Of a stretch of DNA of 64,000 bases, positions 1 to 64,000 are shown piece by piece. Both the position numbers and the translations under genes were made by a program. Each line of letters opens with the position of its first letter. The stretch's first letter is position 1. Source of the DNA: Heliocidaris erythrogramma. Taxonomy: Eukaryota > Echinodermata > Echinoidea > Camarodonta > Echinometridae. The stretch is taken from NCBI GenBank assembly GCA_025617745.1, contig CM046853.1, positions 63,497,024 through 63,561,023 of the forward strand. The letters run 5' to 3'. A model generated the notes under the pieces. That model saw only the letters and a list, made by a program, of their open reading frames with translations, searched no databases and was not told where the DNA came from.

Positions 1-412
1 TCCACAGGAGGAAGAGCACCATGCCTTTATCACATGCACAAAAAAAGAACATGGTGCACTCTTCTCTGAAGAGGGTATATTGTAAATACAGACTGCAGAT
101 GGTTGCTCCAAACCAACAAACGTACACAAATATTCTGTGTGTTGAGAATAATGAAAACGCAGCTTGTCAAATGTTGCTCCAAACCAACAAGTATCATGTG
201 GGCTGATTATAATATGAACACAGACTGTAAGTAATTTGCTTTCCATACCATCAAGAGGGATGAACTGTCCTATGGGTGGAGTATAATGAAAACACAACTT
301 GTCAAGTAAGCTGTCACTCCATTACAGCAAGTGAGGTGAAACTTGAGACCGAGTATAATGTAAACATGGCCCTTATGTAAGTTGCCACTTCCTACGAGCA
401 CGTGTGGTGTGT

Positions 413-3400
413 TCAGTTGACTTCCATCTGCGTAGCCTGCTCTTGACTGTCCTGTTCCCACTCATCTTCATCTGAACCATCAAAGTCTTGTAGGAACCCA
501 ACTAAAGATTAAGAGAGAGAGAGAGAGAGAGACGAGATGGGGATAAAATAAATATCCTGCTTCTTCAGATACCTAAATTATTATGCACACCATAAAAAGT
601 ATCTGCTATTTTTCCTTTCCTTTCTTTTTTTTTTTTTGTTTGGTAAAAATCACTAAATCAGATCTATTCAATTCATGAACCAGTGCCACAGATCACATAT
701 AGTATCCTGACCGGCACAGTTGAGCCAATATTTTTGTAAACGTCAGTATATGCATAAAATCATACACAACCCAGGAAAATGGGACCACAGTATACAAGTA
801 TACAAAGACACAAGTACATGATACAGTGGAGACATGTTTAAAATTCCTGATATAACAAGGTTATTTTGCTGGTCCCAGGTCTTTATGTTCTTTTGTGTGT
901 TACCCTGATATAAGGAGATTCCTGATATAACAAGGTTATTTCCATGGTCCTTCTTATAGTGAGTTCCCACTGTGTATAACCACATAACAAGAATTAATTT
1001 AAGGTGCATGATGTTCCTTAAATTAGAAGAAATCTGACTCACCTTCATGCCTGTGTATCTGGGGTAGCCTGGCTACTAGTCTGTTCATCTCTGTAATGAG
1101 ATGATTATACTGTTGCTCTGCCTCCAGCCTATGATCAGTAAAGTGACTATCCATGAACAATGAGTGGAGGGGCAGGAGTCCCCGACGAATCACCAACAAC
1201 CTGCAAAGATAGACAGGGAATATCAAAGACAGTTTCAACGGGTCACTGGAATAAGGGTAACGCATTTGCACACAAAATTGCGTTTGTCTGACAATCTTTT
1301 CCACCATTAGGGTTTGTTCACATCCATGATGCAGTAGACCACCATACAATATAACCCCCCAGCCCCCCCTATGAAAATTAGAAGAGATGCATGCAATGCC
1401 TATGCAATATAATTCTTACTTCCCTGAAACATTTCTCATCATACATGTGAACAATGCAATTCCTACTTTCTTTCATTCATTTGTTTTCAAAATTATCATA
1501 CAAAACATACAGTGCAATACACAGCATAAATACATTTCTGATAGTATGTGTTTAATGATTTCACATAATAACTGCAGAAATTCACAACATATGAACAAGT
1601 TTATGACAATCAATGCACAAGAAGTGGATCTCATACTAGCCCAGGGGAACAAGAGAGACTTTTTGCCATTTTGTGGGAATGAGCCAATACAATGTTGAGA
1701 CCTACTGTACCTCTGATTATGGAGATCACACTCTGGATCAAGAAGTCTGAACTCTCTGGACAGCATGGCAACGAGGGCAGAGACAACCTGAGAAAACACC
1801 AAAACACCATGATCAGGATTCAAACTAAGACACTATTTCATAAAAGTTACACAATACTTGACTATAAGAGAAAGCATATTATTATGATATATATTAGGGC
1901 TGAGTCATATCGGTTATTTTTTAAACCAGGGATCAACGGCTTTGCTCCAGTCGAACACCGGTGCACCGATATATTAATGGACCAAGAATATTTTACACAT
2001 ATGGTTTAGCGCGTCCATTTGATTTGCTATTTTTTTCATTGTGGTAGGTTGGTTACAAAGTCTTGCATTTTAATTTGAACATAAACTTGGCCATGTAAAA
2101 GTTGTTTTTTTAATAGACACTTCAAAAAATTGGCTTAAATTTCACTTTAATTGTAGCTCAAAGCTGAAAATTCATTTCACAATTCACTCTCCAGTAAAAG
2201 AAATTTTTTTTTTTCTCAATTCATTTGATCTTTTGTTGGATTCCTGTTTAAAAAAGTGTCAAAATATTGAATTCTCTGAATATCCTTCCTTCTAAAACAC
2301 GTATTCTAAAACCCTATTGTCACGTGACTCACTTGACTCGAGATCGCAATAGCAGATAGCAAAGTGTCATGATCGAGATCGCAATAGCAGATAGCAAAGT
2401 GTCACGATCGCGATCGCGACAATGAGTCATGTGACTAATATACATGTTTGAGAAGGAAGAATAACCAGAGAAATTCAATAATTTGACACCAAAACTGAAT
2501 TATTGCAACAGGAATCCAATAAAAAATCATATTAAATGAAAGAATATAAATATCTTTTACTGGAGAATGAATTGAGGCATGAGAATTTAGCTTTGAGAGT
2601 TTGAGCTAGATTAAAAGTGAAATTCAAGCCAAGTTTTGAAATGTCTAACCAACTTTTACTTAGTAAAATTTATGTACATACTAAGTGCTAGCAGCCATGA
2701 TGAATGAAAAGATGTGATTATTGCAATATGAAATCCTGTTTTCTCAGGCTTGACCTTCACCTTTTCGTGGCAATATTTTCGCTCGCTGTTAAATTTGCAT
2801 CCTAACATCAACTCGCGAAATTTGCGCTCGCTACTTCTTTTCTTCGTATTATATCATTTACATAAATTTCATCGAAGCACTGGTTTTGCCAAAACGGCAC
2901 CGGGGATCGATAGCCTCGATCGAGGGCCGGTTTACAAATCAATATGACTCTGCCTTAATATATATACCGGTATATAATTTTTATTTTCAAAAGGATGGAA
3001 AAGGGTGCATAAATAACATAACTTAGAAGTCTCTCATTGGGAGGTTCACAATGGGGTATATGCAACATCATCGATAAAATGATGAGAGCCAATAAGCTTC
3101 AGAATGCCCTTTTGATTCTTTTCATCAATGTTGAAATTGAAGCATACAATCCGTGTATATTGTGCTAAATATGGTGAAAAGCTTTCACTTTTAGCAATGA
3201 AAATAATTTTACCTTCATGAAAAAGCGACATTAGAAAGCAATGTCAACCAGCAACACACCAATTTTAAAAATATTTGTCAGTGAGTATACCTTAAAATTT
3301 TCCTTTCCAGTTCACCCTCAGCATTTTTCCATAGGTTTCCTACCTAAAAAAACGATTTTAAGATCTGCAGAAATCGGGTTGTTAGAAGAAATCTCAAGTT

Positions 3401-6400
3401 TGCTTATTACCTCTTCACTGCACTGGCAATCTGTATCCAGTAAGAAAGCTGCTCCTTCCTCATGCACAGAAGTTATACACGTCAAAAGGTTGATGATCTA
3501 TCAGCAAGAAACAGAAGCATGTTACAATGGTTAAAACCATGTCTCTACATTGCAAATTCAATCAATTCAACAAAAGATCAATGAAACATCCCCCTACTAT
3601 GAACCCTTTCAGGACAGCAATTATTTAAGGGCTAAATTGATCACATTTTGTTCTTCAAATTGGCAACAATACCATTTTTCTTTTAGTGCTACATGGTTCT
3701 AATATGATGTTTTTCAAAACAATATACATGGTCACAAGCTTTGTCGAAGAGTTGAAGAAATTGCTAATTTTGATAAAGACCACTGATTTTGAACCTCTCA
3801 ATGTATTGCAATTTAAGGATTTTAAAGCTTATTCTCTTTTTAAAAATTTCTGGCATCAAACGCAATATGGTAATGCAACAAAGATGGACATACAAATGTA
3901 GTTTGAGCAGAAATTTTTCCTCTTTCTACTTATGCATCTGGTATATTTTTTAGAGCTCTGAATCAAAAGTTATCGAGTCAGACCACAGAATGAATTCATC
4001 ACTATGATATGATAATACATACGTTACCTTGAGAACTACTTGCATGCCCTCTGTGGTATCACACTTCTTGAGGCCATGACTGGCACACTGGTACACTTGA
4101 AGTAGCAGACAAGAGTCTGAAAAAGAGAGAGTAACACAAATCAATACAGTGGAAACTCCTTATAAAGAGCTATATCTTATTTTTTGTTTGTTTTGTTTTT
4201 GTTTTTGTTTTCAAAATGCCCCCTGTGCCTCATAACATAATATATATCTAATCTCTCAGGCTAGTATAAAGATGTTTACAGCCCGGGTCCTTTAATTTTG
4301 CTTTGAATCTAGTCAAATTTGCAAAGTGACGGTGTTGCTTTTGCCTCACCAATCAGGGGCAGTTAGGGGATCACGAGGTCCGGACCCCCCCCCCCCCCCT
4401 CACACACACACATTTTTAAATTTTTTAATTTGCTTAAATGTCAGACGTAACTAAGTCATCAAACTCCCCCCCCCCCCAAATCTGATGCTTTTTATGTTTT
4501 TGTTGTGTGTCAATTGCTTCCCTAGGACTACAGCTGTAGGTATCCCTAAATAGCAATAACGTAGGATAAACCGACCAACCTAACCTTAAATAGTCTTTCA
4601 TTTAACATCCAGAAAACTCCAGTAGGCTAATCATGACAAATGAAGTGCCAAATGGTATGCCTTTAATGTGTGTATAAAGTATTTCATGACATTTCTTGAT
4701 TAAACATCTTAAAAATGAAAGGAATAAGCAAAGTTCAGCCTTCTTGAAGATAAATTGAGCTCCGACTGAGCATGTGCAGTAGCAGCAGTCTACGTCTCCA
4801 TGGCAACTAAACTACAGTTTAACTTAGACTGGACTTAGACTCGAGTTTAACTAAACTGGACTTTCAGAAACAGAAATGGAGTTAAACCTGACATGCAGTC
4901 TAAGTCGGGTTTAGTTAGACTCTGGTTTAATTTAGACTGGGGTTTAAGTTAAACCGGAGTTCAGAATACGGGCCAATGAGTATCATCATGTAACTTACCT
5001 TTTGAAAAAAATTCACTTCAAAATCACCAGTGAAGTTGCCCCATTTGTTTCTCTTGCAAATTTAATTCCTACACAGGTATCATAAAATAACTGCTGTTAT
5101 AAGACAGCATTTATACTCGAGATGAAAATGACATACCTAAATGTGTGCAGAGATTTTGAGTGAGATGCCACGACTTTGAAGCAAGCAACAAGAGTAATGT
5201 AAGCACTTCACATAGGGTGGCAACAGGACGGTCACATGACAAGAGTGGGTGCAGGACTTCCGATGACAGCAGTACAGAAAACCTACCAAGGGGAATGAAG
5301 AAAAAGGTCAAGAAACAACTCAGTGTATTTCCTATATTGAACTACAAAGTAGACCTTATGGAATAATACAGTCTTCTGTTTCCTATCACTTTTTTTCAAA
5401 TCAGTCAAATATATTGGAGTTGACCTCATCTATTTTCTTACAATTCCTCTTTCCTATTTTTGATGCTACTCTACATACATCTCCTCTCTTCCTCTCCTCT
5501 CTCTCTCTCTCTCTCTCCCTCCCTCTCTCTCTCTCTCTCTCTCTGGTTGCTACACTCCCTCACAGAGCATTATACAAGCATTTAATTAAACTTTTGACCA
5601 CTAAAATATTTTCAAGTACTCCATCTACCTGCAGAAATGCAGTGACACCCTTTACCCTCCCCCCCCCCCCACACTGAAAATTTCTGGCAGAGCACTATAC
5701 CTGGAAGCATCTTCCTCAGACAATCTCCTGGCAAGTTGAGTGAGTATCCTCAGAGCAGTGTCTTGCACCACAGGATCCTGTTCTTCCGATGGCTGCATGC
5801 CAACAATCTTCACCAGTCTCTTCAGAATCTGACACCTCGGAAGGTCAGGGGTCATCAGGGATACCGGTGGTGGATTGGCAGGACGGGAGGACGTCTGCGG
5901 CTGAGATGTAGATCGACCTGGAGCTTGTGTGGGCTGTGAACAAAAAGGGAGGAATATTTATACTGCAATGGAGTTTCAATTATACGAATTGAATTCTAAC
6001 ATAAATTGTCTTTTATATCATATCAAATAATGAAAAGTTAATTCTATCACAATTCAAATTCCTGTTATCGTGAGAGACACACATCAAAAACTATTTCTTA
6101 AGGATTTTGAGTTGATACTACCACCTTGACCTTTTACATTAAAATAAAGGTTATCATTTAAAGTAACAATTCTATGTTGCTGCAGGAACAGAGTATCGCC
6201 CTAAAGAATCGTAAGAATAATAAAAGAAGTCCTTTCCCCAAAATCGTGATACATAACAAGGTTTATTAAAATCTACATTCTTTATTAAATGCATTCATAG
6301 TGAATTCACAGGACTCACATCAATAAGAGGCGCTGAAGGGTCAATCTCCATGAACGAGGTATCCCCATCCCTACTATTTTCTCCATCGCCTCTGATGATG

Positions 6401-9400
6401 TGAGTGGCTGCAACTGGGCTATAGCACACCAAGCAGTGCAAGGTTTGTAAGGCATTCACTGCTTGTGCTTCCTTCATCTCAAACTGTAGCTGCTCCTCCC
6501 TTGCAACCGTATCCAAGGAGCTATCCAGGCCCCTCCCTGCCCCAGCCCCGCTGCTGCTTGGGCAAGTCGATGCAAGGCTGGAGGAGCAAACACTCAGTAA
6601 ATGCAACGAGTCTACGTATCCTGTCAGCTGGTCCTCCAGGAGTGGGAGCACCCCTAATATTGCAGTGGAATGGTCCGTATTCAAGGCACGAGTCTGCTCC
6701 AATTCAGGCTCTTCCATTTTGGAAGAGGTAGCTTTAGTAGCATATGTATTTGTGGATGAGGTAGAGAAATTCAAGAGTGATGATAGTGCTCTCATAGCAG
6801 ATTCATAATTCTTGTTTCTTGTGGAAGATATAGTCTTTGATTCCTCATTCTGTAGTCTGTATATAAAATAAGGTCAAAAGGTCAAATGAAACAACACTAT
6901 TACAATAATAGGCATACTTCAGTACCGGTACCATTAATTTGGAATGTATTAATTCCATTATTTGGTGAAGTCAATACCCTACCAGTTTTTTAAAAGGAAC
7001 GTCTTTTATGTATAATCTTTCAAGCTTCATGTTTTTATTTCATGATAATTTCTCTCCAAATATGATTAAGAAATCAACTATGATATAAAGCTTATAGCTC
7101 AAGACAACCCAAGAAATAAATTGAACTGAAATGGAAGCAAAAATGGCTTACAGTGCAGCTGCTGGAATGCTTGAAATTTCATTGGTCTTCACATCACTGT
7201 GTGATAGACAAGTATCAAGGTTTATACACTCAGCTGCTTGAAGAGTACTGATGAGAGATCCCTGAGTGAGTGATGCAGCATCGTAATCCTGGGGCAGAGG
7301 TTGGCCCATGAGCCGTCCAATCAACTGTGCTGAAGATATGTGACCTGAAAAGAAGAGTCAACATTAAGAAAATAGACAGGGCTAAAACTTGGAAGCCAAC
7401 CCCACAACAACATTTCTTTCAGTGCTTTGTGTTGCATAAAATCACTAGACATGATAACTCTTGGTAATAACCCTAAGAAATAAAATTTGTTCGCTTTTTA
7501 CCCTCTGAGTCTACAGCTGTTCTTATGTACTGACACTCCTGTAGACTTACATCACTAACATTCCATTCTGACTGATATTTGTTAAATAATTTGACTGATG
7601 AAGGTCAGTTTTTCGTAAGACTCAAATGATTATATACGTCAATGTCAACTTCTACCTTCTATTCATTCGTGTATAGCAAAGATGGATTTTTACTTCTACT
7701 TTTGTAGGGAAGTTTGGAAATTTTTAGGAAAATGGTTATCTTCATTCTTCGTGCTTTCACTAATCAATATCGTTCAAGCATCAATTATGTTTCTGGTTTC
7801 TAGACACTAGCTGCAGATTAGAAACAGCTATTACGTCATACCCTTGTCTCACACCCCATCATTTTACCATTAGGATATCTTGAAGACAGAGTAAGCTTGG
7901 AGGAGCCTGTGATGTCCCTCCTGACAGGGGCTTTACTGCTTGATATCTTCCTCTGTTTCATCACGATCTTGGGACTTCTTGCTGTGAGTGGAACAAGAGA
8001 ATACAACAAATGGTGCTGTATTATAAATTTATTTCCAAAATGGGTTATCTTCCATATAGGTCAGACAGTTTGGAGTTCCAACTGTAAAATAGATTTTACA
8101 CCCTCCCCTAAGAAAAAAAAAACACTACTCCTGAAATAACAGCTCCAATGTGCTTTGATAATATGCACTTTCATTATAGGTCTATTTTGGGTGCTGCAGT
8201 GATATTACATATTTATCAATGATCACCAAAATATAATTTGACAGTGCTGTCTAATTCTACATATTTCTAAAAAAAATTAAATCATCAATAAAGCATGAGC
8301 AGATTTTGCATATTTTGAAATCCCCTAGACAGAGCTGCCAACCTTGTGCAACCAAAAAAAGGAATCATGATGGCCAAAAAAAGGAATTTACAGCAAAAAA
8401 AAGGAATACCTTCAAACAAAACTTAAAACCTCGCGCGACATACTTCCATTGCAGAAATGCTCATTTCTTATGCTGAAATGTCTTGTCACATTTTCCCCTT
8501 TGAGTTTGATGTGTGCTCACAGTCACGCATTACTTGGATCATATTCATAGGCCTAGGCCTAGGCCTACTTCATTACTTGCCAACATTTGAAATCGAAAAA
8601 GAGGGACAAATATGGCCGGGGGTCCAGGGGGCCGGGGGGGGGGGGGGGGGGGGGGTTCAGGGGCAGCGCCCTGATGGGAGTCTCAAGGGGCAACGTCCCC
8701 TTAAAACTGAGAAAATAGCACTATGGAGGGCCATTAGAGGCCATTATTAAATCAGCATCTCCAACTCCAGAGACAGAGTCCAAGGTTGATTTTCAAAAAC
8801 ATAAATGTACATGTAATAGAACTAGAAAGTTTCAAAAACATATACATGTACGTGTAATAGAACTAGAAGGAAAATTATACAAGTGTCAGGAATATTGCAT
8901 GACCTGCTACACCGTACTAGTTTTGATAAAAATGCTTTACTAACCCCCTTTAGATTTTGGATTTCATTTTTTTTCTTCTTTTTTGTTGTTGAAAATCTAA
9001 TATTATAAATGAGAACTTACACATGCAAAATGCAAATTCAACGCCTTTTGTGCTTGGCTTTATGACAGGAAATCGTTGTTTGTACTCCTCTTTAAACTTC
9101 TGTGACCGTTTTCTACTAATTTTGATCAAATCCTCTCCAGTTTCGCGAAATAATTCCGTTAAATCCACGATCGTGTCAAAGCCTGTGCGCAGTTCAGCAA
9201 GCGGTAATACATCGTCCCACATATAGAGATCGGTGCTGTGCTTACATGCGTTTTGCATGGGTCGCACGCTACATGGGCACCGCTGCATGCGAATAAAACA
9301 TGTTTTCGCAGTCACACGACCCAGTCACACGAGGGAAGAGCGATCGAAACATGCGTTATTTCAATGATATACTGTACATGTACGTACCATCGGTCAGTTT

Positions 9401-12400
9401 GGGGTCGGTTTCGTCGGTGGGACTGTAACATTACGTGTATCGATAGCTCAAACCCGGAAGTCATAGACAACACTGTATTTTCGTATACTAGTACACAGAA
9501 AACACTTTAAAAAAACCAAAAAACGTATTTCATGAAGAAAAAACGGAATGCCGTAATATTGGTTAAAAAGTGGTAATAATTCTGTCAAAAACGGAATGGT
9601 TGGCAGCTCTGCCTAGATCCTCAAATATTTTGTCAACAGATTTCAAAGAAAAACCACACTAACAAGTAAAACACCTGGGTTATGAATACCTGATGTGACA
9701 AAAGTTAGCAGACACACAAGTTTCCATTAAACTGACATTCCCTAACTTCCTCAAAGGCACACAAACCTGGACTTCGGGATGCAACTCTTTTGGGGCTGCG
9801 TAGAATGCCCTTGCTGGTGCTGCTCTCTTCGACAAGCCTCATCTTGACCTTGGCTGGTGACCCTAGGGCAGGGTTAGTCTGCATAAAGCTTTCTCTGGTG
9901 GGGAACGCCCCCTCCTGCTGAGAGGCACCAGCAGCGACTTGCTCCCCCATCCTTCTACCCGTGTAGGATCCTTTGAAACGGGGGCTGTTACGGGGTGGGG
10001 TGCTAGGGTTCTTACACACGTTGTTGTTGTTCTGAAGACGTTGCTCTAGACTGCGAAAAGAACTCTGTGCTTCCGCCAACTCCCTTTCCTTGAATTGCAG
10101 TTGCGTCTTTAGACTTTCAGCCTGTGATAATACAACAAAGTGACTTTAAAGAACATAACCCAAGACAAAGGAGTTATTTAAATACTTCTCCAGTAGGTCT
10201 ATCAATGGAATACAGATATCATTTCAAATACAATCTTTGATATCAACTGTGATTATGAAGTATTATAATCAGTATCAAACAAAACAACTTTGTACTAAAA
10301 AAACTTCAAAATCTGTAGCATGTGAACCTTGTTAACCTATAATTTTCGATTACAAGAGAAACAAATAATTATTATTTAAAGTCTTTTATTGAAACATGAT
10401 CTCACTTTTGTGATGCAACAATGATGTCCACTTAAGGCGTGCGTTTACAGACCTGTACCTTGTGTTAATTTCTGTTGCCTTTGTTGTGTTTTGATGGCCA
10501 TGTAGAGATTGGGAAGTGAGAAATGTAAGCCTACATGTATAAATTATTTGGCATTTGAATTTTAAGCCCAATACATGTAGAAGAAAATAATTTTCAAACA
10601 GCTCAATAAATCAGATTCTCCCCTTCAAAATAGCAGAACCGTTATATTTTCATTGTTGTCTTTATATGAAAAATTGTTCAATTCAGTACAAAAATAATAC
10701 ATAAATGCCAATTTTACCTGGAAGATATGATTTTACTCTGACTGTATGTTGCCAATTCATTTGCTTACATCCAAGCTAACTTTATTTGAAGTGACTTTGC
10801 TTTTTATAAGTTCTACACACAGATAACACCTGTGGGGGACTACATGTTGTAGCCCTATAATTAGCGAGCGATTGTCCATTGAGTTGACCCCCTTGACCTC
10901 GCCAGTTCTTGCATTTTCCCACGATTTACATAGTTGTTTACAAATGCGTTAAACACCACTTTTTGTAAACATAAAGTAGAAACATGATTAAAGGAGAATT
11001 AACCCAAGAAGATAAATGTACTTATGTTCAAAGGTGTAATATATTCTTAATCATTGGCCTGTATCACTTTAGAAACAAAATATCAGAAAAGGGTTTAAAT
11101 CAAGACATTCTAGCACACAGTATCATCTGCTAACACTTTACATGGGGGCAGCCATTTTCTTGACGATATGGAGTTGTACATGAACCACTGGAAACCATTC
11201 CGGTCAGGAATATATTTTTGATCCTAGAGCTAAACTGCTTCTCTTCATTACAAAAATCCCCATATATGATGGAGAATACATAACAGGTGTATACATATAT
11301 TCTAAAATTTGAAATTTATAGATTTCTTTTTAAATTCTCTGGTTTTGCTACATAGAAATCGATTTCTTGGGCTTGCCTAGCAGAGCAGAACATAATTTAT
11401 ACAACACGCATTCTGACTATTGAAGTCCATTATCGCAAAGCAGGTGAATGCATAGTCTGTCACTATTGATGTTCAGGAAAGTTATCATCCGTAAATTTGA
11501 ATTAATTTGCTCCGTCGCGTACGTCATAGTATCAAGAAAATAGATCTATATTTAGTAAAATAGTAATTTTTAAAGCAGATAACCGGAGAAATGTCCCATA
11601 AAATAAGAAATAGGAAAAATTATACATTTTTGGAAAGCTAATCCCCCAAAGAATACAATGAAATTAAATTTTAGTGATGTATTAAAGCTTGTTCAAAAAG
11701 ATTATCAGGACCTTTTTTCAAGACCCCTGACAGGGTCTCAGATGAGCCACGAAAGCGAGAATTCTTGCACTAGAAAAATAACGTCATTCTAGGGACAGCT
11801 AGTTTACGGTATACGACTTGACTATACTGTAGCTGTATGAATCATATATATGTGTGTGGCTGCTGCAGTGATTCACCCAGTGATTGATGGAATGACGGTG
11901 TGATTCCAGGTTCTAACATCTGAATCAGGGCCAAAATAATATAATTTATATTTTGAGGTTAATTCACCTTTAAATATAGATGTATCTTTCACAACATTAC
12001 TGCAAAATCAAAGCTCAACCAACGGAAAATATGAAATTTTGGAGATATTTGGAGATATATATTACAAACAGAAAATTTTACCCGTTAAACTTCCCCTAAA
12101 ATACCTCATTTTGGCTAATTTCGCAAGAAAATCACTCTGATGAATCATTTTGTTGTACATTTTTCTACAATCGTATGGTATTTACTTGAGGTGAATTTTC
12201 AGCATAGAGTTGTGTCAGAAAAAAAGGATCTCGGTGTCAGATCGCCGAGGCTGACAGAACAGAAAAATATTACAACCTCGTCCCATGCGTTGAAATCTGT
12301 GTTCGGCTGAGCTCTGTGCGCGAATGCTCCATGGCCCATGCGCATGCACAATCCATGACTGAGCTGACTACGGCTGACTAATGAATACCGTATGTGCAGA

Positions 12401-14679
12401 TCGTGAATGTGACATCACTGCGCATAATTTGCTGCTCTAAATTGCTACAAGATATCGTATGAAAAAGACAATATCTCTGGAAAGAAAGAAGTTGCATTGG
12501 CGAAACTTTGTCTAAATAAGGAATATGCACCCCGAATAAGGAAATAAAGTTTCATGAATATTTATGGAGGGGTAGACTTGTGTCAGAAAAAAATAGACAC
12601 AGTTTTTGGACGATTTCATTTCAAAATGTTGCTATAACTCGACAAAACAGTCATCATATTTCAGGATTTTTCAGACAATCATTTATAACTACAAATTAGT
12701 TTATGTGGGAAGTTTTAGCTCATAAATCACCAAAATAGAGGCGCAATTTAAAGTTCCTTGTCTTCCCTTTGTGATGACCGCACGCACGTACTAAGCTAGA
12801 AGTCTGTTGGTAATTCAAAACAAACCAGGGGTTAATGAGATGCAAATTGTACCATATCGCTAGGGCTGAAAAATGTGCATGTCTCTCAACATCTCACCTC
12901 CTTGGCCAACTCCTTATCTTTCTCAGTTTGCTCCCTCTTCAGTCTCTCCTCCTGTTCCATCTTCTCAATTTTCAGACGGCCAACTTCAGCCTTGGACTTT
13001 CCAAGGTTCTGTCTCAGGACTTGAATCTCTCCATCTTTAGAGAACCTTTCTGACTTTAAATTCTTGAGCTAGATAGTGTGAAAGCAAACAAAAGGATATA
13101 TTTTGCGATAACTTTCTTCCTTTCTCAAAAGCAGCTTATGCCACAAAAAACTAAGAGTCGCAAATTTTAATTCTATTTTAATTCGATTCACTGGAAATCT
13201 CATGGAGCAGCTTAACCCCTTCCATGCCACCAGAGTTTTGAGCAATTGTCAAAAAACAAACTTTCCAGAGTTAAATATTAACTTTCAATGCATTTTTTCT
13301 TGAGCAAACTGGGCAGATATATATTGCATAGGAATAAACATTATATTGACAGCAAAAGTTTCTGTATGAGGACAAATTTTCAAGCCATTCTGATCCTAAA
13401 CAAAATGTTCAACACTCAAATTTTTGGGCGGGATTTGCCGCCCACGGCATGGTAGGGGTTAACAATCAATAGATTGTTTAATGCTATGTCGATGATAAAA
13501 AAAGTTTCTGGCATCATTAATGTCAACAATATTGCTAGTAAATAATTTTATGAAAACTAAAAACATTCTTTAAAGATTGTCTGTTTTATCTTAGAAGATT
13601 TTTACATCAAATTCAACAAAGGTTGCATAATTATATTAAACAGAGAGGACTCCACCTTGAAGCTGATGCTCTATTCTGGAAATAAATAATGTGGGATTTA
13701 ATTATTCAATTTTACTTGCCTCTTCTCTCATCATTTCCAACTCCTGAATCAACTGGCCAGACCTCTTAGCCTCCCAGGACTCCCCTTGCACAGGAAGATT
13801 AGGTGTCCCTGAAGAAGTACAGCCTTTCGGAGGGGTAAGCGTCTTGCTTTTTACACCCCCTTGTGCCATCGTCTGAGCCGACAGACTGTGACGTAATTCC
13901 TTAGCTGGTACTGCTTGCTGGAATGGTTTGTTGCCGGTGGAATGATGATGATCAGAGTCTTGAGGCAACAAGGTGTGGGATACCCCAAACCCCTGGGACT
14001 GTGGGGAGTCTTGCTTGTGAAGTGGGAAGCTCACATTGGACTGCTGTAGACGAGGGTTTCTATTGGTGGGTTGGGCTTCCACTCCCTTCTTATATCTATT
14101 CTGACTTGATGCAAAGGGCGGGGAGCTTTTGACCCCATCTGGAGAAGGAGACAGATACCCTGTATAGATTTTAGATGGACCGAGTTCTGCAACAGGCACT
14201 TTGACATTCGTCTGTCGCAAAGTATTTTGCATACTGTCTTTCCCTCTGGCTTGGACATTGCTAGCTATGGGAGGATGCCTATTTGAAGTTTTCTGCTGGA
14301 AACCAGCACTCGACTTTCTTGGGACATTGGGGGACCTGGAAGAAAGAGGCTTGAACGAATAGCTAGGAGGCACATGCGCCCCGTTCACATACGGTTTGCT
14401 GGATGTGGTTGAAGATGTGTTGTGGTCCCTGGGTATTTGGCTCATGGCCTGGGATTCGATAATTTCAATCTGCTCCAGGTCATCTGCTGTGAAACTTTCC
14501 TCATCCTCAAAGTCTTGAAATGGATCAACCTCAGCCTGCCCACCTTCCACACTTAGTCTTGGCTTCTTGTTTGGAGCGGGGAATGCCATGGGTGCACTTG
14601 ATCTGTTCCTTGGGGGAATGAATGAGGGGAAGGTATTCTTACTTTGACCAGGTCCAGAAAACAGAGGGTTAATAGCCAT
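413..14679 (-). CDS. ATRIP: ATR-interacting protein (ATRIP), 13 coding exons
   Basis: ATRIP is the obligate partner of the checkpoint kinase ATR and recruits it to RPA-coated single-stranded DNA in the nucleus. Coding exons in transcript order are 13720-14679, 12898-13068, 9767-10121, 7868-7981, 7152-7344, 6319-6856, 5701-5933, 5137-5282, 4028-4116, 3411-3497, 1711-1787, 1043-1200 and 413-501. All phases agree, giving 1069 residues (human about 790). Residues 52-80 hold the acidic RPA-binding motif (DPFQDFEDEESFTADDLEQI). Exons 2-3 encode a heptad-rich coiled coil (about 320-400), followed by a FPTRESF segment also found in vertebrate ATRIP. The C-terminal half is helical and HEAT-like, with recognisable blocks such as DTDCQC and VVSALVAML. 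The protein ends in an acidic tail (DFDGSDEDEW). The first intron uses a GC donor. The start at 14679 opens the conserved frame; an acceptor-like site near 14750 suggests an upstream 5'UTR exon. The family call comes from remembered vertebrate ATRIP features. Confidence 0.93.
511..531. repeat. (GA)n microsatellite
   Basis: A GA dinucleotide run lies just inside the last ATRIP intron, next to the acceptor of the terminal exon. It supplies the pyrimidine tract (CT on the coding strand) close to that acceptor. Confidence 0.9.
2095..2665. mobile_element. Fold-back (MITE-like) element in ATRIP intron
   Basis: Two arms of about 240 bp are imperfect reverse complements: GTAAAAGTTG and CTTAAATTTCACTTTAA on the left match TTAAAAGTGAAATTCAAG and CAACTTTTAC on the right. 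The loop (about 2336-2412) holds two copies of a roughly 35-bp unit containing CGCAATAGCAGATAGCAAAG. No coding capacity is seen. The superfamily is not assigned because no clear target-site duplication was found. Confidence 0.7.
4757..4975. repeat. Inverted-repeat-rich MITE fragment
   Basis: The segment repeats short words such as GTTTAACTTAGACT, TTTAACTAAACTGG and GTTAAACC in both orientations and ends in a GAACTCCGG-like terminus (rc of CCGGAGTTC). It looks like one end of a palindromic miniature element; the left boundary is not clear. Confidence 0.45.
5482..5543. repeat. (CT)n microsatellite
   Basis: Interrupted CT/CCCT dinucleotide array in an ATRIP intron. Confidence 0.9.
7868..7981 (-). 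CDS. ATRIP: ATRIP exon 4, possible cassette exon
   Basis: This 114-bp exon (38 codons) is bounded by a good acceptor (ccactcacag) and a donor (AATG|GTAAAAT). It is open in the phase that joins 9767-10121 to 7152-7344, and it keeps that phase whether included or skipped. The peptide is basic and serine-rich (RSPKIVMKQRKISSSK) and sits in the linker between the coiled coil and the helical half. Vertebrate ATRIP has no obvious counterpart. It may be constitutive or alternatively spliced. Confidence 0.6.
8330..9611. mobile_element. hAT-like DNA transposon, internally deleted
   Basis: Perfect 14-bp terminal inverted repeats CAGAGCTGCCAACC are flanked by the direct repeat CCTAGA on both sides (8324-8329, 9612-9617). 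Terminal CAG, subterminal repeats (AAAAAAAGGAAT three times on the left, AAAAACGGAAT on the right) and an internal exon resembling the zinc-binding N terminus of hAT transposases all point to hAT. The usual hAT target duplication is 8 bp and only 6 bp match here, so the superfamily remains a strong suggestion. The 1282-bp length is too short for a full transposase. The element lies in an ATRIP intron, and its ORF is on the ATRIP strand. Confidence 0.75.
9021..9315 (-). pseudogene. hAT-type transposase first exon, remnant
   Basis: The open frame reads through RKRSQKFKEEYKQRFPVIK and then AFCMC, stopping at a good donor (TGCATGT|GTAAGT). The spacing of basic residues, FPVIK and AF-C-x-C resembles the zinc-binding motif at the start of many animal hAT/ZMYM-like transposases. 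No later exon of a transposase is visible inside the element, so this is probably the surviving first exon of a deleted copy. Confidence 0.5.
10991..11970. mobile_element. TA-flanked TIR element, family A copy 1
   Basis: Ends are AAGGAGAATTAACC and GGTTAATTCACCTT (inverted) with TA on each side (10989-10990, 11971-11972), as in Tc1/mariner-like elements. About 980 bp without a long ORF, so non-autonomous. A truncated relative lies at 34132-34712, sharing ACATGGGGGC, GGAGTTGTACATGAACCA and GCCATTTTCTTG. Confidence 0.75.
11973..12897. other. ATRIP intron sequence, no gene seen
   Basis: AT-rich intron interior. Two GTGTCAGAAAAAAA words (about 12209 and 12580) flank a GC-richer patch around 12230-12420 that may be another old element, but no terminal repeats or reading frame could be defended. 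Confidence 0.5.
13216..13458. mobile_element. TTAA-flanked MITE, 243 bp
   Basis: Inverted ends CCCCTTCCATGCC and GGCATGGTAGGGG sit between TTAA tetranucleotides (13212-13215, 13459-13462). TTAA duplication is typical of piggyBac-type and some Kolobok-type elements. No coding capacity. It lies in the first ATRIP intron. Confidence 0.8.
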
Positions 14680-15238
14680 AATGGTTTAGTATTGTTGAAG
14701 TGATGAATGAAATGGAGAAGAAAGCTTCCATGAACACCATGGTACTGTAAGAAATGAATATTGAAAGCAAAGATAGCTTATTACTTTGGTGCAATCCAAA
14801 CTTTAAAAGTGCAAAGGTTACACACAGGTTAATTGTAGAATTCATTCTTAGGTAATAATTAGTTTATTTAATGACAATTAACACATGTTTCCATAACTTT
14901 CTGAGCCAATAAATATTAATTCAACAATAAAGATTGAAAATTAATAACGTTATTGGGCAAGTCTAAGGTAAGTATGTCCCATATGTTACCAAGTATAATG
15001 GAATATAGTATTATGAAATTGCGGATATACATGTAAATTGACATAAAAAATATAATTTTACCTGACATCAACTTGTTACAGTCATTTGATACGACTTGAT
15101 CGGTTATACTAAAATCTTAGATGTGATTTGTAATGTACAGGACAAACAGCTTGGGCTTGCCCTATACGTAAATAACAAATGAAAAGTGCTACAGAAGAAG
15201 AAAATTGTATGATGGGAATCAAAAGTTATTGACTTTGA
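14680..15238. other. Region upstream of ATRIP start
   Basis: On the minus strand an upstream ATG (about 14739) opens a short out-of-frame uORF, and an acceptor-like tcttacag lies near 14751. The rest is AT-rich with no TATA box or CpG-rich promoter recognisable. Confidence 0.4.
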
Positions 15239-16421
15239 GCCCTTTCACACTCACTTCGTTAGAGCGCTCTAACTAAGAACGGTTCCTCAGGAGCGGTTCC
15301 CAGGTGAGTGTGAATGCTCAAGTGGTCCAGGAAGCGTTCTTCTGGAGCGCTCCAGGAGACCACCTCGCGAGGTGGTCTTGAGGAACGGTTCTTAGTTAGA
15401 CCGCTCCAACGTGGCAGTGTGAAAGCAAAGCGATCCTAAAGCGTACTTCAACCGGAAGTGAGTGTGTGTGTTGCGCGGGAAATCTCGTGTGATTTTCCTT
15501 GATTGTCCTATAAGTGCAGGCCATCGATAGAAAGAAAACACAAGGAAATATGGAAGAGGAAATGATAGAAGAGAAAGGGAAAATGATAGAATGAATGAAA
15601 ACAAAGAAAAACATAAGAAATTTAAAGAAAGAGAAGACGATAGAAAGAAAACTTAAGGAAAGATAGAAAGAGGAAATGATAGAATGATGAAAAGAACAGA
15701 TAGAAAGGGAATGTTAGAATGACTAAAAATAAAGAAAGACAAAAGAAAACAAAGACAGATAGAAAGAGAAAACGAAAGAATGATGAAAACAAGGAAAGAT
15801 TAGAAAGATGAAATGACAGAACGATAAAAACAAAGGAAAACAGGGAAAGATTGAAGAGAAATGATAGAATGATAAAAACAAAGAAAGACAAAAGAAAAAG
15901 GGAAAAATAGAAAGATAAAACGATAGAATGATAAAAACAAAGAAAAAAACATAAGAAATCTAAATATAGAAAAGACGATAGGATGATGAAAACAAAGGAA
16001 AACAAAAGAAAACAGGGAAAGATATAAAGATAAATGATAGAATGATAAAAACAAAGAAAAACAAAAGAAAACAAGGAAAGATAGAAAGATAAAACGATAG
16101 AATGATAAAAACAAAGAAAAACATGAGAAATCTAATGAAAGAAAAGACGATAGGATGATGAAAACAAAGAGAAAAGAAGAAGCCTTGGAAAGATATAGAG
16201 ATATAGAGATAAATCAGGCAGGCAGTATACGGTTTGTTTTGCGCACGAAAAAATTGACCCGCTTACCTGAGCCGCCATAGCAACAAGACCACTTTGACTC
16301 GTTGAGCGATTTGAGACATAAAAAATGCGCGGAGTGTGAAACCAAACAAAGCGTTTTTTTTTTTTTTTTTTCCTCTAGAGCGCTCTAACTTGGAGCGGTC
16401 CAGAAGTGAGTGTGAAATGCC
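15239..16421. mobile_element. TIR element carrying an A-rich tandem array
   Basis: The ends TTTCACACTCACTTC and GAAGTGAGTGTGAAA are inverted repeats. Inside each end lie further palindromic words (AGAGCGCTCTAACT on both sides, AGCGCTCCAGGAGACCACC near the left). The centre (about 15530-16210) is a degenerate tandem array rich in GATAGAATGATAAAAACAAA and AAGAAAAC units. Long open frames across the array are low-complexity (Phe/Leu/Ser) and not credible proteins. No clear target-site duplication. Confidence 0.65.
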
Positions 16422-16867
16422 TTTTTGTTCTTCAAGTACAAAAGTAAAAAATAACTACTGTTAAAGACACATGATATTAATGTTTTGCTATACAAAAATC
16501 CCTTTTTTTTCCTGGAAAAAATATCCTGGTAATATATTCCAGAAAATAACAAATTCATTGATCTGCATGGTAGCTAACTGCTGTAACACCAGAAATGTTT
16601 GTGACATGAAAATTTCGTGAATTGTAAACGAAACCATTTTCACAGCAAGAAACTTTCGCGATTTGCAAAAAATTAGGGTTGTATCTATTACGATTCAGTG
16701 ATTCGCGGCAAGAAACTTTCGTGAATCTGAACCACTCGCACATTTCGCGAACATTAAATACATGTAAGCACAACTTTCTTATTAAGAAATAAGAGTATTC
16801 AGGTAATGCACATTCCAACTAGAAATATCACTGAAGATGATGATTAATACCCCCGCCCCGTGACAAC

Positions 16868-17410
16868 AGCCTTTCTTGACTTTTGGTCGAAAACTGAGGA
16901 AGTAGTTCGATCCGCAAGATTTTTCCCTGATTTACTGCCATAGATATGCCGTTTCCATGGCAACGCAGCTTCCGACACATCCAAAAAAATATGTCTTGAA
17001 CATCTTCCCACCAAGACCAATGTGTGTACCAAATTTCTTGACTTTTGGGTCGAAAACTGAGGAAGTAGTTTGATCCGCAAGATTTTTCCCTGATTTACTG
17101 CCATAGATATGCCGTTTCTATGGCAACGCAACTTCCGACACATCCAAAAAATATGTCTTGCACATCTTCCCACCAAGACCAATGTGTGTACCGAATTTCT
17201 TGACTTTTGGTCGAAAACCGAGGAAGCAGTTCGATCCGCAAGGTGTTTCCTTGATTTTCTGCCATAAATATGCCGTTACCATCGCAACGCAGTTCCGACT
17301 CATCCGAAAAATATGTCTTGCACATCTTCCCAGTAAGACCAATGTGTGTACCAAATTTCATGACTTTCGGTCAAAAACTGAGGAAGTAGTTCGATCCGCA
17401 AGATTTGCAA
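16868..17410. repeat. Tandem repeat, about 161-164 bp unit, 3.3 copies
   Basis: Units start with CTTGACTTTTGGTCGAAAAC at about 16877, 17038, 17200 and 17361 and carry ATGCCGTTTCCATGGCAACG-like and GACCAATGTGTGTACC blocks. Copies differ at several bases. The array ends in a CCGACCGCCCGACCGACCG-like stretch. Open frames over it repeat the same peptide and are judged an effect of the unit length, not a gene. Confidence 0.85.
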
Positions 17411-18969
17411 CGGACCGACCGCCCGACCGACCGCCCAACCGTCGACTGATTCCTATATACCCCCTATATGACACAAGTTAATAACAAGAGTAATTATGTC
17501 CACCTTGGGTTCCATGCACAGTGTTGTATGTTTTCTTTATACTCCGTTACCCCATGGATAGAATGCCAGGTAAAGTTTTTTTTTTAGGTTACTTTTATCA
17601 GATGGGGAGCCCTACATGTATCTCTGCGCACCAAAGAATTGACATACATGTAAAATTGAAAAGGAATTTTATATTCCTCTAATCACTAATTTCATATTAT
17701 TCCAGATATTTTAACTAGTACCAGTAATTGTGTAAAAAATTTCATCAAAATATGAGCAAGCACAATGTCATTTTCGCAATGATAGGCGGCACTGACACGT
17801 TTAAATAGCAAAAACAATGTCGGCGCACTCATTCATTTAGTACACGCAGTTCAGGATTTTTTACATGAAAGACATTTCAAGGCTCATTATATTCTGTGTA
17901 TTTTTTTTTTCATTTACGACTTTGGATTTCAAATTACGGGTCCATAGACCCGACGCTTAAGGCAGGTGGAGAGGTACTCGACTACGGTGACTACGGTGAC
18001 TATGGGAGGCTTCCGTCTGTCTTGGAGGAGAGTCTCAAAAGTAAAAAAATGTTATAAAACTCCTCCAAACAGACAGATTTTTCTGTCTACCTTCTGAATA
18101 ACTCAAGCTAGACTCGGTTGAAGAAAAAAAAAACGTGATCGCGCGACTGCCAAATTCACAGTGCAGCCTCGTCCAGCCCCCGAAAAATGCGAGTAATTGG
18201 CCAAATTTTCATTCAGTTTCAATACTAATACTCAATGTGCTCTCTGATGTCTTCTTTTTTCCATCCGATGTCAAACTAGACCTCTTTCCTGAAAGTGTGA
18301 GTAAAATTTGCCCCAAAAACCGCACTAACTATATTTATATAATACATGATTTGTGATCTCCATATCACCACCACACACGCACGCTGTACCAGAGATCTAT
18401 TCAAGCTTGCTACCTGTGCAGGCCACCCGCAGCCATGGCGCGGTCTGGCAGGCCATACTGCCATCAAACGAGGTACTGCTGGCGTGCGCGATGGTGAAAT
18501 GATTTCGTATACAGTGGAACTTTGTTATAAAGAACACTGTTATAAATAACAATTTTTTTTTATCGTACATAAAATTTTAACAAAAAACGATTTGTTGATT
18601 TTGTAAATTAAAATAAACTTGTAATGTAATATTATTTAATTCAAAGGTCATCAAAGAGTAGTTTGGAAATTTTATTTTATTTAATACGCAAGTAGGCAAA
18701 ATTTTTAATACGCAAAACACAAGTTGGGACAAGATCATTTGATCTGCATTCCATTGTTCGTAAAATGCTGTGCATCATAGGTCGGTCATTTTCATGAAAT
18801 GGTGCGTCACAATTTTGACTCAAGCATGTGTCAATGTTTCCTAATGGCATGAATGGTGAGTCACTTTTTCTGACAAAGGGTGCGTCATGGTCCTTAAAAG
18901 GATGGCGCACATCGGTACAATGATGTACCTTTCCCGGGGGTCAAGAGGTGCGTCATACAAATGACACCT
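17411..18969. other. No gene recognised
   Basis: AT-rich unique-looking DNA. Short features only: a duplicated GACTACGGTGACTACGGT near 17980 and GTGCGTCA/GTGAGTCA words repeated between 18780 and 18960. No supported coding region. Confidence 0.5.
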
Positions 18970-19079
18970 GCATTAGCCACACAATCAACTCACCAAATCC
19001 CAATTTGATTTTGAATTTTGAGATTTATAGATGTAGTGACTAGCAGAATAGTGTCTTTTACTATTACTTCGCAATACAA

Positions 19080-19486
19080 CACTGATACAATGACTAGCAT
19101 GACTAGTGATCTCATTATGCAAACATCCATATCTTTCTTATTCCTTGTCCAATTTCTTTCAAACTTTCACCATCCTGTTTTTCTTATTTTTCTGCTAGTA
19201 CTAGTGTAGTCATGGTAGTACAGTACTACTACTTTGTAGGTCTACTAGGTCTAAAGTTAGGAATGGCTTCCACGGCTCATTGTTATGGCGCGCGCTAATA
19301 ATATATTAATGGTCGATGACCGAGTACTCTATACCGTTAGAGGGCAATCCAACCTTGGTAATGAGATGATTTGTGTGAAAGCAGAAATATAAGAAAAACA
19401 GGATGGTGAAAGTTTGAAAGAAATCGGACAAGGAATAAGAAAGATGTGGATGTTTGCATAATGAGATCACTACTACTAGTCATGCT
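19080..19486. mobile_element. TTAA-family MITE halves in inverted arrangement
   Basis: The block at 19339-19478 begins AGGGCAATCCAACCTTGG and continues GAAAGTTTGAAAGAAATCGG. The reverse complement of the same inner sequence lies at about 19090-19195. Both match the MITE family at 27904-28470 and 41756-42187. The right half of the later copy appears displaced by the fold-back element that follows. Confidence 0.65.
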
Positions 19487-20809
19487 TAGCCAGGCGTTTA
19501 TCCCCAGCAATCAAATTGCGCACGGGTTAGCAGGACATGAAAACCGTCTATTCGGAGGAGTCTTTAACATTTTTTAAATTTTTTACCTTCTCCCCCTACA
19601 CAGACGGTTAACCAACCATCCCGGTACATTAGGGGATCTAACGAGCCGAATCCCCCCAAAAAGGGGGATCTGATTTTTCATCCCCATAAGCCATCCGCTT
19701 TCTCTAAAAATTCACATAGATGGTGCTAGTGTTCTCATATTTCAAGACAGCATAAAAAAAAAAAAAAATTATACAGATAATTAACAAAATTTGGGACTTA
19801 CTCTGGTTTGAACTCAAGCTTCGCACTAGTTCACTGCTTATATTTACTACACAACCTATACGCTTCAGACTACTTCTGGGTCATGTGATTATAACCAAGA
19901 TGGCTGTCAGCGACTCGCTAATGACGCGCAACTTTCATGGTTAAAATGATCAGAATCGGGTACCAGACGACGAATTTAGCCTTTTTAGGGTAAGAAATTT
20001 ATTCAAGCGTATAACTATTATATTACCGCTGTTTTCATTCTGCGATGTAAATTTCCAGTTTATCAACTGGAAAATGAAAAATTCATTTGTAGTCCTTAGT
20101 CCCTGGTACAGAGTGCGAGAAGAACTTCAGTCTATGTAAGGAGGTGTAGTGAAGCAAGACGTAGTCTAGCGGAACACCCGACGAACAGAGACTGAAACTT
20201 TCGGTCTAGACATGAAAATGCCCTGAAATAACACTTTTCTGATAACTCCCGCGACCGACAGGCCATTCCCCACAGCGTTTCCTCCTAGTCCTAGGGAAAC
20301 GTTTTGAATTAGAATCTCTTTTTGATTGAACGTATTTTTACAAAAAAATCCCAAAAAAGATCATAAGAAATTTCAGAGAACTCACCAGTGTTTGTGTATC
20401 CATGCCTCCTCTTGTCATGCAGATATAAAATGGCGGCTGCGTGCGACGGGGCGCGATACAACCATTGAAACTATAGTCTATACGTCGCCAACAGCGCGCG
20501 CCGTCGCACGCAGCCGCCATTTTATATCTGCATGACAAGAGGAGGCATGGTCCATGGATACACAAACACTGGAGTTCTCTGAAATTTCTTATCTTTTTTT
20601 TCATTTTTTGGTAAAAATACGTTCAATCAAATTCAAAAAGAGATTCTAATTCAAAACGTTTCCCTAGTACTAGTAGGAGGAAACGCTGTGGGGAATGGCC
20701 TGTCGGTCGCGGGAGTTATCAGAAAAGTGTTATTTCAAGGCATTTTCATGTCCTGCTAACCCGTGCGCAATTTGATTGCTGGGGATTTTTTTTTTTACAA
20801 TCCTGGCTA
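19487..20809. mobile_element. Long fold-back element with 8-bp duplication
   Basis: TAGCCAGG and CCTGGCTA mark the ends, flanked by the direct repeat GTCATGCT (19479-19486, 20810-20817). The arms are about 300 bp and nearly complementary: for example TGCAGATATAAAATGGCGGC recurs inverted around a centre near 20470. The left arm is split by a second insertion. No coding content. Confidence 0.8.
19544..20209. mobile_element. 666-bp insertion inside the fold-back left arm
   Basis: The sequence interrupts the left arm exactly between two copies of ACATGAAAA (19535-19543, 20210-20218), whereas the right arm has this word once. That indicates insertion with a 9-bp target duplication. The insert lacks obvious terminal inverted repeats and a long ORF, so its class is unknown. 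Confidence 0.65.
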
Positions 20810-20817
20810 GTCATGCT

Positions 20818-22778
20818 AGTGACACTGTATAACTAGAGTGCCCAACAAGTCTGCGCAGTGCCCATGTCTGCGCACACGCGTAACTGCGCGATTCTAATAA
20901 AATAACACGCAACGAACACAAACTTTTCATCTTTATCACAGCGATAGGTATTCATGCAAAAAACGAGTCAAAATAATGAAAAACGGTCTTATTTTAGACA
21001 TTTTATTCACAAGCCCCAAAATGTTGTCTTTCACGTCAAAACTCCCGAACTGCGTGTAAAATGAATGAGTGGGCACCATTGTTTTTTCAATGTTGAAATG
21101 ACACGGCCACCGTTTCTTGTGAATATGGCATTGTTCTTGCTCTAATTTTGATGAGATTTTTTTCAAACTAACTCTTTAGAATATCAGGAATAAAATAACA
21201 TAAAGCTTTAGATGAATATTAAAGAAATTCTTGTTCATTTTCCCGTCAAAACCTTAGGTGCGCAGACATAGGGCTCCCCATCCATGCCATCATATTACTA
21301 CTCTGACTGTAGCCGTGTAACTGTTAGGCCTAGTTCACGTTCACTGCCATCGAATCATTTCTATTCTACTTTAGGCAGATTTGCCCTGGAAATATTGTTA
21401 CCTGGTATTGACGACTACATTTTTATTAAATACCAACACAAACATTAAAGTGACTTAAAGAGAATACAATAATATAATATTCACCAAATCGTTGTGATGG
21501 GGCGAAAGCTATCGGAATTCCCCGAATTACACAGCAAAATTCATATCGCACAAACACCCATGCTACAGCTCCAGCGCCATGTTTTCGAAGATTGTTGGAG
21601 CAGTCCATTTCTAAATGGGGGTTGCTGTTGTTGATTATTGTTAAAAATTAATTGTATGGAATAAAATATAATTAGTCATTTGAAGGGTTGGGAAACTCAC
21701 TTTTAAATTTTAAAACAAGTTCATTCATCGATATGCTCACTTTTTTCTACCAACGAAGAAAAGTGATTCGATAAAAATGTACCGGTATCTACATTTTTGT
21801 ATTCTCTAAGTCTAACTCGTCGACACTTTTTCAAATATATTTCTTCCATGCCCCCATGAGGGTCCGTTCAAGAAATAAAATATAATTTTCATTGTCATTG
21901 TCATTGTCATGCAAACTCCGGGCAGACTTCATCTGAAGAAGAAGAAGAAGGCACCGTAAACTGAGATGTATCCCCCTCTCTTGATCTTAGAATAGACCTC
22001 ATCAAAACAGGATTGGGGGGGGGGGGGTGTTACGCATGACTTTTCGAACGACTTGACTATGACAAGCCAAATAGGACGCTAAATGATTTTTAACTGCATC
22101 AACTAAAATTGATCTGTGCAGATTTAGATTAATATTCTTATTATAACATACATTTTTAATGCAAAGTACAATTTTTTGTCATAATTTGATTGAGGTTATT
22201 GAAAATACAGTCACAATTTGTTAAAACATCAGGAAAAACTTTGGGCATACTATCTGGCACTTCATATTCAATTCGTTCGTAAAGTCATAAAGGTCATGCG
22301 AACAGCTTTATGAAACACCCCGTGAGTGCTAAAAAGTCTGTCCAAACCATATGGTCAACACCATAGGTCTAAACCACTGATTGCCATTATAACACGTACC
22401 AACAATACCAACAACTGATCTACGGAAAAAAAGTAAACAACAGCTAGCACAGAATAGGAACCACCAACATCAATTAATTTTACCTCCGGCTCTAGTTGAT
22501 ATAAATATATAAATTTCAGACCGAGACGCTATAATCCGGGGTACTATATGACAAGAGGTCCTCGCGTGTAGGCCTACATTTTGTCTCTCTTCACCGAGGA
22601 GAGTGAAGGCACAACCGTCCCTGGAATATGAAACCCGACATGAAACCTATTCTTTGTAATTGTAGGCCTTGCCAAAATTTGGGCATGGCGCCTGTTTAGA
22701 TAATAATAGGAATGATAATAGTAAAGAAATAATAATAATTTTAAAGTAGGAAGGACAACAAGAAGATATTTTAAAACT
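20818..22778. other. No gene recognised
   Basis: Contains TCTGCGCAGTGCCCATGTC at about 20850 and an inverted relative GCGCAGACATAGGGC at about 21260, perhaps the ends of a small element, a short (GTCATT)n at about 21890 and a G-run at 22016. No credible coding region. Confidence 0.45.
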
Positions 22779-22964
22779 CAGTGGCGGATGAGGGCACGGA
22801 GTGTACTCGATTTAGTGGCATACCGTGAGGCAATTTTCGACCCTAAAATGCACCTGAAATTGTGACCCTTTTTTTTTCCTCTCTCTCTCTCACTTGCCTG
22901 CCTCCTTGTTATATATTTTAAGTGCACCCCTCCCATTTGCAAGATAATCCTGGATCCGCCACTG
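22779..22964. mobile_element. hAT-type MITE
   Basis: Starts CAGTGGCGGATG and ends ATCCGCCACTG, inverted. The same termini recur at 36893-37147 and, diverged, at 53483-53620 where an 8-bp duplication is visible. Confidence 0.7.
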
Positions 22965-23573
22965 AACCCAGATTTAAAGTAGCAATTATCACCGTCGTCC
23001 TACGTCGACAGCCAGGTTGCCAGGCCAAAGTCAGTGCCCTTGTCATTGACTTTTAATCAACCTCCATCATCACCATAGGCTGGACAGGGGCATTTTTGTA
23101 GGGCAAGGGGTGGGGTTGAACCAAATTTGCTGACAAGGTAACGGAAATTTTTCCAGCAAGAAAAAACATGATTGTCAGATCTTTAAATTTCTTAAGAATT
23201 AAGGTTGGGGGGGAAAAGGTGGTAGTCAGACTGCGGACAAAAATAATAATGTTCAAAAACTGGCAAAATAATTAAAAAACCATCAATTAATGAGATTAGC
23301 CCCCCCCCCCCCCCGGCCCCCAAGAAAAAAAATCTACAAGAATTCTAATTTTTCAACATAATTTCTGAACTGGGTCACCCCTCAACCCCCCCCCCCCCCC
23401 ATCCCCTATCGACGTCCGTAACTGCTGGATACGTCACATTATCAGGAGATACATAATATTATTATGTCAACTAGGGTAGTTTTAGTAATCAATTTGATCG
23501 AAACGGTCGAAATGAATGTTTATTCAATATTGTTATCTCTCTTTCGCCCTCTCCCTCTCTCTCTCTCTCGCCC

Positions 23574-23615
<42 letters not shown>

Positions 23616-24230
23616 ATCTTCAAAGTGGTTCTTAACAATATAGGGGGCTTGAGAATGTTCGAGGGGGGCACCCGTATACTGAAAAGTGTATGCATGTGTG
23701 TTTGGTCGAGTTATCAGTATTGTGTATGGAAATATATATTTTTTGGATAGCCAAGGGTGTATGATTTTGTCGAAAAAGTGAGGTACAAGCCAACACTAGT
23801 TAATCGATCGCCAGTTAGAGGCACGGATGTCACTCCACAAACAACCACACCCATTGCATCTGTATATTCGACTCTAAGACTACTACCCCTTGGATTACCA
23901 CCATTATCATTTCGGAAGCAGGTGGGTGTGTTGCCGGCTTCTTCTTGGGGATCTTCTTGGGGACCCCGTTGCATAAAACTTACCATTAATGGTAACTCTG
24001 CTATCAATGGTAACTACCATGGCAACATCACTCAACAGCCAATCAAAATCAAGGTTTCCATGAGAGTTACCATTGATGGCAAGTACGACTACCCAAGATA
24101 ACTGATGGGGTAAGTGGATATCACCGGGGTTCATGCAGGCAGAGGGTAGGCCTAGTTGTTCAGACGCAGAGAGTTGTTCATAAGAATGATGTCCTATAGG
24201 GCTACTTGTTCTAGGGGGTACTTGTTTAAA
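22965..24230. other. Low-complexity region, no gene
   Basis: C-runs at about 23301 and 23387, a CT then CTTT microsatellite at about 23543-23612, and near 23955-24090 short inverted words (TTACCATTAATGGTAA, GTTACCATTGATGG) suggestive of a small palindromic element. Long frames on both strands in this area disagree and are not supported. Confidence 0.5.
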
Positions 24231-24450
24231 GGGAAAGTCCACCCTAATTAAAAGATGGTGTCAAAAGAAGCACAGAAATTAAAGAAATAGATCAGTGAAG
24301 GTTTGAGCAAAATACGATAAGAAATAAGAAAGTTATGCAGTTTTAAAATTGTCATCAATCAAACACGAATTGGCAATTCAGTGACGTATCTTGCGAGTTC
24401 CTCTCCCATTTGCCATGTCGCCAAAAATCATTAATTTCCATTTTCTCTTA

Positions 24451-25396
24451 AAGATCACATTGCAAGAAAATTCCATCAAAATAAATATTGGCTTAATACT
24501 TATTATTGCATAGATGGCATACATTATACAAGGTTATCCAAATTCAACGCTTGGAAACATTTGAATTAATGATTATTATCAATTATAAAACGGTAAAAGA
24601 CAGCCCCCGATATAGCAGCTGAAGAGCTCCTTGAACGCTGCTGAGATGTGTGACGACACACGAAGGACCAGTCCTGTCTAAGCAGACGATGTCCCATAAC
24701 ATCTTACACATTTTTCAGTGCCTGTTTTGTCATCTCCTCTTCACTTATTTCTCTTACTTGACTAGCGTCAGTCTTAATGTTAGTCTGTTGCCTCACTCTT
24801 AACTTCGTGTATGGTATTATTTTGATGAAAAATGCAGCGTTAAAAAAATAAAGGAATCGGTCACTTGTAAACAAAATAAGACGCCATTGTATTTTCAGCT
24901 GCTTGCACCGGAGCATGTTCGGCGTTTCAAGAGGGAACGAATACAATCTGTGATATTATTGGGAGGGCTTTTCAATTTGAAAATGGGGTTTATTTCATTG
25001 ATCATTGACCCTTCTCCTGTGTATTTACAATCAAACGGTTTTAGTTATCAGAATCAGTTTCACTTTCCCTTTTAGAATGGTGTGAAATAAGGTCATGTTA
25101 AATATACCAAACTCTTTATAATTTGATAAATAATTGCATTGCAATTACGTTCATTCATTATAGGACGTCGTCTGCTTAAGCAGGATCGATCCCTAGTGTG
25201 ACGACATCAAAACATCGCTATATTTCTGGCGAATCCTCGGATATTCCAGATGCTTAGAAGAGCTTTTATTTATGTTGTTTTTATAATCATCAGATACGCA
25301 GTTGACATAAAACTTATACGATTGCCATCTGTAAGCTTCCCAGTTTCTAGTGATACATTAATTGCCATATTTGTGATTTTCTTGCAATGGGATCTT
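24451..25396. mobile_element. TA-flanked TIR element, family B copy 1
   Basis: Terminal inverted repeats AAGATCACATTGCAAGAAAA and TTTTCTTGCAATGGGATCTT are flanked by TA (24449-24450, 25397-25398). The 946-bp interior lacks a transposase frame. It contains TCTAAGCAGACGATGTCCCA and an inverted relative GACGTCGTCTGCTTAAGCAG. Copies 2 and 3 lie at 33132-34129 and 34713-35643 in the opposite orientation. This copy sits inside an older element that begins near 24230. Confidence 0.8.
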
Positions 25397-25809
25397 TAAT
25401 AAAATATTCAGTCATACATGCACGCGTTGCCATGGGCGGAAATATGCAGGAAATTCTTTTCATCAGGGGGTACATAACAATAGGTCGTCCCTTGATGAAT
25501 AGAATTGCGTACGGTAACACAATCTCCGCCACTGATCACTGCTCATATGTTTTTACACAACACCTGTATAAAACAATTTTATTCCTTCATCAAAAACAGG
25601 AAAATGAAAATTTATGAAAATTTAATGTGCTGTACTGAGCAAATGGGAGAGGAGATCACAAGATAATCATGGAGTTGCCAATTTGTGTTTGATTGATTAC
25701 AACTTCAAAAATTCATAACTTTCTTATTCTTCTTCTTCCTGCATGGGTACAACTGCCTCATTCAGGCTGAAGATTATTGCCGTCTTTTCTATGGTACCCA
25801 CTTCCAGTT

Positions 25810-27783
25810 GGGCAATTCCACATGAGAAGGGCAAAATCAGCTCATTTTAAATTTATACTAATAAAGATATATTTAATTGTTCCTAATAGCCAAATCCTTA
25901 AATTAAAAGAAACTGAAAAGTACTTTTTCCCGATCTCATTTGGAATTTGCACAATGCATGTTTGAAGTTACATGACATTTCAGTGTTTGCTGTTTACTAA
26001 ATATTTTGGGCAATGTAATGATTATGATGAAATAAATACATTGTTCAATTTGTGTCTCATGCATTAACTTTCATTATAATCGTTTATGTGTACGCAACCT
26101 GTGTTCCAAGGTATATGAGACATATACGGTATTTTCAGGAAGCATGTTTAAAATCTACTACAATATGGTTGTAATTCCGTTACCATAAATGGGGGAAAGT
26201 TTTCCTCCTATAGCTTTAAGAGTGAATATTTTTTGGGGAAACTGGAAATTCTCTGATTTCAACTTGTACCTTAAAACTTCCGATAACACTTATTTGAATA
26301 TCTTTTTCTGTTGGGCCAAATTTGTTGTAACTGAATTACCATCATGCAAAAAAGGTTAAAATGTGATTGAGAAGTTGGAACATGTGGTATGTGAAGTAGC
26401 TCTGAAGTGTGATTGATTGCAAAAAAGACGCAAACAATCCAGTATGAATGATAAATGTGTATGTTTACATCACTCAACATAATGGTAATAGAAAGGAGGA
26501 ATTTTTCAGTTTTAGATACCATCGATTTTATGAAAAAGAGCTCAATTTATTATGAAGCACTGTTTGGATTTGTTTGTTTGTTTGTTTGTATTTTGGTCTT
26601 GGTATCGGCCGGTGTGAATATTCACCTACCATTCATTTACTGATCATTCTGTCATTAGAGTTCCTGTCAAAAATTGCAAGCTCTTTTGAATTTTCTTTTA
26701 TTCATATTCTGGCATTCATTAATATATAATAAACATTAAAACAAAAGCTGGCTTTAGCTTTACAGATAAATATGTTTTCCATGTGATTATCACGTACTTG
26801 TAAGATATAAAATGCAATTGACCATATTTTCACTCAATCACACCTGTTTGCTGTTGTGCTTTTGCATGTCAGTCCTTCACAGTGCATTTTAAAGTTCTCC
26901 TTTTGATGGTTTAGAGAGTGATTAAACTGCAAGTCTATCTTTTTAAGGATTTTTATTGGTAGAGGAACACCTTCATAAATCTTCATATGCGAAGAATATA
27001 GCCAATTGAGTTAGTATTGAGAATAATTATTAATAATTAATTCCGTTACCACTGCTATTATGCCAATTTGTAATATGGAATATTGTTTTGATAATCATAA
27101 TTGTTTATTTATGCTGATGATTAAATGCCTGCAACGCAACTGACAAAATTAAACACAAATATACCAAGCAGTTGCTGCTTACCTCAACTAAAACATTGCA
27201 ATCTTACCCATTTCCAGTGTATTCGCAGATATCTTTTCATAATGGCCTTATGGTACTTATTTTAATATCTTTTTTTCACTTGAGACTGCTAATACAAATA
27301 TATTAACATTAGAGTTTACAGGAGATTGAAGAACCTTTAGTTTTCTTAGTAAATTTCAAAAGATGTAATTATGTTACTGATGACTTATCTCGGAAAAAGA
27401 GAAAATACATGTACTACACATTGTTATTTTTCAATATCTTCCTATCACAATGAAGTTGAATAAACAGTAAGCTGAATCACACATGAATCTGGAATAACTG
27501 GCTTGTATATACATATCAGAGGATATTGCATGGAAATGAGAGATTTAAAACACCATTTTCTGGTAATTCCGTTACCACGGTATATATATATATATATACC
27601 AGAATATAATTAATTTAAGTGAAAATTTTGGTAATGAAATAGTTCAGGTGAAAGAATGAGTACAATATATCAGCAGATTATTAATTGGCAGGAAGAGGAC
27701 CAAAGTACAAAATTAGTGCACAAACTCCAAAAATGTGAGCAAAAATATATCTAATTTGTAATTCTGTTACCGTGGAATTGCCC
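25810..27783. mobile_element. 1974-bp element with GGGCAATTCCAC ends
   Basis: GGGCAATTCCAC and its inverse GTGGAATTGCCC are flanked by AGTT on both sides (25806-25809, 27784-27787), consistent with a 4-bp target duplication. The interior is very AT-rich and repeats the word ATTCCGTTACCA (26173, 27040, 27566; variants at about 26330 inverted and 27762). No transposase frame is seen. Superfamily unknown. Confidence 0.55.
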
Positions 27784-27903
27784 AGTTGTGTATTACAGGC
27801 AAACTAAACACCAGGTTGACACGCTACTCTTTGCGAGAAATGTAGCGTATTATCAAACGTGCATATAGGGCGTGACTCTCCTGCACATGGGGCCTCCAAT
27901 TAA

Positions 27904-28470
27904 AGGGCAATCCAACCTTGTTAATAAGTTGATTTGTTTTGAAAGCAGAAAAATGAGAAAAACAGGATGGTGAAAGTTTGAAAGAAATCGGACAAAGAAT
28001 AAGAAAGTTATGGATGTTTGAAAAATGAGATCACTACATCTATGCAAATCTCAAATTGGCAATTTGGTGAGTCGATTGTGACATACTTGTGGACAACTCT
28101 CCCGTTTGTCGTACACAAATTTATCATTAATTTGCGGTTTTCTCCGAAGCGCCTTTACCCTCCGGTCCGTACTCAAAATATATTGGAGATAGCATATTGT
28201 TACAGGCCCTCATGAAAGAAAGAGAGCCTACTGAGTAATACATTTTGAAAAAAAATGACATTTTAGTCATTTTGTGTGTTGGAGCAACTTCATCATAGGA
28301 ACATTACCTATTCGGCCAATTTGAAATCCCCATAAGTATAGTGATTACAACTTTCAAAAAATCATAACTTTCTTATTGCTTATCCAATTTTGTTTAAACT
28401 TTCACCAATCTGCTTCTCTGATTTTTTCTCTTTCTTTCAGAGCAACTTGCTATTAAGGTTGGATTTCCCT
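27904..28470. mobile_element. TTAA-flanked MITE with long TIRs
   Basis: Begins AGGGCAATCCAACCTTG and ends inverted in GGTTGGATTTCCCT, between TTAA at 27900-27903 and 28471-28474. Inner blocks GAAAGTTTGAAAGAAATCGG and its inverse GTTTAAACTTTCACC show that the TIRs extend over 100 bp. Same family as 41756-42187. Confidence 0.8.
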
Positions 28471-28474
28471 TTAA

Positions 28475-29280
28475 CGTTCTGTCCGAGGAACGGAGTGTTT
28501 CCCCTGAACCCGACCCGAGCCTGCATCGGGAACAGAGCGGAGGTGTACGCTTACACACAATCTTCTTGTCAGCTCAGCGCGGGACTTCAATCCACGCTTA
28601 TGACGAAAGTCATATTCAGAGCCCGCGACGACGATCCGACTGGGCCACACCGCCTCCTCTATTCTTATTTCTTTCACTAAATCTCTTTCATTTTTCTTTA
28701 TTTAAAGGGATACGCCACCGGGCGGCCGTGGGGAAAGTCAGGATTGCGTAAGCCCCATTTACTCGTACACAAAGTTTGTGCGTCGAACGCGTCCGTTGGA
28801 CTAAGTGGGATTACATTTCGACTGCACGAAGCCGACCGAATCTCGCACGAGAGCCCAAGCTCAGGCGGAGCGTGCATGTTTGTGCGGCGACCAGTCTATC
28901 CGAGGTTTGCGCCCCGCGGGGCAACGGCATGATTAGGTAACGATCACGGTGCCCTCTCGCGGCATTAAAACGTCCACAATCTGCGGTTGATTATCCCTTT
29001 AATATCAGAGTACTATAGTAAGCACACTGTCATTACTTTCATTTCTCAGCGATTAAGGTAATGTGTGCAGTACAAGTTTACAATTTATTTGAAAGTGCTC
29101 TTTTGGGAAACTCTGAAATGTAGGAGTACTTTATGCCTCTCGGATATGCCACCCGCCCTGTTTGACTCCGATTTTTTTTGATCGATACGTGTGATTACTC
29201 CATTCTAGAGGAAGAAAGAACTGAACTTCTGAAAGATCAACAGAATCCTACTTTCAGAAATATCTCAAACTGGATTTCTC
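28475..29280. promoter_or_regulatory. GC-richer region upstream of GT31 gene
   Basis: The DNA is clearly GC-richer (about 28480-28960) than its surroundings and lies directly before the galactosyltransferase frame. It may hold the promoter and 5'UTR. No TATA box or defined element can be named; short open frames here have no family signature. Confidence 0.3.
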
Positions 29281-30372
29281 ATGGCTCGTGTATACCGTAT
29301 CTTTAAAATAGGATGTGTTATCATCACGTTTTTCTGTTTTGTGGCGTTATTTCGTCACCTGATCGGTGCTCTTCAGACCCGTCGTCTTCAGCAAAGCTTT
29401 GTCGGGAACGAGACGTCCACTGCTTTCATGTCAAACATACAGCGTGTGGACAAATCTAAAAAAATGAAACTGAATGGAGCAGAACCTAGTAATTGGCTTG
29501 AACATACACATTGGGAGTCTAAAATTGATCACCACACGTATCAATATCTGATCAATCCCAAAGAGAAGTGCGACTCTGTTGACCTGGTGGATAGCTCCGG
29601 AAACTTGACATTGCTTGTCCTAGTGAAATCGGCACCTGGTAACTTCAAATTGAGAGATGTGATCAGGAGAACCTACATCCAAGGAGCCTTGAAGTACAAT
29701 GTGTCCTGTAGAACTGTCTTTCTCCTTGGATTCACTGGTCATGATGAAAGCAAGCAAGCAGAGATCATCAAAGAGGCTGAGATTCATGGGGACATCATCC
29801 AGGAAGACTTCACAGACTCTTATTACAACCTCACTACCAAGGTAATAATGGGAGTCAAGTGGGCCATGACATTCTGCAAAAACAGCCAGTTCGTGATGCT
29901 GACTGACGATGATGTTATGTTCGACATCGTGACTCTTGTCGACGATCTGTCAAATGCACCCACAAAATATCATTCGGAATTCGTACTAGGTGAGCTGACG
30001 TATGATGCTTCTCCATTCAGAGATCCAAAAGGCAAGTTCAAGAAGTTTTACACCCCGAAAAGTTTGTACCCTCTGGATAAGTACCCGACATACCCACAGG
30101 GGCATGGTTACATCATTTCAAAGGACGTCGTACCACGGGTCTTTCATGCCTCTCAGGAACTACCACCTCCAGTACCATGGGAAGATGTCTACTTTGGCGT
30201 ACTGCTGAATAAAATTAAAGTACGTGTAACAGACAGGAAACCCTGGTATAGAGAACGACACCAAGACAAGTCGGCACCAGCGAATCCGCTGACCCCTCAT
30301 GATGACTATTTCAAGATTGAATTATCGATCGATAACATGCAGGCAGTTTGGAATGCTATATCTAGAGAGTGA
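29281..30372 (+). CDS. Beta-1,3-galactosyltransferase-like (GT31), intronless
   Basis: The 363-residue protein has the layout of a Golgi type II glycosyltransferase that transfers galactose or a related sugar from a UDP donor to glycans. It has a short cytosolic tail, one membrane anchor (about residues 10-31), a stem to about 95, then the GT31 domain. Family motifs are in order: RDVIRRTY (125-132), FLLG (147-150), GDIIQEDFTDSYYNLTTK (170-187), the metal-binding DDD (209-211), YPTYPQGHGYIIS (268-280) and EDVYFG (301-306). N-glycosylation sequons include NLT (108, 183) and NVS (140). The start gives the membrane anchor at the expected place. Length and single-exon structure fit animal B3GALT genes. 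Acceptor and sugar specificity cannot be decided from sequence; it could be a B3GNT. Confidence 0.92.
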   Translation: MARVYRIFKIGCVIITFFCFVALFRHLIGALQTRRLQQSFVGNETSTAFMSNIQRVDKSKKMKLNGAEPSNWLEHTHWESKIDHHTYQYLINPKEKCDSVDLVDSSGNLTLLVLVKSAPGNFKLRDVIRRTYIQGALKYNVSCRTVFLLGFTGHDESKQAEIIKEAEIHGDIIQEDFTDSYYNLTTKVIMGVKWAMTFCKNSQFVMLTDDDVMFDIVTLVDDLSNAPTKYHSEFVLGELTYDASPFRDPKGKFKKFYTPKSLYPLDKYPTYPQGHGYIISKDVVPRVFHASQELPPPVPWEDVYFGVLLNKIKVRVTDRKPWYRERHQDKSAPANPLTPHDDYFKIELSIDNMQAVWNAISRE

Positions 30373-32097
30373 GCTGATAGAGAATTTAATTTGAAGTGAA
30401 AATTGATGCATTATTGAACATTCTGTTGTTCAGGTGATATTTCTTTTCATAACAAGGATGTTGTACAGAAATGATGGAGTCCCATCTAATTACTAATATA
30501 TAGGTTCACAGCTTCATATAGGTTCATTTTTATTGCCCATGCATCAATGGAAATTTGTTGCGTTTACATGGTTAGGTTATCAACATAAACTGATGCATTT
30601 ATATAAAAGAAACGAATTCAATAAGCATTTTTGCGGAATAACATAGACATGTCATCGAAAGCAATATATAATATAATGATACAAAAATATATGTTTTCAA
30701 CATTTCCCTATACCTGAATGAGAAAATCTTACAGCGAGAATTTGATGTATCGAGAAAATAATTTGATGCATATACTAACGATCCGAAAGAATACCAGTTA
30801 TTGTCATTTTAGTGGTAATGAATTGTTGAATAAGTAACCTATTATAGTCGAAAAAATATGAGATTTAGATATATTTATTGCTTTAATGAATGAAAACATC
30901 TGGCATAATTGAAAGGATGTACAATTGAATGATTGGCATGCCTTGATTCTTTTATATCCGAGGTTCCAAGCCGCAGAAGCGATTGAGAGAGATCTATATA
31001 TTTTGAAGGGTTATGATGATGCGCAGATTAAAATAATGTGCTTGGTACAAATTAATCAAGGTCTCATACTGAAATTTACCAGCCTGAACGCGAAGAGCTT
31101 CTTGAGATAAAACTTAGAAAGTGTCACAGATATAATTATGCTTCTTTGTGGGCAATTTGAGTCATTGTCCGAGTGATTCCGCATATTGTATTTCATATAG
31201 TGCTATCACGAAAGATTAATCTATCAAATGAAAAAATTGCCATTCATGCCCATGCGTGCCCATTCATGATCATTTCATTTTAAATATTGTGTTTACGGCA
31301 CTAAATATGTTTGCTTGTATCCGGTTATAAGAAAAATTATGTGCACTTTCATGTGCACATTTGTTGTATACGTTCGGGTCGGCGAAACCTATCATTAAAA
31401 TAGAAAGCTTGTTGTGGCGGCTTTGAATTCGAACTAACTTCAAAGAATGTTGCTTTGCTGTAAACGAAAATAAAAATCACTGAAATTACTGTATAACAAA
31501 ACAAGAGTAATTGATATTACTAATAATCTTGTTTACAGGTAAGATACAGGCTATCATCATATTACCACAAGGTAACGAAGAAAAAAAAGAGACTACAGAA
31601 GATTATTATCGTAATGACTTTAATGCAAACCACAAGTGACCAACAGCAATAACGCAAGTAAAATGGATTCTGTTATTTAAACGTGACTGACATAAACAGC
31701 TACGCCTAACATTCATTAATATTCCATACATCTCAAGAATCATTTATAAACACTTGCCATTACGGGGATGACCTTGAGCAATTTGCATAGTTTGCATTTA
31801 CTGATTACTTCTCTTTTTTTAATCTTTTTTTTCCTTTTTTTTTTTCTTTTTTTTTTTTTTTTTGGGGGGGGGGGGCTTATCAGAATTTTTGGGGCATTAG
31901 ACCCAATTTTAAAAATAAAATCCTGGAGCCACACCTCGAACGGAAAATGGATGTCCAATTCCAGAAAAGCATATTCTAGGTTTTAATACACTTACAAAAC
32001 ACATCATCATCTTGTTAACAGCGATAGTTTATTGTTGTTTATTGTTGTGTTATATTATTATTATTCCTGCCATGCCTGTAGCTATTACGACATTGTA
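30373..32097. other. 3' flank of GT31 gene, no gene seen
   Basis: AT-rich sequence with a poly-T/poly-G tract at about 31806-31876. No further coding region or defined repeat was recognised. Confidence 0.5.
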
Positions 32098-32265
32098 GTG
32101 AAAGTAGATGAATTCGAGTTCGTCAGCAGTTGGTTGATGTCTGATGCTGTGATCGATGGCCCAATCGGGGAAGATGTGAACTTGGAAGATGAGACGACCC
32201 AGTGTGTTTATATTGAGAGTTAGTACCAGAATACAGACGACATTGAGTACACATCCACTCTTAAC
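32098..32265 (-). pseudogene. Decayed copy of SLC13 terminal exon
   Basis: On the minus strand the sequence after an acceptor (aatag|GTTAAG) reads VKSGCVLNVVCILVLTLNI and then a GRLIFQVHIFPDWA block. It is nearly identical to the terminal exon of the SLC13 gene at 49210-49401. An 11-bp deletion after the DWAIDHS codons shifts the frame, so the original C terminus is lost. Homology extends only across the exon and a few flanking bases. No other SLC13 exons were found nearby. It could be an isolated exon duplication, a relic of a lost tandem gene, or a rarely used alternative last exon. Confidence 0.75.
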
Positions 32266-32346
32266 CTATTTTACATATATACAGAGATTTGTAAAGGTAA
32301 CGAGAAACCAAAGCATGCATGAAATGGAAAAGAACGGTTTATGCAC

Positions 32347-32604
32347 GCTTGGGCTAAAACCACTTGGTCTAATTTCCAGATGGGCTACCTTCATTCGGGC
32401 TAAACCCTTTTGGTCTACTCTTCATTTGGTCTAATTTGCTCTTGGTCTAATAACCAGAAGGTCTAATGACCACTTGGGCTAATTATCACTTGGTCTAATT
32501 ACTATTTGGTCTAATTACCATTTCGTCTACTTTATTGTGTCACTTGGTCTACTACCAGTTTGTCTAATGTCAGTTTGTCTAATTCCCAGTCAGTCTAAAA
32601 CTAG
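32347..32604. repeat. Degenerate TTGGTCTAATT short-unit array
   Basis: About 14 units of 15-20 bp follow the pattern TTGGTCTAATTACCA with many variants. A matching array in reverse orientation lies at 36476-36771. Confidence 0.8.
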
Positions 32605-32810
32605 TTGTTCACTTTTTGCCCAGGGCGTCATATCTATATAGGCCACTGCCATAAAAGAAGAAAAAGAAGGCAGTGAACAAGTATAAAAAGCGGCATTTTT
32701 GTGGGTAGCAGGGGACACTTTTTGGGTGGAAAGGGGGGATTGTGCACTCCGCCAACGTTTTAGATGAACAAATAATGATAATAATAATGATGAGGATGAT
32801 AAAAAGAAGA

Positions 32811-32811
<1 letters not shown>

Positions 32812-32861
<50 letters not shown>
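32812..32861. repeat. (AAT)n microsatellite
   Basis: Uninterrupted AAT trinucleotide run of about 50 bp. Confidence 0.95.
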
Positions 32862-33773
32862 GTTGCATAATCTTCTTCTCATTCTTTTGTCGTTTTTCTT
32901 CTCTTTCTCTCTCTCTCTCGCTCTCTTTTAGGTCACTTGAAAAATCATAGGCCCCTTCCCCCCTGTGGCGCCGCCCCTGAAAATAGCAGTTTGCATAGCT
33001 TAAAAGAATCAGAGAAGCTTAATGGGAGAATATTTAGTTCTTGATATCACAACAGTGTGACACCTTTGAGCAGGAACTTAGCCAGAGCTGGGGACACAGT
33101 GCCCAAAAGTTTAATAATATTGCAGCAATTAAAGATCACATTACAAGAAAATCACAAATATGGCAATTAATGTATCACTAGAAACTGGGAAGCTTACAGA
33201 TGGCAATCGTATAAGTTTTATGTCAACTGCGTATCTGATGCTTATAAAAACAACATAAATAAAAGCTCTTCTAAGCATCTGGAATATCCGAGGATTCGCC
33301 AGAAATATAGCGATGTTTTGATGTTGTCACACTATAGGGATCGATCCTGCTTAAGCAGACGACGTCCTATAATGAATGAACGTAATTGCAATGCAATTAT
33401 TTATCAAATTATAAAGAGTTTGGTATATTTAAACATGACCTTATTTCACACCATTCTAAAAGGGAAAGTGAAACTGATTCTGATAACTAAAACCGTATGA
33501 TTGTAAATACACAGAAGAAGGGTCAGTGATCAATGAAATAAACCCCATTTTCAAATTGAAAAGCCCTCCGAATAATAGCACGGATGGTATTCGTTCCCCT
33601 CTTGAAACGCCGAACATGCCCCGGTGGCGTGGTTTTTTTTTGGTAACCAAGCCTAGGCAGATTTCGCATTTTTTCATACTAATACGGTTTATTCCGTCAA
33701 GACTAATCGGCATGAATATTCATGAAAACGAATTTTAGCTATATAATAAAACGAGCAAGGACATCGAGCAGCT

Positions 33774-33846
33774 GTTCTGTGTGGCGCAATCGGATAATCC
33801 AGTCCTCTCTTGGTGAAGGAACCACGAGTTCGAATCTCGGCAGAAG
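33774..33846 (+). ncRNA. tRNA-like sequence inside Mutator-like element
   Basis: An A-box-like GTGGCGCAATCGGAT (33781) and a B-box-like GAGTTCGAATCTC (33826) are 45 bp apart, as in tRNA genes. TTCTG and CAGAA could form part of an acceptor stem. D and anticodon stems are imperfect, so this is a tRNA-derived relic (perhaps from tRNA-Arg) and not a confident tRNA gene. Confidence 0.5.
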
Positions 33847-33874
33847 ATTATATTACGAAATTTTCTTTTGCTTA

Positions 33875-33898
33875 TTAGGGTTAGGGTTAGGGTTAGGG
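33875..33898 (+). repeat. Interstitial telomeric repeat (TTAGGG)4
   Basis: Four perfect TTAGGG units in tandem inside the Mutator-like element. Confidence 0.95.
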
Positions 33899-34131
33899 TT
33901 TGCTTATTTAAAAATAAGGTGACTGAGTAAGAAAATACAAGTCCGATACTTGTAGTCTGTTTCAAAGTCTTCAAAAAGGGGTTTCTGCCTAGGCTTGGTT
34001 ACCAAAAAAAAAGACGCGCCCCGGTGCAAGCAGCTGAAAATACAATGGTGTCTTATTTTGTTTACAAGTGACTGATTCCTTTATTTTTTAACGCTGCATT
34101 TTTCATCAAAATAACACCATACACGAAGTTA

Positions 34132-34712
34132 AAGGAGAATTAACCCCTGATTACAAATTTACTGATATTGGAAGGTGTAATATATTCCTACTTATTGGCC
34201 AAAATCATTTACTAATAAGATATCAGAAAAGGGTATAAATAAAGATATTCCAACACCCGGTATCGTCTCCTACTAATTTACATGGGGGCTGCCATTTTCT
34301 TGCTGATTTGGAGTTGTACATGAACCATTGAGAAATGTTCCAGTCAGGAAGATATTTTGAATCCAAGACCTGAATTGATTTTCTTCATTAACTAAAATCC
34401 CATATGTGATGAAAAATATAAAGTGGGTGTTTACATGTATTTTAAAAATTAAATCTTTATAATGATACTTTTAAATTGTCTGGTTTTGCTTAACAAAAAT
34501 CTATTTTCTTGGGTTTGCCAAACAGAGCAGAACATAATAATATATGCAGCATGCATTCTGACTTTTCAAGTCCCATTATCCGAAAGCAGGTGAATGCATA
34601 GTTTGCCGCTATAGATGCTCAGGGAAGAAGCATCCATAAAATTTGAATTAATTTGCTCCGTCCCATACGTCCAGTATCGAGAAAATAGATTTCTATTAAA
34701 GTAGCTATTCAA
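34132..34712. mobile_element. TIR element family A copy 2, truncated
   Basis: Starts AAGGAGAATTAACCCC after TA (34130-34131) inside a family B element and aligns with 10991 onward for about 580 bp. Its right end is missing, and the sequence passes directly into family B copy 3. Confidence 0.75.
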
Positions 34713-35643
34713 AGAAAATCACAAATATGGCAATTAATGTATCACTAGAAACTGGGAAGCTTACAGATGGCAATCGTATAAGTTTTATGTCAACTGCGTA
34801 TCTGATGATTATAAAAACAACACAAATAAAAGCTCTTCTCAGCATCTGGAATATCCGAGGATTCGCCAGAAATATAGCGATGTTTTGATGTCGTCACACT
34901 CGGGATCGATCCTGCTTAAGCAGACGACGTCCTATAATGAATGAACGTAATTGCAATGCAATTATTTATCAAATTATAAAGAGTTTGGTGTATTTAAACA
35001 TGACCTTATTTCACACCATTATAAAGGGAAAGTGAAACTGATTTTGATAGCTAAAACCGTTTGATTGTAAATACACAGGAGAAGGGTCAATGATCAATGA
35101 AATAAACCCCACTTTCAAATTGAAAAGCCCTCCGAATAATAGCAGGATGGTATTCGTTCCCTCTTGAAACGCCGAACATGCCCCGGTGCAAGCAGCTGAA
35201 AATACAATGGCGTCTTATTTTGTTTACAAGTGACCGATTCCTTTATTTTTTTAACGCTGCATTTTTCATCAAAATAATACCATACACGAAGTTAAGAGTG
35301 AGGCAACAGACTAACATTAAGACTGACGCTAGTGAAGGAAGAGAAATAAGTGAAGAGGAGATGACAAAATAGGCTCTGAAAAATGTGTAAGATGTTATGG
35401 GACATCGTCTGCTTAGACAGGACTGGTCCATGGTGTGTCGTCACATATCTCAGCAGCGTTCGAGGAGCTCTTCAGCTGCTATATCGGGGGCTGTATTTTA
35501 CCGTTTTATAATTGATAATAATCATTACTTCTAATGTTTCCAAGCGTTGAATTTGGATAACCTTGTTTAATTTATGCCATCTATGCAATAAAAAGTATTA
35601 AGCAAATATTTACTTTGATGGAATTTTCTTGTAATGTGATCTT
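34713..35643. mobile_element. TIR element family B copy 3
   Basis: Runs from AGAAAATCACAAATATGG to the terminal GTGATCTT followed by TA (35644-35645). It is the same element as 24451-25396 in reverse orientation but lacks the first about 17 bases of its left terminus. Confidence 0.75.
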
Positions 35644-35645
35644 TA

Positions 35646-36475
35646 AGATATTCCCCCGCCCGAAGCTTGCTCGCTACGCTCGCTCGCACTCACTTGTTGT
35701 AACTCATGACAGTAACATAAAGTCCTATCTATCTCTTTTATTGAGAGATTATGCTTGAAATTAAACGCTTTTGCGGCATCTTCGTCATGAAATCAATATA
35801 ATGCAAGCATCATGTGTCAACCTTCAACAAGAACATAATATTTTTGGTCGCTCGCTTGCAAGTTAGGAATAAGGCAGAATTGCATATTATGCAAAGATTA
35901 GAAAATATATCCTTAACATTTCATGCGTGTTAAGTACAATGTAGGGGTACAGCAACGTATCAAAACGCCATTTCCCATTCTTGTCTTCACCCTTTATAAT
36001 TAAGTTCCCCCTTTTCCAAAAACGGTACCCAGTTCGTTGAAACCCCAAGTGCGTGGGTCGTCTTGCCCCTCCTATGAAAATACCCTGGCACCGCTCCTAG
36101 CTTTTATTGACTACTTGCACAAACATTTGTACATCGGATATCAAATAAGAACCATGAATAACAGATTATCAACCGATCAAACATAATTTCAAGTGCAATA
36201 CAAAATCAGGTTCTTCTACTTAAGTCATGAAAGGAAGAGAAGACCTAGGATTGTTTTAATTACTAAAAATAATACTAAATAATTGATTTTAATAAATTAG
36301 ATAATTAATATATAAAATGTAGGGATATTGATGGACTTGATATAAGTAGCAGCAAGGTGAATAACTCTTTTAATGCACATTTACGTATAGATGACTTCTT
36401 TGAAGTTTCATTTCTTAAAGTTTCATTTCCCTTTCCTTTCTCAACTTGCTACTAAATGGTGAGAAGAATAAATAG
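35646..36475. other. No gene recognised
   Basis: AT-rich sequence; short CGCTCGCTC words near 35670. Nothing else is defensible. Confidence 0.5.
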
Positions 36476-36771
36476 TAATTAGACCAAATGGTCATTAGAC
36501 TATATGAAAATTAGACAAAATGATAAGTAGCCTAACTGGTTACTAGACGAATTGGATATTAGACCAAATGGTCATTAGACCATAATTCTAGTTAGACTAA
36601 ATGATAAGTAGCCAAACAGTTGTATTAGACGAATTGGTTATTAGGCCAAACGGAAATTAGACGAAATGGTTAAGTAGACAAACTGATTGTAGACAAAATG
36701 AAGTTAGACCACGTGGAGTTCGACGAACTGATGATTAGGCCAAGTGGTGGTAGACCAAGCGACAGTGTACC
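36476..36771. repeat. Degenerate AATTAGACCAAATGG short-unit array
   Basis: About 16 units with the pattern TTAGACCAAATGGTCA, the reverse complement of the array at 32347-32604. Confidence 0.8.
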
Positions 36772-36892
36772 AAAAGAAGAGGGTATACATGTATATTACG
36801 ACTACACTAAGTAAAGCCCAACACCCATAATGTTGATATTACAATCAATTAACAACTATGAATAGAGATGATCATAGCTTCGCACATGTCAT

Positions 36893-37147
36893 CAGTGGCG
36901 GATCTAGGGGGGCACATCCGGCCCGTGCCCCCCCCCCCCTTGGAAGAGAAGTATGCATTTGACCATAAAGTATTTTTTTTCGATTGTGCCCCCCCCCCCC
37001 TTTTGAATGAAAATCTTTTCTTTTTTTTTTTGCTTGTCAGAGAATTATGGAGGGAAAGTTAACCGCATACCCCCCCCCCCCCCCACTAAGTGAATTTTCG
37101 TCGCACACACCCCCCTCCCCTTATACAAAATCCTGGATCCGCCCCTG
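36893..37147. mobile_element. hAT-type MITE with poly-C tracts
   Basis: Begins CAGTGGCGGATCTAGGGG and ends GGATCCGCCCCTG. Three C-runs lie inside. Reading frames across it are proline-rich artefacts of the C-runs. Confidence 0.7.
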
Positions 37148-37363
37148 CTGTGATGGAAGGCTATATGTGATCAACTGCCTTCACCCGTCAATGCAGTATA
37201 CTTCTTTGATTATTCCTGATGATAAAAACATCGCAATCCTACAGAATATAGAATCATAATATATTCCATGATACAAATACTTGTGTAAAGTGGTGCATAC
37301 ATATGAGGCGAATAACTATTTGTAATTGACATCCATTGGATAATGTGTGGTAAAAGATTGGAG

Positions 37364-39175
37364 CTACACACTTAGCTGTATGAAATACAGACGATCATAA
37401 CGGGCAAAGGCAAGCATGTGGGGCGCGAGACTTGCCATGCAGCAGTTAGTATAAAGTTGGTGATGGAGATTGAGTTCATTGAATGTCATCTGCTGGATAA
37501 GTGTCGTTCCCTCAAGAGTGTACCTGGTCAACTTCAGCACATCAGATCTACCCCTCACCCTAGCTACTAACACTCTATCTTGGTTGTCTACTGTAGCAAA
37601 CAGGTATTCATTATCATCACTCGCTGTGATGGAGCCACCTACATGATCTTCTCCGTCAAAAACAGTAACTGTGCTAGGTGTAGTGTTACAGGTACTGGTG
37701 ATCAATACACCTGTCTTGGTTACACAGATTTGTATTGGTTTGATATCACCAGTAGGAACTACTCTATGTGGGTTAGGGTTACTACCATGGAAGATATAGA
37801 TCTCTGGATTACCATTGACAGCATAAATATTATCATATTGGTCAACACACAACCTAATGACACTCTTACCTTGCCTGCATCTGTATCTTATACCTGTATT
37901 ATGTGTATCTTGTGTGCTGTATACACTGATTCTACCCCAGTCATGTGATACTACTGATCTACCATCAGCAAGGACTGCAATGTCACACACACGACCTATT
38001 TTATTCTCTAGATGATGTTCCTTCTCACCTGACACAGTGAAGCAATCAGAGCCCTTTTTGTTCCAGCCGTATCCTACCGTCACGGCATCCTGGGATAGAG
38101 CTGACATTCCCCATATGTTATTTGGTGTATCAAACTCTATTACAATGTTCAATGGCTTACTCTGTACTGATACTGGAGCTGCTACCTTTCTACTTGGTTC
38201 CACTTGTTTTGCTTTCTTGTTCTCACCAGCAGCAGTCTTCACACGTTGAATGTTACTTTTTGTTTCCTTCACATCCCGCTCTATATGACCTAGGGCGAGA
38301 AGGTTCTCATCCTCGGGACGAAACCATGAACACTCTGCAGTTTGTTTGAGACGGTCCATTGACTCCTCGTCTATGCTTTTCTCTCTCAATGATTTCTCTA
38401 GATCACTGCATTGCAAATGTTGTGCCTTAATTGTATCTGAATCTAAGTTCTTACCTGTATAACTTCTTAGTTCTACGGCGCACCTGTTTATGTAATCAAT
38501 TACCTTTCTATATTTCGCGATACAACCTTCCACTTGACTTTCTGTGTCCTTCCGAATATGGTCTAACGTCTCTAGTAGTGTTGTTTCATTTTTCTGAAGG
38601 ACTTTGACCCTTTTATCAAATTCATCTTTAATTGCTTTCTCCACATTATTGAAATGACAATGTATGTCAATTTTTTGTTGTTCAGCATTGTTTATAGACT
38701 CTTCAATTTGCGTTTTCTTAGTCTTACTATTCTGAATGAGTGTTTCTGTCTTCTTTCTCAAATACCCTTCAAACTCTTCTTTCTTTTTAAATTTGTGATC
38801 TTTATGATCATTCAAGTAACAAGTGAGGCAGATGAACTCTCCACAATCTTTACAGAAAATGTCTTTGTAAATTTGACTGTGAAATGAACAGAAATTTGAT
38901 GATCGTTTATTTACATCTACATGTAAATTTTCCTGTAGCCCTTTGAGTGAAAAGTTAGGTGTTAGTCCAGAGACGCGATTTCGTCCTAGTTTCGTATTAT
39001 GCCTACAAACTGGGCAGACTATATGATCAATATCATCGTGTTGCTCATCATATGTTTCTAAGCAGCCCTTGCAGAATGTATGTCCACAGCTAAGAAGAGT
39101 AGCATTCTTGAAGACATCTAGACACATAGGACATACCAAACCTTGGAGTTGTTCACCTTCCACCTTGGAAGCCAT
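37364..39175 (-). CDS. TRIM family E3 ubiquitin ligase-like protein
   Basis: A single-exon protein with the tripartite motif, probably a cytosolic ubiquitin ligase. Numbered from an upstream in-frame Met at 39211, the RING finger has C27-x2-C30-x11-C42-x-H44-x2-C47-x2-C50-x15-C66-x2-C69. The B-box type 2 has C108, H111, C120, C123, C128, C131, H136 and H139. A coiled coil follows (about 140-330), then a C-terminal domain of short beta-rich repeats (about 355-615) resembling a propeller of the NHL/TRIM56-like type. I prefer the second Met (39175, 603 residues) because it has an ACCATGG context. Substrate is unknown. The intronless structure fits the expanded invertebrate TRIM sets. No frameshift or stop is seen. 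Confidence 0.9.
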   Translation of the reverse strand: MASKVEGEQLQGLVCPMCLDVFKNATLLSCGHTFCKGCLETYDEQHDDIDHIVCPVCRHNTKLGRNRVSGLTPNFSLKGLQENLHVDVNKRSSNFCSFHSQIYKDIFCKDCGEFICLTCYLNDHKDHKFKKKEEFEGYLRKKTETLIQNSKTKKTQIEESINNAEQQKIDIHCHFNNVEKAIKDEFDKRVKVLQKNETTLLETLDHIRKDTESQVEGCIAKYRKVIDYINRCAVELRSYTGKNLDSDTIKAQHLQCSDLEKSLREKSIDEESMDRLKQTAECSWFRPEDENLLALGHIERDVKETKSNIQRVKTAAGENKKAKQVEPSRKVAAPVSVQSKPLNIVIEFDTPNNIWGMSALSQDAVTVGYGWNKKGSDCFTVSGEKEHHLENKIGRVCDIAVLADGRSVVSHDWGRISVYSTQDTHNTGIRYRCRQGKSVIRLCVDQYDNIYAVNGNPEIYIFHGSNPNPHRVVPTGDIKPIQICVTKTGVLITSTCNTTPSTVTVFDGEDHVGGSITASDDNEYLFATVDNQDRVLVARVRGRSDVLKLTRYTLEGTTLIQQMTFNELNLHHQLYTNCCMASLAPHMLAFARYDRLYFIQLSV

Positions 39176-39211
39176 GGTTCGTCTAGAATAGGGTAATTCT
39201 AAATGGGGCAA

Positions 39212-40330
39212 ATGTAGAAAAAAATCTGATCTATAAAACGGGAATCATCGGCCATAAATCCCCATTTGTGAACCTTTTTTTTCATAATGAAATAAGAACG
39301 CTTGATTTCTTATTGGTGCTGCGAGGGTATCCAAAGCTTTGTCATATCGTTAACACATGCACTGAAAGACGGTCTGGATTGGAATTGACGATCAGTCATT
39401 GGAACAACCCAGGGCATAATACATCACATGCAAGACATGTTGTGTTGAACTGAAGTTTTGCAGGAAGGGGGTTATATTTGTGCCTTTTCAAAATGAGATT
39501 TGTTTAAAGATTTGGTTTTCAGGATTTAACATATTTTCAAGGCAAATTAAAGACTGATACCACTTTGGATATTTGGAACAGACGAATTCAATATTCATAA
39601 CTATGTACGTACTGACAAGACTCAATTATTGAGTTTAAATTGATCAATGTAAAAGGTGCATGGAGACGCTCTAATAGGTTTCAGATTCAGACTTATCAAC
39701 CATTTTCAATCCTATTAACATAATTATACTAAAGTGCATCAATAAAATAAATACAATAACAACGATAACAATGTTTTTTTAATCTGAGTACATAATTATA
39801 TGGCTTTCATCAATATCAGTCACAAACCCTTTGTTTAACCTATAAAATATAGTCGAATATAGCCCTACATATATCTTACACAATGTACACAGTTCCACTT
39901 TTTGCCATGTTCAAACGTTGAAATAATATTTTAAAAGTCAAACATCTCGCGATCCGTGTTTTCGAGATGACCATGTCATTTCAACAACAACAAATGAGAG
40001 AGATACATGTAGATTTGTTTTTAAAATGGTGGATAATTAAGAACACTTGAAAACATTATTGAATATTTCTACTCAGTGGTGTATCTAGGAGGGGGCAGGG
40101 GGCACGTGCCCCGGGTGGCACTTGAAGGGCGCAAAATAACGCAAAGGAGAGAAAGGGGAAAAAAGGTTCATCTGACTCCTGCTGAATATTGCGCCCCCAA
40201 TATAGGATAAAGTGTATAAAACAGCATTTGCAAAGGTTCAACATTTGAAAGAAATCCCAACTTCAGGTCGCCTTGCTGAATTTCTCGACTATTCCTCAAG
40301 GGTTTTCGTTAGTTTTGCTCCCGATTGTAG
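39212..40330. other. Intergenic, no gene seen
   Basis: AT-rich. At about 40074-40140 one end of a hAT-type MITE is visible (CAGTGGTGTATCTAGGAGG). Otherwise nothing recognised. Confidence 0.5.
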
Positions 40331-40751
40331 AAGTGCCAGCTCCGCCGACACCTAGAGAAGCATAGCATACGCGCCGTTTTCAAGTCCGACACCACCATTC
40401 GTAACCAGCTAGTCCACCCAAAGGACCCCACGCTACCCGGCAGACTCGACGGCGTTGTCTACAAGATCCCATGCGGGACTTGCGACAAGGTCTACATCGG
40501 CGAAACAGGCAGACCCGTAAACGAAAGAATGCTAGAACACCGCAGAGATGTCAAGCACCGTCGCGTAGATAGTTCGGCAGTCGCTGAGCATGCTTGGAGC
40601 GCACAGCACCCTCCCAATTGGGATGAGGTAAGTTGCGTAGCGCGGGATAAACACTGGTACACACGGCGTGTTAAAGAAGCTATCCAAATCCGTTTACACC
40701 CCAATAATATCAATAGAGATAACGGCATTGACATCCCGGAGGAATGGCTCC
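40331..40751 (+). pseudogene. Penelope-like retroelement, GIY-YIG endonuclease part
   Basis: An open frame without a 5' start encodes the C-terminal endonuclease of a Penelope-like element. Diagnostic stretches are VVYKIPCGTCDKVYIGETGR, an ERMLEHRRDVK helix and the EHAWSAQH pair of histidines that with CGTC forms the CCHH zinc site typical of this family. The reverse transcriptase part upstream is absent, as is usual for 5'-truncated copies. The frame is cut after the codons for PEEWL by the inserted transposon and resumes in phase at 44601. Confidence 0.88.
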
Positions 40752-40851
40752 CACAGAACTCATAACGTCTTTAGGAGTTCTGTGCACAGAACTCCAAAAG
40801 ACGTAGAAGGCTTGTGCGGGTGCGAAACTATCGCCGTCGCTCGTACGTGGT

Positions 40852-40873
40852 CACGTGATATCCGCCATCTTGG
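40852..40873 (+). promoter_or_regulatory. E-box and YY1-like sites before THAP exon
   Basis: CACGTG (40852-40857) and CCGCCATCTTGG (40862-40873) lie about 90-110 bp before the THAP start codon. The second word matches the known YY1 consensus. Both suggest a promoter for the element's transcript. Function is inferred only. Confidence 0.4.
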
Positions 40874-40961
40874 TTAGTCCTTCAGATAGCGGATCGTCAA
40901 GCGCAATAATTCATTTAACATGTAGATTCTATTCATGAACTTTTGAGTAATTTTCATCGCC

Positions 40962-42453
40962 ATGCCGTTTTGCACGGCATATAACTGTACTAACCGTCAG
41001 AAGAAAGGATGCGGGAAAACTTTCCACAGGTTAGTTGATCTGATTAATTCAGTAATAAGTTATAATTTATGATGTTTTGACAATGTCGACTCCCTTCGTG
41101 ATACTTGGCTTTTTTGTAGTACGTAGTCCCATCTGTTCATTTTACCGTTTTATTTTAATTACTCGCTGCAGTTTTCATGATGTGGTCTTATGAAAATCGC
41201 TCATTGAGTAAAGATAAATAACTTGTTTAATTAAATTAATGAATATTAGCATTTCATACCTTTCTGACATTCCTACAGAATAGTTAAAGAGATCTAAGCA
41301 GCTAATTTAACCATTTTAAGAACAGTAAAAATTGTGACACTGACATGACTGACACTCAGTCATCAGGTCATGACAGTGAAACTTTGTGACAGTTATTTAT
41401 TGACAGTAAAGTTAGACTTAGACTTTAGAGAGAAATTCTAACTCAGTCATGACATGTAACTCTAAGGCCTAGCTAATAGGTAAATCTAAGTTAGTAATTA
41501 ATACTCACAGTGAAGACAGAGTGAGCTGTGTCTGTGATTGTGAAGACTTCGCTTCAGAAGTTCAGTCTACGTCTTCACTCTTCTTCACTTCCATGGCATG
41601 ACTTCCCCGAACTGACATGACTGAAGATGCGATGGTCATGAGATGAGTGACACTGTCATGGCTGTCGTTAGCGCGTTAATTGTCGATTTTCTTAGAAGTA
41701 TGAGTAATATGTGGTGTAATTGTGTTAGTGAGGTTGACCTGAATTCTGATGTTAAAGGGAAATCCAACCTTAATTAATAGCAAGTTGCTTTAAAAGAAAG
41801 AGGAAAAATCAGAGAAGCAGATTGGTGAAAGTTTGAACGAAATCGGACAAGCAATAATGAATAACAAAATGTATTAGGGCCTACTCAGTAGGATCTTTTT
41901 CTTTTATGAGGACCTACATTAACAATATGCTATCGCCAATATATTACTGCCCCGAGGGTAAAAGCGCCTCAAATAAAACTGCAAATTAATGATATTTTTG
42001 TGTACGACAAACGGGAGAGTTGTCCACAAAAAAAAATTTGAGATTTGCATAGATGTAATGATCTCATTTTTCAAACATCCATAACTTTCTTAGTCCTTGT
42101 CCGATTTCTTTCAAACTTTCACCATCCTATTTTTCTTATTTTTCTGCGTTCACACAAATCATCTTATTACCAAGGTTGGATTGCCCTTTAACTTAAAAAG
42201 TAATGTATTGATTAAATTAAATTATTAAACAATTCTTTTATTTCTTTATCAAACATTTCTGATTTTTCTTACAATGTAGTTTGTATTTCCAAAGAGATTC
42301 TTTTCAATTAGGATTAATTCCTAGAAATTAATTGTGATCTTATGTTTTTATTTTTCCACTTTCAGATTTCCAAGAGGTGATAGTTCTCTCCTAAAGAGAT
42401 GGATCGTGAACATGAGAAGAGACAACTATATATATATATATATATATATATAA
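40962..42453 (+). pseudogene. THAP zinc finger, truncated (P-type transposase start)
   Basis: Exon 1 (40962-41029) reads MPFCTAYNCTNRQKKGCGKT followed by FH and ends at CACAG|GTTAGT. Exon 2 starts at 42366 after cactttcag and continues R-FPRGDSSLLKRWIVNMRR. This matches the first half of a THAP domain: N-terminal Met-Pro, C-x4-C zinc pair, FHRFP and the invariant Trp. The intron is phase 2 and holds a MITE. After DNY the frame runs into (TA)12 (42427-42450) and meets TAA at 42451, so the second zinc pair (C..H) is lost. THAP domains are the DNA-binding module of P-element transposases as well as of host THAP proteins. Confidence 0.8.
41756..42187. mobile_element. TTAA-flanked MITE nested in THAP intron
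   Basis: AGGGAAATCCAACC at the left and GGTTGGATTGCCCT at the right are inverted, between TTAA at 41752-41755 and 42188-42191. Same family as 27904-28470. Confidence 0.82.
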
Positions 42454-42570
42454 AGAAACAGTTGAAAACTTTTCATGCATTTTCCATCATCAGACTCTGT
42501 TACTTGATATTTATTTTTTTATTGTAACTGTCTACTTTTGATTAACTTTTCCACTCCCTTCTCATTTCAG

Positions 42571-42957
42571 AATGTCAAACAGCGCAAGCCCCCAATACCA
42601 CGAGATACTACTCAACCACACTCTGCCCTTAAACAGGGTGATGACTCCAATCTTCACATTGTCGAGTGTTCAAATGAGGATCCAGCACGTGATACCTACA
42701 GACAAGAACTCAGTACCCCGATCAAACCCAAGTCCCTTGCAGACAACACTGAATCAATGTATTTACATCCATATGCCAAAGTTACTCGTGCAATTTTATT
42801 TTCATTAATTAAACCAAAGATACTTGATGGAGATACAGTTACATGCATCTGTGATAATCATAAAACAAACAACATAGTGATGGGTACAATGACTTCGTTT
42901 TCTCTCCTTATTATGGGTTACTTTCCAGACATTGTCAAATATTATTCAGTGGAGTGA
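42571..42957 (+). pseudogene. Possible third exon of the P-like element ORF
   Basis: An open frame follows a good acceptor (ttctcatttcag) and begins NVKQRKPPIPRDTTQP, ending with a stop at 42955. A polyadenylation-like AATAAA lies near 43353. I do not recognise the protein. Position after a THAP domain would fit the linker of a transposase, but the first about 15 codons could equally be intron-derived. Confidence 0.4.
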
Positions 42958-44607
42958 AAGGATCATTTGTAATTGAAATGAGCAAGTCCATCATCATATT
43001 CATCTGTTTCTTAAATGATATCGATTAGACTCATAAAATTTGCTTACTAATCAAGAATCTCATATTGGACCAGCATAAAAAAAAAAGGAACACAGAGAAA
43101 GGAGCATTTGAGTCTGGTGGGAAAAATATTGTTTATGATAAAACTGTCTTATACATGTAATAGAGTTCTTAAATTTATAATGAGAGTTTACTGTCTGTAG
43201 CATTTTGCCGGGCTATGGGGGCTTATGTAGCAATGTGACCACTGGCAATATGCACTTACATATAGTAACTATCACATTCATTGCTACTGGTACTAATACA
43301 TGTATTTTGTGTGAAAAATTTGTAACTTGCCAATGCTTTGTCAGTTTCCGCAATAAAACATTATAGTTTTATTGTTCAAAGATTTTGTGAACTTTTGAAT
43401 TATTTTTGGAAAATAAACGTTGAACTTAACTATTAAATTTTTTTTTTCTCGATTCCATAAAATTTAATATAAGATTTGCCTGTAACAGTTGATAAATCTC
43501 CCTACTCCTCTCCTCTTTCTTTTCTCTTTTTTTTCCCAGTTGTGATGTATGTGTACAATGTAAATTTATTTACAAATGTAGTAAGCTTCTCTTTGAGTTT
43601 GTGTAATGCTATGAAGAGTGACATGTGCATTGTGTGTGGGGGGGGGGGGGGGGTGTGTACTGTGACAAGCTTGTGCTTCATTGTTGAGCTACTAGCCTAC
43701 ATGTACATGAGGAAAAATGTCGGTGTGTATTAAGAAAGAGAAGATAAGTTAATAATATTGATTCGAGAGCCGTTAAGCATTTGTTAAACTGGGGGGGGGG
43801 GGGGGGGTGCTAAGCATGTGAACTAGCATATTATTGCAAAGCTGCAGTATTGTGAAATGTATCCACTAAAACAAGTTTATATACGAATTATCATCAAAGA
43901 TAGAGCAGGACATAAACATAACACAGTAGTAGCATGTTGAACAAAACTAAAACTTTGCAAAAAAGCAAATTAAATCAAAAGGAAAATTGTCCAATGTTTA
44001 AAGGCAAATAATATACAGTACTTGAAAAAATACCTTTATATAAATTTATATCGATAACACATTGGACAAAAAATGACAGGTTGTACAACCATATAAGTAA
44101 TATCTTTATTTTTAAATGTTTCGTTTTTGTTTTTTGTTTTTGTTTTGTATGTGATTTGTTTTTGTTTTTTCCAAGGGGGGGGGGGGGGGTGTCAAGAAGG
44201 ATGATTGCGAACAAATGAACTCGGGCTCCGATGTACCTTGAAGGAGAACTACAAAACTTAGTATCTTGGAAACGAAGTGAAATTTAACTCTTGTCTCCTG
44301 AAAGAGAACTAAAATTAAACTGTTACATGTGTTACACATTCAGTTGATGTCATTTATGTAAGGAAAATCAGACTTAAAAATGTTCAAATGATAGACAGAT
44401 GGCCCTTTTGAGAAGATCGAATATAATAGGCATTGTGACGTGCACGATCGGTAAGCTCACTGAAAAGAACGAGGACTAAGCAATATGGCGGCGTGTGCAC
44501 TCGAGCGAATCTTCCAGCGGGTATTTCGAGGATACCGCGATCTGTGCGTTGTGAATGGGTATGAGCCTTCTACGTCTTTTGGAGTTCTGTGGTTCTGTGA
44601 TGGCTCC

Positions 44608-44858
44608 CCACCATCCGCCGACATGCGCCCCCTACCGTTTCCCTCCGTCCGACGTCTGCATTTCGCCCGCCAGTAGCCAGTAGCCCGCCAGCAGCACCGA
44701 CGGGATTTTCCCCGACGTCCGCATCTCGCTCACCGATCACTCAGTCCGCGGCTTCTGATTGGTCGGTTTCACGGACCAATAGCAGCGCGGCGGTTCCGGC
44801 TCCCTCGGATCCGAAACGTAGCTTACGCTATAAAAGGCGTTGTGGCGTGCGCCTGTAA
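44608..44858 (+). pseudogene. Penelope-like element, C-terminal tail
   Basis: In phase with the frame broken at 40751, this part reads PTIRRHAPPTVSLRPTS and a proline/serine-rich tail ending in a basic KRRCGVRL and TAA (44856-44858). WxPTIRRH followed by a low-complexity tail is usual for the end of animal Penelope-like ORFs. Within the same DNA are ATTGG and CCAAT boxes (about 44757, 44778) and CTATAAAAGG (about 44829), which may be the element's promoter. Confidence 0.75.
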
Positions 44859-45112
44859 TCCAGCTACCAGTGGAAGTTATAAACTGATTCAGCGGACCCA
44901 GGTTCGAGACTGAGTCACGTCTTTTGGATGGTGACGTTAAAGGTCGGTCCCAGACGTAAATAATCATATCTGATTGATACACGTCTGTAAAAACCCAATT
45001 ACACACACACACACGATTGTCCACATTGCCTAACGAAGACTAGCAGTTAGCGGTCGAAACGTCGCAACCCTCGTTTGCTCCATCATGTGACAACAGATCA
45101 ACTCATACTCTT
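44859..45112 (+). repeat. SINE-like / Penelope terminal sequence with (AC)n
   Basis: Contains CAGGTTCGAGACTGAG (B-box-like), GATGGTGACGTTAAAGGTCG, an AC microsatellite at about 45001-45014 and then GCGGTCGAAACGTCGC. The last word resembles the conserved core seen in terminal repeats of Penelope-like elements, some of which carry hammerhead ribozymes. The exact element boundary is not clear. Confidence 0.4.
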
Positions 45113-45153
45113 ATTGTACTACCACGATGATCAACATCTTTCGCACTAACTTA

Positions 45154-46447
45154 AGCCCCTATCACACCAAACTCCACGACTGCTACGACCGTCCCGACAA
45201 CGCCGATTCTATAATTTTTGAAACATTTGTATGAGTCGGGGTAGAATCGTGTAAAAATACCCGAATCCCGGTTAAAAAATTATACATTCCCGTTGCTGCC
45301 ACGACTCTCCCCGATTGTGCCACGACTGATTCCCGACAGTCTCGATCCAGCCATGTACCAGCCACGATAGCACCCCGATTATACCCACGACTCTCACGAC
45401 TGAGCCACGCCACAGCCCTGATCTATCACCTTCTCTACCACGTCCGCGCCAAGACCTATAAATACAGCCGATTTGCAAGCAGACCTCACTTTCATTTTGA
45501 CTGGGCCACGACCAATCCGACTGCACCACGACTGAGCCAAGACTGTGCCCCGACTATCCCGACCGCGCCACGTCCTCACGACGTTATAGCCACGATTTCG
45601 ACCTAAAAAGTCGTGACAGCCCTCCCGACCGTTACCGACCCTCCCCGACCCTCACGAACATGCCACGACTAACCCCGATCACGCCACGACCTTCCCGACT
45701 TGGCCACGATAGTACAGTAACTGTACTATCACACCGGGCTTCCCGACCGTGCCACGACAGTCCCGACTCAAAAATATGGAAAATCGGGTGAAAAGTCGTG
45801 GCCAAGTCGGGAAGGTCGTGGCGTGATCGGGGTTAGTCGTGGCATGTTCGTGAGGGTCGGGAACGGTCGGGAGGGCTGTCACGACTTTTTAGGTCGGAGC
45901 TTAATCGGGAAACTCTCACGATTCTAAGAAATCGTGGCTATAACGTCGTGAGGACGTGGCGCGGTCGGGATAGTCGGGGCACAGTCTTGGCTCAGTCGTG
46001 GTGCAGTCGGATTGGTCGTGGCCCAGTCAAAATGAAAGTGAGGTCTGCTTGCAAATCGGCTGTATTTATAGGTCTTGGCGCGGACGTGGTAGAGAAGGTG
46101 ATAGATCGGGGCTGTGGCGTGGCTCAGTCGTGGCGCAATCGGATAGATCGTGGCGCTGTCTTGGCGAGAACGTGGCACAAACGGGTACTGTCGGGACTCA
46201 GTCGTGAGAGTCGTGGGTATAATCGGGGTGCTGTCGTGGCTGGTACATGGCTGGATCGAGACTGTCGGGAATCAGTCGTGGCACAATCGGGAGAGTCGTG
46301 GCAGCAACGGGAATGTATAATTTTTTTAACCCGGATTCGGGTATTTTTACACGATTCTACCCCGACTCATACAAATGTTTCAAAAATTATAGAATCGGCG
46401 TTGTCGGGACGGTCGTAGCAGTCGTGGAGTTTGGTGTGATAGGGGCT
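45154..46447. mobile_element. 1294-bp fold-back element, TTA duplication
   Basis: AGCCCCTATCACACC at the left is inverted at the right as GGTGTGATAGGGGCT, flanked by TTA (45151-45153, 46448-46450), as in PIF/Harbinger-type insertions. The inverted repeat extends through nearly the whole element around a centre near 45790. The arms are built from CCACGACT- and TCCCGAC-like words repeated dozens of times. Frames such as 45948-46418 arise from this repeat and are not genes. Confidence 0.82.
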
Positions 46448-46639
46448 TTAGATAAGTTTAGACACTCGGGGGGGGGGGGGGTAGGGGCGTAACTTCAATG
46501 TTTGCCCCGGTGCCATAATCCCTAGATACGCCACTGTTTCTACTCGTAGATTTTGATGGACTTTGATGCGCTTAGTAATAAATGATCAATTTGACTCTTT
46601 GAAGTAGCTGACGAATGTTTCTGTTGGTATTATAATTGG

Positions 46640-46838
46640 GTCTTATTCACCCAGGGTAGCCACATCTTCCTGCGGGCGCTGCAATTATTGCCCAGCATTT
46701 CTAGGTACCCATTTACACCTTGGTCAAGAGGAGAAATTGTGGGAAAAACATCTTGTCCAAGGATGTAAGCGATGATCGAACCCGGGACCTCGATCTCGTG
46801 AGTCAAGAGCCTTCACTAATATACCACAGTGCTCCCAC
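46640..46838 (-). mobile_element. tRNA-derived SINE
   Basis: On the minus strand the 5' part has a tRNA-like A-box region (ACTGTGGTATATTAGTGAAGG), a B box (CCGGGTTCGATCA), and a tail with CCTCTTGACCAAGGTGTAAA and ATGGGTACCTAG, typical of deuterostome tRNA-SINEs. The isotype is not assigned. Confidence 0.72.
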
Positions 46839-48449
46839 AATTTCTTCTTCCTACCAAAGATGTAGCCCATTATGCATATTGCTAAAAAAAATTCATAAAG
46901 TTAGGGTTGTTTAACCTAAAGTGTATACCGGCACTAGACCGGTATACTATTGTTATATTTTTTGCGCGCATACTTCTGTCTATGTGATCAATCTCACCAG
47001 AGAGACAAGACTCTTACTTCGTACTTGTAACAGAGTTCAAGATGATGGTATCCTCAAAGATGCCCAGACATAAAAGAAAGGAGAAGCCATGAGAAGGTCT
47101 TTTTCACGATCTTCTTTCCCCAGCTCCAATACAATGATTTGGTCCTTAGCTCAAGTTCTTGATTTCTGAAGAAATTAAATTGTTTAAATGACACTTTTGA
47201 AATAAGTTAGGAATCGATCCACACAACAGCAATCATTTTTGTTTTTTTGAGGGCTGTTATATCAGCCATTCTTTGTTATCAGTATTATAATTATTAATAT
47301 TATTATTATTGTCATTATTTTGTCTCTCAATTTCACAAAGCAAATTCGAAAATAACATATTTTATGAATTGTATTTTTTGTATTGACCTCCTCAACATGA
47401 TAAAAAAAAAAAAAAAACAAAAAAAAACAAACAAAACAAATAAAAGAAAAACAAAAACATGAGGCCAACACTTTACAATTTCTTATGTTCCCCCTTCTTT
47501 CCCGTATTAATACTCCTTCAACCTACAACCCTATCTCCCGCTCTCTCTCTCTCTCTCTCTCTCAATCTCCTCATTTCTTTTCTTTCTCCCTCTCTCCCAC
47601 TCTCTCTAAAATTTTGTATTGAACTTTGATATTTATTTTTTTTAAAGACATTATTCTGCTACATAAAGTAATTGCCGTAAACATCTACCAACCAAAGAAA
47701 TGAACAAATAACGAAAATCCTTTGAAGATCTGGAAGGGTTATACATGTATTTTCATATAGATATTTAGCACGGCAGCATTTTTATATTCATATTCATAAT
47801 CTGTATCATATTTGCAAGGCTGCTTATGAATACAATATCTTTAAATAAGGGTAGACAAAAGAAGCTGTATACTTGTCTTTAGACCTTCCCTTAAGCTGAC
47901 ATCTTTAGCAGTTCAGAGAAGACATAAATTATATTTGTCTAAAAACAAACGTGATTTTACATAAGGTCACGAGTTATAATACACACAGTGTATGCATTGG
48001 CTTATACTGGCAACATGATTAGCGAGGATATAAGACATCTATATATATATATAGCGCTTATAGCTGTTATTAATAACTCCTGTTAAGCGGACGATAAAAG
48101 TATATCACCAGGCTCCTTACTATGGTAAATCAGTTAGGCATACCTCTTAAATCATGGACGTCATGTAAATACAAAGATTGCTGAAACGTTCTTGTTGTTG
48201 GAGACAACGCCCCTGTCGGTTGACGTGTAATGTGCACACAGCAGAAGTTATTGAACGTGTTAAGTTCTGAATGATGTCAACGGATCGTACAATAGTTGTA
48301 AAGACAAGATAGTTTAACTGGTTCCGATAAGTAAACACCAGACAAGAAGAGCTAAGTGCAAAGTTCATTGAAACTGCAATATCAAGGCTCGTAAACCGCC
48401 TCAAAAAAACCGTGGGGTTTTTAAGCGAATTGCGCGTCACATTTCTGTA
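46839..48449. other. Intergenic, microsatellites only
   Basis: A-rich run at about 47401-47460, (CT)n at about 47540-47563, AT-rich elsewhere. No gene recognised. Confidence 0.55.
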
Positions 48450-49150
48450 TTTTATTCAGATTCAGATTCATAATACATTTATTTCCTTCTCATAATCAAA
48501 AAGATACAAAATGAAAATGTACATTCACAAAAAACATGGTGGAAGGAGGCGAGTGTCCCAGGAAGTTCATGGCTTGCGGTGGGGTCGCCTTTACAATACA
48601 TATTTACATAATATTATGAACAATTATAACATACACTAAAAATCTAAAAGATGAAGAAGAAAAGTAAAAGAAAAAATAAAAATGAAATCTGCATTATGTG
48701 CTACTGACTATATTGTACGAAGTATATTATTTTACAGTTCGAGTAAATGTATGGAGTGGGGGCATGTTTTAATAGAGTCATTTAAGTTGTACCAGGGTTT
48801 GGGACCAGAAATACGGATATTTTGTTAAACACGCAACTGTTCGATGTCTAAATGTATGGATGTCTCTCGCAGATCTTGTTGTTCGGGGAGATATTTTGTA
48901 AATGCAATTAATCATAAAAACATACTGTTGGTAACTGACAATATCTTCATATTTTAAGAGTCCCAAGTCATGAAATAAGGGGTTGGTGTGAGTTCAAGAT
49001 GGTACATCGCAGACAGTTCTTATTATCTTCTTTTGTAATGTAGCTAGCTTACTTATATTAGACGCATAGGTATTGCCCCACACAATACTGCAATACGATA
49101 AACATGGGAGAACTATAAAAGAGCAATACAAACTTCGAGGGACATATCCT
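48450..49150 (-). mobile_element. LINE 3' fragment (L2/CR1/RTE-like)
   Basis: Minus-strand translation gives YCSIVWGNTYASNISKLATL, then after a stop codon GLLKYEDIVSYQQYVFMINC. These are motifs of the C-terminal end of non-LTR reverse transcriptases. The 3' tail ends in a GAATCTGAATCTGAAT repeat, as in L2-like LINEs. The copy is 5'-truncated, carries at least one in-frame stop and lies directly 3' of the SLC13 terminal exon, in its likely 3'UTR. Confidence 0.75.
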
Positions 49151-49209
49151 CACAATGTGCGCTACTTTGTCGTAAAGCTATGGAAATTTCGTCGTAATTC
49201 CTGTGGTTA

Positions 49210-52200
49210 TTACAAGACTGGAATGACAGTAGATGAAGTCGAGTTCGTCAGCAGTTGGTTGATGTCTGTGGAGTTGACGATGTTGTGATCGATGGCCCAA
49301 TCGGGGAAGATGTGAACTTTAAAGATGAGACGACCCAGTGTGTTTATATTGAGAGTTAGTACCAGAAGACAGACGACATTGAGTACGCATCCACTCTTAA
49401 CCTTAAAACAAAATGTTTGCAAAATTGTTTTACATAAGTAAGAAAGAAGCCAAAGTAATTTATGGAAAGAACTGGGAATATATGTCGTCTATAGCTAGGA
49501 ACCCAATGATATTGATATTAACCCGTTAAACAACTTGGTGAATATATTCATGGACCTACTAGAGTACTAGTAGGTCCATGGTATATTTTGTGTATAGCAA
49601 GGAACCCAGTGATATTTATATTAACTCGTAAAACAACCATTGGTGAATGGTCTCGGCAATTTATCGTTTAAAGGCATTGTGCAGTAGTGGTAGCAAAAAG
49701 AAGATTGGCATGAAACTGATTAAAAATAGTATCATATTGTCCGGCTTGCATTAAAAATATACATGCGTGAGATCATCTGGTATTCCACTAATGATTTCCG
49801 GTAACTTTCAGTAAACTAAATGAAATGATATCAACCGTTACCTTCTGCGCTATACGCTAGGGCCACTTACGCAGACCGTTCCCCGCACAGCGGTGCACAT
49901 CGTTTTGTACACATGTCGCGTATACGGAAATCTCATTTGTTTTGCACGTGTGTGAATAAAGTACGACAACCACGTACAACACTCGATGTTTATTTCTTTA
50001 ATATTGGCCATTTCTGAACCAATTTTTTTCTCAAACAAACGTCACCTATGTTTGAAATTAATCATTTTACATCAGTACATGTGTAATTTTCATTCCAGCT
50101 GCCAAAGTAGTTAAATCTCCAAAGCGCCCTCTTTCCCACTACGGAACACTACCTTTAAAAATTTGCTAGTTGGTGCCGATCAGTGATAACCGGCAACCTC
50201 TAAAGGTCAGTCTGCTACGAGTCTCTGAACTGTTGGCCACAAATGGACAGCCAAGTAACGACAAGGAAAACATTCTCCCGACCAATTTGGACGTTTTCGA
50301 TGCAGCGCACGGCGTGAACTTCCAGCCGACCAAAATGCTCCGAAAGGCAGTTGACAAACTGTTTACAGACTGCCAAAAACCTGTCTGCGACCTCTTACAA
50401 CTAAATGTAACTAATGTCCAGTGGTTGTCGGAAGTCGGCGACCAGTCATACATCAAGTGTGACTGAGGCTAATAACTCACCATATCGAGAACTTTGATCT
50501 CCTTGTTCGAGAAAGCGATGGCGTTTGGCGCCGTGGCTACGGGGAGCATGAAAGCAAAGGAGGCGGCCAAAGCTCCAGAAAGCATCATGTACAACGGATT
50601 CATCTTTATGGCTACACTCTGTAATCAGAAATTTAATATCTCATTCAATACATGTATGAATCTGTAAGTAGGATTTTTTTCTTCACTACTTTGACGATGG
50701 TCGATGCAAGGACAACTTTGAGTAGTATTAATGGTTGGAACTATGGAATAGTTTGTATTTCGATGTCACGCAAACGATATACTTTGCGGACCGACTGTAG
50801 CCTCATTAAATAAGGAAGTATACGAATTCAAGGTATGGTATATAATGTTCCATACTTGTCATAATTGTGATCTCCATGACTGAGATTCCGAATACAGTAG
50901 TTAAACGCAGGGATGTCGCTAAACCATTGTAATTTGGGAGAATGTCGTACCAAATTTGCCAACAGGTCTGTACAAATTTTATCCCAGGTGTGGAAAATTA
51001 GTACATAATACAGTAGGGGTTTTGTTAATAGGCAACCTGATGGACTGAAGTCATCCTCAGATTGCTTTCTTTGATGTGCAGAGTGAGCATAATTGTACCC
51101 TTTGTTTAGTATAACCAGGCAAGCAAACAACCTGTATTATTTACTAATAGCCTAGCCAGGCAATCTATAGGTTTGGAATGTGTACAGTCTCTTTATGGAC
51201 AGCTGTTGTGTCTATTGTACTTTGTACCATTTGAATACTTTCACTGGGTGTGTAAGCAAGGTAGCAAGGCTCAGGGCAGTCTTGATTTAGTTGCCAGACG
51301 AGTAGGACCATATTGAGGGTTCTGTCTCTGCAGCAAGTTTTACAGCCGGCATGAGTAGGCGCGCCAGCAGCCGCCGCAGCTTTACTGTTAGCAGCCAGCA
51401 CTATAGGGGCAGCCAGCAGCAGCCGTTTCAGTGCCAGGTTGAGGTTCTCTCTCCTCAAGGCCGAATTGTAAGTTCTTTTGCATAAGTGATAATTATTTTA
51501 TAGCACCCTTCCAATACCAAATGACATTTGTATTAGTTTTCCTACAGGTATTTTCCATCACTTTCCATTTGTAATGTCATATTAATTATTCAATGTCATT
51601 GAATTATAACAGGCAGTTTAATGTACTGATCATATTAGATTATTTGCAGCTATATTAAAGTCAGTATAGTAGATAATGGCTCACAGCACAGGTTGAAGTG
51701 CTGACATAGATATAATCACTATTGGTGATTATTATAGGGTAATTTTAATGAAAGACATTTGAAATAGAAGGAAATTATAAGTATCAGTTTAATACATTTG
51801 AATTTGAAGTGTATATGGTAGGCCATATAGTTTTGGAATGGTCATTCTCTTTAGACGGCGGTTACTCCAGGGTCGTCCCCATGGTCGTCCCCTTCGTTGT
51901 CAGTATCGTCGATGTCATGGAACTGGGCAGGGCCATATTCATGGTTATCACTTCTTCACGGACCTGTTCACCATCATGATCACGTCCCTTCAAGCGACTT
52001 CGGGTTTCTTCGGGTCTAGACAGAGACATATCTTCAGGGTTACGGTTTAGACAGCTTCATTTCTCACCGAGAGGTCTTCCTTCCCGTTTCTTCACGTCTG
52101 GACACCGAGTGTCGTCGCGACATATTTCTTTTAGTTAGTCGTCCTTCGACAGACCATCTTTCACAGCATCATGTTATGTAATACGTTTTCTTCTTCAATT

Positions 52201-55200
52201 CATCCATTGATAGACTTTGAACTGTAATGAACTGTCGGATGTTTCCTTAATTATATTTTATTTCATTGAGAAACTCATTAAGTATATACTTTCGAATTAT
52301 ATAACTTCCAGAAGTATTTTATGTAATTATAATAAAGACATACCAATTATACTGAATTTGTTCCTGGTAATTTATTGGGTGGCTAAATAGCCCGTAGATT
52401 TAACAAAGTCAATGTAACTTTTACAAGGTCTATTCAAATTTTCCTCATTTGCCGACGATTTCCTGTTTTATTTTGTTTTTGTTTTGTTTTACTTGGGGAG
52501 GGGGGGGGGGGGGGTCAGACGCCTATTCCTCCTTCTCTCGTGATGTACCTGGTAATATGAGTACCAAATTGAAAGTGTAAGCCTTCTCTGTAGTCAGGGA
52601 GGATGACTAACAGGCTTGATCGTGCCACCGGTCTGTTATCGGTCTGATAAGGAAGTAGTCTGAAGAAAGTGTGATATATAATTCTGATTTTAAGGTTGTA
52701 AGACCAGACGGAACTTCGACGATGATAAGGTGACACTTTCAGTTTCTCATGAATAGTAGTTCGGATCGCAAAGTGTGTGATGATAATAGTGTTGATGGTA
52801 TTTATAATCGGATAGAAAGTGTGTTATAGCCAGAAGCCTGCCAATGCGCGGGACAGTAAGAACCGAAATAAGACTGCCAAACGTATCCCCAAATCGTGTG
52901 GTATTCTGATTATGAAGGTTAGTGATTTGGCAGTGTCCCCCACACTGCCAAATGGTGTTTCAAAATGTGGTGGTAGTCGGATCGTAAATGGCAGACTTAC
53001 GATTTCTGCAAATATCGGCAGGAAGATGGCACTGGTGACGACGTTTGATATGAACTCGGTGACGGCTGATACCATAAACCCAGCGATGAAAGCGATGCCT
53101 GGAGGAGATATACCTTGGAAGATAGTGAAGTGGTCCGCCATCCAAGAAGATAAGCCAGAAACCTGTGAAAAATTCAATCCAATAAAGCCGTTTATTCATG
53201 CCAGTGTTCCGTCATAGGCGGCAAATTATACCTTGGAAGATAGTGAAGTGGTCCGCCATCCAAGAAGATAAGCCAGAAACCTGTGAAAAATTCAATCCAA
53301 TAAAGCCGTTTATTCATGCCAGTGTTCCGTCATAGGCGGCAAATTCGTGTTCTTGTGACAGGGGAGCGTGGTTATCAATAGGTGAAGTACTTGCAAAAAT
53401 GTGATAGAGAAGAGTCCTAAGGGATGGGGTTTTCCGTTGGCAGACTCGTTTGAAAACTTTTCGATATCTGTATACCGACACCCAGTGACGGATCCAGGAT
53501 TTTGTGAGGGAGGGGGCCCAATATTCACCAATTTTTATTTTTATCTCAAAAATGTCTAACAAGCAAAAAAAAAAGTCATTTTTCCCCTAGGGGAAGAGGC
53601 CCCCCCCCGATCCGCCCCTGCCGACACTCAAATACACATGTAGAGGAGGTAGAGCAATATCCTCAGACAAATTTACGACTGTGATGAACTTTGATCGATT
53701 TGACCATACATGTCGAAAGCATACAGGGATAACAGGTTACTTCTTTTCTCCCCCAGGGGAGGGGCCCCCCCCCCCCCCGATCCGCCCCTGCCGACACTCA
53801 AATACACATGTAGAGGATGTAGAGCAATATCCTCAGACAAATTTACGACTGTGATGAACTTTGATCGATTTGATTATACATGTCGAAAGCATACAGGGAT
53901 AACAGGTTACTTCTTTTCTCCCCCAGGGGAGGAGGCCCCCCCCCCCCCCCCCCTGCCGACACTCAAATACACATGTAGAGGATGTAGAGCAATATCCTCA
54001 GACAAATTTACGACTGTGATGAACTTTGATCGATTTGACCATACATGTCGAAAGTATACAGGGATAACAGGTTACTTCTTTTCTCTACGAAAATATGAAT
54101 GGGGGGTCACAGGTGCGGTGGAACCGTTGCAGATTTGGGGGCAAACACGTTAAATTGAAATCAAACTATAAGCCTACGGTTCATCCCTACCCATACCCTA
54201 CACATCCCCTTCTAGTCTTTGAAGTTACATTATTTTCCTTATTACCTTACAGCCGTCCGCCAAGGCGAATCCACCACCGACAATAAGCAACACTCCCCAC
54301 GGCATCTTCTCCGCTACTACTTCCCAGTTAAGCAGGGCTGGGATAGACTTGGCTTTCTTCGGGTTGCTGTCTCGTATGGCTTCCACATCCGTACTATTGG
54401 GTACATTCTCATCATCTAGACACACTGAATTTAGAAAGGTAATATGACCGATTCCTGTCCTAGATATAAATTTAAAACTGGCATGATTTATCAACTCTCC
54501 CAAAGGTCTAGTAACGATTGGTACTACTTTCAGGGAACTATGAATGCATTCAATATGTATCAGCGGCTGTAAGGGCTTCATTGTCTGTGGTCCTACGTCC
54601 CTTTGGTCCTACGTCATTGGTTTAACGTCCCTTTCATCTTCACGCATTGGTCTGATCATAGCTCCCCCAAAAACTAACCCAGACACTGCTATTCCTATGC
54701 AGTCGTAAGACTAAATATAACTTATGCCTAGTTCACATTTGCCACGGACGCCGTGTGATAAAAGTGTCTACGATTTTCCGTGCGATTTTGCGGGCATCGT
54801 ACGTCGCTAAGGGCTACGGCATTTGTGTTCACATTGTCTACGGGCATCGTGCAATTTGTTCTTCGGGGCCTCGGGGGCAACCCGTCTAAATTCCGTACGG
54901 GCATTGTGCGACGTCAATGCAGTTGCCGTACAGTCTCCACAACCTCCATGAGGAAATCGTACGGAGCCCGCACGGCTCCCGTGGCGAGGCTTCACGGAGG
55001 TGGTGCGGTGACTGTGCAGTCGCCGTGCCGGGGATCCCAATCCCCAGCAATAGGGATTATGTGTACATATTTAATATTTTACGGGTACTGCACGGGCAGC
55101 GAGCGGCAACCTTGCGATAGCTGTGCGAGGGCCGTGCGAATGTACAATCTCCTTACGATTTTTTTTTTGCCCCCATGTCCACCAAAAATCGTGCGTTTGC

Positions 55201-58200
55201 TGCACGATCACGCTTGGCCATTGCACGATGCCCGTGCGAGGATTGTGCGATGTCACCTACGACATGTCTACAGGCTACGGTCTTACGATTTTAAAAAAAT
55301 TGTCAAACTCCTCTCGATAACAAATCGTAGAGGCTGCGGAGCCCGTGAATCCGCACTAAAATCTTACAGCCTCCGCACGGAGGCCGCGCGGAAAGGGGGA
55401 TACGGGCAGTTTAAGGTCCGGTCCCACTGGCCGATGGACACAAAACGTATGCAAAAAGGACACAGCGGACGAGCAAAAATTCGGGGGTGGCTCCATCCGT
55501 TTTCATCCGCTCCAGAAATGGACAAAATTGGCGAAAATTTGCCAAAACAGAACGGAAAAGAACGGACGTGGGTATATGTAGCGGGGATGTTAAACGGATG
55601 TTCATCGGAAGCCTAGCGGATGAAAGCGGATGGAAGTGTATGACATCCTAAATATACGAGATACATCCCAGATACAAACGCTTTGTCCGTTTTGAATACT
55701 TTTTAGGAAAAAAGGTTGTGAGATATATGAATTTTGGTAAGTGTGATGAAATATTGGTATGAAGATTTAAACTAAGATTAAAACTACATTAGGCTACGAT
55801 TTATTTTTGATGCCGACAATAGAATAAAAAGTCCATACCAAAAGTAATTCCCTTTTCCCTTTTTTTTTATTACGCAGTGTCGGTGACGGTGATGAGATAT
55901 TGCACAAATGGAATACGAGAATGGTAAATGAATTGACATGTCAATAGATTTAACTGTTACATAGAAAACAGAAAATGATACTAGACATAAAATTGAAAAA
56001 TAGGAAAAAAGATTGCTGCTGTTAATTTAGAGTTCAGAGTTCAGAGTTGAATTAAAGTTCAAAGTCTATAAATAGCTGGCTGTAACTTACGAGTCTGCAT
56101 GATCTCGCTACGCCAGTGGTAAATGAAGAATAATAAAGGGCGCTCGACGACGAGTGTCGGAGACGAAAGGGGCTCGCGAGATGATCGCTCGGAGACTTGA
56201 TGTAAAGACCGCTGATACGGGACTAAAGAGTCGCAGGTCCATGATGGATGAATTGATGAATTGCTGCTGGTCCGCGGGACGGTGAGTTGCCCGAAGATGG
56301 ACTGAAGAAGAGACGTGACGAAGCAGTGAGTCGTTCGCCGTCGATGAAAAATAGCATGAGTTCAGAAAAGACGTGACGAAGCGGTGAGTCGTTCGTCGTC
56401 GATGAAGAACAGCATGAGTTCAGAAAAGACGTGACGAAGCGGTGAGTCGTTCGTCGTCGAAGAACAAAACATGCTGATGATGAGGAGCTTGTATCTAGCT
56501 ACGGCCACCAAACGGAATCAGTCTTGAAGGTAGACTGAAAACTACTGCCGAAGGTACCACAACCAGAGAAGCTTGAAAAGATTAAGTGAGAATGTGACTC
56601 GACCAGAAGATGACGGGAGATGATGCCTCGACCGGAGAAAAACTGGGAGATGAGAAGAAAGTTGAATTGAAGACTCGACCACGAAATGAAGGGGAGTAAT
56701 TTGATGACTCTACCGCGATGAAGTGGGAGGTGATGCCTCGACCGTAGTTGTTGCGGGGGTAGAGAAGAAAGTTGAAGACTCGACCACATGTTGGACGGGA
56801 GATGATGCCTCGACCGTAGTTGTTGCGGGAGTTGAGAAGAATCTTGAGTTGAGACGATCGCGTAAAATTAGACGCGCTATACACAAGATTAATGATTGGT
56901 CAAAATTACCAAACAAGAAAAACATGAATAAACATAGGCTTGTCTAGACATGACGTAATGGAAAATTACGGTAGGTTCAAAAACAAGTTCAAACTGGTTC
57001 TGAAAAGTGAAGAAAAGTGAACTTGCATTAAAAACAAAAATGGAAGCCATTTTGGATATTTTTGTGAAGTACATAATTATACATGTATATTAACGTAAGT
57101 CGCTACAACTTTATATACGAGATGCATACGCTTACATCCTTTCTATTTCCGTGCTACTAACGATGTATAGACGTTCGATGTACCTTATCTTTCCTCCCTC
57201 TTTCCGTTTTCAGCTGCAGCGGATGTGAGTTCCGAGGATGCCCATGCAGAGGATGCAGAGAGGATACAGCGGACGTTTAACGGATGATAACGGACATAGA
57301 ACGTTTGTTGCTCGTATGTGTCGCGGATTTACATCGTACACGGCGGAAAGTTCATCCGTCATGTCCGTTCTAAGTTTTGTGCAGCTCAAAACTTTTTGCG
57401 CGGATGAAATCACAGTGGACGGATGCTGGATGGATAGAGCGTATGAAACACGTATGCAATGAGTACACAACGGATGCATAGCGTTTTCCAAACGGATGGC
57501 AAGATTTTTTTACGTTTTACATCCTCTTTGCATCCGTAAGTGCAGTGGGACCGGGCCTTTACGGGCTCCGTAGACACATCGCAAGCCAAATGTGAACTAG
57601 GCATAAACACTAACAATGTCTCCTGATCCTACATTTTCTTGGTCTGATGAATATCCTAACTCTCATAGAACGTAGATCTAATGGGACACAGGACCACAGC
57701 GATGACCTCAAACTAAGTTTCAAATTTATATCACTTGTGTCTCTCACAGGCAAATTACTCGTGCCTCACACAAGTGTTTGTACTGTTTCGAAGTTACCGA
57801 GGGTGGATAATAATACTTACCCCCGAACATTACCGGTAACTTACTGCCATTAATAGGAACATGCGAGTCAACGTGGAAAGTTGTGTTGGAAATCCAACTT
57901 GAAAAGTTCTAGATCTAGATCACGATCTAACGTTAGGGTTAACGTTACATCTAAAGTTATACGAACGTAACAGTTAAGTCCAGTCCTCCCTATTGAAAAC
58001 AGATTTGAGAAAATATGAAATTGAAAATGGAAAATGTTGAACCTCCAGGTCTAGACCTATATGTTTGAATCATGTGAATAATCAAGTAACTCCAAGTTTG
58101 AGTGGTGTGCGCATTAAAATTGATGTATGAAGCGAAAATGCGCGGTAATACACGCTTCTTACTCTACATGGGTAGCCGTACGTGCATGGGCTACGTCATC

Positions 58201-61200
58201 TTAAACGTTTGTTGACTTTTCGATACATACCCCCTTTATTCCAAATATATACTTGGTGTCCAGTGAATGCGCCTGGTATTGTATAGCCTATCACTGGCAA
58301 AATCACATGTTAGGGGGTGGAATGAATGCCTGGTCACGTGTACACTCTCAGCCAATCATTTGACTGGATCTTCAATCATTTTATAAAAATAAAATAAAAT
58401 AAATGATAATATCAGCTATTTATACAGGGCTCCCTGCTCTGTTAATATTAACGAAACCATCTACCATTTTGGTCTTGCCGGATGTTCTTCCTTAAGAACC
58501 TTCGTGGCATTTCTGAAGGGCAAATGAAGAGAGAGACGGAAACCAGCATAGCAGGAGTCGAACCTTGAACAAAGCTACACGACAAGAGAAAGACCAAAAG
58601 ATTTTTCTTACGTTTTATTATTTTCAGATTACCTTTTGCATCCCAGTTTTGCATATTCTGGTCTAAACTATCGCCAACGTCATTATTAACAAGAAATCTT
58701 GAATCCCATTTCCTTCAATATCCCTCATATCTAGGATGATGTGGAAATTGTTGGTACAAAATGTGAACCCTGTTCCCCTAAGCTCCTGTGTATCAGTAGT
58801 AATGCATTTTTAGTTGTTCCCATAGAACACGAGTGAAAATTTGGTAACTGCATGAAAATCATGGGGGGAAAATCCAGATGAATAGATGGACGCCTTTATA
58901 ATTCACATGGCTTTAACTTATTATTAAATCCTACATGTTTTTATTGTGCTTTATCTTCATTAAGGCTGCATGCCCGTTAGTAATTTTGACTTCTTTATTT
59001 CTTACTGAATTAAAACTCCTTTCATAATCTCTATCCATCCTACTTCATTTAAATATTTCTCTGTCTTACCCTGGAGTAAAGAGGGATGCCCAGCCGGGAA
59101 TGATCTTCGGGTCCTGTGTAACCCAGAGCAACACAAGAACGATGAAATGGACCAATACGGCCCACTCGGCAAATCTAAGAAAACAAAAAGAAGTTAAAAC
59201 ACATTAGGCAATATATTACAAAGCAGAAGAGTGTCATCGGTATCTTTTAGACTCTCGAGTGTCTCTTTCTTTAACTGAAAATAAACTTACGCGCTGGTTC
59301 AGAATACTATGTATTTTTAAAGCCATAGCACCATCTTGAATCTTGAATTCGAGGCACCCAGAAAGCCATATTGACAGCCTTCCACTGCCTGATCGGTCTG
59401 ACGATAATAGCCGATGAAGCTACATTACATGACATCAGCCGATAGAGGGCCGATATTGTACACGATAATTGGAGTTGTCAGACCGTCCAGTCGATTTGCT
59501 AGATCTCCTCCGTATTTTAGGACCTCCGTAATTAGCATAAGTAAACAAACATGTCATAAATGATCCTGATTGGTGGTTTGAATTCATGACGCAATTTTGA
59601 TTGAATTACCTAATGAATAATTACTAGCCTACTTCGAGTCCATCTCGTATTTTTGTTAGCAATTATTTTGTATTAAGATGATATTACAAAAAATATATGT
59701 GAATTTAAGCAAAGAATAATACTCATATTGATTTAATATTTGCTTAAAATTTGTTGAAATATTTTTTGTTCCTTTGAGAAAATAAAATTATTCACAACAT
59801 TTTAAAATGTTACGCAGCACAAAGACTATCTTAAACAGATGTACGCGTCCGTTCATTTCGCAGTACACACAAAAGGGATCCATCAACATGCAGCCACCAC
59901 GGGATGAGCAAGTGAGAGGTGCATTGGACTATGCACAGAGTAAAATTGGTTTTGAACTGCATTCACAACAACGTTCTTCACTGGATTCTTTTGTCAAATG
60001 TTAATGTCTCGTGGAGTCCAGAAAAAGTTAGCTGGAATCGAACTAATATTATACATGTATTGATCGGCATTTTCGCTATCTTCTCTATCTTCTCAACAAA
60101 TTAAAATAAAAATTAGAAAGTCTCATTTCTTTCTGACTCTGATTTCGACAAATGCAAATTTCGGGACAGAATACTGGACGACAAGAAACATGTAATAAAT
60201 ACTGGTACACATGGATACAAGTCATGTTTTAAAGACTGAAATTTGTCCTACTTTTGACAATATTTCCAAGTTTTTTCATGAATCTTTTACACACATGACA
60301 CATGCATTATTCTATGGGTGATATTTTGTGCAACATGAAAGTCAGGTACCGGGGCAGCATTTCATGAACATGTCAGACGAAAAAAAGCTTACAGATCTGA
60401 CAAATACGTCATCATAAACAACTTGTCATATCTGACATAAATACCGTTTCACAAAGCCGCCATTTGGTCATTTTTTGGTAGACGTGTCCTAATTTGTCAG
60501 TAGGCTTGTCCATTAGGATTCACTAGGTCAGACGGCTTTGTGAAACGGTATTATTGTCAGATCTGCCAAGTTGTCAGATCTGACAACTTTTTACGTCTGA
60601 AATGTTTATGAAATGGAGCCAGTTTAATAAGTTTGGTCATTTGTAGTGCTATTTTTTACCCTGTTCGATCAACCGACATTACTACTGTATGTAACCCTTG
60701 AATCTGCAATGTTTCTATAAATTCTTCAATCACTACATGAATTACATCTCATTAATAAAATGCATCTTCTTTTCTATGAAAGATTTTAGAGGTCAGATTT
60801 TCATTTCAATTTTTATCGTTTTTTTCTGTTTTGCATCATCGGATGTGCACTGAACTACTGAACGAGACATTATACAATATCCCATAATGTCACAAAAAGT
60901 TTGAGTAAAAACCATAAGATAATATATGGTGTAAACATGACCAAAAAAAAAGATAAACACTGATCGCAAAATACCCTCACTGAATATGCATGCATACATG
61001 TTATATTAACATTAATGTTAATATAAGATAGATGGTCACACATTTCTGACATATGTACATTTCTTGACGGGTATTATGGCATCATGAAAGGGTCCACAAA
61101 TGTCCACCATCTTTTTCTTCAGTTCAGTTCTCACTATCTTAGCAGAATTAAGTCTTATATAATGACAGGTAGTAACTAACTCAACATTGAAAATCATACA

Positions 61201-62352
61201 CCATCTCAACTGAAATTTGCTTGCCATCCTTTATGACATAATCCAATACACTTTTTGAAATGATCTATCCCAACGTTTCCATAATAAAATAAAAAGGAAA
61301 CTTCACTATTCCAAACTGATTTAACTAATTCACAGATTAGGTACAAAAACCATCCAATTACAGTTTGTTGAACTGTTCAAATGTTGTGCAATACTGTACG
61401 GTACAATTTGAAAACAATTTTCGGACGGCAAAAAAGTTCCAAAACTCTCGCTGACAAGATTATCAAATCCTATCAATAACACATAACGTTGACGAAGACA
61501 TTCTATACAGTACACCGTTTATCTCATGTTGATAAACCATTTCACCCATACGGTGTGTGTGCGAATAGAACAGCTGATCAGTTTGCCGAACTTTCGTCTT
61601 GAATATTAATTAGCTTGAAGGTTCAACGAAAGTTCAAAGTACGCTGTTTACGTGAAAAGTTCACGCCCACTTTTCCACGCAAAACGTCTAGACCCTTTTT
61701 TCCTCGGGGTTGCGCGATTCACCGGGCGGTCGTGATCACTGGGGCCGCTACGCTAGTAGGGCGGCGGTCGGGGGGGGGGGTAATAAAAAAAAGGTCTAGA
61801 ATCTAGACTATATTGACAGCCGTCCAGGGTGTTGTAGTGGTGAGAGTGCGTGTGCGCGCCCGTGGGTGTGTGTGTGTGTGTGTGTGTGTGCGTGTGTGAG
61901 CAGCGTGCAAGTATAAGAATCCAGACATCGTGTAAGTAAAGACGTGTTGACGGTGGGTAAAAGGAAGGAGGGTGCATAGCGACGAATGGCTTCCCTTCTT
62001 ACAGGGCTTTGGTAGATGCGCCCATCATAACTATGATGGACGGGACTGCTATGGTCCGACAACCAGCATGCAGTCGCACTAGATTTTACAGCTATTGGTT
62101 GGGAGTCTGTTCCATATGGGGATAACTCGAGGGAAAGAGTTGTACCATTTATAAACAAACCTTATCGTATATCAACCAAGCCCCCCCCCCCCCCCCCGTA
62201 CTTAAAAGCTGGCTACGCCACTGCATGAACGGCTAACAAAACTTTGTCTACGTAAATACCTGATAGGGCCTAAATCCTTGTATGCCCTTTGAATGACAGT
62301 TTTCACACGTCCTGATGGATCTTTGCTAGATGTAGTGTGTTTACATCGACAG
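49210..62352 (-). CDS. SLC13-type Na+/carboxylate cotransporter, 3' half
   Basis: This encodes the C-terminal 325 residues of a sodium-coupled di/tricarboxylate (or sulfate) transporter of the plasma membrane. Exons in order are 62260-62352, 59070-59174, 58465-58574, 54246-54424, 53001-53162, 50481-50618 and 49210-49401, all with agreeing phases. Landmarks: VIQRAYKDLGPIRFAEW, the GGGFALADGCKVSGLSSWM block, TEFISNVVTSAIFLP (SNT-type Na+ site) and the family signature ASFAFMLPVATAPNAIAFS. The C terminus contains GRLIFKVHIFPDWA. The 5' exons are beyond the window or unseen between 62353 and 64000. The codons just 5' of 54424 lack a strong signature. The substrate class (carboxylate or sulfate) is not settled, so no specific SLC13 symbol is given. 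Confidence 0.9.
49549..49580. repeat. Perfect 14-bp-arm palindrome
   Basis: CATGGACCTACTAG, a 4-nt spacer AGTA, then the exact reverse complement. It lies in the last SLC13 intron between two similar GGAACCCA-x-TGATAT blocks. Confidence 0.85.
49581..50480. other. SLC13 intron with a two-strand open region
   Basis: At 50166-50466 both strands are open for nearly 100 codons. The plus frame (LRKAVDKLFTDCQKPVCDLL) has no family I recognise and no clear splice context. It may be a fragment of a CGAC-rich miniature element. Confidence 0.35.
51351..52019 (+). CDS. Possible two-exon small protein, antisense in SLC13 intron
   Basis: Exon 1 (51351-51467, 39 codons) starts MSRRASSRRSFTVSSQHYRG and ends at a good donor (CGAATT|GTAAGTTC). 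Exon 2 begins at 51855 after a pyrimidine-rich acceptor (attctctttag) and stays open in phase to TAG at 52017-52019, for a 93-residue product. AATAAA at 52331 could serve as polyadenylation signal. The protein is Ser/Trp/His-rich and has no recognised domain. It could be a lineage-specific gene, a noncoding transcript or part of an unrecognised element. Confidence 0.3.
53109..53344. repeat. 118-bp tandem duplication overlapping SLC13 exon
   Basis: 53109-53226 and 53227-53344 are identical or nearly so. The unit includes the first 54 bases of the exon at 53001-53162 and its acceptor. The extra copy lies upstream in the transcript and therefore presents a second acceptor (53281-53282) before the real exon. 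Confidence 0.9.
53483..53620. mobile_element. hAT-type MITE with near-perfect 8-bp TSD
   Basis: CAGTGACGGATCCAGG and GATCCGCCCCTG form the ends; CCGACACC before and CCGACACT after make an 8-bp duplication with one mismatch, as expected for hAT. Confidence 0.78.
53598..54085. repeat. Minisatellite, about 170-bp unit, 3 copies
   Basis: Units share CCGACACTCAAATACACATG, AGCAATATCCTCAGACAAAT, TTGATCGATTTGACCATACA and ACAGGGATAACAGGTTACTT and are separated by C-runs of different length. The first unit includes the right end of the hAT MITE at 53483-53620. The plus-strand 147-codon frame across the array is a repeat artefact. Located in an SLC13 intron. Confidence 0.88.
55414..57558. mobile_element. 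2145-bp element nested in the outer TIR element
   Basis: Ends AGGTCCGGTCCCACTG and CAGTGGGACCGGGCCT are inverted, with TTA on both sides (55411-55413, 57559-57561), a PIF/Harbinger-like duplication. Both termini carry CGGATG/CATCCG words. The middle (about 56030-57090) may be a third insertion. Confidence 0.8.
56312..56475. repeat. Tandem repeat, about 60-bp unit
   Basis: GACGTGACGAAGCGGTGAGT plus CGTTCGTCGTCGATGAAGAA repeats 2.7 times. Downstream (56630-56850) GATGCCTCGACCGTAGTTGT-type blocks also repeat. Confidence 0.8.
57604..58464. other. SLC13 intron, no feature
   Basis: Apart from scattered AT-rich runs, nothing recognised. Confidence 0.5.
59175..59806. other. SLC13 intron, no feature
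   Basis: No repeat ends, RNA gene or coding region identified. Confidence 0.5.
59807..60003 (+). pseudogene. Possible RecQ-like helicase N-terminal fragment
   Basis: The frame includes ALDYAQSKIGFELHSQQRSS and then LDSFVK. This pattern (aromatic, glycine, then gln-rich and LDxF) resembles the segment just before the Walker A motif in RecQ-type helicases that are often found as repeats in invertebrate genomes. It stops before any P-loop, so it would be a fragment. Weak evidence. Confidence 0.3.
60353..60621. mobile_element. Palindromic MITE, GGGGCAGCATTTCATGAACA end
   Basis: The left end pairs with TGTTTATGAAATGGAGCC at the right. Internal inverted pairs include ACCGTTTCACAAAGCCG with GGCTTTGTGAAACGGT and repeated TCAGATCTGACAA words. 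No coding content. Confidence 0.75.
60622..61984. other. SLC13 intron, mostly featureless
   Basis: A (GT)n run at about 61866-61892 and a G-run at 61770. No gene recognised; the GC-richer patch at 61660-61770 has an open frame without family signature. Confidence 0.5.
61985..62155 (-). mobile_element. LINE reverse transcriptase C-terminal remnant
   Basis: Minus-strand translation near 62150 gives FPRVIPIWNRLPTN, the motif close to the end of many CR1/L2-type reverse transcriptases, followed by stops. Strongly decayed. Confidence 0.45.
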
Positions 62353-63001
62353 CTAGTAAGAAAAAAAATGAAAAAGACACACATATGCAATAGTAGGCCT
62401 ATAGTGGCATTACGCGAACTATATAAATATTATGGCTGAACTGAATTGAATGAGAGAGCAATGTAGCATCCATTCTAGTTCAATAGGGTCACCCCTGTCA
62501 TCGCTATATATAGAGAGAGCTATAGAGAAGGGGGACACGTCCCACTCGAAATTCATGCCAGCAAATAATTGATTAATATAGGCAAGTTTGACATTTCTTA
62601 GACCTGCGTTTTAAACGTGTAAACAAATTAAAGAACGTTTTGGATCTTTCTTTTTCATAATAGGGGGTTGTTGTTTTTTAGCCAGCGTACATCAATATTC
62701 TTATTTCCTACATGATAAATTGGTTAGAATGACTATTCTCATCACAAATACAGTTTTTATTATACGAACACAAGTTTACTTGCGTTGGAATATGTGTTGG
62801 CTGGTATTCATTAAAGCGTAAATATTCAGTTCAACTAAATAAATAAAAAAGAATCATTTCAACTTGAAAGAACTTTCTCATGGTAATTTCAAGACTGGAT
62901 TCATTTCGTTTAATTTACTTCGTTACATAGTTACTGTAATTTTCCACAAAATAAAGGGCTTGACCACTGACGCTTCATAAATCAGAGGACAAAGTTAAAA
63001 C
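62353..63001. other. SLC13 intron, no exon found
   Basis: AT-rich. No preceding SLC13 exon (expected to encode a transmembrane helix) could be identified. Confidence 0.45.
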
Positions 63002-63607
63002 CAGGGCCCTGTTTCATAAAACTACTTATATCAATAACAAGTTGCAATAACTGATATAAGCTACTGAAATCCTGACATCTGATTGGCTGAGATCAAATTT
63101 GTCATAGAACTTTGGCAGTGTTGTTGGGGGTTTTTTTTCATTTCATTTTTATTGCAACCATGATAAAATACAAGCAAAACATCAAACATAATCATAAACA
63201 ATAAACAATTAATATCAAAACTTGATTAGCCAGCCAAAACAACTGAAGGGGGCAGAATTAAATAGTTTCAATCTCCAGTCACTATCATTAGTAAATCAGG
63301 ATTGATCCTGAGAGTCAGACCACTCCCTCAGATGACTCCCTAACTATCCCTTTTTGTGAGCTATCATGCTATCATGACATATTCAATTTTCTGTTTACAT
63401 TTTACTAAAGCTAAAAACATTTCAAAGTCCAAAGTTGATCCTTGAAATCTGCAGTTATAGATATAAAAATTTTATACAGAGGAATAAAAAATTTATGCAT
63501 GTATCAAATTCAAGATTAATGTTTAATCCAAACAATATAGGGAATGAAGAAAATTTGTGAACTTTGGCAGTTGTTATTCATAACTAATTTTATGAAACGG
63601 GGGCCAG
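63002..63607. mobile_element. TIR element with GTTTCATAAAA ends
   Basis: GGCCCTGTTTCATAAAAC at the left and TTTTATGAAACGGGGGCC at the right are inverted. The interior repeats AACTTTGGCAGT near each end. No coding capacity. Confidence 0.7.
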
Positions 63608-63768
63608 GTTTAAATTGGTCCCCATTTCTGATCAGGATGATACCATTTAAGATCAAACACAAGAGACAACAATTACCTATACCACTGGCATGTCCCCCAA
63701 ATATAAATAAATAAGGTAAACTTAAAACAAGCTATAGCAGTTATATCACGACGACGACCACCTACACT

Positions 63769-63997
63769 ATTACCCCCGTACAAATACCCCGAAGATACCC
63801 CCCCCCCCCCCCCCCCTCCCCCACAATTAAACCTTGCGAATACTATCTTCTAGGAAACTTACCCCGGAAATCTACCCAGAAAACATATCTACTCCGAGGA
63901 CATCAATCTTTACGACATTTGCCCCTGAACAATTACTCCCTCCCGGGCAACTACCTCCCTAAAAAAAAAACCCCTCAGACAACTACTTGGGGGTAAT
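63769..63997. repeat. Degenerate ACTACCCCC-like short-unit element
   Basis: ATTACCCCC at the left is inverted at the right as GGGGGTAAT. Between them lie about 13 degenerate 15-20-bp units of the type AANTACCCCGRA plus a long C-run. In design it resembles the TTGGTCTAATT arrays at 32 and 36 kb. Confidence 0.6.
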
Positions 63998-64000
63998 TAG

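Follow-up and report, generated by a model that had tools for sequence, protein, structure and literature searches.

Structure of the interrupted site

The window, a 64,000-nucleotide stretch of the Heliocidaris erythrogramma genome (contig CM046853.1, forward strand), carries a Penelope-like C-terminal reading frame that is broken by several kilobases of foreign DNA. The features of the site are as follows, with the basis of each assignment in brackets where one applies; TSD denotes a target site duplication.

40331..40751, +: Penelope-like C-terminal frame, upstream part, ending PEEWL (reading frame)
40744..40751, unstranded: left TSD copy ATGGCTCC of a putative first insertion, since excised (direct repeat)
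40752..40784, unstranded: putative excision scar of 33 bp, in which 13-14 nt from one end (variant CACAGAACTCATAA) are joined to 19-20 nt from the opposite end
40777..40784, unstranded: left TSD copy GTTCTGTG of the second element, coinciding with the scar's final 8 bp
40785..44591, +: second P-superfamily element, internally deleted, 3,807 bp (28-bp ends; alignment to the full-length relative L083)
40785..40812, +: 28-bp terminal inverted repeat, THAP side (100% complementary to 44564-44591)
40862..40881, +: 20-bp subterminal inverted repeat CCGCCATNTTGNTTAGTCCT, offset 77
40962..41029, +: THAP exon 1 (MPFCTAYNCTNRQKKGCGKTFHR) (exon limits by eye)
41756..42187, unstranded: MITE in the THAP intron, with TTAA flanks at 41752-41755 and 42188-42191 (also in the full-length relative)
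42366..42426, +: THAP exon 2, truncated at a (TA)n deletion junction (alignment to L083)
42571..42760, +: start of the transposase exon, its remainder deleted, junction at about 42760/42772 (alignment to L083)
44472..44491, -: 20-bp subterminal inverted repeat of the other end, offset 100
44564..44591, -: 28-bp terminal inverted repeat, far side (inverted-repeat pair)
44592..44599, unstranded: right TSD copy GTTCTGTG of the second element
44600..44607, unstranded: right TSD copy ATGGCTCC of the first insertion (direct repeat)
44601..44858, +: Penelope-like frame, downstream part (WLPTIRRHAPP...) (reading frame and aligned flanks)

A preliminary description of this DNA had the frame breaking after PEEWL and returning in phase at 44601, with ATGGCTCC duplicated at 40744-40751 and 44600-44607; the break and its phase were confirmed in the sequence, as was the perfect direct repeat. 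Penelope-like elements combine a GIY-YIG endonuclease with a reverse transcriptase; the GIY-YIG label of the host frame matched Pfam weakly, at E 0.069, below the cut-off. Uninterrupted Penelope copies with a single ATGGCTCC, proposed there as a check, are present in the genome: a 15-mer spanning the site gave 91 matches (control 0), where our arithmetic puts the chance expectation at about 2, versus one interrupted copy. Three of the 91 empty-site matches were compared, and they shared 96-98% identity over 121-150 bp of joined flanks.

The same description had taken the insert for a single element bounded by CACAGAAC/GTTCTGTG and flanked by a duplicated ATGGCTCC, a proposal that draws on the perfect direct ATGGCTCC repeat around the whole block. 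The real ends, however, are perfect 28-bp inverted repeats flanked by two copies of GTTCTGTG, which a single insertion leaves unaccounted for. A stretch of 33 bp separates the left ATGGCTCC from the insert, whereas the right side holds one GTTCTGTG copy only, and this one-sided excess is likewise without explanation under a single event. Since the inner boundaries match those of other copies in the genome, the single-insertion reading is refuted by the boundaries of its relatives, and we regard it as extremely improbable. The site instead records two P-type events, with the inner element carrying its own TSD, GTTCTGTG.

An internally deleted P-superfamily element and its full-length relatives

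The intron-interrupted THAP half-domain noticed earlier was borne out by the spliced peptide, which matched the Pfam THAP profile at E 1.6e-7 over positions 1-41 of 87. Five other frames of the element gave no Pfam match, and an NCBIfam search returned only matches far below the NCBIfam cut-offs. Other copies sharing the ends are plentiful, with 663 genome matches to an end pattern of 21 nt, versus 0 for the control, at least 10 of the matches being scars of the kind described below; viral contigs searched with a 20-nt element end gave no match.

A full-length relative encoding a P transposase was sought and found. This copy, L083, is an element of about 7.9 kb in the 1.06-Gb genome, with the same ends as the window copy and an 869-aa open frame that matches PF12017, PF21787, PF21788 and PF21789, all above the Pfam cut-off. 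Its domains comprise HTH, RNase H N, GTP-binding, RNase H C and THAP9 C-terminal. The best solved-structure match was the Drosophila P transposase 6p5a (E 4.8e-17), in an alignment that pairs DEM with DEM, D with D and QD..E with QD..E, which we take to be the acidic catalytic residues. The THAP domain of L083 is complete, with exon 2 continuing through the second half (read by eye).

Positions 1-1643 of the window element align continuously with L083 positions 8042-6388 at 96.6% identity, and the window copy amounts to L083 minus two internal segments (about 97% identical). The P domains are absent from it, having been deleted in the region that encodes them in L083; internally deleted copies are also known for the Drosophila P element. 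The alignment runs unbroken across the TTAA MITE, which was therefore in the family before the window copy moved, and not the last nested arrival that had been supposed.

The PF21787 profile had 29 genome matches, one of them in L083; nine were tied at 172.3 bits, and eight of those nine lay in an 869-aa open frame. L086 equals L087 across 3,405 bp, and L088 and L090 differ from both by indels only; the presence of several near-identical copies therefore indicates that the family moved recently. The 8-bp TSD was perfect in seven of nine element pairs, the window's included, with 7 of 8 bases matching in the other two. The 20-bp subterminal repeat (at most one mismatch) was found in 28 of the 32 non-scar ends examined, among them both ends of the window element.

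Assignment of the window insert to the P superfamily, as first proposed, is supported by the P transposase domains of L083, which has the same ends. The terminal inverted repeats of the family begin with CA, as P-element ends do, and are accompanied by subterminal inverted repeats. The hAT superfamily shares the 8-bp TSD, but the Pfam matches of L083 are P domains and include no hAT domain. Kolobok elements also bear THAP domains and are defined by a TTAA duplication; here the TSDs are 8 bp and varied, and the TTAA pair noted in the window flanks the intronic MITE.

The putative 33-bp scar

The 33 bp can be read as 13-14 nt of one P-family end joined to 19-20 nt of the other. An untemplated ATA filler at the join was considered and set aside: the variant end CACAGAACTCATAAAGACGT exists at 13 places in the genome, with the next end base following at three of them, and supplies the same letters, so that no filler is needed. 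A scar identical to the window's lies at another site with a different TSD (L107).

The second element thus sits inside an end remnant of its own family, at the last 8 bp. That the family prefers its own ends as insertion targets is unsupported, there being only two exact head-to-head junctions in the genome. Those two junctions, the window's included, fit an order of events in which the second element entered the final 8 bp of a still intact first element that was excised later, leaving the scar. This order would yield the same sequence, which itself does not count against it, and it saves no steps; we consider it a genuine, if less favoured, possibility.

A genome-wide class of short facing-end units

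Two facing ends forming a unit of 20-50 bp occur 443 times in the whole genome (control 0), where 0.03 would be expected by chance. Details were taken from the first 50 of these 443, every one inspected. A perfect 8-bp TSD framed 42 of the 50. Among the eight without a perfect adjacent TSD is the window's own scar, its TSD pair being split by the second element; in the other seven, 7, 7, 6, 5, 5, 5 and 3 of the 8 bases match. The 50 are not fully independent, since three pairs among them consist of copies of each other. At one locus the empty site could be seen directly: L008 shows the L007 site unoccupied, with a single CATGTACC where the scarred copy has two.

The commonest length was 36 bp (26 of 50), and 23 of those 26 consist of 20 + 20 nt ends fused over a self-complementary ACGT. 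Scar sites of 37-67 bp number only 27 genome-wide; 21 of them fall within the 20-50-bp count, and hence about 422 of the 443 units are 36 bp or shorter. To measure retained ends, we used a pattern for scars keeping at least 17 nt on one side and able to show up to 25, which gave 113 matches. In 98 of the 100 matches listed, the longer retained end was 17 nt in 6, 18 in 22, 19 in 62 and 20 in 8, and it exceeded 20 nt in none of these 98. The 28-bp join (34 of the 98 listed) and the 29-bp join (21 of the 98) are the commonest asymmetric scars, each with a one-base ambiguity between 18- and 19-nt tails.

Nine scars genome-wide show an A at the 21st base of the end, every one exactly 36 bp long, and can be read as substituted palindromes or as 21 + 15-nt joins; the end variant CACAGAACTCCWAAATACGTA was sought as their source, and no surviving end of that kind was found. 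A further scar, the 29-bp L073 with a perfect TSD, is readable as keeping 20 to 22 nt. Retained ends thus appear to stop at 20 nt, ten ambiguous scars (21-22) apart, although in view of those nine the limit may be 21.

Could these units be ultra-short non-autonomous elements of 24-37 bp, consisting of two ends only and mobilised by the transposase, one of which sat in the Penelope copy? They too are framed by 8-bp TSDs, and several sites can hold the same unit, as seen for the 36-bp unit, the 28- and 29-bp joins, and the nine 36-bp units with the odd base. However, the units become abruptly scarce past 36 bp, longer deletion derivatives form no graded series up to 67 bp, and the 20-bp subterminal repeat common to the non-scar ends is missing from the units. 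Their joins are varied, one-off insertions included, and the recurrent ones are compatible with microhomology. Moreover, a unit of 36 bp is too short for cuts 18-20 nt inward of its two ends to stay apart; they would coincide or cross. We therefore consider mobile micro-elements improbable and the units more plausibly excision products. It counts against the scar reading that comparison of the flanks of 30 element-end loci with 49 scar loci found no shared site, and hence no paralogue with a full element at a duplication that is scarred elsewhere.

Proposed history of the site

Taken together, the sequences make it very probable that two P-type events occurred at one Penelope site and that the genome-wide units are scars of the same excision chemistry. 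A P-superfamily element would have inserted at ATGGCTCC in a Penelope copy. When the transposase excised it, each donor end would have retained a 3' tail of terminal-repeat sequence, at most about 20 nt long, and the joining of these tails would have produced the 33-bp scar at 40752-40784. A 3.8-kb derivative of the transposase-coding element of about 7.9 kb, from the same family, would then have inserted at GTTCTGTG, the final 8 bp of the scar. Excision and second insertion could be swapped in order with an identical final sequence.

Genome-wide, the scar lengths fit a route in which 3' tails of 18-20 nt anneal through their ACGT tips, gaps are filled and ligation gives the favoured 36-bp product. 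The donor tails would then be 18-20 nt long, or 21-22 nt if the ten ambiguous scars are so read, and would be rejoined mostly via ACGT tip pairing.

Discussion

In the literature examined, animal P-element remnants are otherwise known from Drosophila genetics and plasmid assays, and no genome-wide catalogue of P-type excision scars was found in the open-licence literature. Here, one genome offers what appear to be hundreds of natural excision products of one P family, most of those inspected framed by their own 8-bp TSD. The cut position and repair preference of a THAP9-type transposase thereby become measurable from sequence, and near-identical, probably recently active copies are available for testing. 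The 36-bp palindrome CACAGAACTCCTAAAGACGTCTTTAGGAGTTCTGTG could serve as a simple annotation signature for past, easily missed P insertions.

According to two accounts (PMC7776569, PMC2895639), the Drosophila melanogaster P element shares with the urchin family an 8-bp TSD, terminal (about 30 bp) and subterminal inverted repeats with unequal spacing at the two ends, a transposase with THAP and GTP-binding domains, and end remnants left between both TSDs after excision. Its excision is described there as leaving 17-nt 3' tails (PMC7776569), and 14 of the isolates reported have their join at an AT palindrome inside those tails (PMC2895639). The ends are 28 bp here and 31 bp in Drosophila, retained ends reach 20 nt here and 17 there, and a 36-bp scar over a 4-nt palindrome is favoured here. 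The Drosophila stagger of 17 nt may therefore not be universal. In the urchin family, moreover, the THAP domain is interrupted by an intron that carries a MITE, and the transposase has a Pfam THAP9 C-terminal domain; neither feature is known from Drosophila P. The GT....AC pattern resembles the Drosophila P target palindrome.

Zebrafish Pdre2/zfTHAP9 (PMC10983969) has in common with the urchin family a THAP9-type transposase, 8-bp TSDs and internally deleted copies, while its 13-bp ends and 12-bp subterminal repeats are unlike the urchin sequences. The same source reports larger flanking deletions after zfTHAP9 excision in S2 cells, in contrast to the two intact TSDs at 42/50 urchin scars. piggyBac sites can be repaired without footprints (PMC7351741). 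The urchin family resembles piggyBac in having self-complementary tips, and differs in that the tips lie inside the element, so that a 36-bp scar is left and not a seamless site. In piggyBac, self-complementary TTAA tips steer repair. We tentatively propose, at a little short of even chances, that P-family tails ending in self-complementary ACGT would similarly direct repair towards a uniform 36-bp palindromic scar in which both TSDs are retained and host DNA is spared, with a stagger of about 20 versus 17 nt: a P version of the piggyBac tips.

Structure of the interrupted Penelope frame

The genome holding the window comprises 1,064,227,859 bp in 26 contigs (C1, C2, and so on), with the window at C1:63497024-63561023; unprefixed coordinates are window positions. 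Within the C-terminal part of a Penelope-like frame, ATGGCTCC stands at 40744 and again at 44600, with no third occurrence on the + strand of the window. Three components follow one another between these copies.

Features of the interrupted locus
40752-40784: 33-bp unit, first in order between the ATGGCTCC copies
40785-44591: P-superfamily element, 3,807 bp, with perfect 28-bp inverted ends
Last in order, after the 3,807-bp element: 8 bp, GTTCTGTG
40862-40881 and 44472-44491: copies of the subterminal repeat, at offsets of 77 and 100 bp from the element ends, a difference of 23 bp

The preliminary description had proposed one P-like insert bounded by the outer ATGGCTCC pair. These boundaries were wrong; the element is delimited by the inner, perfect 28-bp ends, with GTTCTGTG on both flanks. 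A family terminal repeat likewise has GTTCTGTG as its outermost 8 bp, which explains why the outer pair of end sequences was mistaken for the ends of the element itself.

The 33-bp unit, CACAGAACTCATAACGTCTTTAGGAGTTCTGTG, was originally framed by ATGGCTCC and is composed of 19-20 nt of one family end facing 13-14 nt of the other. The shorter end is a variant form present at 13 genomic places, three of which also carry the next base of the end. At one of these three, C10:34787003, the transposase is partially matched twice within 3 kb (C10:34789571 and 34789819). An identical 33-bp unit occurs at C4:28142533 within another duplication, CACCGCTC. Two events are thus read at the site: a first family element, framed by ATGGCTCC, of which the 33-bp unit is the probable excision scar, and a second, the 3,807-bp element, which inserted at GTTCTGTG, the final 8 bp of that unit. 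The sequence is compatible with either order of the second insertion and the first excision. Uninterrupted Penelope copies, for which the preliminary description had suggested a search, exist, with 91 genomic matches to a 15-mer spanning the site versus one interrupted; in all three copies read and aligned, the frame continues as PEEWLPTIRRHAP.

Two other Penelope-related repeats, in the genomic loci L005 and L008, carry 36-bp scars (1501-1536 in each) adjoining a part that matches window positions 44836-44882 or 44841-44980, indicating that this host family has been hit repeatedly. Elsewhere in the window, the Penelope 3' part is followed (45150-46450) by a long inverted repeat in which TCGTGGC/GCCACGA motifs abound, seen by eye and resembling a foldback element, and an uninterrupted 626-aa TRIM-like frame (37364-39244, - strand) shows RING, B-box, and weak coiled-coil matches.

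Element family and full-length relative

The locus adds a new member to the P superfamily. A 21-nt end pattern gave 663 genomic matches (control, 0), which is no count of elements since at least ten are scars, i.e., short units of two facing family ends. Among nine element pairs with comparable flanks, the window's included, the 8-bp duplications were perfect in seven and agreed at 7 of 8 bp in two. A genome search with the P-transposase domain PF21787 returned 29 matches, nine of which share the top score, eight of these within an 869-aa open frame. The match at C1:78463571 lies inside L083, a relative of ~7.9 kb between the same ends as the window element. Its 869-aa frame contains the Tnp_P_element HTH, RNase H N, GTP-binding insertion, RNase H C, and THAP9_C domains, and its best solved structure match is the Drosophila P transposase (E 4.8e-17). 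This relative bears out the superfamily call of the preliminary description and supplies the full-length, transposase-coding copy that it had proposed to look for.

Aligned with L083, the window copy gives three matching blocks (96.6-97.4%), with L083 6387-5906 and 5574-1911 missing, and is thus a deletion derivative; it also lacks the second THAP half-domain, which L083 has. The TTAA MITE in the THAP intron is already found in L083 and therefore predates the jump of the window copy, so the nesting order initially suggested is wrong for the MITE, which it put last. Sequences related to this MITE occur elsewhere in the window. Over 3.4 kb, L086, L087, L088, and L090, all among the top copies, are free of mismatches and differ at most by indels; others show a few mismatches, and L091 and L094 more; this near-identity points to very recent movement of the family.

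Additional observations include a THAP-side terminus in tandem duplicate in L083 (8042-8085; C1:78466896-78466959), with two end copies 43 bp apart, and apparently two family elements side by side at C3:8266237-8277159, their ends separated by 16 bp. Lower-scoring PF21787 matches (L095-L104) suggest several other P families in the genome.

A 20-bp subterminal inverted repeat, CCGCCATNTTGNTTAGTCCT, is set back 77 bp at the THAP-side end and 100 bp at the far end. Testing of 34 ends, two of which proved to be scars, found it with at most one mismatch in 28 of the 32 non-scar ends, with exceptional offsets of 76 and 113 in one end each. Across the 64-kb window its 11-bp core, CCGCCATNTTG, is present two times, both in this element (0.12 expected; 1 of 100 shuffles reached that number); the core resembles the YY1 site.

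Genome-wide class of scars

Two facing 10-bp end pieces within a 20-50-bp unit were found 443 times in the genome (control, 0). We read 50 listed scars, including that of the window, all lying on C1 or early in C2. Perfect 8-bp duplications flank 42 of them; as the 50 include three pairs of mutual copies, 39 of the perfect duplications count as independent, and in these, with strands pooled, the preference is palindromic (G 56% at the first position, T 44% at the second). The empty site of the scar in L007 is preserved in a paralogous repeat in L008, where CATGTACC occurs once. A few scars are nested inside other ends or scars (e.g., L013, C3:6011008), and the same 28-bp scar recurs at C10:46914024, 46917149, and 46920234, at ~3.1-kb spacing, apparently carried in a tandem array.

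Lengths cluster at 36 bp (26 of the 50 read; the others, 24-46 bp), and 23 of these 26 consist of 20 + 20 nt over ACGT, while three deviate. Scars >36 bp number ~21 of 443. To define the limit of retention, we used a pattern for scars keeping ≥17 nt on one side and able to show up to 25 (113 matches, of which 98 were analysed). Of the two ends kept, the longer measured 17 nt in 6, 18 in 22, 19 in 62, 20 in 8, and >20 in none; allowing for bases assignable to either side, its lower bound was 18 in 64 of the 98. The 21st base of the end followed the first 20 in none of the 27 long scars listed. A direct genome search for this base returned nine scars, all exactly 36 bp (e.g., C1:3219986), with A where C is expected at position 21. 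At this length, each is a 21 + 15 join or else a palindrome carrying a substitution; an end variant that would account for them was looked for and not found. Together with the 29-bp scar of L073 (perfect duplication, 20 to 22 nt kept), these ten stand against a strict 20-nt limit.

Proposed excision and repair

We infer that the scars are excision products because their length is cut off, their joins vary, the duplications around them are intact, subterminal sites are missing, and Drosophila offers a precedent; a search for a paralogue pair with the element in one and a scar in the other at the same duplication, comparing the flanks of 30 element-end loci with 49 scar loci, found none. In the simplest account, the transposase would leave tails of 18-20 nt. 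With 20-nt tails, the ACGT tips would pair with each other, giving 20 + 20 - 4 = 36 bp; 19-nt tails pairing through CG, or 18-nt tails joined directly, would give 36 bp as well. Both the length of the tails and the pairing of their tips are inferred statistically from the scar sequences. It is the scar class, with its favoured 36-bp product and its limit around 20 nt, that specialists would wish to put to the test.

In Drosophila, PMC7776569 and PMC2895639 give P tails of 17 nt, so plain joining there yields at most 34 bp. A table in PMC2895639 records 14 isolates whose junction lies over a palindromic AT inside the tails, next to others that had lost most of their tails; the AT joins belong to the same type as the ACGT joins described here, formed over a weaker palindrome. 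Drosophila P likewise shows unequal spacing at its two ends (PMC7776569), as the subterminal repeat does here.
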